A stretch of DNA of 64,000 nt from Branchiostoma floridae (lineage: Eukaryota > Chordata > Leptocardii > Amphioxiformes > Branchiostomatidae), in NCBI RefSeq assembly GCF_000003815.2, contig NC_049979.1:29304908-29368907 (forward strand), in the 5' to 3' direction. Positions 1-64,000 of the stretch are shown in pieces (the stretch's first letter is position 1; each line of letters starts with the position of its first letter). The notes below the pieces were generated by a model. The model made no database searches and was not told the DNA's origin. It saw only the letters and a program-made list of their open reading frames with translations. A program made the translations under genes and the position numbers.

Positions 1-899
1 CGAGATGTCTAAACTCCCTCCGTCACAGGGTCATGCCTCCTCGTAATTTAGAGCTCGCAGACTCGTCGTTCGATCGAATCGCGCCTAATGTGAGTTGGGT
101 ATAACCAAACAATTAGATTCAATCTTCATTTTTGTTCTTTGGCATTCTACAACATTTGTATTTGTTTTCTGACATTTTTAAAAATCTTTATATATTTGCT
201 TATAATGTTTATATTGCAGCTGCTTTGTAAAATTTACAGTATGGTCAAAAACTTTTCTTCATAAACAAATAAAAACGGATGCCTGCCTGTATGTCAGCCA
301 CATAAACCAATCAACATGGCCTAAGGAGGAAAAAAGAAGTGTACTGTAGCTGGTTACCCAACAGACCCTAGCAAAAACCTGCCGACCCTAACTTCTTTTG
401 GAGATCGATTGCTGGCATGGGACATACAGTTTTTATCTGACTTTGGGCATGATTTGAATCTGAGTGAAGCAATTCGATACATCTATCTGATGGAAGTGTA
501 CTGTAAACACAGTTGATCCATATTCACTAAACACATACATGTATACAACCTAGAGTCTCAGGGACATTCTACATCTTTGGAGACTCTGATCAGGGATTTC
601 TTTGCACGCAGTGCACATTACAGCACAACGTCACACCCTCAACAGAGACGGGGGGTGACATAGACTTTCTGATTCTTATGACCCCCTCCAACAAAAGTGG
701 TGTGTTCCTTATGTCACTGCTGGAGATAGAAGGGTTATTCATTCTAAACGAGATCGAGGAAGTTTGTCCGAAAATTTAGAGGGGTACGTCCCTATAGTGT
801 TAATTCCAGTGTTGGAAGTATAAAGTGTTAGCATTTTTCCATGACAGTTTATCCATATCCGAATGAAATTTCAACATCTTCAGAAATGTCTTAGCATAT

Positions 900-1104
900 A
901 CATGTCGAATCTCCGGGCCACTCCGTGTCTCTGGACCAAGTTCGTATCTTGGACTCTGAACAGGATTGGTTTGTGAGGGGCGTCAAGGAGGCTGTCTACA
1001 TCAGGGCACATCAACCCTCATTGAACCGTGATGGTGGCAGGTTTCGCCTTCCCGCCATTTATGATTCGCTGCTACCTGACGTCATCCGACGACTTCCGGA
1101 TTAG
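900..1104 (+). pseudogene. Penelope-like retroelement: C-terminal GIY-YIG endonuclease fragment
   Basis: An open frame ending TAG at 1102-1104 reads SVSLDQVRILDSEQDWFVRG, VKEAVYIRAHQPSLNRDGGR, FRLPAIYDSLLPDV. The E-x-D-W-F-x-R-x-x-K-E-A-x-x-I-R and P-S-L-N-R-D-x-G patterns are typical of the last part of the GIY-YIG endonuclease of Penelope-like and related elements. The reverse transcriptase is not recognisable upstream (1-899), so the copy is truncated or decayed. A hammerhead-like motif follows the stop within 20 bp. It lies just past the 3' end of TMEM87, in opposite orientation. Confidence 0.7.
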
Positions 1105-1313
1105 TGCAGCGAATCATTCATCTGATGAAGGTCGGAGTATTCGGCCAAAAATTTATGGTGAGTTTCTTTCTTTGTGTTGGAACAAAGTTTAAACTGTTCA
1201 CTACAGTTTATCCATGATGATTACACAGGGCCAATTGAAACACAAACACAATCTTACTCTAGTCTCAGTGCAAGTCTTACATGTATGTGTCTTACCAGGA
1301 GTTGTGCTTTTCA

Positions 1314-3853
1314 TCATTCCATCTTGTTCATCTCAAACCGAGTGGTCATAATTTCCTGAAGGGAGACAAAGAGAAAATTCAAGGGCAATTGGAACAAATT
1401 GAAACAGATGTCCTTAGAGTGACAATTACTCAAGCAACTGGACAAAATTTGAAAAGGTAGTTAACTCTGTAGATAGATGGTACTTACTTCATCAGAGTCT
1501 AAAAGACTTGGCAGGGCCCTAAGGTATTGAAATAAAAACATACAACTGTTACAACACTTCAGAATAGCCATGCATGTATCACAAAGACAACCTACAGAAT
1601 CCATATGTTACACATTGTTATTTTGCAACAATTCATTTCTGCCTCCATAGATTACATTTTTTTTTACCAGATCTCTCTCTACATTGCTCACATAAAAAGT
1701 GAAAAATCAAAGACAAATGCTATGTACAGTATTTACAAGTTCATTGCACAGGGGAAATTCCCCTAGCTCTTTTCGATAAGTACATTTATGTCATACCTGG
1801 GCCGCGAAAACGTTCCATACAGGTGTTCCGGACCATGTGATAACTTTCTGTATCACACAGGCTTCGAAGTTGTATCAACCGGGCTTCCTTCGAGTAAATC
1901 AACTATTTTGAACTATTTTGAACGGGCCGAATACGGCATGGTTGAGAATTCGAATACTGGATTCTGACGTTAGAATTGCTGTTGTTACAATCTTCTGTTC
2001 GAGGACACAACATTTTCTCAACTTCTGGCACATTTCGCATCGAAACATGTGTTTTCTCAGGTGGGTATGACATAAATAACATACAACACGGTGTATTCTG
2101 CATCACCATCGGTTCCAGCCCACCCGTGGGTTGGATCACCTCCCAAGGCTGGTACCTCGGGTGATACGGAATACCCCTTGTTGTATTCTATATGTACAAT
2201 GAACAGTGCAATGCAACTCTTCCAGTAGCTTTGCATGTCGGATGAGCAACACAGACACAGAGCCGCTAACCATTGGACTACACACACTACTGTGGGAGAT
2301 ACCAACTCGGTTTATAAAACAGAGACAATCAGAAAGAGATAAAGAGAGCACTCACGTATCAGCAACTGAGGATGGAATGTTTTCTTCTATCCATTTCAAA
2401 TCCTCCTCCTTGTAAAGCAAAACAAATAAGATAGTTTGAGTCATGAATACCTCAGTTACTTGAACAATGCAAACAATATTTGCCATGCAATTTAGTTCTT
2501 AGATAACCATGAAATTGTAAAAAATAAACTTACAGCCTTGGTGTCCGTATCATTCATGCCTGGAGAGTTGCCGTTGGCATTGTTTTTCCCACTAAGGCCG
2601 CGCATCTTCATACCCTCTGTGGACACAACACCAGAATAAAAAGTTACTTCTGAATCAGAATCTGTACCACTAAATTACGATTTGAAGACAACATTTAATT
2701 CTCGTAGTGTAGCAAAATTTGTACTAACCAAAAGCATCGTTGAGCATGGGTTCCTCAGCTTCCACATCATGTTCCTCACTCAGGGGAGAGAAGGCATAGC
2801 TGAAACAGAACACAGGGTCCCATTCATTAAAGTGCTTAAACCACCGGTAACTAGGGCTGGGTATCGGTACAGCGTACCGGTACAAAACCGGTTTTTATTA
2901 TTGGACCGGTCCAGAAAAACCGGACCTGAAAAAATTAGGTGGACCGGATGTTGGACCGATTAGAAAATTAACACATTATTTTATCAGGCATTCACACGTT
3001 TTGACGCTTGCAGGTGGAAGAAAATAACAAGAGTGAAGTAGAGTAGAGTTTATAGTCATTTCTACCAAGTTTTACCGTCAATCATACAGGTGCAGTTAGC
3101 GTTGTAGGATTTTAAAACACCAGTGTAAGTCTAGTACTCCACCAAACAGATTTCTTTGTAGTGAAATGGACCATTGGTATGAGTCATACTGCATCAGGTC
3201 CAGGTCCGGTTATGGACCTGATCCTTTGGACCTGAACCGGACCTGGACCTGAATTTTCTGTACCGGTACCCAGCCCTACCGGTAACAATGTACAACTGTT
3301 ACAATTCCTGATTACCATTTTTGAATGAACATAGTCAGTCACCCTTCTGATGTTATTGAACATTGCAATCTTAAAAATCATACTTCAAGCTCTTGCTTCC
3401 TGCCGCCAGGTAATTACGTTAATTGAGCAATATCATGTTGAGCAAGATATTCTGTGCGCACTGACCGCTGGTTGTTGGCCGTAGGCCTCCACAGGACCAT
3501 GATGACCATCAGGATGACCGAGAACAGGAGGTGCCAGTAGGCTTCATCCACCCACAATTCTGACCAGTCCTGGGGTGGGGAGGGGGGCATTTATAAACAT
3601 GTAACTACCACGTGCACATACAAGCTTTCATAGTGAAGGCGACTTTTTTGTCAAACTTTTCTTCTAGTTGCATGCTCGCATTGGTTTTGGTGATGTTGGT
3701 GATATTATGGAATCAACATGGCTTTACAGTTTATGCCCATTTAATCTTTGTATGATGAAAAATGTAATGGTACAGTTAGGCAAAAGGTACTTACTGACAG
3801 GCACTGTGTGAATCTGATTGTCTTGAAGGACCAAATCATGAAGGCGATGGAAG
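1314..3853 (-). CDS. TMEM87: TMEM87 exons 13-19: last TMs and cytoplasmic tail
   Basis: Exon 13 3795-3853 ([20 protein letters not shown]), 14 3466-3569 ([20 protein letters not shown] then [11 protein letters not shown]), 15 2729-2799 ([20 protein letters not shown]), 16 2534-2616 ([20 protein letters not shown]), 17 2356-2408 ([17 protein letters not shown]), 18 1488-1518 ([10 protein letters not shown]), 19 1314-1355 ([13 protein letters not shown], stop TGA at 1314-1316). The acidic tail and the final F-E-x-x-K-M-E end match human TMEM87A (FERSKME), which fixes the true C-terminus. Exons 18 and 19 are only 31 and 42 nt; they were found by phase and homology. Confidence 0.9.
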
Positions 3854-6800
3854 CTGAAAGAAAGAGAAGACCTTCAGTTAAATATTTCAGAAAAACAAAT
3901 TATTAAATTGATTCTGGGTTGATAAATCTGGTACTTATTTCATGAGCTTTTCTGAGCTGGTATTAGGTACGTCCCCCAGTTCAGTGGCCATTTAATACTT
4001 CATGCAAAGTCTGGACATTTTCCTTCTGTCTTTGAGTGGCATTCACTGTAGCTAATATACTATAAAATACATATACGAAGATGAGAGTGTTGGTGAAGTG
4101 TCTGTACAGTGACAGTTTGACTTACCTAGCACAGCAAAGATGAGAGTGTTAGTGAAGTGTCTGTACAGTGACAGTTTGACTTACCTAGCACAGCGAAGAT
4201 GAGAGTGTTAGTGAAGTGTCTGTACAGTGACAGTTTGACTTACCTAGCACAGCGAAGATGAGAGTGTTAGTGAAGTGTCTGTACAGCGACAGTTTGACTT
4301 ACCTAGCACAGCGAAGATGAGAGTGTTAGTGAAGTGTCTGTACAGTGACAGTTTGACTTACCTAGCACAGCGAAGATGAGAGTGTTAGTGAAGTGTCTGT
4401 ACAGTGACAGTTTGACTTACCTAGCACAGCGAAGATGAGAGTGTTGGTGAAGTGTCTGTACAGTGACAGTTTGACTTACCTAGCACAGCGAAGATGAGAG
4501 TGTTAGTGAAGTGTCTGTACAGTGACAGTTTGACTTACCTAGCACAGCGAAGATGAGAGTGTTAGTGAAGTGTCTGTACAGTGAAAGTTTGACTTACCTA
4601 GCACAGCGAAGATGAGAGTGTTAGTGAAGTGTCTGTACAGTGACAGTTTGACTTACCTAGCACAGCGAAGATGAGAGTGTTAGTGAAGTGTCTGTACAGT
4701 GACAGTTTAACTTACCTAGCACAGCGAAGATGAGAGTGTTAGTGAAGTGTCTGTACAGTGACAGTTTGACTTACCTAGCACAGCGAAGATGAGAGTGTTA
4801 GTGAAGTGTCTGTACAGTGACAGTTTGACTTACCTAGCACAGCGAAGATGAGAGTGTTAGTGAAGTGTCTGTACAGTGACAGTTTGACTTACCTAGCACA
4901 GCGAAGATGAGAGTGTTGGTGAAGTGTCTGTACAGTGACAGTTTGACTTACCTAGCACAGCGAAGATGAGAGTGTTAGTGAAGTGTCTGTACAGTGACAG
5001 TTTGACGAGGTTACGGCGCAGGCGAAGGGTGCGAGTGGTCTGCACCAGGCTGCTGAAGATCCACCAGCAGATAGCGGAGTCCAGCACGGCCAGCGGGATG
5101 GACGCCAGCAGCGCCTGATTGGTCGGGTCCTGTTTGGGCTGGAGATGGAACATCCCAAGAGTTAACTTGTTGTGTTTAATGATGATAAAAGAAGCAAACT
5201 GTTTACAGAAGTGTCCAAGAGACATTCTTGCATGCTTTCCACCATTACTGATGAAAAAGATAACGATTTTACTAAGGACACTAAAGGGCACATTTTATTG
5301 AAGAAACTTGTCTTTTACTGCCACCATCAAAGAAGAGAAACCCAACAGAAGTAGATCTTAATACTATTATCTTTCTCCTTTACTATGCAGACATAAGTCA
5401 GAAATGGCTACGTTTTGCAGGTAGGGTATTAGATAAAAACTCCCAACATCAGATTGTTTTTCAACTCAAGCACTCTGACAGGTTGATAGAGGCTTTCAGA
5501 ATATCACATGCTCAAGTTAGCAAGTACATTGTACATAATAGTAGAGTCTATTTCAGAGAAAAAGAAAACATGCAGTAATGCTACGGTCACAACTGAAACA
5601 AGACAAACCTATGGGTAGACTATGGGCTGTTTTATTGTACTGTTGGCTGGCATCCCTACATTTGTAAGTGGCTCGCTTGACACCCTGCAGCTACCTGGCT
5701 ATTTTTTGGCATGGCCGGGCCCCCAGATATTTTTTTAACTTACAGTTACAATTAGGGGTGGGTACCGGTACAAAATGTTTTTTCTTATTGGACCAGTCCA
5801 GAAAAACCGGACCTGAAAAAATTTGGTGGACCGGATGTTGGACCTATTGGGAAATGAACAGATTATATCATCAGACATTCACACATTTTGGGGCTTACCG
5901 GTCGAGGAAAATAACAAGAGCGAAGTAGAGTAGACTCTATGGTCATTTCTGCCAAGTTTTACAGTCAATTGTCAGGTAGCCTTGTAGGATTTTAAAATGC
6001 TAGTGGGAGTAGAATACTTCACAAAACAGCTTTCTTTGTAGCAATAATGGACCATTGTTTTGAGTATCATCACAAGTTTTCACATAATGAATCAGGTCCA
6101 GGTTCAGGTCCAGACCTGATCCTCTGGACCTTAACCGGACCTGGAACTGAATTTTCTAGTTACAATCAACCCTGGACCCAGCAAAAAATAGACACCATAA
6201 CCCAATCGTGAAAATTTACAGGTACCCCTGGTATCTGGCAGTACACTGGGACAAATTGGTAGCTTCAAAGCCTGGCCTGCAGGGCTAAACCCCCTACAGC
6301 CAACGGTGCAAATGTGACCATAGCATAATTTAAGACTTCCAGCAGGAAAGAGCACAGTGTCCTACAGTTTGGTGTCTACAGACAGGCACCTACCGACAGC
6401 CCAGAGGACACATGGCGATAGGGCTGCATGTGGGGGCCAAGAGACCAGGACCACATCAGTAAATGTTACCTTACAGTACAAACCACTCTGATAGGGAATA
6501 CAGTCACTAACAGTCAAGTTGAACATTTGTCACAAAGGCACTTATACCTGTAGGTTGATACTTACTGGCATAGTGTACATCTATGTGAAGGAAAACCTAA
6601 ACTTCAGAGTGATCATGCCAAGGAACATACATGCCAAAACTTTGCCTTCAGTCACTCATAGGTTAAAAACCCTAATGATTTGATAAGTTTCATCTGAAAT
6701 TTTTAATGATACTATCTAATTTCACCAGGGAGAGTTGAAAATGGCTAAGAAAAGACACATCCCTACCAAAAACAGGTGGATATTACTGATTCTTGGTCCC

Positions 6801-9800
6801 CAACATGCAGTTTTATTGTGCCACAAACACTCACACACAGATATGGACAGAGGCATGCAAGTACATCCATCAAGACCTCACTACATATAGTGATAGTGAT
6901 AGTTAGATGGGTGACCATGTGTGTACTCACTCTGATGGAGCGTAGACAGCCCTCCACAGACCCCAGGATGAAGTACAGGGCACCCACACCCAACACACGG
7001 TGCAGCATTGGGCCAAGACGGGGCCTGGGGGTAAAAACAAAACAGTTGGGTAAGTGAATAGTTTCATCAGGTTTGCAAGTCACTGAATAATAACATTATT
7101 CATACACAGCCATTTGTTTTCCACATACAACATTTTGATGATTGTCTGTCACCTTCATTAGGTACCCCATCTGTAAGCAGCGGCACCTATTGCTGCAGTA
7201 AAATATGAACCCGTCAAAATTACCCAGAGGAGGGTAACAGGCGATCACTGAAATGTCGGTGGAATAAAACATTTAGTTGTTATTTATCACAGTTAGGTTA
7301 TTCTCATCCTTTGCGAGATAACAATGACTCCAAGTGTGCAACCCGATACTTGATCAAAGACATTTCCTGAGAAGGTTGCTACAAGGAGATTACTTCTACG
7401 TTCTTCACTGATTGTTGAAAGAAGAAATTATTCAAAAAGAGCTGGTCACACAACCATTAGATAAAGGTGAGGATGAAATGACAGCAATAGTAGCCCTTGG
7501 TATACCGCAAAATACACACTAGTCTGGAAAACTTGTATCGATTGATATCACGTTCCAGGTTTGACATAAGCTGACTTACTTGACGATTCCATACCCCAGA
7601 CAGACGATGATGACCAGCATGCGAGCCAGGGTTCTCTTCAGACAGGACACCAGCTCAGCAAACACTACAGCTCCTCGCACTGTGGGAGGGGGGTGATGTG
7701 GATAATCAGTTCAGTTGTTTAAGATTACAGAATATTTAGATTAATCCATAAAAAAGGCTACAACCATGAGGCTAATAGTATTAATACTTGGTAATATCTG
7801 AGATGCCAACAAATCAAAACCTGTACACTCCTGGTTAAACAAAGTGAAAGTCCAACATAACTCTCTCTGTGGCAGTTTATAGCAGCCAAAGAACGAACAT
7901 TTGAAGGCTAAAATAGGTTGGGATTATCTTAACTATTATTTTCTATTTCTTTTTAGATTTTGGCTGACATGATCTGACAAAATACAGCAATGTTAAGCTA
8001 AAATGAATGAGGTACTGGCATTTTGAACATCATATTCTAATCACACACTATATACATTGTATAAGCATAATTAAGTATGTTTTATAAAAGAATTTTGAAT
8101 ACAATTTGTAATATACATACAGTACTTACAATGACTGTTCAAAACCCTCATCAATCAACAGAGTGTGTTTTCTGTTTTGAATTTCAATACTCAGACATAT
8201 CGAAACTTTCATGTTCGGTTGCTCGATCCCAAAAAAGGACATTTTTGCTAGGATTGGTAGGGTACCGTATATTCTCGAATAAAGTACGCACCCCAATTAA
8301 AGTATGCACCCCTGATTTTGGACAAGTCTTAGACAGATCTTTGGGACTGAAAGGTAAAATGGAAAAACTCAAATAAAGTACGCACCACTTCTCCACCAGT
8401 TTTGAACAGACCTTTAACTAAATAAATTCGAATTTATGATGTTTTCCCCAGGTCATTTTGCATAAAATAACCTGGGTTTACACTGTAATTGTCTCTATAA
8501 ACTTGTGAATTGCCTGCTGCAAATTATAAAAATCACTGAGAACTGGTAGAAGAAATCAGGCAAAACCAGTTGTACAAGTCAAAGTCACTAACTCAAAAGG
8601 ATTGTATGCAAATGCCACTGTTAATATGTAAATCATGTCAAGACAATTTCTTTGTTTCATGTTTAGACAACTTCAAGACAACAACAATGTGTATGTTTTG
8701 AAACATTACTAGAAGTGTAGCTCCACCTTGCTTTATTTTAGGCTTTTCTTACCATTTATCTGTGCAGTAACCTCAAATAAAGTACGCACCCCAACTTTGG
8801 CAACAACTTGTAGCACCTTTTCAATTTTGAAAAGTTAAAAAAGTGCGTACTTTATTCGAGAATATACGGTAACTGAAAACACAAGATTTTCCCCTAGGCC
8901 GTACCTGACACCCCAGTGCTGTTGACATGCTGGTACTCTGCATAGAACACAGCTTTCTCCAGCATGCCCAGGATGATGACTCCGCCCACCCAGAACTGGA
9001 TCCGCAGGAGGTCTCTCCACTGGCAGGCCAGCAGGAGCAGCCAGATCACTCCGTAAACCACGTACACGCCACACATCACTCCATAGAACTGTACAGGAAC
9101 AGTACAAGTGTGGTCAGTACACCACATACACGCCACACATCACTCCATACACTCCACACATCACTCCATAGAACTGTACAGGAACAGCACAAGTGTGGTC
9201 AGTACACCACATACACGCCACACATCACTCCATAGAACTGTACAGGAACAGTACAAGTGTGGTCAGTACACCACATACACGCCACACATCACTCCATAGA
9301 ACTGTACAGGAACAGTACAAGTGTGGTCAGTACACCACATACATGCCACACATCACTCCATAGAACTGTACAGGAACAGTACAAGTGTGGTCAGTACACA
9401 ACATACACGCCACACATCACTCCATAGAACTGTACAGGAACAGTACAAGTGTGGTCAGTACAGTACATACACTCCACACATCACTCCATAGAACTATACA
9501 GGAACAGTACAAGTGTGGTCAGTACAGCACATACATGCCACACATCACTCCATAGAACTGTACAGGAACAGTACAAGTGTGGTCAGTACACCACATACAC
9601 GCCACACATCACTCCATAGAACTGTACAGGAACAGTACAAGTGTGGTCAGTACAGCACATACATGCCACACATCACTCCATAGAACTATACACTCAGGAA
9701 CAGCACAAGTGTGGTCAGTACAGTATATACACTCTACACATCACTCCATAGAACTGTACAGGAACAGTACAAGTGTGGTCAGTACAGCATATATACTCCA

Positions 9801-10789
9801 CACATCACTCCATAGAACTGTACAGGAACAGTACAAGTGTGGTCAGTACACCACATACACGCCACACATAACTCCATAGAACTGTACAGGAACAGTACAG
9901 GTGTGGTCAGTACAGCACATATACTCCACATATCACTCCATATAGAACTGTACAGGAACAGCACAGCACATACATGTATACTCCACACATTACTCATAGA
10001 ACTGTATAGGAACAGTTGATACACCACACATCGATCAACTTATAGAACTACATAGGATCAGTCAACACTCCACACATCACTCCATAGTACTGTACAGGAA
10101 TAGTACGAGTGTGGTCAGTACAGCACATACTCCACACACCAAGCAGGTTCTTTTTTAACCTCCTTGACACTACACAGTAACAGCAAAGTATTGACACAAC
10201 ATAACTTACAGGTAGCAGTGCCCAGTCCGTAGCAGAAAGGTAGCTGGTGCCTTTTCTCTCAGAAACACCAACTGAAAAAAAACCAGTAAAAACATTGTAT
10301 TAGCAATTCTACAATGTTGAGAAAGTTCCCACAATTGTTCCATGGTACAGACTTAATACGTAATGCCAATTTGTACTTTTAAAAGACAAAATGAAGGCAA
10401 TAGCTTACCAGTCAATTGGTAGTCTTCTACACCCTCCGTCTTCACTGGTAGAATTCTCACTACTAGCAAGTAGGGGCCACTCTCCCAGGAATGGGTTACA
10501 ACATTACCTGAGTGCTGGGAGAAAAATGGATAGCATAAGAATCAATTAAGTCTATTTATTACATTCCTATCTGCGACAAAAAAACAAGACCATAAGATGT
10601 CTTGGACAGAAAGATACAAAAACTGGAAGTTCTGCTGCAGTGCCAAAGTCACACACAAAATCCACCTTGATTTTTGTCTTCCAAAGCCCTACCGACTTAC
10701 CAAATACCATTACAGTCCATCCATAGGCTCTAGTGCTATGCTGTTCACAAATATTCGGAAACACAAACACAGACACAGACACACACACA

Positions 10790-10841
<52 letters not shown>

Positions 10842-13800
10842 ACGTCCAATTATTGGAGGCAATCAAAGCATATTTTTCCAGGGCCTGGAAAGCAGTAGTT
10901 CTCAAAGTAGTGTGACCTCGACAGTCCTGTTTTTCCAATTAGATAGCCAGGTTAACAATGTGTTTGTAAGATGTTAAAGCTTGCCCAGGATTGCCTAAAA
11001 AGAGGGTACTGTAAATGCATTTAAGTTCGCGGGGATTTAATTTGGCGGTGGCGGGAAAAAGGACTTTTTGCTTTGGTTTTAATTTCGCGGTAGCACCATG
11101 CACTGTAGTCTCTTACTGCCATGGAAAAATGTTCGCTGTGGTTTTAAGTTCGTGGTGAAACGGCCACAGCGAGAACCATGAACATTAAACCACCACGAAA
11201 GTTTCTGCATTTACAGTACCCACTAAACAAAGGATGTCCATTTCAGACACTACAGCATGGTTCTTAAATCAGCACTCAACACGAATATGCCCTCACACGA
11301 CAGACTAACACAGACTACACTAACTATGCTACACAGAAGACTGCTGAAAGTTCCTCAGCAAAAAGACCCAGTACCTCATCACCAATCTGGGAGTGGTTGC
11401 CAACCTCTCTTATGGTTTCCTGTGTTTCGGCTTCTTGCTGCTGTTCTTGTTGCTGTTGTTGGCTCTCTGCTTCCACATTTGGAGTATCTGCCTTTTCTTC
11501 CACCTCCTCAGTCTCTTCTTCCTTCTTTTCTGGTTCTTTTTCTTCTGCTGGCGGTGCCGGTGGTGCTGGCTTTGCTGCAGGTTTCTTCTGTAAGAACACA
11601 TAGTGAAGAGCATGTTTAGCGAAGCACAAACTGATGGTGAAACTTATCCAAATGCCTTTAAAGTGCTTATGTCACCAATGACACTTAAGTAGTGCAATTC
11701 TTGATTACAAGTACTAGTAACCATCATAAAATATACACCCGTCTGGTATTATTGAACATAGAATCTTACAAATCATACTTCTAGTTGTTCTTAATTCCTG
11801 GTGCCAATTAATCAAGTTAGTTTCTGCCAATTACATAGATAATAAACATGGCAGCTGGTTCAGAGCCTAATACCAAGAACACAATCATATAGTTTACTTG
11901 AATGTATGTTGTCAAGCTAATCGTGGAAAAATCACACAAGCCCAATCTGTAAGTACAGTAGGTCATGGACTTGGCCAATCAGCACTTTCAGATCCACTGT
12001 GGAATGGGGCCAGTGGACATGTAAGTTGTATAAATCTTTAATAACTACTCTGATTTTCTTCTAGCCACTCCTACCTTTGACCCGCCCTTCTTCCTAGGTG
12101 CTGGGGCTCGCCTGCTCCGGGTGTTTGGATCGACCAATGACGTCTCTCCAGCCGTTTCGTCCCCCCTCTTCTCTGCAGAGGCGTTCACGCTGAGGGGCCT
12201 GTCTACCAGGTTAATATCTGGCTTTAAGTCCTGCAAATAGAGGAATGTTGTTACATTTGTATACATCCCTGTGAATACAATTATTTTACACCTGGAAATG
12301 ATCAGATCACGGGCATTTCAGGTTACAGTACAGAAAAAATAGGGTTGGTAGTCATAGCTAGGAATTCTCTTCTTTTTTTCTCCTGTAACACAACATTTCT
12401 TTTTAGACCTCTTACTTCTTCATTGTATTTTATCTTTGATGAATTGTGTTATTCTAATAGGTGTTTGATCAATTCACCTAGTCATCATGATATACAGTCA
12501 AACCTGTCTATAGCGGCCACTCAAGGGACTGGTCAAAATTGGCCACTATAGAGAGGTGGCCACTATAGTCCATGGGCCAGAGGAAAAATCGGTACCTCCG
12601 AGGTGGCAAATTCTCCTTGTTATTTTTGAATAGTAGAAGGCCTGTGGCATATATTTTGACGTGATAGCCATTCTGGTATGGTAGCTTTCTACCGGCTATC
12701 ACCCTTCAAACCTATCACCACTTAAATGATCTGGAAATTTCGATTCTTCAATAAGGGGGAGGGGCAAAAAATTAAACATCAATATTTTTCCACGAAAATT
12801 CACAGGCTGGTAGAACCTGCTAAGAGGATCATAAAAATATCAATTGATTTTTGATATTGTGATTCAACACGAAATTATGACTGCCTAAAATCATATTTTT
12901 TGGTGATTTTCTGGTGAAAAATATATACTTTACTTTCCAATATCGTTCATTTATTCACATTACCTATGGGGCCTTGCCTGATGAGTTAGACTTACCGTAC
13001 CTATCCTTCTCTGCATATTAAGCTTTAAATGATCGAAATCCATCAATGAAATCCGGAGATATGAATGTGTGAAGAATGACACATCTGCCAGCTTGTAGTG
13101 ACAATATCGTTGCTAAGGCCGTTGCTAAGGCTGTTGTTAAGGAGGTTTCAGATCGTACTCCACAACAAAACTGATGCAAAGAACTTACTTTTCTGTAGTA
13201 TTTTACTCTGATTACATCAGTAGAAGTACAAAGAATCGTGTTAAAATGTTTAACATGTAACAGATGCAGAACGCCCATTCCTCATTAACTGGGAAAATTG
13301 GAGGTAGAAAATTGTAAAAAATAAAGTTGTCCAAAACGCTTACCTGCTGGTATGAACTTGTTACCACTTATATCGACTATCTTTTGCTATTTTTGTCTGG
13401 TGCTAACACGCTTAATTTTGGAGATATTTGATTTTTAGTAGGCCATGTCATCTTTCCTACAATTTCGTAATAAAGAGCATATTACTACACAGAGAAATGT
13501 TCCAGCAAGTAATAGTGGATTAACAACAGCCAAATTAGCGAATTTTCCAACCCAAAACCTTCAAATTACACGCCAATGAGAAATATTTAACCACCGTGTC
13601 ATTTGTTTCGGAATAATCATCAAAATTACTAGCTATTAAGTTTGCTACATTTGTATAAAAGTAAATAAATGATATATTTTTTTTTCTGATATGAAGACAA
13701 ACCGTTTAATACTCCTCAATTTTCACCCTGTAGGATGGGATAAGAGCGATAGAATATATTTATGAAAATGGTTGGAAGCAGGCGATATCTATTCTACAGG

Positions 13801-16800
13801 TAAATGCCAATGAACTGTGGTAACGTAAATTACAGAATCTCTAACATTTGGAGGAAAGCCGAATAGTGTACATACTGGCTCTATTTGAACTGATCAGGTC
13901 ATGTTCGTCTATAATGCTGGACCTCTTATCTTCATGTTGCTAACTCAGAGTAGCAAAAAAGTGTATCTTTGTTATCCGGAATACCCGAATAATCTTGTTC
14001 GTCCTGTACCCACCCGGACTCTGCGGAAGACACCCAAGATATGCAAGGTCTCTATCTTGGCGGGGTCTATTTAAATACATGCTAAGTAACAAAGGATTCA
14101 CGCAATCAAACGCTCTAGGTCAGAACCGCTTCGTCCTCGCGTCCTTTAATCAAGTCTTTGGGAATAGCAGGACATGATGCGATGGCAACATGCACCAGAT
14201 GGACTGGGCCTTTCTAGCACAAGCTTTCGATATTGGAAAGACAACAAACTAAAACACCAGTTATCGCACTTCTTATAAAACATTTTTTAATGTCAGGAAA
14301 ATTTTTGTTCGTGGAACAAACACAATGTCACATCAATACAGAATGAATGTGCTACCTAACAAAATGTCCATCCATACACCTTATATCGTGTGGTTAACTA
14401 ATACTGGCAGAAAGAACTGTGTAATATGTGTATAACAAGGCTTTTGTTGATGAGCAAGGCTATAAACAACATTATCATATAGCCAGGCGCCGCGGACCAA
14501 TCAGAAGGCCCCGTTCCACGTTGGTTATGACGCCGTAACACAAAGATCCAGGCCAGGCAGGTGGGTTTCGCTCCTCTGATTGGTCAGAATGAATCGACAC
14601 CGGTGCCGGTGTCGATTCATTTTGACCAATCAAAAGTAGCGATACACACAAGAAAGTAAGATATATGCAGGCATTGACCAATAAAAAGGAGCGAAACAAA
14701 TACCAGAGCAGAGGGAATAAGTACAGACTGTAAGGGGAATGGCTCCATCTAACATTGATAATGCGTTTTGTTCGTTCTAAAAAGCCCGCAATGTTTCGGA
14801 TATTTTCTGTGGAAATTTTTGGTTTCAAAATGCAGTGTGTAATCTCCTTACATATGCACGTACCAAAGAACAAATGTGAATTTTCAGAAATTCGATAAAG
14901 AACACACAGGGATGTCGATCTCGGAGATTCGAGGACGAATCTTGAAAAGAAAAGGGGGAGTAGTGTAACAGTGGTGTTCAAGGACTGCTAAACCGAAGAC
15001 GCCTAATGGCTTAAGCCTTTTGGCTGAACGGTTTGCACGTTCGATTTGTGATCCGACTGCCCGGGTTTGGCGTGGGTTCGAATCCCGGGAGTCGGGGTGT
15101 TGTTTCTTTCTGTTCTTACTCGCCCCTCGTATTTCTACATTCCTATGAGAAATGAAAAGTCCCAGCATCGTAAAATTCATTGAAACAGGAACATATAAAC
15201 AGACTGCATTGTGACTCTATGGCAAGCCAAGCCCACCTACAGTAACATTACAGCAGATAATACGTCTTTGGTTGATGTGCTCTTGCTGAACATCCGATGA
15301 CATGTTGAAGAAAAAAAATGGTAACGTAAATCATATGGTAACGTAAATTATATTTATGCTTTTAATGATAAATAAAATTTTAACAAACAGCTCTGGAAAG
15401 ATTAACTCTGCAGGCAATTACTTATCTGGGAGCATTCTTTCCTATGAGTACAAAAGTAATGATCTTTCTATACATTCTAAGGGACTTATTATGGTAACGT
15501 AAATTATATCAAAAAAGTGACAAACGGCCTGAGATTGGCGGTTATAGTCATGTTTCCAACATTCGTGTTTTATGTGTTCTGTCATTTGTTTGTTACGCAA
15601 CACCACTGTTTAGCAGATAAAACAGTGAAAAAATTATCGGAAAATGTCTTTTCGTAAGCGAATTACACCCAACAGAAGTTCGGTAACGTAAATTATACAA
15701 AAGTTGGCGACAAGAATAAAACGGCATCTGACGTAAAAAGGTCGTCTGCTGGACAAGTTCATCAACACGTGACAAGCCGGCCTAAGTGGTTGATGTAAAT
15801 TTTGACTGAAAATTTAAAGAACTACCGTCTTTTAATTATCAGAATGCCACGATATTCACCTTTATAGCATTTCCGACACGTGTTTTTAGCGTGTTTCTAA
15901 GCAAAACCTTACCCGGGACGACCAAAAGGCAACTAACAATGGTGGGAAAACATTGCTTAGCATATTACTATCATGTACTTGTAACGGAAAAGGGCAAAAT
16001 ACGTAGTCATTGTGTCTTTAAAGAAAACTGTGGTCCGCTGCTTATGTGAGACAGCAATTTGCCCCTTTAACGAGGAATGGGCGAGAAATGTGTTTTTTTT
16101 ACGTCATTTCTTTCAGAATCGTTAGCAAAACTGTTGCTAAGGCCGTTGCTAAGGGTGTACTCAGTCATGTTTCAAGCCAAAACAGCAGAGAGTCAAGTTC
16201 TCTGACGCGTGATTTTGCTCCTGTCATCTTGTAAATCATACTTAACTGTGAAAAATATCATAATTGATTGGAAATGTTAATTTGGGCTCTACATGGGGGT
16301 TATAAGGATACCTGAAAATGAATTACCTTGATTTCACACATTTTTTTACAAATCTTTTGCTCTTTTTCGTCATTTAGTAGATACCTTACTAAGATTCACA
16401 GCATATATGTAGTATGTCGTACACAATGAAAAAGGCTCTGCATGGGGGTTACCAGGGCACCACATATGTGACACCGTTTAAAGGGGCATTCCACTCCAAA
16501 AGGGGTTGGTATTTTCCAATAGATAATGTGTCAATGAATAGTATAATCAGCCGAATTTTGTGGAATTCACCTTGGGATGAATTGCGCGATATGTGTTTGG
16601 AAAACAATATGACACTCAGTAAACCCATGCAGACCCTACACATGCATTCCCTAAACGCATAGACACTTTGTTTATCGTGCATATTTTCGGAATAAATGAG
16701 GATCGCTAAGCACACCGAGAAGGCAAATTGCTCATAATATAGCAAAGAACACATAACAAGACGAGATTTCTTTGCGATCCTGAAATTAGTTTTGTAACCT

Positions 16801-19800
16801 CACCTAAAAGTTTTGCATTGTATTCAGCCATAGGATTAATTCAATTAGAGGGTACTTGGGGAGTTTGGTAGAAGACTGAATGCTTTTGAGGCACATGAAG
16901 CAACTGGGTACTTGATCATATAATGTGAAGACGTATGCATTTATTACTTCCTAAAATTAATATCTATCGGAAAATAACACTCCCGTGTGAAGTGGAATGC
17001 CCCTTTAATACACAGGATACGTAGCTGCAGGACTGTGTCATGCATATTGAAAATTTATCTAGAAACAAGACCACAAAAAAGGTCAAGAACAAGGCTACTC
17101 TGGGATGAACACAAGTATATTGTACTTTTCTTGATCAAGTTCTTTGACACATAATTTTGCTACTCTTATCTTGATAGAATTGTGACAGTCTTTTTCACTT
17201 TAATTTGTACATATGAGCACCTTCAAAAATATGATTGTATGAGAAACCAGGCATACTATGCTGAGGTCGGAAGATCGAAGTCGGCCAAATTGAGTAATCC
17301 TTTGTGATAGGTATGTGGAACTATGAACAGCCATATGATAAACCCTCGAGTGTTTCCGTTATTGAGGCCTGGGCCGCCCTAAGAGGCCCTTAAAAATCAA
17401 ACAATTTATTGCCGAAAATTACTGAAATTACGATGGCTACCCTCATAGATCTAAATTAATATAATAAATGAAGATGTGAAGAAGTTTTGTATTTCCACAT
17501 AGGAAATGGGATCCTTTCTTTTACAGTCCAACAGGTGAGGATAAAGAGGATTTGATTGGATTTGAGAGGATGTAATAGGGGGTTACCTGGTTGACTAAAA
17601 GCAGAGTTTTAATCTCTCAGAATTTTAGTCATTTCCAAGGCGTAATACCTCCCATGCTTCCTCTTTACATTGAAGATAATGCACCTGGTGTATGTATTAT
17701 TGTTGATGGAAAAAGGAAAATCTACTTAATGAAGAAATATTACTTGTCTTACTGGGCCACATAGAAGACGAGCCAGATCAGGGTATTGGCGGCTTTGGGG
17801 GGATTTGGGACCATGATAAATCGGGTACTGAGAGGAGGTAAGTTATGGAGACTTTTGGTATAGCGGTGAAAACCACACATAAACCATCGTGTAAACTTAA
17901 TATGGTCACAATAATGAGAAGGGCTCTGTATGGACAGATAAGATACAGATCTTTTATTTCACAACCCTTGTTTTATTTTCACCCCGTTTCGGTGATCGTC
18001 TGTCACAATCCTCAGGGCAATTCTGACCGGTGCACTGTACTGCAGCTATAGTCGGTGCTACTTACAGATGCAAATACATCATTGGAAATCAAGCAAGGAC
18101 TGTGAAATACAATAGAAGCCGCTTAATTGCACACCCCATTTGCCAATTAATCGTGTGGTGCAATGATGCGAAGTTATCCAGCTGGACCGCATCAGTTCGG
18201 GATTTTGGGATTCCGTGCAATTAACAGAAGTGTGCGGTAATACATTGTACGATTAACTGGCTTCTACTGTAGCCTTTATAAAAGTACAAAAGATGTTTAT
18301 TATCTACGTACAAGATGTTTGAGAAGAAGGGCATTGTCACAAAGGAACACAAGCGTCGACTATATTTACCGATAGTGTTGAATAGTTCTAGTTAATTGCA
18401 CGGAATCCCCAAATCCCAAACCTTTAAATTTGCAGTTCGGCTAGATAACTTCGCATTATTGCACCATGCGAATAATTGCACAAAATTTGCTGGCAAATGG
18501 GATGTGCAATTCAGCGACTTCTGCTGTATCAAGAAATAAATGCAAAAGCTCATGCAAGTAGGTGGGGAAAAGCAGTGTTCCAACTGCTGCAAAATTGATA
18601 GCATCAATGAAGACTCACATAAGACAGTATGTTATGAAAAACATGGAGTCTAAACCATTGAAGGCATACAGTCATATGGAGGCATAAGGGCTGTAGAATA
18701 GCCCAACAGACAAAACAAGCAGGTAATGCAAGACAAAAATAGGAAGATGCCAAATCATGGAACTAAAAAGCCTTTGGTGTTGGGGTCAGAGAAGTGGTGA
18801 CCTTTACCACAGTGCCACAGACTAATGACCTTCCAACATTAGGACAATCGCAACACCGGTCGGTAACACACAAGTCACATCACCTCCTTTCTGACAGGAG
18901 ACATGCCCATTTTCTTACATTGTATGAAATATCTAATGTATGTATGATCGTTCCCTCTGACCAGTATCTCAGACATGCCCAACGTTAAACCAGAGGAAAT
19001 CTGACTTGTGACTTACACACTTGATTCAAAATGTCAGTTCATTCCGACCAAGGACGTTATGTTCTTGCATGGCAGGCACTGTGAAATATGTATACACTAA
19101 CATATTGACTACAGTCATCTTGTTGTAATGTTTGAAGACTTCACTTTTTGCGAACTGGCAAAAACCTAAGGCCTCAAAGCTATTAAAGGCAACTAAAACG
19201 TATATCAGACCATTTTCATATGCCCGTTACACACTCGTTCTCATTGAAATATCGAATATGGCATTTTTTGGTCGAAAAATAAATCGGCTTTATTTTCAGT
19301 GAAAACTACGTGGTTGTTTAGGAAAATTCCTCCTTTAACCATAGCCAAAAATGGCAAGTTGAACTAATTATTTTCGGCCCCATTGGTAATGCATTACAGG
19401 GCATGTGAACAGTAGACTTTACCCTGTTTTCTTCGAAAGGACTCACCTTGTTGACTACATCATTTAGGTATAAGTGAACGTCCCTCAGAGGAACATTTAA
19501 AAAGTGGGAAGCTTTTTTACACCAGGTCAAAAAGAAAGCTTAGACAGCATCGAACAATGGTAACGTTTGTTACAGTCATTTCTGTACAACATTTTGTTAA
19601 GCAAGGTGGGATACAAATGATAGTCAACAACCCTTTCTTGTTTCTTTAAAAAGCCAGAAAAACTGTACAGCGTCACAAAAACGATCATTTCTAGTCTTAT
19701 ACGTGGATAATATAACCGTGGCAACCATCGTACTAGTGCTGGTAACGTTTGTTACAGAATCTGGCGACAGGCATGAACCACCTCACACAGCCTCCAAGAT

Positions 19801-22800
19801 CAGTGACAGGAGCGATCTGACGTGATCGGTCAGAGGGCCTGGATAGCTAGTTTCACCTACCGAACTATCATTCTGGAAACTGAATTGTTACATTTTTGGC
19901 TACTATTTGAATTCTTCGTTTCTTCTCAGGCGACAGCCATATTTTAGGGGGTGAAATCCCACCCGTGGCTATAATAATCTTCTAAGCCATCAACCAATAC
20001 GAATGTTGTTGTGCATCATTTGTAAAACATTACAGGGGTTGTGGAAAAGTGAAGGAACCAGTGATGTTGTCTATAATTTGCTCCATATCAAGGCGTAAAG
20101 TCAGGCGACAGCATTTCGACATTTAAATGAGAACGAGCCTACAGGCTCAATGACAAAGAAAATTCCCTTAGGCATTGGAGACCATCCTAGTTCTAGGCAC
20201 ATGCACATGTGGAAACTTGTAGGTTGTAAGTTTTGTAATCTTTACAACAGTGTAGAAAAAGGCATCGGTAGTTTTGTATCCAGTGTGTCAAGTTTTACAA
20301 GCCTGCCAGAATCTTCAGTTAGCTACGTTTTACACCATATATTACACTGCTCCATTCTAACGGGTCTCCATACATGAAAATTTTGTTATAGACTTTGTTT
20401 TTGGTTTGCCCTTATGTTAACAAATGAATGGTCAGGCATAATAACACACCATTAGACTAAGTGTGTTGCAGTTTGTCCAACGCAGCAAACCTGCACTGCA
20501 CCTGATATATAGTCAATGAGGTTATATAGACATGTCTAGATATGCCTATACATGTCGATACAACCTCGCTCCTTTATAATGTATAACATCATTGATCAAG
20601 AAAAGTACAATATACTTGTATTCATCCCAGAGTAACCTTGTTCTTGACCTTTTGTTATGGTCTTGTTTCTAGATAAATTTTTAATATGCATGACGCAGTC
20701 CTGCATCCACATATCCTGTGTCACATATGTGGTGCCCCGGTAACCCCCATGCAGAGCCTTTTTCATTGTGTACGACATACTACATATATGCTGTGAATCT
20801 TAGTAAGGTATCTACTAAATGACGAAAAAGAGCAAAAGATTTGTAAAAAAAATGTGTGAAATCAAGGTAATTCATTTTCAGGTATCCTTATAACCCCCAT
20901 GTAGAGCCCAAATTAACATTTCCAATCAATTATGATATTTTTCACAGTTAAGTATGATTTACAAGATGACAGGAGCAAAATCACGCGTCAGAGAACTTGA
21001 CTCTCTGCTGTTTTGGCTTGAAACATGACTGAGTACACCCTTAGCAACGGCCTTAGCAACAGTTTTGCTAACGATTCTGAAAGAAATGACGTAAAAAAAA
21101 CACATTTCTGCATCTGTTACATGTTAAACATTTTAACACGATTCTTTGTACTTCTACTGATGTAATCAGAGTAAAATACTACAGAAAAGTAAGTTCTTTG
21201 CATCAGTTTTGTTGTGGAGTACGATCTGAAACCTCCTTAACAACAGCCTTAGCAACGGCCTTAGCAACGATATTGTCACTACAAGCTGGCAGATGTGTCA
21301 TTCTTCACACATTCATATCTCCGGATTTCATTGATGGATTTCGATCATTTAAAGCTTAATATGCAGAGAAGGATAGGTACGGTAAGTCTAACTCATCAGG
21401 CAAGGCCCCATAGGTAATGTGAATAAATGAACGATATTGGAAAGTAAAGTATATATTTTTCACCAGAAAATCACCAAAAAATATGATTTTAGGCAGTCAT
21501 AATTTCGTGTTGAATCACAATATCAAAAATCAATTGATATTTTTATGATCCTCTTAGCAGGTTCTACCAGCCTGTGTAATTTTCGTGGAAAAATATTGAT
21601 GTTTAATTTTTTGCCCCTCCCCCTTATTGAAGAATCGAAATTTCCAGATCATTTAGGTGGTGATAGGTTTGAAGGGTGATAGCCGGTAGAAAGCTACCAT
21701 ACCAGAATGGCTATCACGTCAAAATATATGCCACAGGCCCTCTACTATTCAAAAATAACAAGGAGAATTTGCCACCCCGGAGGGTACCGATATGTGAAAT
21801 TTGGGGTGCTGGCCCATGGACTACTATAGAGAATATGCTAATTAATTGACCACAAGCAATAAGTTACACATGGTTTTAGTACCCACTGATCTTTATTCAC
21901 ATAATACAGTACTGTACATGTACTGCAATGATTTTACACTATATGTATTAAGAAAACAAAAGCTATAAAAAGTTTTAAATGTTCTACAGTTGATATTGTC
22001 TGAAGAGACCGGTATCGTCATATTTCTTTGATCTTTCGTCTTGTATCCTTTGATACTTCGCCGTCCGTGTGTTCCCTCCCGCGTTCACACGTCAGGTTCG
22101 CCCATTATGCTAATGTGGTACTCACAAGAAAAGTCTCGTCATTTTAGACTTATCTCTTAATAAATGTAAGAATAAAATCCACCATAGTCTGAAGTTCATA
22201 TCATTTTGTCTTTGTAACAATTCATTTAGAAAGTTTTTGTGATAAAAATTAACCTAAGCGATAGTGTATTAGAACGTAACTTTAACGCAATTTACCTCTG
22301 TAATATTGGTGTCGTCTATTGACCTTATATTACCTCGCTTGTCGGCGGGTATGGGTAGCGCCAGTTTACGAAGTTTTGTTTTGAAAATAAATCAAAGAGG
22401 TTTTAAATCCGGCGTAGGGTGACGATACGGCAGCTGTATATGGCCGAACGCGTGCCGAAACATAGATCAGCGGTCCGCGTGGCCGTAATCGGCAGTGTTT
22501 TTGTACCTGCAGGACCGGAAATCGTGTGGTCGTGGCCGCGTTGGACAGGTGGCCGCTAAGCCTATTTCTTAATCATTACGAATCCAAGGGACCGACAAAA
22601 AGTGGCCACTATGGGCAGGTGGCCGTTATGCAAAGGTGGCCGCTAATACAGGTTTGACTGTAAATGATAAACATACTTTCCATTGACACCTCACAAACCT
22701 GTCATGTTAATATGCACATGAAAGAACCACTTAGATTAGTTAGAACCATATCTTGATAATTGTTCTCTTAAACACACACACTCAAACACTCTCTCACACA

Positions 22801-25800
22801 CACACTCTCTCTCACACACACTACACACACATTGTCTCTCTCTCTCTTTCATGCACACCACACACACACACACACACACGAAGGAAAAGTCATCCCCTAC
22901 TTACCACCAGATGAAAAGGATCCCCACACTTGTAAGTTTCCGGATATTCCACCTTTTGGTACTTGCCATAGTCGTACACAGGGTAGGACTGTTGGGGGCT
23001 GTCATAGTACTCTTGGAATGCTGAATCCTGAAAAGGATAAATCAATATAATAAACACCAGGGTACATCAGGCAATGGTTCTAACAGTTATCGACTGTGTG
23101 AAGTAAAATGAAAAGTACAAATTTTACCAGCATTTTCAGGAGTTTACCACGGATCAAAATACTGCACATGGGTGCATATGCACTTTTGTGCCCCTAACAT
23201 TGAATTTGAAGCCGTGCATGAAAGTTTTGACTTTGGGTGCACCTATGAATATAATTGTACTCAAAGTGCTATTTTTTAAAATGCACTTGGCCCAAATTGA
23301 ATTTTGACCCTGTTTTGAAGTTTTTTGCTATATCTCATTTACTTTTAGTACAGAAAAATACTGTATATCTATGATGAACTGCTGTTTTCTTTTGTTGGAT
23401 TTTATTTACTTATTTACTATGTAAATAACTATAATACATGTAAACAGTATTACATGTTAATAATCTTAGTTTGTGGGAAGACTCCTAAAATACCTTAGAA
23501 GTTTCTGATCTACGTATGTAGCTCCCCTGTATCTTCTTTTTCCCTTTTGTAAACAATTGCTTTATTTCTTTTACGTGCATATAATCAACAACAACAAGAA
23601 CAACAACAACAACTTACTCCAAGGTCAACAAACTCTTCAAAGCAGTCAGAGAAGCGGAGCATCCAGCCGACCTTGAACTCAAAGGGACTATCCTGGTCTG
23701 ATGACGACTCACAGGTCACTGGGAAAAAATAGAGTTTAAGTGTAAAGCAATTATGCTTCATTGGGGTAAAGCATCATGCTTTTTCAAGTAGGTAGTAGCA
23801 GGCAATGTGGCTTCACTACGGTTCACGTTTTGGCCAAGTTACACCGGGTCACCTAAGTCTTCTCAATAAATGGGTGGATAAAAGTGCAGAGGATTGACTC
23901 TCCTCAAGCACGGGACCTAAATTATACAACCTACATGTATCTGAGGGACAGCCCAAGGTGTAGAAATGTTCTCATGTTCGCCTGAGCAAAGTGATGCAAG
24001 TCTTGTAATGTGCCTTATATAAAGTTTCTTTCCCAAGAGCACAACATCAAGAATGGTTTCAAACCCAGAACCTCTGCATTTTAGACCAAACACTTTAGCT
24101 ACCAATTGCATAACACAATGCCTCACAAAAATAAATAAGAAAATTTACGACATAATCATAAACTTCTTGATACACAACCATGAATTTTATTACGAGCCAA
24201 CGTTTTGATGACCATCTGTCATCTTCGTCAGGGCTATACTGACTGGTTTACAGTGCACTGGAGCTAGGTGTTACAGGTTCACAGTGCACTGGAGCTAGGT
24301 GTTACAGGTTCACAGTGCACTGGAGCTAGGTGTTACAGGTTCACAGTGCACTGGAGCTAGGTGTTACAGGTTCACAGTGCACTTACCTAGGTGTTACAGG
24401 TTCACAGTGCACTGGAGCTAGGTGTTACAGGTTCACAGTGCACTTACCTAGGTGTTACAGGTTCACAGTGCACTGGAGCTAGGTGTTACAGGTTCACAGT
24501 GCACTGGAGCTAGGTGTTACAGGTTCACAGTGCACTTACCTAGGTGTTACAGGTTCACAGTGCACTTACCTAGGTGTTACAGGTTCACAGTGCACTAGAA
24601 CTATAGATGATGCAGTCCCTGTATAAAGCAGAACCTGTAACAGGTTCACCTAGGTGTTACAGGTTCTCCTCTCACCTGGGTGATACAGAACCTGTAACAC
24701 CTAGCTCCAGCGCAAGTTGTAAACCTGTCAGTATAGCCCTGACAAAGATAACAAATGGTCATTGAAACGTTGGCTCGTAATAGAATTTATGGCTGTGTAT
24801 CAAGAACTTTGTGATTAAGTAGTTTACCAACCTGATGAAATTATTCATGAAATTTACAACATGTTTCTAACAAAGCCTTACCAGGGCTCAAAATACCACC
24901 TGCATATGCAGGGTAGTGCAGGTAAAATTGGAGCTGTGTAGGTATTTCTGGTGACTACCTACAGCTAACCGGCACTGGCCCATGTACTGGGTTTATACAT
25001 AAATGTCCTATAATGTAGCTGTATATACAAATGTAGATTGTCATTAGCTGCATTGACTGTTACTACCTATAAAGTATAAAAGAAAAAAAGCAATGGTTCC
25101 TGAACTATTTTAGTATGATCTAAAATTCCTAAATTCGGATTGGTGCAGGTAAAATTTGTCTGGTGCAGGTAATTTTCAATGTTACCTGCACCAGTGCAGG
25201 TATGTAGAAAAAAGTATTTCGAGCCCTGCTTACAGTTACAGTATAAATACTATAATTAAGCCACAGTACCTGTAATTGCCACAGATGTCTGATTGTACAT
25301 GGTCTTGACGAAGCCAGCATACAGAGGTTGGTTGACATGTTCCCCTGTTACCTATGGCAGATGAGAAAGGAACGTTAGTTTTATAAACACTTCCACAACA
25401 CAAGAAGATATACAACATTCTACTTTGAGCTCCAGGGCTTTCATGTATATGAATTCGAAATATTAAGAGTTTTTCTCATGTAAATTATGCGCCTTACATG
25501 GGTACCCCCTTATATAATCCAACATGGTATGCTTTTATATTACAAGTACTTTGATAAGTAATTCTATGTTAATGATCTTATACTTTGTCATAAAAATACC
25601 AAAAAAAAAACTTTGAAAAAGATACAATAATAAAACACAATCATACATTTTATAACATTTCCAAGCTGCACTCAGCCATACACTCCAGAAGAGGCTACAA
25701 ATTTGCAACTGCAGCATTATAATAAAGGCTGACAATTGCATATTTCTGCTAGATTTTTCAGTTAGGCCAAGGGAAAAAAAGTTGCTTCCAGTGACACGAT

Positions 25801-27797
25801 CGTCCCTAGCATTTTTGCATTTGGACTGTCGACCACTGGCAAATAACATAATAACATACTTTTCCACTAAACAGCTGAAAAAGCTGTAACTGTAAGATCG
25901 TTTTTCAAACATACCTTGTTAGTGTGTGTGTGTGTTTCTAGATAAAAAATATTTTTTAAAAAGGAAGAGAATCGTTACCTATCGATTGTCTTTTTTTTTT
26001 CAGGACTGGGATTGGAAACGCAATTTTTTTCCTAGGCCTTACCAGGGTATGACTCTATTGACGACAGCACAACATAATCTGCTTTGAAACACAAGGTACA
26101 TGTACAAATACAGTACAATCCGTGATTGTGATCCCTCAAGCAGATAATCTGGTAGTCATTATATAGCTATAAGGCCTTGTCTGGTATGCACTAATGCAGT
26201 ATAGATTCTAATCTACATAAGGATTCTAATTTCTAGCCAGTGCATTTTTGGGTAATAAGCACCATGCTATAATTCGTGACCACCACTCTAAATGAGTACC
26301 ATTATGCTAATTTCCCATTAATGTAGTCATACCCTTAAACATTTACCTGTGGAATAATGTCTGATCAATTATGAAAAAATGTTGACATGACCCTCCAAAC
26401 AAAAAAAAATCCTTCTAATCTCATGTGGTGTAAAAATAAAGTCCTTATCAGTACCTATTTGATCTACATTTTCAAAGTCTCATCTCATCACAGCTCTCGA
26501 TTGGTCAAGTTGCTACCTCACCATTACCATTACACTAAAACAAAAACCTGGCTAGAACCCTTCATTTCAAAACTCTGCCTATTAGTCATTCCTCAATTTA
26601 TTGAATTTTAAAGCATATTCTGTCATATTTTCTCTCAGAAATGGAAAAAAAAACAGACTTTAGTCTAGACATTAGAAGGTCCCACCAATGCTCTAATCTT
26701 GAGTCTGCATCATAGTACATTTCCACCCAAACCATCTGACCACGCCCCCTTCCTGTGATGCCCAGTTGGGTTTTGGGGCGTACAAGGTAAATGCACTGGA
26801 GTTCACGGTGGTTTCATGTTCGTGGTTTTCACACTCAGTGACCTCTTCACTACAAATACATCATGAAATATCATGATGTGATAGAGGCTTTTCCATCTTA
26901 AGCACTCTCGCTGAGTCACAAGAAGTGGGTGGTTTCCGGCGACCAGCTGTCTGTAAAGGTGTTCAGGCTTGTAAACCCTAGTGCCTTTACAGACAGTCAG
27001 TCACTTTCCAATACTGTACAGTATGTGACTGTAACACCAATTTGCGAACTGAAAATCACAGTAAACAATACCGTGAAATTTGATCAAATTTCAATGCAAA
27101 TCTAATATGCATTTAGTATTTTCTTCTACACCGAGGGCGAAGAAGTCCTTTCTAATATTAATGCACAGTAGTTTGGGGTTGCAAAAATCAAAGGCTATAA
27201 AATGCAAATTTCTATAATAAGCCTTTACAATTTACAAGTCAAGTGGCTGTAGTACGAAGACAGGGAAAATTTAGACGTTACTGATGAGTCGGCGGAACAT
27301 TTTCATGCATATTTTGTCGTTTCTGGAGCCAATTACAAGATTACAAGAAAATTTCCTAGATGCAACCTTAAAAAATGATGACAAATTCTATGTTGCACAA
27401 AATTTTACGTTGCGTTGGTATTTTATTGAGTAAAACCCTAACCATTCAAAGTGTGCCATGAAATACCGGTTTCTTAGTAATCATTTGAGCTACTATTGTT
27501 TGTGTGTGAGTGTGCAAGATTCCTAGTTAATATTCCGGTTTTGCAGGTGTCCCATAATCTTCTAGTACACACCTGCACAAATTGCATTCGGGGAATATGG
27601 CCATTGGGAAGTCAACAATATCATACTTGATTTTCACCACCTAAAATCCACGTACATGACGCGTTTATGATTCCTATCCGTACCTTGATTGTTGAAGACC
27701 ATTTCCCCTGCTCTGGAGTCGCCACAACTCCAACAGAAGAGAGCAGGACGATAAAAACACCGACGGTGATGACAAAATCGCCACGTCTTGCTGCCAT
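1314..27797 (-). CDS. TMEM87: TMEM87A/B orthologue, complete coding region, 19 exons
   Basis: Golgi/endosomal seven-transmembrane protein of the GOLD-domain seven-TM (LU7TM) family. Family members are linked to endosome-to-Golgi traffic and, for TMEM87A, to cation conduction or mechanosensing, which is still debated. Nineteen exons join in phase to 654 codons plus stop; human TMEM87A is about 555 residues, and the excess is a charged insert (exons 5-6). Diagnostic stretches include [90 protein letters not shown] and [13 protein letters not shown]. The start at 27797 opens a signal peptide. Splice sites are GT-AG throughout. The gene diverges from ERLEC1 across a 145 bp gap. A single vertebrate-type gene predating the 87A/87B split is likely, so A versus B is not assigned. 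No canonical AATAAA was seen on this strand between the stop and the window edge. Confidence 0.93.
1787..1990. repeat. Dispersed repeat, copy 1
   Basis: About 200 bp related to 30022-30225: both contain GCGAAAACGTTCCATAC, GGTGTTCCGGACC, a TCGAATAC motif and similar spacing. Unclassified; no terminal repeats were defined. Confidence 0.55.
2082..2185. mobile_element. Palindromic MITE, 104 bp
   Basis: Terminal inverted repeats TACAACACGGTGTATTCTGC and (reverse complement of the right end) TACAACAAGGGGTATTCCGT, continuing into ATCACC. A related partial motif (GGTGATGCGGAATACACCAT) occurs at 61480-61500. Non-coding. Confidence 0.55.
2852..3278. mobile_element. hAT-like MITE, 427 bp, with 8-bp target duplication
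   Basis: Ends TAGGGCTGGGTATCGGTAC and GTACCGGTACCCAGCCCTA. It is flanked by CCGGTAAC at 2844-2851 and 3279-3286. An 8-bp duplication fits the hAT superfamily. The interior is full of ACCGG/CCGGT and GGTCCAGGTCC motifs. No coding capacity. Confidence 0.75.
4076..5006. repeat. 59-bp minisatellite copying the exon 12 donor edge, about 16 units
   Basis: Unit length is 59 bp, read from the one-base shift per 60-base line. On the minus strand each unit is the last 48 or so bases of TMEM87 exon 12 ([17 protein letters not shown]) plus the splice donor CTAG/GTAAGT and the start of the intron. Units are nearly identical. About 15 intact donor copies exist; the authentic exon end is the most upstream one at 4952. 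Confidence 0.97.
4952..10514 (-). CDS. TMEM87: TMEM87 exons 7-12: end of GOLD domain and TM1-TM5 region
   Basis: Exons: 7 10409-10514 ([16 protein letters not shown]), 8 10210-10271, 9 8905-9088, 10 7580-7679, 11 6931-7024, 12 4952-5138. Exon 7 and the start of 8 finish the lumenal beta-sandwich. Exon 9 encodes TM1 ([20 protein letters not shown]) and TM2, separated by [11 protein letters not shown], and ends with an N-S-T sequon. Exon 10 is [20 protein letters not shown] plus a TM. Exon 11 is [20 protein letters not shown]. Exon 12 carries the TM with the CWW motif and the [20 protein letters not shown] loop. Exon 9 at its acceptor and exon 12 at its donor are each continued by a minisatellite made of copies of that exon edge. 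Confidence 0.93.
5753..6165. mobile_element. Second copy of the ACCGGT-rich hAT-like MITE, degraded
   Basis: Starts AGGGGTGGGTACCGGTAC and shares the interior GGACCAGTCCAGAAAAACCG and AACCGGACCTGGAACTGAAT with the copy at 2852-3278. The right terminal repeat is lost, so limits are approximate. Confidence 0.6.
6394..6423 (-). CDS. TMEM87: Possible 30-nt cassette microexon of TMEM87
   Basis: Between exons 11 and 12 a ten-codon, phase 0-0 open segment ([10 protein letters not shown]) lies between an acceptor ending TGCAG and a donor GTAGGT. It would insert ten residues into a loop where human TMEM87A also has extra residues (the GAQTDLASLAF region). There is no transcript evidence; a chance match is quite possible. 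Confidence 0.3.
8265..8869. mobile_element. MITE with TA target duplication, 605 bp
   Basis: Terminal inverted repeats of about 27 bp beginning CCGTATATTCTCGAATAAAG, flanked by TA at 8263-8264 and 8870-8871 (Tc1/mariner-like). The CGAATAAAGTACGCACCCC motif recurs internally. Related fragments lie at about 39885-39995 and 55785-56285. Confidence 0.8.
9080..10135. repeat. 64-bp minisatellite copying the exon 9 acceptor edge, about 15 units
   Basis: Unit of 64 bp (9231, 9295, 9359 and onward). On the minus strand it holds the acceptor TTCCTGTACAG and the first 36 or so bases of exon 9 ([12 protein letters not shown]). Units become more variable toward 9700-10130. It fills nearly all of the 1.1 kb intron between exons 8 and 9. 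Confidence 0.95.
10761..10839. repeat. CA dinucleotide microsatellite
   Basis: Interrupted then pure (CA)n. Long open frames over it on both strands are artefacts. Other short runs are at 22855-22880 (CA) and 25922-25936 (GT). Confidence 0.95.
11009..11216. mobile_element. TTCGCGG MITE, copy 1
   Basis: Termini CTGTAAATGCATTTAAGTTC and GTTTCTGCATTTACAG, TA on both sides. The interior repeats TTCGCGG/CCGCGAA-type motifs (here partly mutated). Full relatives are at 62952-63159 and 63318-63523, a half copy at 60318-60400, and decayed ones at about 26785-27060 and 35836-36240. Confidence 0.8.
11375..12230 (-). CDS. TMEM87: TMEM87 exons 5-6: charged, low-complexity lumenal insert
   Basis: Exon 5 12075-12230 (52 codons) and exon 6 11375-11587 (71 codons) are both phase 0-0 and flanked by good AG and GT sites. 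Exon 5 is basic ([15 protein letters not shown]) with one N-A-S sequon. Exon 6 starts Ala/Pro-rich, then becomes strongly acidic ([18 protein letters not shown]), and carries a glutamine tract ([10 protein letters not shown]) and an N-H-S sequon. Human TMEM87A has only a short non-homologous linker here, so the 123 residues are lineage-specific. Long antisense frames over exon 6 are shadows of this composition. Confidence 0.75.
14578..14631. repeat. 54-bp near-perfect palindrome
   Basis: Arms GATTGGTCAGAATGAATCG and ACACCGG with two central bases and a single mismatch. The outer part contains ATTGGTCA, a CCAAT-type box in inverted pairs. Confidence 0.9.
15010..15100 (+). ncRNA. tRNA-like sequence (tRNA-derived SINE or pseudogene)
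   Basis: A box A-like TGGCTGAACGG and a perfect box B GGGTTCGAATCCC with a long variable region, resembling Leu/Ser tRNAs. The acceptor stem does not close properly and T-stem pairing is incomplete, so a functional tRNA is unlikely. It sits inside nested element A. Confidence 0.5.
16475..17009. mobile_element. Nested element B, MITE of 535 bp, in the left arm
   Basis: Inverted ends contain TTTAAAGGGGCATTCCACT and its complement; ACAC is duplicated at 16471-16474 and 17010-17013. The uninterrupted sequence (GTGACACAGGAT) is in the right arm at about 20717. Non-coding. Confidence 0.75.
18110..18526. repeat. Two inverted copies of a 150-160 bp MITE
   Basis: Copy 1 18110-18269 has ends CAATAGAAGCC and GGCTTCTACTG flanked by TA. 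Copy 2, about 18385-18526, is in the opposite orientation (ends in CGACTTCTGCTG). Both share GCTTAATTGCAC-type sequence and a GCGAAGTTATC block. They lie in the spacer of the 9.3-kb element. Confidence 0.7.
19229..20140. mobile_element. Small inverted-repeat element in the spacer, about 910 bp
   Basis: Ends ACTCGTTCTCATTGAAAT and ATTTAAATGAGAACGAGCC. It holds two GGTAACGTTTGTTACAG motifs (19559, 19741), close to the GGTAACGTAAATTACAG of nested element A, suggesting a related transposase. Limits are approximate. Confidence 0.55.
22905..27797 (-). CDS. TMEM87: TMEM87 exons 1-4: signal peptide and first part of lumenal domain
   Basis: Exon 1 27684-27797 (38 codons): MAARRGD, then a hydrophobic run [19 protein letters not shown], a signal peptide. 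Exon 2 25270-25351: contains [16 protein letters not shown], with an N-Q-T glycosylation sequon. Exon 3 23618-23718: contains [20 protein letters not shown] and DCFEEF; the two cysteines match the conserved lumenal C-D-L and D-C-Y positions of human TMEM87A. Exon 4 22905-23027: tyrosine-rich, [20 protein letters not shown], not well conserved with human. The phases 0, 1, 0, 0 all close correctly. Exon 4 is the least conserved of the four and is supported mainly by its frame and splice sites. Confidence 0.85.
23780..24125. repeat. SINE-like dispersed repeat
   Basis: Shares GGCTTCACTAC, AAGTTACACCGGGTCAC and CTTCTCAATAAATG with 48370-48555. The right half (CCAAGAGCACAACATC, AACCCAGAACCTCTG) reads on the minus strand like a tRNA-derived SINE body with the TTGTGC-CCTTGGG motif. 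Confidence 0.5.
24145..24827. repeat. Inverted-repeat element with an internal 31-bp minisatellite
   Basis: Arms of about 105-115 bp (24145-24250 and 24712-24827) contain CTTGATACACA, TTACGAGCCAACGTTT and GTCAGGGCTATACTGAC. Between them (24246-24605) about 12 units of 31 bp read GGTTCACAGTGCACTGGAGC plus TAGGTGTTACA, with a variant CTTACCTAGG. The arms resemble Penelope-type terminal sequence. Confidence 0.75.
24892..25228. mobile_element. CAGGGCTC MITE, 337 bp
   Basis: Ends CAGGGCTCAAAATA and TATTTCGAGCCCTG with CTTAC repeated on both sides. The interior is rich in TGCAGGTA/TACCTGCA. A related element with the same termini lies at 36704-37246. Confidence 0.7.
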
Positions 27798-27942
27798 TTT
27801 GCTTCTTCCTAGCACGCATGCGTCATGACCTCTCCACGCAGGGGGTGATGGGAGGTCATAGTTCAAAAGGAGGTTAAACGTGGCAAGATGGCTGCCAACA
27901 TCAAATTTTTCTGTTTACAACTTTACATTTAAGCACTTTACC
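27798..27942. promoter_or_regulatory. Divergent TMEM87/ERLEC1 promoter
   Basis: Only 145 bp separate the two start codons, so both genes must start transcription within or next to this gap. A perfect 10-bp palindrome ACGCATGCGT at 27814-27823 resembles the NRF1 core. CAAGATGGC at 27884-27892 (plus) matches the YY1-type start-site element, and CAAAATGGC at 27793-27801 on the minus strand is a one-base variant that overlaps the TMEM87 start codon. No TATA box is evident. Both products are secretory-pathway proteins, which fits shared control, but co-regulation is inferred. Confidence 0.65.
27888..27932 (+). other. Upstream ORF in the ERLEC1 leader (14 codons)
   Basis: An ATG inside the YY1-like AAGATGGC element opens MAANIKFFCLQLYI and stops at TAA, 10 bases before the ERLEC1 start ATG. 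It is in a different frame from ERLEC1. If transcription starts upstream of 27888 this uORF would be scanned first; if it starts within the YY1-like element, as at many such promoters, it would be skipped. Confidence 0.45.
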
Positions 27943-30880
27943 ATGGATTGGGAGGTTTTATACCGTGTGCCTATGTACGCATGGACAGTCCGAAATATAA
28001 GGATGATGTATATATTAGTTTGGAGCGCGCTAGCGCTAACGGTTTGCGGTTATAACCAGTTTGATGACAGCGTTTTGTTCCATCTCAGTTGGCCCGGTCC
28101 TGAGTTAGAGGTAAGAAGCACCTGTTCATCTTGTTGTGTTGATTGTTTTTGTTTATCAGTGTGTATGAAAATGGTTGCAAAATTAGAAGTAATGTCAGGT
28201 GCAAAATTTTAGATAAACTGTGGTTTGAATTTGTTTGTCTTTTTAGATCCACATTTCTTTACAACGTGGAAGTTGTGCATTTTTACATTTTTTGCTATGT
28301 ATGCACGCAAGTACTAAGTGTATTTTATAGGATTACATAATGAACAGTAGCTTCCGGGTTTCAGGGACTACGTGGCAGTCGCACGTTGGTGTGGTTTTAT
28401 CTTTGCCCAAATCTCTTTCACATCTTTCAGATATGTCCACACATGCCTTTTGTTACAATAACCTTTGTTATTTAGAATTAGATAAAGCCCTGTGTGATGT
28501 GAGCATCAAGTAATTTGATAATTCTTGAATTATTTATTACATACAATAATTGAAGCTAACAATTTGATTGGATGAATTGCTGAAGGTACTTCAAATGTAC
28601 ACTACTATTGGTTACTCAGCCACCTAAATGTAATTGGCCTTGCAGGCAAGAGAAAATGACAATTACAAGCAAATGCACTGATGTCACGATAACCCATTTG
28701 GCAGACATAAAACACGTGTAAGACAAAAAAGGATGTCCTTAATAAATATTTGAGGAATGGATTCCAAAATATAACCGTGGAAAAGGTTATGAATGTGAAA
28801 TTTAGGCCACTCTAAATTTATTACCTTTGCCAGAATGGCTAAGGTTATGTTTTACTTTTAGGCTTGTGAGTCTGTGTGTCTGTCTGTCTGTCTGTGTGTT
28901 AACAGTATAACTCAAGAAGCCTTTGATGGATCCCAATAATATTTGGTAGGTGGGTAGGGGTCGGGAAAACGAAGGTCAAGTTCGATAATGGGCCCCCTAC
29001 TGGCTTGTTAAGGTACTGCAACAAAACCTCAATTTTTTTTATCTCGTGTTCTGGACCTGCTACATGGTTATGATTTTTGAGTGGTAGATAGCCCTTGGTG
29101 CAGAGAGTAAGTGCTTTAAGTTTGGACCCCCTAGCGGCTTGTTTGGAACTGCAGTCGCCGATTTCCTTTCAAACTTTTGACGAGAATAACTCGAGAACGT
29201 GTTGATGGATCGTCATGGTTTTTGGTATGTAGATAGCCCAAGTAAAAATGTACACAATGGAATACCAATTATGCAAATCAGCAACTAATTTGCATAATTA
29301 ATGAGGAAAGTTTATAAATCCACTGCATTTCATGATAGGACTTTCAAACTTGTCACATATATAGATGAGGAAGAGAGAAATATCAATGCATATTAATTAT
29401 GCAAATGACGGCCTCATTTGCATAATTAATGAGAAAATATAAACATGTTGACGGATCGTCATGTTTTTGGTATGTAGATAGCCAAAGGGAAGACTTACAT
29501 GATGGAATTATAATTATGCAAATCGACTGCTAATTTGCATAATTAATGAGAAAAGTTTGTAAATCCACTGCATTCCTTATAGGACTTTCAAACTTGTCAC
29601 ATTTTTAGCTAAGAAAGAAGGAAATATCAATACACATTTATTATGCAAATGATGCTTGATACAATTTAATATTATTATGTTAATCTAATCTGCATAGGGA
29701 TCTAATTTGCATAAGCAATGGCGAAATGTTATGAACCAACTTCAGGCATATAAAATAAAATGTAATGAGTAACACATTTATGTCTACAGACATCATTCTA
29801 CATAACAAACCTGGTTTATTTGGCAAAGGTATGTGTTCGTTGATCTCTAGTTTGTTTATGTGCCGTCTTGGTTTTTTTCAGAAAAAAAAATGGAACGGCA
29901 GGTTGAAAAAAATATTATTTTTCAAATGGTCTGAGGTGAAGATATAGGGCTTTAAATACCAAAAAAAAAATCTCTTCCTTGATTTGTCACTAATTGTTCT
30001 GAATAAAAGGGAATTGTTAAATACTATTCATGTCATACCTGTGATGCGAAAACGTTCCATACTGGTGTTCCGGACCGGCTGGTAACTTTCCGTACGGCCC
30101 GGGCTTATCACACGGGCTCCATTCGAATAAATCGAACTGTTTCGAGTAGGCCGAGTACGGCGCCATCGAAAGTTCGAATACCTGATTCGGGCGTTGGAAC
30201 ATTAACTGCCTGTAGTCCGAATGTTGTCTTTTTAAGGTCCATCTTATTTTACATCTGTAATTTTTAACAGAATTTTATCATGCCTTTTTGGCTGCAATGA
30301 GTTTTAATTCAACAAAGCAGTACCAGTACTCGACAAAAAATGTAGAGTAGAAACCAGATGTGGAAATTATAAACTGTTGTACATTGTTTCCAGTCCCCTC
30401 CACCAGGAAGCAGAATAGCAGAAACCATTGAAGTGTCCACGGCAGACAATGAGAGATATCGCTGTACACTTCCCGTGCCTTTGTCAGAGACTGAGGTAAA
30501 TGTCACATCTACAATTCTTTTTGTAGTCTTTGAAAGTTTGAGAAAGAGCTTTAATTTAAAGGGGAGCAAAGCTCAAAAATTCAAATATATACATGTATGC
30601 TATGCTAAATATACTCTTAATTCAATTCTCACTCAAACATTTGATATAAGTCCTTCATAGTTTAGTGTTCTCCCATGGATTAAAACATGTATTGTACTGA
30701 TAGCTACTAGACTGACTGATTGGCCTAAACATGAATGTTGTGATGTATTGTTTTTGTTGGTTTGTTTACTCTTATCTTCACCCATCTGTTTCCTACCAGG
30801 ACTCAGAAGAGGAGTACCTTGGTCTGAGTGCAGCACAGTTGATGAAACCCATCTACAGACAAGTCAGCTGCACATATAGG
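27943..30880 (+). CDS. ERLEC1: ERLEC1 exons 1-3: signal sequence and start of MRH1
   Basis: Exon 1 27943-28110 (56 codons): a short N-terminal extension, then [16 protein letters not shown] as signal peptide, then [11 protein letters not shown], which matches human FRVNWPGTEF. Exon 2 30394-30495: contains [16 protein letters not shown] (human KYKCILPLVTSGDEEE). Exon 3 30800-30880: contains [18 protein letters not shown] (human PRELLEPLFKQSSCSYR). A methionine at codon 21 could also serve as start and would give a more typical signal peptide. Confidence 0.92.
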
Positions 30881-33800
30881 GTATAGATCTAATACTCTGA
30901 TGACTTGTACAATTTATAAACACAAATAATTTAATGTATTAGCAGGGCTACGCCAAAAATAGTTACTCAAGCAACTGGATATGGTTTTGAAACGGTCAGA
31001 CGTTTCGGAAAGAATCCACTTTCCTTCGTCAGTGACACTGAAGTGATCTGCAAGAAACAGGTCTTTTATACTCTAACTATGAATGAAGACAATTTCAGAT
31101 GTCCAATAGGAAAGGTTGTAAGACAATTCAGACTGAAGACAATTTGGATTCCAAAGAAAACCAAGCTAAGCCAAAGTCAAGCTGAACAAAACCCAACAAA
31201 ACTTTTAGCTCCTGTAACTAAAACAACAGGAGCTAATTGACTCAGCTAATTGATTCATTTGCGTTTGGTCCTAGGCCCTTGATATCCTTTGAAAATCCAA
31301 ATTGTCTTCAGCTTGACTTTGGCTTAGCTTTGTTTTCTTTGGAATCCAAATTGTCTTCAGTCTGAATTGTCTTACAACCTTTCCTATTGGACATCTGAAA
31401 TTGTCTTCATTCATAGTTAGAGTATAAAAGACCTGTTTCTTGCAGATCACTTCAGTGTCACTGACGAAGGAAAGTGGATTCTTTCCGAAACGTCTGACCG
31501 TTTCAAAACCATATCCAGTTGCTTGAGTAACTATTTTTGGCGTATCTTATTTACCTGGATGTCTAACCTACATCGACATATTAGCAGGGCTGTCTCCAGC
31601 TTTGATTTTTTTCTGTCCCACGCATTGTTTGGGAGCCCATGTTGTTGATTTAGCTGTTGAAATATAGCTTATAATGAAAATACATTTTTAACAGTTTCAT
31701 GTTGTTTTTGGGACGGATGGGTTAAACATATTTTCCCTACCAACAAGCAAATTTCTTTCCCAGGACAGAAAGAGTGTCCTAGAGACAGCGGGAACGGGTT
31801 TTCTGCGCGTTAAAAATCTGCGCGCGCGTTAAAAATCTGCGCGTTAAAAAATTAAGTTGTGCATTGAGAAATTCTTAGGCAGAAAAATGTGACTCCATTA
31901 TATGATTTTACATCTGTTACCTGAATTTTTGGTTTGAAAAGCCCCTAATTTTTAGGTCCCTTGGGAATAGGCTAATTTGCATATCCAAAAGATTTCAAAA
32001 TCACTTGAATTAGACACAAATACATGGAAAAATTACTAGTGTGAGGCTTTATATCATAAGATATAACTGCTTGAGGCTTTTTTCCATTCTACAAGCTTCA
32101 TTTCATCTTTTCTCAAGCAGATTGTTTCACATGCAAATATCAACCTTTGTTGCGCGTTAAACTTGTTTTTTTTTAAATGTTTAAAAATCGCTTTAAAACT
32201 CCTGGAAAGGGATATTTGTACTCTAGAATGCAACAATATGATACTTAATTTCATTTCGTGTTATCTTCTTCAAGCTTATAAGTTTAAAACTGCAAAAAAG
32301 TTTTAAAATCCACAGGGAATCAGCTAATTTGCATATTTTAACGCGCAGGTTTTTAACGCGCAAGTTTTAACGCGCAAATTTTAACGCTAGTTAGGGTAGT
32401 GCTTAGATGCAATATGGCTAAGAGTGTATTTTAGTTGGTCAAGAGACAGCTCTGTGTTTAAGTTGTAAAAGTTATCTGATTATGTATTTTTGATATGCAT
32501 AATTCATTGAAAAATAGCACCCTTTTCTAGAGCTAAGGGCTCCTTTGATGATGGGTTGATTTCCTATTGTTCTTACCACCCTTACAGATAGAGACCTACT
32601 GGACTTATGAATTGTGTCATGGAAAATATATCAGGCAATATCATGAAGAGAAGGAAACAGGAAAGGTAACACATCAGAAATCATGCCTACTTTTTTGCTT
32701 TAATTTAAGATCTTTGAGTAATGTCATTTGAAGTAGATCTATGCAATATTTTTGTACATCTATGTTGATGATATTTTACATGAAGGAACTTTGTTCTGCT
32801 ATCGTATCTACAGAAAATAAAGCTGCAAGAATATTATCTGGGAAGATTTCAAAGTGCAGAAGGTATGTGTGTCATTTAAGAAAAATGAACCACTAGGATT
32901 ATAATGTATGTTTGTTTTGTGTCTAATATTGTGGACTTGATAGGGGTGTACCTATAGAAGACCACAATGTTCTAGCTTCAATTTTATTTTAGTGCATAGG
33001 TAATTTTATTTTAGTGCATATGTTATTGTGAGGTAATATTTAGCAACCAGGGGAAATTAATCCTCCTTGACAAAGTAAAAAGTTTTTTTCTAGTTTGGAG
33101 GGTCATATCAACATTTTTTTTTACATTATTACACAAGTGAATACATGTACTAGCAAAATACATTACGTTGGTTGAAAAACAAGCCTAATGGTCTTACATT
33201 TAGTGTTGTGATTGCTAAAGATAACTTGATGGCCCAATATGGTAAAATGCAATGCTAGAATCCTGGGCCAGTCATGATAACTGTGTCTTGATTTTTTACT
33301 GCAGATGCAAGTAAACAGAAACCTCCTCCTGAAGAAGGAAAACAGGGGAAAACAGAAATGGTGGGTACCGATCACATCACTGATAAGCACTGAAGAATAT
33401 GTGTTTTTACCTCCATGAAAAGTAGAGGTATCAGTCTGTCTGTGTGTATGTTTGTATTTCTGGATATTTGTGGTCAGCATATACTTAAGAACCATTTCTG
33501 TAGATAGACAATTACAGATTGTAATACTAATATGCCACCACAATATCGTAAATCCTAAAATATTTGTAGTGGTTTGGTTTTATTTGGGCAATTTTTTCAT
33601 GGCACTTCAAGAAGGCATTCTTGTGCTTCAATCTATCTCCATGAAATATTTTGATTGACATGCAAATGACATCCACATTTACATAATGTATGTTCAATGT
33701 TGATTTCCATCACTTGCCACTAAGACTATTGATGACACTTAAGCATTAATCATGCAAATTGGTTTTTCATTTTCATAATTGGTATCTGCCTAAGCTCTGC

Positions 33801-36800
33801 CTGCCATCGATTACACACATGTATGTTACATGTAAGAAAGTCCTATCATGAAAATGTGTTATAGAATTTGCTCCTGTATCATGCAAATTAGGTCCTAATT
33901 TGCATGATTTGCATTTCAATGTTTACATCTCTGTCTAGGTACCATACAGAAAGCTGGACGGTATAGACATGCCATTTTTCCCAGAGTTCATGGCGGACGG
34001 GACTCCGTGTGACCTGAAGTCGGGCGTGCCCAGAACGGCGCTCATCCTCTACATGTGCCATCCCGACTCCAAAAACGAGATCGTGTCCGTGGAGGAGGTC
34101 ACAACGTGTAACTACGAGATCATCGTGTTCACTCCGCTACTCTGTCAGCACCCGGACTACAGGTGAGTGTAGATAGGGTTGTGTACTTAATACGCAAATG
34201 TACATTTGTAGCATACAATGTATAATACTTGTACCTGTACGTGTGAAACCATTAAGGTACAGGCCAGAAACTAAACATCTGGTGTACCTGTATCTGAATA
34301 AACTAAAACACTACTGTATACCACTTTTTAAGACTAAAGATAAGTAAATCTGTTCAAGTATGGAAATCCTCTAACAAAGATGACCATTTATCAATAAAAA
34401 GACAGTTGGCTACATGTGTAATTGCTTAAACTTGTTAAGGTACAGGTATGGGTCTGGATATGTTGGTAAAACTGTGTACCTGTACCTAAAAGGTACACAG
34501 CTCTAGTTATGCAGTCTAATGGTAACAAGTGAATAAGCCTGTTCTTGGTTTCAATTTTACATGTGTTGTATTGTGGATAACATGATAAAGGTAAAGGCCA
34601 ATATGGCTAAGTTCTGGGACCAAAGTTTCTTTTACAATTTTGTTGATGTTGTGAACATCCTCAGGCCAAGGGGCTATAATTCTTCAAGAAAAGTAAGATG
34701 CAAAAATTAATCATTGCCAGACCAATATCTGCTGCCACATTATAACTTTTCCTGTTAATTCTCTCAGACAAAAAGACACCCCTGTGAACAACATCCATTG
34801 TCATGCCATCAGCGACGCCCCTGTCAAACCCAAAACCTTACAGCAAGTGGAGAGGGAGGCACAACAGATACAGACTCAAAGCCAAAGGGTAGGTCAACAT
34901 CAGATCTTTTACAACTAGCTACTATCATTTGACAATGCAAGTACAGTCAAACCTGTATTAGCGGCCACCTTTGCATAGCGACCGCTTGGCTATTGCGGTC
35001 ACTTTTTGACGGTTCCCTGTATTTTTCCATTGACCTAAGCGGCCACCTGTCCAACTACACGATTGCCATTCCCGTAGTTACAAAAACACTGCCTATTGCG
35101 ACCATACAGCGGCCGTACAAACGTATGTCACCTTGAACTGAGTTTAAAATCGTTGTTTGCAAGGATTTGGAGTTGCCGACAGGGTCATTTTGGTGGTAGC
35201 ATAAGGTGTGCATGCCTTGAACATTAGAGGCAAGTCTTTGTCAGCGCATTTACCAACATTCCGTATTGCAATTATTATATCAATTTTCGGTAGATTTTCC
35301 TCTGGCAGGGTCAGTTGAATTTTGAAAGGCTTGAAACAGTGATACTTGGTGAGAAAGATGAGTGGGTACTGTAATCATGATTGTGTAACTTATTGCTCGT
35401 GGTCAATTGATCAGCATTTTCTCTATAGAGGCCACCTGTCCATATTGGCCACGTTTCTCCAGTCCCTTGAGTTGCTGCTATAGACAGGTTTGACCGTAGT
35501 TAAGATTTGAGCAGCTGATGTAGACGATTCAGAAACATTCCATATTTCCCCAGGCAAGACAGAGGAGTGGTGCTGGAAGTGTGGTATTCAAAACAGTTGT
35601 ACAATACCACACACACAAGGTATTTCAGTTACAGGACAAACATACAGGGTGTTGGGGCAGTTTTGATATGTTTACATTTGTGCAGTTGATGTAGATGTTT
35701 AATACAGTGGAGGACTGTTGCAGGTGTTGGATTTAACATGTTGGTGTAGTATATGGTTTCAGGGTTTTTGTACTTGTCATCTATCTTAACCTACATGTAA
35801 TGACACCTAGCTGTTCAGCCTGGTACTACAGTTTTACAGCACTGTGAATGCATTTAAAGACTGCAGTGGTTTTATGTTCATGGTTTTCATAGGGGCCTCT
35901 TTACCGCGAACTCAAACTACCACACTTATCGCCTTGGCTAGTACATAGATCATGTGTATGACGTCACCAAGCATTGTACAGTCAAGAAATTTAAAAAAGG
36001 AACTAAGTATACAAATGTATGTGTACATAATGCATACAGAAACTGTTAGATTGAGTGACAGTTGATCACGCCAGCACTGCCAAAAGCGACTGCCAGTTAA
36101 GTCACCGGTGTTTTTATTACTGTACAGTACATATATGTGACTATAGCACTATCGCTAACTCAAAACTTCCACGAACACTACATATTCTCTTTACTGCAAA
36201 ATTGAATCATGGCATACAAAGTTAAATGCATTTACAGTAGCTAGAGTACATGTACCACAAGGATTAGTACAGGGGCCTCTCATCATGGCAAGTGGGTCAA
36301 ACTAACATCAAGTGGACCTCTTTCTGTCTTTGTGATGCCATAACAAATACACACTATACATTAAAAACTCACATTTTACTATCTTGTAATTTGTTTTTGA
36401 CTATATCATTTCTAATGTTTTCTCTGTGTTATCATCTAACAACTACAAAATGTTGTTTAATCATACCTCATTGCTGTAATTTTGTCTTCTTCTCTTTGTT
36501 ACTTACAGCCTAACTTCAGACACTTTTGCATACATGTATATCACAGACATTCCATATTTCCCCAGGCAAGACAAAGGAGTGGTGCTGGAAGTGTACATTA
36601 CCACAAGGTACTAGTACTTCAGTTACAGGACAAACATACAGGGTGTTGCGGCAGTTATAAGATGGTGTTTGGTTCCTCTCCTGTCCATAGTTTCTCCTCT
36701 ACAGGGCTCAAAATCCTGTTTTATTTTTCTGCATAATGTACCACACAAAATTACCTGCACCAAACTGACCTTACCTGCACTAGCTCATTTTATTTGTCTT

Positions 36801-39800
36801 TCAGGAAGGCAATGGTTGAAGGTTGTCTATTTGCCATAATGGTAAACCTTAAATGTACTGGAAACTGTTTTTTTAAATGATTTAATTCTTTGTTTGGTAT
36901 GTTTGGCTGCTTATTAATTATATAGAAAAAAAGCTAGTGCAGGTTAGGTGCCAGTAGATATTAGAAATACTAGCGCAGCTAGAATAGACGAATTTGAACT
37001 GTTTTTGTCTTTGGGAGATTTTACTTACATACTGTCATTTCACATTTCTGTAACTACTAAAGCATGTTCTAATGACGTTCCCCAAACCCAGTTTGGGGAA
37101 TGTCGTTCGAATGCGTTTTATATATATGGACAATTGTATAAAAAGGTTGTGAGCAAAATCCCCCTTATGATGGAAGCAGTTTGACTTTTCTACCAGCACA
37201 AAACTGTATATGCAGACTGAAGCTACTAGTATTTTTAGCCCTGAGCCTTGCTGCCTCTGCATTTTGCACTACTTTCGCTGTTTTCTAGCTGTTTCTATAG
37301 ATGTATCAGCTGTTCAGCTGAAGTTGTTTAGACGTAACGTTATCCAGAATGACAGCAATACTCCATAACAAGGCCAGCAGCTGCCAATGGCAACAACAAC
37401 AAATGAAAACATGTTGTTGTGCATGGCAGCTGTTGACCTTGCTGTATGGTTACAGTTCCCTCTAACTGTAGACCACATGATCCGTTTAACCTTGAATGCA
37501 AATAATAGATTGGTGAAATCACTCTTGCTGTGGTGTTGGTTTTCGTCCTTTTATGCGGGCATAGACATAAGTCATAAGTCCCAGTGTCAATGGCATACAT
37601 TGTTTTTTGTAGACACAAGCCACATAATACTGCTATATGATTATCTATGGAATAAAATCTGATAATTATTGCACCATCATACTGTATCAATATTCTCTGA
37701 ACGTAATCCCCATGTCCAGACTTATTTTCAATGACAAAGAATTTAGGTGGATTTTGCAGTATGAACTGACTTTTTTCAATCATCCAATGAGATGATAGAT
37801 GTTATTTTGCTTGTTGTAGGTGGTTGTTGATGTTGTCAGTATGTTGCACAAATATGTACTTAAACTGTGATTGTCTTTAACAACAACTGATGATCATCAG
37901 AAACCAAGATGGCGGCAGTTTTGAGAATTTTGATAGCTTCTACCAGTCAGGATTTTTTTTACACTTGAGATAATCGGGCTACAGTGTGGGGTGAGTTATT
38001 GTGACATGTAATGTTCACAGATGAGATTATGACACCCTAAACTGCCTGTCTTGACATTATGGCCTATACAGATTGATATTACTGTTCTGTGCCCTGCAGC
38101 TCAATTGGTAATAGCTTGAAATTCACAGTTTAGCACATGGTTCCAATTACATTGTAGTTGCTTACTGCCAGACCCTGGTTTGAATCTGGGAAAGGGTACA
38201 CTAAGTTTAGTATCCTGGTTGGATCTGCATTTGTTTTCGAATTCTTTTGTTTGTGAACGAACGTAAAATGGGGGTCCCATGTTTAAGTAGGTGCCACAAG
38301 CATGTTACAACAGCTTTGTTACTCATGTGGATACCTACTGTTACAAAGTGAGTAACACAAACAGTCACAGTGCAATGAACAAAGAAGGAAAAGAGATGAC
38401 AGATAATCATTTATTAACATAAACACACTTCCCTTTCTATTCTGTCTTATCTTTTAGAAGCAGGATCCGACCGGCCCTGTTGATCCGGGCCCCCTGAAGG
38501 CCAAGCTGCCCAGTAAGCTGCCCACACAGTCCAGCTCCAGCGAGCAGGCCACCAAGGGCTTCCAGATCACCTCCCTGACTGACAGACAGGTGCTGGAGGA
38601 GTTCCTGAGGGGGGAGTACTGTCTCAAGGGTGGAACAGGTCAGTACTCAACTTACTTTTCAGTCTCTTTTTAAATGCTGGCTTTATTTCAATAAAGCTGG
38701 CCACGTCACCTAAGATAAAGGTGAGGTTGAAATGGTGGAAGAAGATAGTTTGTAAGTACGTAACAGAAATGAATCGCATTGACACACCCAATCCTAGCAG
38801 AAATAGGGAGAGAACTGGCATCACTGACGTGCTGAGTGGCTGTAGTAGCCTATAGTACAAGCTTGCACTTGTGTGGCAGAAATATTGTGCATGGAATCAC
38901 TGATGGTACTACTAGGTTAGATGCAGTAAGTGCAATAGATGAATCTGAACCACACAAACTGTCTATGTCATTGCACTTGCCCTGATCTTTGGTAGCCTAC
39001 TGAAAACTTGCAAGCCAGACAAGATGGCTTATACATGTATGTACATCTCAAGCAATGGTGGGGAGTGCGCATATGTCAAGATGTTCTTACAAAGCCATAA
39101 AGTTTCATTCAATGTGGATATTGTTGTGCACTACAATAAGGTTTAGATTCAACTTATGACTTACAAAATTGACAAAAAAACAGTGACTTTGTTTGAATCA
39201 TTCTTCAGAAAGTCTTGTTGAAAAGTCATATATTTTCATATTGTACAGGTTGGTGGAAGCATGAGTTCTGCTATGGTAAGCACGTCCAGCAGTACCATGA
39301 AGATCAGAAGCTGGGGAACACAGTCATCTCTATCGGCACCTGGAACAAACAGGAACACCTGGACTGGGCTAAGGACAACCCCGGCCAGGCCACACCCAGG
39401 AGAAACAGGGACGACGGAAAAGTCAGGTCAGTTTTTCTTACAGTAGCTCACTCATGGTACAAAAATCGAAACTGTTTTATCCGTTTTGGTATAGATTATC
39501 TGACTGTAATCGGTTTTCATTTTGTTTTTTATTATTCAAACTTGTATCCACATTCAAACTTTGAATTGTTGAAAAAAGTGCAACCACACTTCAGCTTCAG
39601 AGCCCTGGTCTTCTGACACTGAGCGCACCAACAAGACGCTTCCTGCTCAAGCATTTGATGCAAATCATTACGCCCTTACCACAGCTATATCTGCCCTAAA
39701 ATAGTTCGAAATAGAACAGGGGGCATTGGGATTGGTCTATTCCATATCAATTTTGTGAATCGCCTAACACAAGTTACAAAATCCCTCAGAATAGAAGAAT

Positions 39801-42160
39801 TGTTGTACACGAACACAAGTCTATATTTTTGCATCCTTCCTGGAACTGTAGCACCTCCATGCTCTATTTGAGGTCCTTTTCCACTTATACTTGAAGTGTG
39901 CAACAACCACAAGTAAAGTGTGCACTTGACTTTGGCAACAACTTGAAGCACCTTTTCAGTTTTCAGAAAAGTTTTAAAATATGGTATTGTAGAGTACTAC
40001 TAGTATACATTTCACCCTCTCAATCAACTCTTTGTGACTGTGTGGTTCAGAATGGTGACTCACTACTATGGCCATGGTGACGTTTGTGACGTGACAGGAC
40101 GACCAAGGGAGGTGCTGGTCAAACTCAAGTAAGTCTCACCCTTACAGGAGAAATAACAGGACAACACACAGACTATGATGTTCCTCTTACCAAATACTAT
40201 TATAATAGCACTACCACAGCTAGGTTGTACATTCTAGCACATAATATGAAACATTCCTAGCCCACTTTAGGGATGTCCCTGTAGCTCAACTGGTAGCATC
40301 TCCTGGTTCCAAGTAGGTACCAGTGCATAAGCATTAGGCAAACTGGGAGACCCTGGCTCAGATGTGGAAAGGCATCTCAGGTGCTACACCTACAAGAAAA
40401 TCGGGGTCAGGTGTTTCCAGTATGTTAAAGGGAAGGGCTAAAAACACCTCCCTGTACAAATATACCCTACTACAGAAACAGCAAGGAAACTTGTCACCAT
40501 ATGTGCCACTATGCTTTACAAGGTTAACAACAAATTGAATATAAATGTGTAACCTCACTCTGTTTTCTTCCTGATGCTCAACAGGTGTAAAACATCAGAC
40601 AAGCACTCAGTCACCATCTACCTGATTGAGCCCAACACTTGTGAATACATCCTTGGGGTGAGTCTGTGTCTAAATCTTTGCTATATTTACTAAACATTTC
40701 ACTGGGCCTCACATGTTGGAGATAGTTTGCAAAAAAGACATTCGCTTACTGTCTCCAACGTATCACCAACAGGTGCTAGTTAGTTGTCTGAAATGGCAAA
40801 TTTTTTTAAAAATTCAAAAAACAATAATTATTATTATAGCAATTGGCAAAGTGTCTCAAATGGGTACCACACAATCAAGGCAAACAGGTTGCCAATAGGC
40901 ACCATCAGTTCAAATATGATTTTGATGAATCTTTATCATTGTACATATGGTACTTCAGTGGTAACAGAGATTTCCGAATAAAGTTACCATTATCTTGAAT
41001 CTGAAACTGAGGCTGTAGCATTCCGTGCACCATTTGCTTTGCAGAGGTCACATATTTTACTTGTGTGTTGCACGTCGGCGTGACCGCAAGGGAAAGTCGT
41101 TGAAAAATTTGCAAAGTTTCCACAACAGGTGCATTCCTTTGCGATACCAACTTAAGCTTGTCAATGAACACCTTTTCGGCGTCATGTGTGGCGTAACTGG
41201 TAGAGTGTTGGGCTCGGAACCTATATGGTCTTGAGTTCAGTACCTCGGTGCCCCAAAGTTGTGCCCTTGGGAAAGTCACTTTACACAACCTTCCTCACTT
41301 CACCCAGGTATAAAAATGGGTACCTGACTTTGGTCGGGGAGGTAAAACGCTACCTTTTTCTTCTGCTTGTACTGTGTATGTGGCACTGTTGAAATAAGTT
41401 ACTAAACTTGAGTGCAGTGCCACATTATCCTCATCTGTCTGAAAGCAAACAAGAAAGCTTCTGAAAAAAGCTGGCTGGTGCGTATTTTGGAAAAAGCCTG
41501 GATGTTAAACAAAATCACATGAAAAAAGAGTTTTTAAACATCGAATTACTGAATTGGTCTGTCTTCTATTAAAAAAACATTACCTGAGATTTGTCTAACA
41601 AAGAAAAAAAAATGTCATAAGTGGGGATCGAACCCACGATTTACGGCTGCAGAAGCAAATTGCTACCTTCACCCAGTGCCGTAGGCCCCTAAGCTACGGT
41701 GACACCATTACGTCACCGGGCGTATAGAAGGGCGTATAGAAGGGTTTGGTTAAATTGAGTCGTAGTGGATCCATGCATTCATGCATTCGTTGGTTGAACT
41801 AACCGCTTCTCTCGCCAAAAATTACCTTTAAAGAATGAAATGCAAATATTGACAGCTGAAATATCATTTATTGCGTTTTTTCGTGTGACTTTCCCTTTGA
41901 ACAGGCGTTTTGCTGCGGTCCAACAAAGGATAAGACAAGAAGGGCTTGATCCATGCATCCATGCATGGATCCATTGACCCGCTTCTCCTGTCTCAGAGCT
42001 GGTGCTATGCACCATACGCACCAGCAAAAAACACCTTTTGACTGTTTGCATTATTGTTGTCCATCACCAGGTGGAGTCTCCCATCATCTGCTCCCTGTTG
42101 GATACTGCTGATGAAAATGGTCTTCTGTCAGTGCCATCAGACACAGTGAAAGGACCTTAA
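27943..42160 (+). CDS. ERLEC1: ERLEC1 (endoplasmic reticulum lectin 1, XTP3-B), complete
   Basis: ER-lumenal lectin that binds trimmed N-glycans on misfolded glycoproteins and works with the SEL1L-HRD1 ligase in ER-associated degradation. Thirteen firm exons join in phase; with one copy of the duplicated exon 9 the product is 514 (9a) or 506 (9b) residues, without either 492; human ERLEC1 is 483. Two MRH domains are clear. The first has the pattern [50 protein letters not shown]. The second has [50 protein letters not shown]. Both keep the Q, R, E and Y positions expected of mannose-binding MRH folds. The start at 27943 is in a strong Kozak context (ACCATGG) and precedes a signal sequence; the frame opens further upstream only with a GTG. 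Confidence 0.95.
29160..29720. repeat. Octamer-rich tandemly arranged repeat in ERLEC1 intron 1
   Basis: Two degenerate units (about 29190-29450 and 29450-29720) start with GATGGATCGTCATG and include AATTATGCAAAT and ATTTGCATAATTAATGAG. At least eight ATGCAAAT/ATTTGCAT octamers occur between 29270 and 29715. A related stretch is at 33420-33920. Confidence 0.65.
30022..30225. repeat. Dispersed repeat, copy 2
   Basis: Counterpart of 1787-1990, sharing GCGAAAACGTTCCATACTGG and TGTTCCGGACC. It is separated by 28 kb and lies in the same orientation. Confidence 0.55.
30950..31543. repeat. Inverted-repeat element, arms of about 238 bp
   Basis: Arms 30950-31188 and 31307-31543 are nearly identical inverted copies starting ACGCCAAAAATAGTTACTC, with a 118-bp spacer. 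Each arm carries CTGACGAAGGAAAGTGG and CTTTCCGAAACGTCTGACC, a hammerhead-like core. Located in ERLEC1 intron 3. Confidence 0.8.
31798..32388. mobile_element. GCGCGTTAAAA element, about 590 bp
   Basis: Multiple GCGCGTTAAAAATCT direct repeats at the left end and the complementary TTTTAACGCGCA repeats at the right end form complex inverted termini; one further copy (TTGCGCGTTAAAC) is internal. Non-coding, AT-rich interior. The superfamily is unknown. Confidence 0.6.
32588..34162 (+). CDS. ERLEC1: ERLEC1 exons 4-7: core of MRH domain 1
   Basis: Exon 4 32588-32665 ([20 protein letters not shown]), exon 5 32814-32862 ([16 protein letters not shown]), exon 6 33305-33360 (variable, [16 protein letters not shown]), exon 7 33939-34162 ([49 protein letters not shown]). 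Exon 7 is visibly more GC-rich than its surroundings. Exon 6 corresponds to the acidic linker of human ERLEC1 and is poorly conserved; its donor ATG/GTGGGT is acceptable. Confidence 0.93.
34768..34888 (+). CDS. ERLEC1: ERLEC1 exon 8: end of MRH1 and interdomain linker
   Basis: Completes the arginine split with exon 7 and encodes [20 protein letters not shown] followed by [20 protein letters not shown]. It matches human [20 protein letters not shown] and RQLEQQEE. It ends in phase 0, which lets the following duplicated exons be used or skipped without a frameshift. Confidence 0.9.
34944..35496. mobile_element. Intact CAGTCAAACC-family MITE, 553 bp
   Basis: Ends CAGTCAAACCTGTATTAGCG and CTATAGACAGGTTTGACCG, with TA on both sides. 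GCGGCCACC-type motifs recur. It is the reference copy for the split element at 12495-22660. Located in ERLEC1 intron 8. Confidence 0.8.
35554..35619 (+). CDS. ERLEC1: ERLEC1 exon 9a (first copy of duplicated exon)
   Basis: Twenty-two codons, phase 0-0, acceptor TTTCCCCAG and donor GTATTT. It reads [16 protein letters not shown] then QYHTHK. The exon and its flanks (about 35538-35660) recur at 36541-36655 with a few changes, including an internal 24-nt difference that keeps frame. It lies in the interdomain linker, which varies between species. Whether it is spliced in cannot be decided from sequence. Confidence 0.45.
36566..36607 (+). CDS. ERLEC1: ERLEC1 exon 9b (second copy of duplicated exon)
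   Basis: Fourteen codons, phase 0-0, [14 protein letters not shown], with the same acceptor TTTCCCCAG as 9a and donor GTACTA. The first nine residues are identical to 9a. It could be a mutually exclusive alternative, a cassette, or a non-functional duplicate. Confidence 0.4.
36704..37246. mobile_element. CAGGGCTC MITE, second copy
   Basis: Left end CAGGGCTCAAAAT, right end ATTTTTAGCCCTG. The interior includes AAATTACCTGCACC and ACCTGCAC motifs like the copy at 24892-25228. Confidence 0.55.
38085..38300 (+). repeat. tRNA-derived SINE
   Basis: Box A-like CTGCAGCTCAATTGGTAATAG and box B-like CCTGGTTTGAATCTGGG. Relatives are at 40268-40460 (plus, GTAGCTCAACTGGTAGCATC) and 46230-46415 (minus, AGCTCAATTGGCTTC on that strand). 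Confidence 0.6.
38458..42160 (+). CDS. ERLEC1: ERLEC1 exons 10-14: linker end, MRH domain 2, C-terminus
   Basis: Exon 10 38458-38638 ([20 protein letters not shown] then YCLKGGT), 11 39249-39426 ([36 protein letters not shown]), 12 40051-40128 ([20 protein letters not shown]), 13 40585-40657 ([15 protein letters not shown]), 14 42071-42160 ([20 protein letters not shown], stop TAA). The end matches human [20 protein letters not shown] closely; a short tail VPSDTVKGP follows. Phases 1, 2, 2, 1, 0 all close. Confidence 0.95.
40268..40460 (+). repeat. tRNA-derived SINE, same family
   Basis: TGTAGCTCAACTGGTAGC at the head, AGACCCTGGCTCAGATGTGG at the box B position. In ERLEC1 intron 12. Confidence 0.55.
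41180..41360 (+). repeat. tRNA-derived SINE with conserved CCCTTGGGAAAG body
   Basis: Head TGTGGCGTAACTGGTAGAG, then TTGTGCCCTTGGGAAAGTCA, CTTTACACAACCTTCCTCAC and AAAATGGGTACCTGACTT. The body resembles a deeply conserved SINE core seen in many marine invertebrates. A minus-strand relative is at 53383-53600. Confidence 0.7.
41600..41725 (-). repeat. tRNA-like head of a SINE, minus strand
   Basis: On the minus strand GTCACCGTAGCTTAGGGG (box A-like) and TCGTGGGTTCGATCCCCAC (box B) end with TTATGAC, which can pair with the 5' GTCA. The internal region is too long for a normal tRNA. A repeat origin is more likely than an active tRNA gene. Confidence 0.5.
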
Positions 42161-43135
42161 TGTACATTAGTTAGGATCATACTCTTATTATACTATTATT
42201 TGAAGAGGCTATATGGGTTTAAGATGTATTTTTAATTTCTCAAGAAAATTAAATAATTATGCCATCTTCTGTGTGCTAAAAATTGGCCATATGGGTGATT
42301 TGTTTTTAGGGTAACATTTCCTTTTCATTGTATAGACTTCTGGCTGCTGTATTATTTTTTTTCCTTAGGCCACAGCAAGTAAATTTCATTGATAACATCT
42401 AGCATGCTGCATGCATATTGATTTTTGCCTATAGTTTTGAAAAAAATAACAAGAGTTGTTGTTTTCCTCTTGCGATTGTCAACATGACAAGAAAATACTG
42501 AAATCAGGAAAACATGTCGGATGGTAGCCTTGAGCATAGTTGCTAATTTGCATGGTAAGTGATACTAGACTACTACTGTAACACTAATGTCACTTGGTGC
42601 ACTTCTTTAATACAGGAATAAGAGACTTTGTTGCTGTGATTACATTTCTGTCGCTGCCATTCTTGGTAAACATTTTATTTATGGTCACTATTTTGACAAT
42701 TTCGTTCAGGCATCATTTTTTTCCCCATTTTATTTTCTTCCCACTCTTGCATTAGATTTGTAGCCTGTAGAGGATGTCATCCAGTGAATTTACTTGCTGT
42801 GGCCTTATCTATTTTACCCATTCATAAATGCTCAGGAAGCTTAATTATTGCCCCCAAGTTGTCATTCAATCCGACTTAACTAATATTATTGTGAAGCGGA
42901 AGTTGTGTGAAAATTTAACATATTTTTGAAAAATGCTGCACGTAACTACTGCTCCATGAGTTTCTAGCAAAAACTGGTTTGAATGACAATTCTGTGCTGA
43001 AATATTCTCTAAATAATAATAATAATTATTATTATTATAAAGACTTTATAAGGATAAGGTGTGAAGCATAATCTGTGTACAGATGCCTTCTAATTATGAT
43101 ATAGCAAAGATTTATTGTACATTTTTCTCTGTGAC

Positions 43136-43141
43136 AATAAA
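43136..43141 (+). terminator. Candidate ERLEC1 polyadenylation signal
   Basis: AATAAA about 975 bp after the ERLEC1 stop and the best plus-strand candidate before PTGR2. On the minus strand TTTATT at 43404-43409 (AATAAA for PTGR2) lies about 520 bp after the PTGR2 stop, so the two transcripts end close together, tail to tail. An alternative PTGR2 signal at 43111-43116 would make the 3' ends overlap. Confidence 0.4.
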
Positions 43142-43927
43142 TATCTACAAAAACCCTGGCTTCATCATTTTTTTTCATTTCTCAATTGTGGCCTACTAGT
43201 ACCTATGACATCATTAGCATCAGACATTTTCACCAAAAATACATTGTAATTAGTATGTTATATGAATATCAAACCTGACCATACTTCCATCTCTTGATTC
43301 CTGTTGCAAAGTAGTGATTTTTTTGAGATGCCAACAATGTTTACTAAATCATAACATACAGTTGCAAGATATTACAATATTTGCTTTTTTGGCTTCTTGA
43401 ATGTTTATTAGCCATGGTGCAGGCTCCATATTGGCTACCATGTTCAATGTGATGTTATCATTACAAATGTAAATATTAATAACGTAAAATTCAATTACTT
43501 GGCAACAGAAAGCAAGAGAGGGAAGTATGATCTTTAGACTTGGTTTGATGTTCAATGGCATCGAAAGTGTGAATATTTGTTGCAAATGTTTACATTCGAT
43601 GTATAAAAATGTTTTACTGAACATAGTCATAAAAATGTATTTTGGTGTTAACGTTCATCATCATCGGTCGACACTTAACAATAAAACATCAGGAAAAAAC
43701 TTATCACACATAGAACTGATAATTAAAATTGAATCATAGCAAAATACAAGCCATTATATTCAATGTCCTTTTTCATATCTTACACAAAAACATGTCAAAC
43801 TTCAACGAAATCTTCCTCGCCAACTGACATGATATAACAACTATAAACTGTTAATGTCCTTATTAGCAGCAGCATATGTCATCTTACACAACAACAAAAA
43901 CATCCAGGCCTCTTGACTTGTTCGAGG

Positions 43928-49761
<5,834 letters not shown>

Positions 49762-49933
49762 TTTTAGTTGCTTTTCAGCCAAACAGGTAACGTTACGGTA
49801 CACACCGGCCGGCGTCCAGCTGCAGACTGACCTTTCCGCGGGAACCGCTAGGGGTCAGAAGTCAGACCATTTCCGGCATTTGCATCCGGGTCAGACCTTA
49901 GTGTGCATGTGGTAATCTCTAAGCAGATCCTTG

Positions 49934-50124
49934 CATAAGATGGTATCAAAAGCTGGCAAAGGAGTTTTTAGGAAGGCATACACACTTCTATGTCGACAAA
50001 ACTTATTTGCCAGCTTTTCATAACGTTACGGTCTTATGCTACCGTAGGATGTGCTTTGATCTGATTTAATGCATGTGAACCTCTGCTTGAGGAGTACTGT
50101 TGAGCTACTCTGCAAGCAGAGGTT
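49934..50124. repeat. Two hairpin repeats upstream of PTGR2
   Basis: AAAAGCTGGCAAA (49948-49960) pairs with TTTGCCAGCTTTT (50006-50018), extended by CATAAGA/TCTTATG outside. AACCTCTGCTTG (50078-50089) pairs with CAAGCAGAGGTT (50113-50124), with a further GGAGTA/TACTC inside. They lie in the divergent PTGR2-RRBP1 interval. The rest of 50125-51290 shows nothing recognisable. Confidence 0.6.
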
Positions 50125-51412
50125 AGGCTCCGGATAGTTTGGGACGTTTGAAAGAAATTTTGTCGGGATTTCTTTCTTAGCAGCGTTTTTGATTTCCATT
50201 TATAAGACGTCATGAAGAAAAACTGAAAACTTCAGAAAGGGTTGAAAGTGAAAAAGCCCTACAAAAGCGCCTAAAAAGTGTTCCAACCAGCCGAAGTCTA
50301 ACCCCTACTTGAAGTTACAAATTAGTGGCGTTATCAAATCAAATACACCAGAAATGTAACATTACAACAATTTAACGCGACCCCTTCCACTCAGATAAAT
50401 ACGTGAAAAACATCTCATTTTTCAATTTGACTTTTTTTCAACACAGAGGTTGAATTTTGGCTAACGTTGTAGAAAATATCAAAGAAAGGGGCATTTCTGG
50501 CCAAGTCAATTCCTAAGAAGCCCTCTAAACCGAGACAAAACACGTGTATCTTGGAAAAGATACGGTTTCATCTTTTAACGTTTAATAACGTCAGAGTCGG
50601 ACAGAATTACTTGGGTAAAGAAATCGTTTATAAGAAAAAGTTGTTTTTTAAACTTTGAGGGAAGTTTTGAAAGGAACTTCCCTACGATATAATGTATGAA
50701 TATGAATTCTGATGGAATTTACAGCAAAAAGAGACATTCGTAATGCTAAATGTTTGTAAATTTGGCCGCAGTGTTTCTATAAACGTCAAATCTAATCATA
50801 TTAAAGTTAGGGATGTCTCAACTTCTTGGCACTGGCACTGTAGCACGCTGACGTATGGAATAGACTATTAAGAATTATAGGGATGTCAATTCAAAATGTG
50901 TTTTCATAATACTACATCAAAACTTATTTCGCGTTAAAAATTTAATAAATTATCATATATTAAAATATTTTTAATTGATTTTGAGTTTTTATTATTTACT
51001 TGTTGCTGTTATGATTATAATATGTTGTCCACGTGGCACGTAAGGTCCCCATATTCTTGATGGTATGAGCTTTGGTATATCGCGCCATTGGCCAATCAGA
51101 GTGGCGGTGGGCGTGTCACGTCCACCATTGTGGAAGCTGATGGTTTAGCAGCAAAACTGCGTCCACATCGCCGTAAAAGTAGGCTGCCAAAAGCAGTCCA
51201 ACCACCACTTTCTCCTAAAAGCCCCAGGCAGATTTTAAACTGGTGCTTTCGCGTCTACATCTGGACGATACTTGGGTGATTTGAACCCTGTTTTAGCACT
51301 AGACGACCGGTAGCGTGCGTGTGAGAGAGAGGACCCCTCATCAAAATCTAGCTGCGCGAACCCGACTTCCGCTCAAGCCGATCACGGAACTGGGAAGTTT
51401 ATCACGCAAAGA

Positions 51413-51504
51413 GTAAGCGATTTTCTCGTCTAAATAGTTCCCTTTTGTGCAAAACTTTGTGTAGACCGGACCTTTTCATACAGATTTACCCTATTTTTCA
51501 ACAG
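51413..51504 (+). other. Probable 92-bp intron in the RRBP1 5' leader
   Basis: A donor GTAAGC at 51413 and a pyrimidine-rich acceptor TTTTTCAACAG ending at 51504 frame a short intron 156 bp before the start codon. The upstream leader exon would lie around 51300-51412. Inferred from splice signals only. Confidence 0.4.
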
Positions 51505-51660
51505 GAGCTAGGAGTGGAGCCGTGTGGCCTGTCTGGTGCAACTTAGCACGCCGGTAACCTTTGTACCTTGGCTGGAGCATCCGGCTGAGTGTCCACGTAG
51601 ACAGAATCCAGAAGTTGGAGAGGCCCCAGCCGAGAGAGGTGGACGTGCCTAGCCGATAAT

Positions 51661-54600
51661 ATGGATGTGTCTGACCCACAAACTCTGGCCATCGCCGTCT
51701 TCGGCGGCTTTGTGCTAGTGTCTGCCATCTGTATCTTCCTGGTCTCGACCTTCGGTATGAAGGAGACGACCTACGAGGAAGCGATGGAACGCCAGCGGCG
51801 GGCTATCGAGAGGGAGCTCCAGCAGACTCGCGCCGAGAAGCAGAAGGCTCGGGAGAAGAAGCCGGCCCGGTTCAACAAGAAGGAGAAGCCGAAGAAAGAG
51901 CCGTCCGGCTTGCCTGAACCCCAGCGTGACACTTCCACCTCCCCGCGGGTGCAGGAAGTCAAGCCGTTCGCCGAGCAGAAGGCCCAACCCGAGACACCGC
52001 CGCAGCCACAGCCCAAAGCCAAGGGCAAGGCCAAGGATAAGAATAAGGAGAACCAGGCCCCCAATAAGGAGCAGACAGCCCCCGCGGCCCCCAAGGCGGC
52101 AGTGAAGACGGTGGAGCCACGTGTGGCCAAGGCGCAGCCCCAGCCGGTGCCGGTGAAGGCGGCGGTACGTGTAGCCCCAGAGCCCAAGGGATCCCCCGAG
52201 CCCTCCCGCAAGGTCCTGGCCAAGGAGACCGTCAAGGCGGAAGCTGCGCCCCTGGCCCAGCAGGTGGTAGCCCCTGCCCCCAGCAAGAAGAAGAAGACGA
52301 CCAAGATCGAAGCGGCTGTCACCGTGGCAGGTAAGCCCCTCCCCCTTATTACCTTATAGGTATCCTCTAACAGACAGTAGCCACAAAGGTGAGGCAGGTT
52401 AATAGGGGAAATGATAACCTACTTTCAGCAGACACGACCCTAATGAAGCAACCTCTAACCCAATCAAATGCAAGTCATATAACCCAATCAAATTCATATC
52501 AATCAACATGTCACTGCATACACTTGCAAAGATGAACTTAGAGAAGGGGAGGGGGGGCATTATTGTGATATCAATGTGATACCTTTTCCCCAGAACTGTG
52601 AATCTAAGTTTCCAGGTGCATGATATTTGTGTTTACTTTCATGGAAGGGAAACATATCATTTTTGCTCTTCATCTTCATCTGTAAACAAATAAAAGGTTA
52701 ATGGCCTGGAGGCTGGACCAGGTGGGCTGTCACCATGCTTTCTTGGAAAGAAGCAGATCCAATGTGGTGTCAGATTACATAAATTGTAGGAAGTGGCAGG
52801 ACAGAGCTGGAGGGGCTAGTCACCATGTATTGTGTTTGAGTAAGACAAAAATGCAGGACATAGTTTGTTATGATGGACCTTGTAAAGGTGAAAATGTATT
52901 TGTGCATATTTTATCTTTCTCAGTTTTCTGGTATAATTATCCAGGTATCCACAGGTATTCCCCTTATTAACTTCATCTGTCAATCATTACATGTCAACTT
53001 ACAATATAGCATCATAAGCATGTGGTACCACTACCAGTATGACTATAAGAAAGGTGGTTGTTGTTATGCATTATGATCTGTATGCAAATTGCTTGGAATG
53101 TTGAAATTTTGAAAGGAACTGAAATATTATGTGGGATATCACATGATCACTACAGCCTACAGGTTCTCTTATTTGTTGTTATTGGCTTGGCCACCTACTC
53201 TCTCTTTACAGCCAGGGATTGAGACTTTGAGACTTTATTTGAAAATCCATTAGTGAATGGTCAGGTACACCGTACTAGTACTAGTACTTACAGCTTGCGA
53301 AGCTAAATCACAAAGGTCTGTAGTGGTAGTCTATATATAGCGCCTATTTGTGACTTCAAGTTCAAGGTATTCAAGTGCTCAAAGCAGGAAAGATCCCTAC
53401 TCTTCTCTCCCGAATACTAGACATCCTATCGAAGGGATGACCTAACCAAAGCTAGGTACTCATCTTTACTTGAGTGAAGTGAGGAAAGTCATGTGCCCTT
53501 TCCCAACTTCAGGGGGAAGGGCACAACATCAGGGCATATCAGGTTCCGAACCCAAGCCATCTGGGCCAAACACCCTACAACTTGCGCCACATGATCGGAT
53601 GTCTTTGAAATTGACATTCGCCAGCCGTCAACAGCTGCTTAGGCTTGAAATGCCCCTACAATTCACAGAAAAGAATGGATTGTGCTCATGTACCATAGAT
53701 TGGAAAACAGTCAATCTCAGACCCTCTGGTTGATGATGTGCAGTTGAAAGTAATTGACACCTTACTGATTTGTTATTTTGATTTTGCTGACTTAATTTAG
53801 CACATCCATTGGCCATTTAAGCTTTGAAAAGGAAGAAAAGTGTTCAAATCAAAATAGATAATAAACAGGGTTCTAGCTTGTGCATTTTAGCGTAGTGGGC
53901 CACTATTTAAAATTTGTGACCCCTACGCTAAAATAAGGGCCACTACGCTAATTTTTAACTAGTGTAGTGGTGCTTTGCTGTCATTTGCTTGTTCAACAAT
54001 GTCTGAACAATGAAAAATGACGATACACCACTCAAAACTGACCCCAAAATCCTAACTTTTAAGTTAACTCTACATCCAATCTCCTGATTACTAGTAGTTG
54101 CTTCGCTACCATGCCATTCCCACTACGCTAAAATAAAATCCTGGCTAGAACCCTGATTTTAAATACAAGATATGCTTTACTGTTTGTGCTGCTACACACT
54201 TTATAGGTCTCAAGCTCAAGGTCCCAATATCCAATCTGGTGTGAACATTGTCAAATTCCCTATGATTTTAATTATTAGATCTACAGTACCAAATCTAAAG
54301 GAGAATGACATTACAATTGAGCACATTCAAAATTGCCCATTTTTGTCTTGAAATGTTCTGAAGTGTCTAAAAGTTGTTGGCGATTTTCTCACACAATGAA
54401 CATTTTAACTTGTATGCGCTCAACACGGATTGATTTGTAATATCAATATATTTCCTATACTTTCATATGGAACACAGCCATAAAAAGTAGGCATTTTTAC
54501 AGAATGGGGAAGACGGAACTCATGAATGAGACCCTTAATGTATATGCAAAATATTAATGAATGAATGAATGAAGACCTTTATTGCACATTTTTGCCCCAC

Positions 54601-57600
54601 TGGGCTAAGTACAGGTCACACGGTAAGGATCACATATATGTAACAATGGAAACAATCATACACATCTATATATGCAGATGTGCGTCTAATCTATTCTATG
54701 ACATTCGACTTCCCCTCGCTTCTTGGTAATTGTATAAATGTAGCTAGCTGTATGGTTGGTTAGAGTTGGTTTGTCAAAAGCTGTCAGGAATATAAATTTC
54801 TCTTTACTATTCAAGTATCTAAAGTGGGGATATTTACTTAACACATAGTCAAATAAAATGCTCCTATCGCTATCATACAAAGGACAATCCATAGTAAAAT
54901 GTACTTCATCTTCTACTTTCCCTAAACTACAAAATGGGCATATTCTTTGATCTAGAGGAGTGTGGTTATGTCTTCCTGATTCGATTCGTAATTTGTGGCA
55001 ACTGATTCTTAGTTTGGTGATGGTAGATCTGTGTCGTACATTGGCAATCTTAAGATATTCTTCTTCTTTATAAGATTGTTTTAATAGTCTGTATGTTCGT
55101 AGTTTGTTTTTCGCAGTCGCAACTCTTTTATCGTTGTGGATTTCAGATAGAAAGGTCTGGAAATAAATATCTTTTAAACATTGATAGATTGATGAAATAA
55201 TTTGAGGTGTACTTGAGACTGTTGACTGGGCGTTTTGCCAGACGAAAGCATAGCCACATTTCTCTAGAGTGTTGCGTACTTCAGAGGCCCAACATTTAGA
55301 ACCTGATGCTTCTAAATCCATTTGGCACAAGAGAGCATCTGCTTGAAGGCTGTCAGCTGGCACGTTCTTGCTAAGTCGAATGAAATACTTGATGGTATTT
55401 AGGGAGGCCTCCAGATGAATGGGGTACCTCCCTAGTTCTGCCTGTGCTGCGAGATTACTAGCTATTACAGGCTATCCAGATGTGAAATTTGAAAGTCTGC
55501 AATATTCAATACCTCACTTCTGACTCAAATCTAACTGAGTAAACTTTGTACTTCCACCATGAAGTGTGTTTGTTACCAAGCTTGTGTGCCAAAAATAGAC
55601 TACAAGTTCTGTCAGACGTGAAGTTGTCAGTAAGTGTTTGTAACCAGGTTGTTTGGGAAGTATGTGTAGCCTGGATGCCAGATACGCTGTGCTACACAAG
55701 CCTCTTCTGCCAGGGAAACAACATGGCCCTGCTAGCAATTGACACGTGGTCTCTAAACTTTATACCATTCTTGAACAAAACACGCACTTTTTAATCTTGA
55801 CCAAACTCAACAGGTGCTGTAAGTTCCTGCCAAAGTTGGGATGCATACTTTATTTGAGGTTATTGCGCGGAAGATAGACCAAGTTGGTGCTACAGTTATT
55901 GGAATTTTGGAAGAATGCAAAACTATACACGTTGTCATGTACATTTTTTTTCTCTCCCTTTTGTAACTTGCGGTAAGCGATTCACAAGTTTATAGAGACA
56001 ATGCCACTGGAGAACACCAACAAATCATTCAAGGCAGCACATTGTTCTAACTCCTTGATTTATGCAAAATTTTGCAAATTATCCTGGGGAAAATAGAAGA
56101 CAACAATCATAGATTTGACTTAATCTAGTTCTAAAAATCTTCAAGTTTGGTAGAGAAGAGGTGCAGACTTCATGTGAGTTTTGCGATTTAGGTTTTAATA
56201 CCATTAATTTGACTAAAACTTGCCCCAAATCAATGTTGCGTCTTCTAATTTTATACTTTATTTGATTATCCTAATGATCTTTTGTGCAGTTCCAACCTAG
56301 CATTGCCTGTGGTAACATTTTCCTTTTGAGCGTTCCGGCTGTAGGCTCTGAAATGTCTGGCCTCCAGGCTAGACTGACTGAGTAGGGGTTGGTTGTATAA
56401 TCCACTTGTGTGGGAAGTGTACCAGACAGTATTGGGTCAGGGACTCACGGGCCATGTGACTAAACAGTGACTGGCACTGTACTGTAGGACATGTCGAGTT
56501 TTGCTTGATATCACCATACTCTTTCACTATCTGCATGAAATAGTATGGGACTATAGAAAATGTGTGAGACTATGTGGATAGTTGTAGCCTAGGCATTTGT
56601 CAGTCTCGCAAGAATATGATAGTACATGCATGTATATGGATGTATCTACACATGTGTACAGAAAATGGAGGCTTCTCATTGGCTGAGGGGTATTAGCCAT
56701 GGGCTAAGGTGTGGACGCCAGGTGACCTGGAAACAGGACAACAAATAAGATGCCTAGTCAAGATGTCATTGAACTTTGCAAATTAGGGTCATTGAACTTT
56801 TACCTAGTGGTTTAAAAAGAAGTAGTTGATAATGAGTTTAAAATGTAAGACAAAAAAGTTAATTTGTTATCTATCTATCATTTTATATCAAAAGAAATTT
56901 TGACTTCTTGTGCACAATACAGAAAAGTTCAGACCGTAAACTACAGAAACTACTCAAACCCAGGCACAGGAGCTGCATTTTAGGCAGGATTGAAACATGT
57001 TCAATGCATACAAATGTGTGCACATGAACACATATTCTGTTCTTAGTGGAAGTTAGAATGTTGTTGTAAATGATTGATTTTGCGCCTCTTTTTTTGTAGA
57101 CTGCAGACCCAAGTTTACAAAGTCCAATAACCTCATATTTATTGCCCAAGTTAACAGTCACACGGTGTCCACACATTGTTGCAACAAACTTGACTAATAA
57201 ATCTGAAAAATTGTATGACCATTTATTATAATAGATCTTATCTTATCTTATAAAGTCTATTGTAAAGGCCTATATGTAGGTGGAGGTGTGGGTTCTAACC
57301 AAAACTGAGTTATACCAAAGACTTGAAAAATAGTACATACTGGTTTCTCTGCTTGGCACTCAATCTAGCAATAACCATGAAGTAAAATGATACACCATAT
57401 GATAGAGTGTACTTCTGGTTTTGCATGATGCAATCATCTGTGACTCATGTAGGATTCTGGGAAATGCAATGTCCACTCTGTCCTGGCTTTAGGCCATGTT
57501 TTCCGGGGAAGACAACACAGGGCTGGCCGTATATACATGTATACTGAAACAAGGCTTCATAGAAGAGGTAACCCAAATTTCAATCTTGAAAATTCTTCTC

Positions 57601-60600
57601 CGCCAGACAGTCACAAGGGACTACTTGATGCAAAGAAGATGAGGGGTTGTTCGTCTTAAACTCTGAGAAAAGCTGGCTTTATTAAAGAAACTTCACCTTT
57701 CAATTTGATCCCAGTTTTCTCTTCTATCCATCCGCAAGACCCAATAACTCAGATCTGTCCTTACCCCAACTTAACTGCTGAACTGAACAAAATTCGAACA
57801 AAATAGGAAAGCTTAGACACTACCATTTCTTTCATACCCCACTGAAGTTGCCAAAATATTCAAGGAAAAAAGGATTTTTCTTAGCATGTTAAGGTGGCAC
57901 TATGATGAATTACCATACGCCAACTTTGAACACTCACTGCACAACTCAACTCTGACATCTGCCCTCTAACAGTAGTATGTCGCGGTCAATGGCTCTATGA
58001 TAAACTGTGCTCTGAACAGGCACTGGAGGTCTATTGTATAATGCAAACTGTATATTTGTAATTTGTATATTTCATTATCATCCTGCAAAGGACTGGCATT
58101 GTGTTGTGACCTTCTTTCCTCGAACAATGCTGGCTGGTTGGAATTATCATGCATTTAACAGTATATTGGACAAAGCAATAAGGAGAGACTGCATGCTTAT
58201 TTGCTGTTGTAGGTGGCTTATTTTCATAATATAATTTTGGTTCACTGTAAATTCCGGAGAGAAAGTCGTCATATTCACGTAATTCGAAACAAGGTGTTTT
58301 AGTACAGTACGTAGAGGGTTTTATGAATTCAGTTTGAAGCGTTGTCAGGAACGCCCCCTCATACACCCCCTCCCCCGCCCCCATGTAGACTCTTCCAGCA
58401 TTAGTTGGGTCTTTGAACACCTGCGCCTGATCCCCATAGTTTTCAGTCCCTTTAAATCAAATGCAGTATCCGTACTCAAAATACCCACTTGCACACTTGC
58501 AAATGTAACCACATTTTGCTTGGCACAACCTAATTCTTAACCCAGGTAGCACAGTGCGCAACCTGAAATTTTACAGTTGGAACACCACTTTTTCTCCACC
58601 TACGTGCATAAGCTTTGTATCTATTTCTTGATAAGATAAAACATAAGTAGTTACCGTTGAAGAGGTTCATCAGTCACGTATGTTTAAGTTACTATCAATT
58701 TTCTTCGAACAATGACTGTTTATTAAGGTAGAGAACGTACCTCCATAAGTAGTTACATATGTAACTGGAAGAAAAGATAATGGATGAGTAGCTGATTTGA
58801 AGAAAGTAATAACTTGGAAGGGGGCAACCTGTAATGCTCAAGGGCCGTCAAGGCGCAACCTGGGTTTTGACTCAGGTTGCCGCCTGGGCAGCCTGACTAA
58901 CATAAGGATTTGGAGCACTGAAATACCACGTATATAACTTATAAGTATATTGCCTACAATGGCATGATCCAGTTAGCTACCTAATGCACCAGACTCAGGG
59001 GTTACAACTTCTATGTCTCTTACTCAGTGACCGTGTAGTATGCTAATGTTGGTGCCAGTAGATTAGTCACCTGGCTTCTAGCCAGCCGTTAAGTGTTTGC
59101 CTTTCCGGAGATGCCTGTCACTGTACAGATGAAGCTGTAGGAAATATGTAATGGCCAATCAGAGACAGGAATGTTCTGAATGTTGGTCTTTTATTTTGTT
59201 TTCAGTGTTAGAAAAGTCCATTGGCCTGATTTCCCGAGGCAAGCGAAAGTGCTGATCAGGCAAGCGCATGTCCTACTGTACTTGCCCGATTGGGCCAATA
59301 CAATTTTTCCTTGATTGCAATTTTTCAATGTGTAGATGGGGATAGACGTAGGTTCAATTACAAGCTTTTAAAGTGCTAAATGAAATCTTGTTTGTCTTGG
59401 CTCGGCTTCACGAACGAAGATCGTCTTTCTTGCACTGAAAGATAAAAGGATTTTCTTGGTGCAATTAAAATTGCATAAAAGTACATTTATGTCATTCAAA
59501 TTTGTGGCTAGTGAACAGTTGGTTTGGGACAGTAGATTTGTTGTATACACTTTACTTGCCCTCCTTATTTAGCTTTGCAATTTGAAGTGATTGTTTTTGA
59601 GATTTCTGTATAATTATTGTTATTGTGATCCCTGTAAGAAGATATGCAATTGAGCCTTTGGCTGCCAGGTATCCTCAATTTTCAAATAAACCAATCATCA
59701 TCATCATCATCATCATCATCATTGGGAAAGTGAATTTGTTAAAGCTTGTTTAACCCTAAAGTCCTTTTACAAAATATCACAATATGTGACAGGTTTGTGG
59801 GTGGGGCTGAGTGCACAGATGGTCAGAATGGATTGTGGTACATGTAGATAGCCTCTCTCTATCTTTTCTTGTTTACAAAAATGGTGACAGCCAGTCTAGC
59901 AACAGCAACAGCCAGGAGTGTGTTTTAATGGATGTGTCTGTGTACTGGTAGTTCGTACAGCAAAATGGTAGCCTCTCACAGGCTCCACAGGTTGCAAGCA
60001 GTACTCCTCTGGCAAGTTAACTCCTCTGGCATGTTATCTGTCTATTTGGCCAATTTCTACTACATGTATTTTTCAAGCGACCTGTAGGGCCTGATAGAAC
60101 TCTCTATCTCTCTCTATCTCTATCTCTCTCGGTTCTTGACGTTAAGCGCTACGATGGATAAGTGACCTTCCCACCTTGCCCCCTCGTGTGTACGAAGTCT
60201 AGCCGGTTGCATGTTGGATGCAGTTTGTTTGGCTTTCCTTGCAGTTGTCTTATCCTAATGGAGTCTAGTAGAGTCGAGCGAAATGGCATTTTACAAACTC
60301 AATCTATGATAAGTACATATATTTTAAATTCGCGGTGAAACGGCCGCCACGAAAACCGCGAACATTAAACCACCGCGAGAGTGTATGCATTTACAGTATT
60401 CCAGGGATCTAAGGAAGCAATTAGGCTAGCCAAAGACAGCTGCATTGGTTTTGTACTATGGGGTCTTTTTGGCCCTAGGGTAGTTTTATAGATCTGTAAA
60501 GATGCACAGATGTGGGTACCGAAGGGCATATACTAATTACCAGCACATCGTGTACTTCTAGGTTTTCAGTATTGGTTGGAGGCTGATGCAAGTACACAAA

Positions 60601-63600
60601 AGCAGACCTCTAGCTTTGGTTACATGTAAAGCAGAAGTCAGGCATATAGTACTGTGTACCTGAACTCATGTTGAGGTTTAGGTCTAGATTCAGGTTCAGG
60701 TACAGCTCTGGACATAAATGATGTGAGTGCTAGACTGCTAGAAAGATTTTTTTGTGCATGTCCACCACGATTTTACATCCAATTTGAAAAATATACATAC
60801 TAATACTATGTAACATACAACATTCTATACAGTAATACAAAAAGAACAGCAATATTTTAGTATTTTTCCAGTGCAATTTTCACAATCCATGGAACATTTT
60901 AGGTGGTTTACTTAAGAACAAAAGGAGAATATAGTAAGAAATATTTTTTTCCATGTTCGGGACTATTTCCCATCTTTTAGAACTGAACCTAGATGTGTTT
61001 TTTTTTCTAGTCCAGTTCCGTTCCAGTGTACAAGCTTTGTTTATGTACTGCCGTCACATCCTAATGTAATCAACGTAATCAGATAATCCAAACAACAACA
61101 CAAAGTGTCAAAACTGATGCATTAATGCAGGTCCACTGATTGTAATTTCATGTACCTACAAGTGACAGTGGGAGGTGCAGTGATTGATTACTAGACTAAA
61201 CAAACAGATAATGACTGGACAAATGTGATTATGGAGATGCCATGCCAGATGGAATTATCAAAATGCCTTCTGAGCTGAAACTAGTTCCATGTGAGAATCT
61301 TATTATAGAGTCAACGTGGTTACATACTAGCAATAGTCTGAGTCATATTTTCTTCATTCTTGTGTAAAATATGAATGAGGTGTAAATACAGAATACGACT
61401 CAGCATATTTTGTATCGCCCAAGTTACCAGCTTGACTGCAAGTACTGGGATTTGGGGGGGGGGGGCTGGGACCTAGGGTGATGCGGAATACACCATATTG
61501 TATTCTTTTTACGTCATACACCCCCTAGAAAACAATCTTTTTAATGCAAAATGCCCCAGAAATTGAGAAAATTTGTTGTCTTATTGAAATATTGTAACAA
61601 CATTAAATCCAATGTCCAAATCCGTTTTTTTATATTTTTGACATCAGTACTTAGTGCATGGGAAGTGTGTTTAAATTATTCTATGGAAGCTCATGTGATA
61701 CAAATAGAAGCCAAAGTGTGATAACGCAAACTGTGACTTGCTCAATGTTATCGCACCCCAGGTATGACATATTGATAAATACATGTATCAACTTCAAATG
61801 ACACCTGTGTGATAACCCAAAGTATCACGTGGTTGACTGTTATCGCACCCCAGGTATGACATGATGATAATGATGACATATTGATAAATACATGTATCAA
61901 CTGTAAATGATACTGTAAATGTTTGCGGTGGATTTACTTTCACACCTCTTAGTCTTAGAATTGCAGGCAGCAAAGGAAAGGGCAGCAAAAATGCTGACAG
62001 TTTATGTCCACGACATGTTTTGTTTAATTTGGTTAATGGAGAGGGTAGGGCATGATTAGGTCTATACAAGTCATGACTACTAGTTCCTGTCACCATTTCT
62101 TTCTTGATTATGTTATGGTTGCTGCATGGCTGGCTTTTTATGTTTCTTTGATAGGGAAAACATATTGTTTGTCCTTCTATTTATGTCTTCTTCTGTCATG
62201 AACCAATCAGAGCTAAGAGCTGCTGTTACGCCAAATACAAACAATTATATGTTTGCGATAGCAAAATCAGTATTGATAATTACAGGTTTGTGATAGCAAA
62301 ACCTGTGTTGATTTTGTAAAAAGTAGTTTACTAGGAGGGAAACATTCTAACTTTTAAAACCATTTCTTATCTGTGTGTTTTTAGGAGATGCCCCTGGTAT
62401 GACAGCAGTGATGGACAGCCTGGTGACCAGCGTACAGGCTGCCAAGCTGTCAGACGTGGAGATGCAGCAGCTGGTCGACATCATGCTGACCAAGCAGGGC
62501 AGGAAGGCCTCCGACTGGGCCAAGGTCAGCCATTGGTTGAAATCAATGTGTATCATCAAGGCAGAGTGGTGTATTTGTGCCTTGGAACATGGCTACTTAC
62601 CATCAGCCAATCAGAAGTGTGGATTTCTGAAATCCACCGTTCTGATTGGCTGATGGTAAGTAGCCATCAAGGCTTGAAATGTAGTGCACTATTGTGCAAC
62701 CAAGCTTGGAGATATGCAACTAAATGTATTTGTACTGTGGGTTCACTGGCAATAGATAGATAGATGGTTTATTGCGTAACAGTTGTATCGGTGAAAATGT
62801 ATGGCAATGTATAGACAACAAAAGTTACAGTCTAATACTACACATATACGTTATGTCACAACAATTTCAGTTACTACAATACTAGTGAACTACATTGAGT
62901 GGAATCTACGTTTGGTAATAAAGGGAACTATTACATACATAAGATTGAGTACTGTAAATGCAGAAATGTTCGCGGTGGATTAATGTTCGCGGTTTTCGTG
63001 GTGACCACTTCACTGCGAACTTAAAACCATCGCGAAAATTTTTCTATTATGGTATTAGCCTGCAGTCTATGGTGTTACCGCGAAAATAAAACCACCGCGA
63101 AAAGTCACTTTTCTCGCTACCGCGAAATTAAATCCCCGCGAACTTAAATGCATTTACAGTATTTCTATGCTATTACTATTAGCGGCATGATATTTGTCAA
63201 TAGAGATACAGGCAAAACTGCCCCAAAAGCCACCCAGGTCTATGTGGACAGGTGGCCACTCAATGGGATTCCCATTGCTTGTGCCAATGGCAAAAATTAT
63301 CTAAAGAACCACCAATACTGTAAATGCATTTAAGTTCGCGGGGATTTAATTTCGCGGTAGCGGGAAATGGACTTTTCGCGGTGGTTTTAATTTCGCGGTA
63401 GCACCATGCACTGTAGTCTTTTGCTGTTATGGAAAATGTTCGCGGTGGTTTTAAATTCGCGGTGAAGCGGCCGCCGCGAAAACCGCGAAAATTAATCCAC
63501 CGCGAACATTTCTGCATTTACAGTAAGTGGTCATATTGAGCAGGTGGTCCTTATGTAGAGGTGGTCACTTGGACAGATTTGACTACATATTTGTGTTTGA

Positions 63601-63698
63601 TATTTTACATATTGATATTGATCCCTCTTGTATTCTACAGGCTGGACAGAAAGCAGACTCTGTGAAGAAAGATGATGTAGAGAAGAAGCTCCAAGATG
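51661..63698 (+). CDS. RRBP1: RRBP1/p180 (ribosome-binding protein 1), 5' part
   Basis: ER membrane protein that binds ribosomes and microtubules through a long coiled coil. Three exons are visible: 51661-52330 (223 codons), 62385-62524, 63641-63698; the gene runs off the right edge. The start MDVSDPQTLAIAVFGGFVLV and then ICIFLVSTFGMKETTYEEAM match human RRBP1 (MDIYDTQTLGVVVFGGFMVV, FLVSTFSMKETSYEEAL) better than kinectin. Residues 9-31 are the membrane anchor. Residues 40-223 are Lys/Pro/Ala-rich (PQPQPKAKGKAKDKNKE). The decapeptide repeats of mammalian RRBP1 are absent. Exon 2 (MDSLVTSVQAAKLSDVEMQQ, LVDIMLTKQG) and exon 3 (AGQKADSVKKDDVEKKLQDG) match the region just before the coiled coil. 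Intron 1 is 10 kb and repeat-filled. Exon 1 is markedly GC-rich. Confidence 0.92.
53383..53600 (-). repeat. tRNA-derived SINE, minus strand
   Basis: Minus strand: ATGTGGCGCAAGTTGTAGGG, TGGGTTCGGAACCTGA, then GGGAAAGGGCACATGACTTT and CCTCACTTCACTCAAG. Same body as 41180-41360. Confidence 0.65.
53866..54155. mobile_element. MITE, 290 bp, hAT-like
   Basis: Ends CAGGGTTCTAGCTTG and CTGGCTAGAACCCTG; possible 8-bp duplication ATAATAAA/ATTTTAAA with two mismatches. TAGCGTAGTGG/CCACTACGCTA motifs repeat inside. Confidence 0.7.
54555..55475 (-). pseudogene. 5'-truncated non-LTR retrotransposon (LINE), C-terminal ORF2
   Basis: The minus-strand frame ending at 54686 is open for over 225 codons, with in-frame continuation to about 55475 (GRYPIHLEASLNTIKYF). 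It has the zinc-binding end of reverse transcriptases: RICPFCSLGKVEDEVHFTMD then CPLYDSDR (C-x2-C-x8-H-x4-C). A 3' tail follows with AATAAA (54578-54583) and (ATTC)n at 54556-54572. The catalytic RT domain is missing. A CR1/L2/Jockey-type clade is likely but not resolved. It lies in RRBP1 intron 1, antisense. Confidence 0.85.
55785..56285. mobile_element. Decayed relative of the 605-bp TA MITE, inverted
   Basis: ACACGCACTTTTTAATCTTG, CCAAAGTTGGGATGCATACT and TTATTTGAGGTTAT mirror the 8265-8869 element; the far end has ATACTTTATTTGATTATCC. Termini are eroded. Confidence 0.55.
59600..59722 (+). repeat. LINE 3' end with (TCA)n tail
   Basis: GCCAGGTATCCTCAATTTTC, then AATAAACCAATCATCATC and nine or so CAT units ending at 59722. 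A typical retrotransposon tail; the 5' limit is unclear. 56300-59590 of RRBP1 intron 1 shows no gene or clear element. Confidence 0.55.
60318..60400. mobile_element. Half copy of the TTCGCGG MITE
   Basis: AAATTCGCGGTGAAACGGCC, AAAACCGCGAACATTAAACC, GCATTTACAGTA: the right end of the family only. Confidence 0.7.
61717..61915. repeat. Two-unit tandem repeat, about 91 and 108 bp
   Basis: Both units contain GTGTGATAAC, TGTTATCGCACCCCAGGTAT and TATTGATAAATACATGTATC. The second has an extra ATGATGATAATG stretch. GATAAC and GTTATC within a unit are complementary. Confidence 0.75.
62589..62667. repeat. 79-nt long hairpin straddling RRBP1 intron 2
   Basis: ATGGCTACTTACCATCAGCC... pairs with ...GGCTGATGGTAAGTAGCCAT along both arms, with inner GTGGATTTC/GAAATCCAC; only one or two bases are unpaired. 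The arms contain CCAAT/ATTGG. It starts 65 bp after the exon 2 donor. Confidence 0.85.
62753..62945 (-). repeat. LINE 3' end, minus strand
   Basis: (TAGA)n at 62753-62765 followed by TGGTTTATTGCG is, on the minus strand, AATAAACCATCTATCTATC, a typical LINE tail. No coding remains are recognisable. Confidence 0.5.
62952..63159. mobile_element. TTCGCGG MITE, intact copy (reverse orientation)
   Basis: CTGTAAATGCAGAAATGTTC to TTAAATGCATTTACAG, flanked by TA (62950-62951, 63160-63161). CCGCGAA motifs are well preserved, so it is younger than the copy at 11009. Confidence 0.85.
63318..63523. mobile_element. TTCGCGG MITE, intact copy (forward orientation)
   Basis: CTGTAAATGCATTTAAGTTC to TTTCTGCATTTACAG, flanked by TA. 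It is inserted into a remnant of the CAGTCAAACC family (GTGGACAGGTGGCCAC before, AGGTGGTCACTTGGACAG and ATTTGACT after, about 63235-63584). Confidence 0.85.
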
Positions 63699-63931
63699 GT
63701 AAAGTGATATTTGCTTCTTGAGGATTTAACACTACACACAGTAGTAGTAGTGGTTTACCTGTTTATATAAGGGATGTGTACCTAGACATAACATCAAGCA
63801 CAGGGACAGGAATTGGTGACAAAGGATAAGGTACAGGTAAGAAAATATTCTTGAAGTGATAAAGACTGATCAAAAAGACTCCTAGAGAACATAACTATCC
63901 AGAATTTTGAATGTCTACATATCTTCTTGGT

Positions 63932-64000
63932 GCAATGGCCGAGTGGGTAGAGTAATCGCCTTGCATTCGGTAGGTTGTGATTTCGATCCCCGGCCGAGTC
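63932..64000 (+). repeat. tRNA-like SINE head cut by the window edge
   Basis: CAATGGCCGAGTGGGTAGAG (box A-like) and GTGATTTCGATCCCCGG (box B). Stems fit a tRNA only partly; the end is outside the window. Confidence 0.5.

What the first reader, a model, noticed from the sequence alone, without database searches (positions are those of the whole stretch)
9080..10135. Second array in the same gene copies a 3' splice site
The 64-bp unit contains the exon 9 acceptor and the first 36 or so bases of exon 9, repeated about 15 times upstream of the true exon. An upstream acceptor would give [12 protein letters not shown] and then TGA. The same gene thus has one intron built of donor copies and one of acceptor copies; both arise from coding exon edges and both are frame-breaking. 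That pairing suggests a shared mechanism (replication slippage seeded at the exon edge) or a splicing-based control of dosage through decay of mis-spliced RNA.
Basis: partly seen in the sequence, partly recalled or inferred. Interest (0 to 1): 0.75.

Follow-up and report, generated by a model that had tools for sequence, protein, structure and literature searches.

The report
Splice-acceptor minisatellite in lancelet TMEM87
In a lancelet gene, the start of one exon together with its splice signal has been copied sixteen times into the intron before it; it is another case of a repeat type already described in lancelets, and a natural test of how cells pick one splice site among near-identical copies.

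Summary
On the minus strand, intron 9089-10209 of a TMEM87-family gene is mostly a 64-bp array (about 9089-10138). Upstream of the real acceptor (exon 8905-9088) lie 16 acceptor copies. All 16 keep AG; 13 of 16 keep a branch-point-like CTGAC, and in 12 of 16 the in-frame TGA stop lies inside that motif. Seven of 16 equal the real site from -28 to +20. All 16 meet a stop within 20 codons. The 59-bp array at 4076-5006 is the donor counterpart: 15 GGTAAGT donors, the first authentic.

This is a known kind: minisatellites spanning exon-intron boundaries ("mirages") are reported in amphioxus Adh3, TnC, globins Gb6 and Gb9, and PGBD5. My scan re-found a globin case fitting Gb6 and found further cases in CCT6-like, CCT2-like and ABC-transporter exons. 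A second CCT2-like copy has the same exon with one donor and no array.

Best reading: slippage or unequal-exchange arrays seeded at an exon edge and tolerated because the authentic site is used. Decay-based dosage control is possible but unsupported. A genome-wide preference for exon edges is suggested, not proven.

The parts
9089..10138 (-). 64-bp acceptor array (mirage): 16 copies of branch-point-like motif + pyrimidine-rich tract + AG + first 36 exon bases, far units degenerate
9089..9116 (-). 3' splice-site module of the authentic exon (CTGAC at -26, AG at 9090-9089), itself inside the last unit
   Evidence: branch-point function is motif-based, not tested
10210..10271 (-). preceding TMEM87 exon; its donor GTAAGT starts at 10209
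4076..5006 (-). 59-bp donor array (second mirage of the gene): 15 GGTAAGT donors, the first authentic
4952..5138 (-). authentic TMEM87 exon whose 3' end is copied in the 59-bp array

Best explanation
Both arrays are 'mirages': minisatellites that began as a tandem duplication across an exon edge and grew by slippage or unequal exchange. All copies but one lie in the intron. Splicing still uses the exon-adjacent site, so the arrays are tolerated and close to neutral. Shown: exon origin, intact splice signals in the copies, a stop in every acceptor copy, recurrence in other genes, and a sister gene copy with one donor and no array. Inferred: the growth mechanism, exclusive use of the authentic site, and neutrality. 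Because a typical 64-bp unit carries a whole 3' splice-site module, any copy number of one or more leaves the true exon an acceptor, which would explain why length changes are survivable.
For: Unit anatomy and intact sites. Spliced protein matches TMEM87A without extra residues at the 9088 and 4952 junctions. Copies nearer to the exon are more like it in the acceptor array (16 copies, rho 0.68, p 0.004, carried largely by the degenerate far copies). Array-free CCT2-like copy L081 beside array-bearing L080. Published mirages with regular splicing and length instability (PMC3087553; PMC3902484). No RNA structure in the units (z +1.5, +0.5, +1.1).
Against: No RNA data, so authentic-site use is not shown. 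The two donor arrays examined show no similarity gradient (rho 0.11 and 0.17). By simple proximity to the upstream donor the farthest copies might be expected to win (recalled principle), so tolerance needs an explanation such as exon definition. Exon-edge preference is not significant without the globin control (P 0.08).
Confidence: 0.8

Rival explanations
1. Dosage control by decay: a share of transcripts uses copy sites, meets an early stop and is degraded, so unit number tunes the TMEM87 level.
For: All 16 acceptor copies lead to a stop within 20 codons, and reading into the first extra donor unit meets a stop; 7 of 16 acceptor copies are locally identical to the real site.
Against: A stop is expected from units that are not multiples of three, without any selection. 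Regular splicing is reported for the mirages tested in other genes, though decay could hide products. No regulation data here.
Confidence: 0.1
2. Selected redundancy: extra intact splice sites buffer the gene against mutation, and selection keeps them intact.
For: The intronic part of the ten clean units has 2 of 28 variable columns against 8 of 36 in the exon part.
Against: That difference is not significant (p 0.17). Array copies lead to a stop if used, so most would not rescue the gene. Homogenisation explains similarity.
Confidence: 0.05
3. Assembly artefact: the array or its copy number was made by misassembly.
Against: Units carry individual substitutions and indels, which misassembly would hardly create; mirages in PGBD5 were confirmed with independent reads. 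Exact copy number remains unverified.
Confidence: 0.03

Closest known systems
Amphioxus 'mirages' (Adh3, TnC, globins Gb6 and Gb9, PGBD5)
   Same: Tandem repeat spanning an exon-intron boundary, at 5' or 3' edges, with copied splice signals, in amphioxus (PMC3087553; PMC3902484). Unit lengths of 59 and 64 bp lie in the 10-72 bp range given for Adh3.
   Different: New gene; one gene holds a large acceptor array and a large donor array; the acceptor unit includes a branch-point-like motif that supplies the stop codon. More copies than the 6 and 3 units reported for Gb6.
Internal tandem repeats at exon-intron boundaries of human segmental-duplication genes
   Same: Minisatellites at exon-intron boundaries of genes (PMC2812944, passages).
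   Different: There they alter coding sequence or create novel introns with transcript support; here an existing intron is lengthened and no altered transcript is known.
Intron gain by tandem duplication of AG/GT sites (Rogers model, as described in PMC3087553)
   Same: Duplication of exon sequence with its splice signals.
   Different: No new intron is created here; both introns are at junctions where the protein aligns to TMEM87A.

Membership tests
Amphioxus mirage minisatellites | Tandem repeat unit spans an exon-intron boundary of a coding gene | tested here: met
   Unit = 28 intron + 36 exon bases at exon 8905-9088; donor array likewise
Amphioxus mirage minisatellites | Host is an amphioxus | tested here: inconclusive
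   Unnamed 513-Mb genome with a globin exon array fitting published Gb6; inferred Branchiostoma floridae
Amphioxus mirage minisatellites | Copies carry AG/GT splice signals | tested here: met
   AG in 16 of 16 acceptor copies; GGTAAGT in 15 of 15 donors
Amphioxus mirage minisatellites | Regular splicing undisturbed | not testable with these tools
   No RNA data; only protein conservation at the junctions
Amphioxus mirage minisatellites | Length instability between haplotypes or in soma | not tested
   One assembly only; a related mirage (CCT2-like) is present in one gene copy and absent in another
Decay-coupled splicing control | Alternative site use leads to a premature stop | tested here: met
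   16 of 16 acceptor copies, predicted only
Decay-coupled splicing control | Alternative isoform is made, degraded and regulated | not testable with these tools
   Needs RNA with decay blocked

The most novel reading that the evidence does not exclude
Exon edges are the favoured birthplace of long-period minisatellites in this genome. The exon copy, kept intact by selection, acts as a permanent seed from which fresh intact splice sites spread into the neighbouring intron, so that many genes carry rows of near-identical competing donors or acceptors that the spliceosome ignores through exon definition.
Probability: 0.3. Interest if true: 0.7.

Novelty: new member of a known kind. Interest (0 to 1): 0.45.

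Why it matters
It adds a gene with both an acceptor mirage and a donor mirage, and finds more such arrays in a small sample of genes, so the few published cases may be the tip of something common. Seven copies match the real acceptor base for base from -28 to +20, so local sequence cannot explain the choice: the gene is a natural experiment on how position and exon definition select one splice site. If exon edges do seed minisatellites, they are also a source of intron growth and, by the published model, of intron gain.

Tried and rejected
Structure in the units: folding is no better than shuffles (z +1.5, +0.5, +1.1). Constraint on the intronic part of the units: 2 of 28 variable columns against 8 of 36, p 0.17 (10 clean copies of 16). 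Unit lengths never a multiple of three as a sign of selection: 6 of 6 mirages, chance 0.088. A gradient of similarity towards the exon: present in the TMEM87 acceptor array, absent in the TMEM87 donor array and in the CCT2-like donor array.

Genome-wide donor test: GGTAAGT triplets give 402+1146 matches against 123+192 for the reversed heptamer. By places on contig C1 it is 12 against 6 when places within 20 kb are merged, 17 against 6 at 2 kb and 11 against 6 at 40 kb; 11 against 6 without the window's own array gives p 0.17. The starts were transcribed by hand from the two capped listings, not every start but those bounding each run. Real donors also make GGTAAGT more frequent than the control heptamer. 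A third pattern with GGTGAGT did not complete.

Survey caveats: the threshold of period 50 or more and 2.4 or more copies was set after seeing data. At period 30 or more there are 9 arrays, and the 4 added ones (L024, L032, L036, L040) do not overlap the listed exon. The exon lists behind the random-placement test are incomplete (family matches plus the array-bearing exon), so its P values are too low. L079 is counted as a miss: its 112-bp array does not reach the exon; the joined 78-bp array carries the acceptor and only a few exon bases. The 77 loci overlap in part, and L022 lies in the window.

Full report
What is there. The window lies in contig C1 of a 513-Mb genome. The size, and a globin exon with a 158-bp array like the published Gb6 case, fit Branchiostoma floridae; the record is unnamed, so this is inferred. 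A minus-strand gene matches Pfam GOST_TM in four stretches. Eight exons between 10271 and 2729 join into one open frame of 286 aa that matches TMEM87A at E=1.2e-110.

The acceptor array. The intron before exon 8905-9088 is 1121 bases, of which about 1050 are array. Seventeen acceptors carry the exon start: the true one at 9088 and 16 copies at 10089, 10047, 10001, 9947, 9881, 9817, 9753, 9685, 9621, 9557, 9493, 9429, 9365, 9301, 9237 and 9173. AG is kept in 16 of 16; CTGAC in 13 of 16 (12 at -26, 1 at -30). Seven of 16 are identical to the authentic site from -28 to +20. All 16 meet a stop within 20 codons; in 11 of 16 it is a TGA after 12 residues, and in a twelfth copy (9173) a TGA after 19. 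That TGA lies in TACTGAC, a branch-point-like motif (consensus recalled; function not tested). A typical unit is thus a whole 3' splice-site module plus 36 exon bases, and the true exon's own branch-point-like motif lies in the last unit.

The donor array. At 4076-5006 the 3' end of exon 4952-5138 and the start of its donor form 59-bp units: 15 GGTAAGT donors, the first authentic; 14 full units differ by 1.4% on average. Ten clean 64-bp units (of 16 copies) differ by 5.0%, so the acceptor array is older or less homogenised. Reading on into the first extra donor unit meets a stop. The alignment to TMEM87A has no extra residues at either junction, so the mature protein is expected to use the authentic sites.

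It is a known kind. PMC3087553 (passages and section 16 read) describes tandem repeats spanning exon-intron boundaries in amphioxus, called mirages, in Adh3 and in globins Gb6 and Gb9, at both 5' and 3' boundaries, with apparently undisturbed splicing and with length instability. PMC3902484 (passages read) adds PGBD5, with two arrays, and TnC. Listings of searches for amphioxus or Branchiostoma with minisatellite, mirage, tandem repeats or intron gain showed no genome-wide census; the one paper listed for TMEM87 with Branchiostoma is on GPCR diversity (listing only). The library holds open-licence papers only.

How common is it. Apart from the TMEM87 loci, 77 loci (273,003 bases, partly overlapping, one inside the window) around globin, ADH, ABC-transporter and CCT exons were scanned. 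Five arrays have period 50 or more and 2.4 or more copies. Four have one end in a coding exon: globin L016, CCT6-like L077, CCT2-like L080 and ABC-transporter L083. The fifth, L079, lies beside an acceptor. Random placement gives P(4 or more of 5) = 0.021; without the globin control P(3 or more of 4) = 0.08. The threshold was chosen after the fact and the exon lists are incomplete, so these values are optimistic. At period 30 or more there are nine arrays, and the four added ones do not overlap the listed exon. Genome-wide, triplets of GGTAAGT at 47-77 bp spacing give 1548 matches against 315 for the reversed heptamer, but 12 against 6 by place on C1. Arrays with donor words are numerous; a bias towards exon edges is suggested, not shown.

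A sister copy without the array. A second CCT2-like copy on C19 (L081) has the same exon with one donor and no array, while L080 has 14 donors; the aligned pieces of the two are 83-91% identical. The simplest reading is that the array grew in one copy after the duplication; loss in the other is not excluded. In the CCT6-like array all six upstream acceptors also lead to a stop.

Mechanism. Best reading: tandem duplication over an exon edge, then slippage or unequal exchange; the exon-side copy persists under selection for the protein. The TMEM87 acceptor array fits: copies nearer to the exon are more like it (16 copies, rho 0.68, p 0.004), largely through the degenerate far copies; the two donor arrays show no such gradient. 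Decay-based control remains possible but has only the predicted stops in its favour.

Verdict. The added value is the double case in one gene, the branch-point-like motif in most acceptor units, the array-free CCT2-like copy, and further genes that suggest mirages are frequent.

Noticed in passing
window 8263-8871: Perfect 29-bp inverted repeats 551 bp apart in the intron just downstream of the exon; looks like a small DNA transposon (interpretation recalled, not tested).
   Followed up: no
window 11001-11224: 41-bp inverted repeat arms, 78% complementary, 142 bp apart; another transposon-like element.
   Followed up: no
window 24245-24603: Third large array of the window: 31-bp unit, 11.7 copies; no exon edge recognised by eye.
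   Followed up: partly
L080 1092-2029 and L081: CCT2-like gene with a 67-bp donor array of 14 donors; a second copy of the gene on the same contig C19 has one donor and no array.
   Followed up: yes
L077 2822-3231: CCT6-like exon with six upstream acceptor copies, 68-bp unit.
   Followed up: yes
L083 531-979: ABC-transporter exon with a 182-bp acceptor-side array, 2.5 copies.
   Followed up: partly
window 45953-46168: Stretch matching ADH_zinc_N on the minus strand (G000:C1:29350860-29351075).
   Followed up: no
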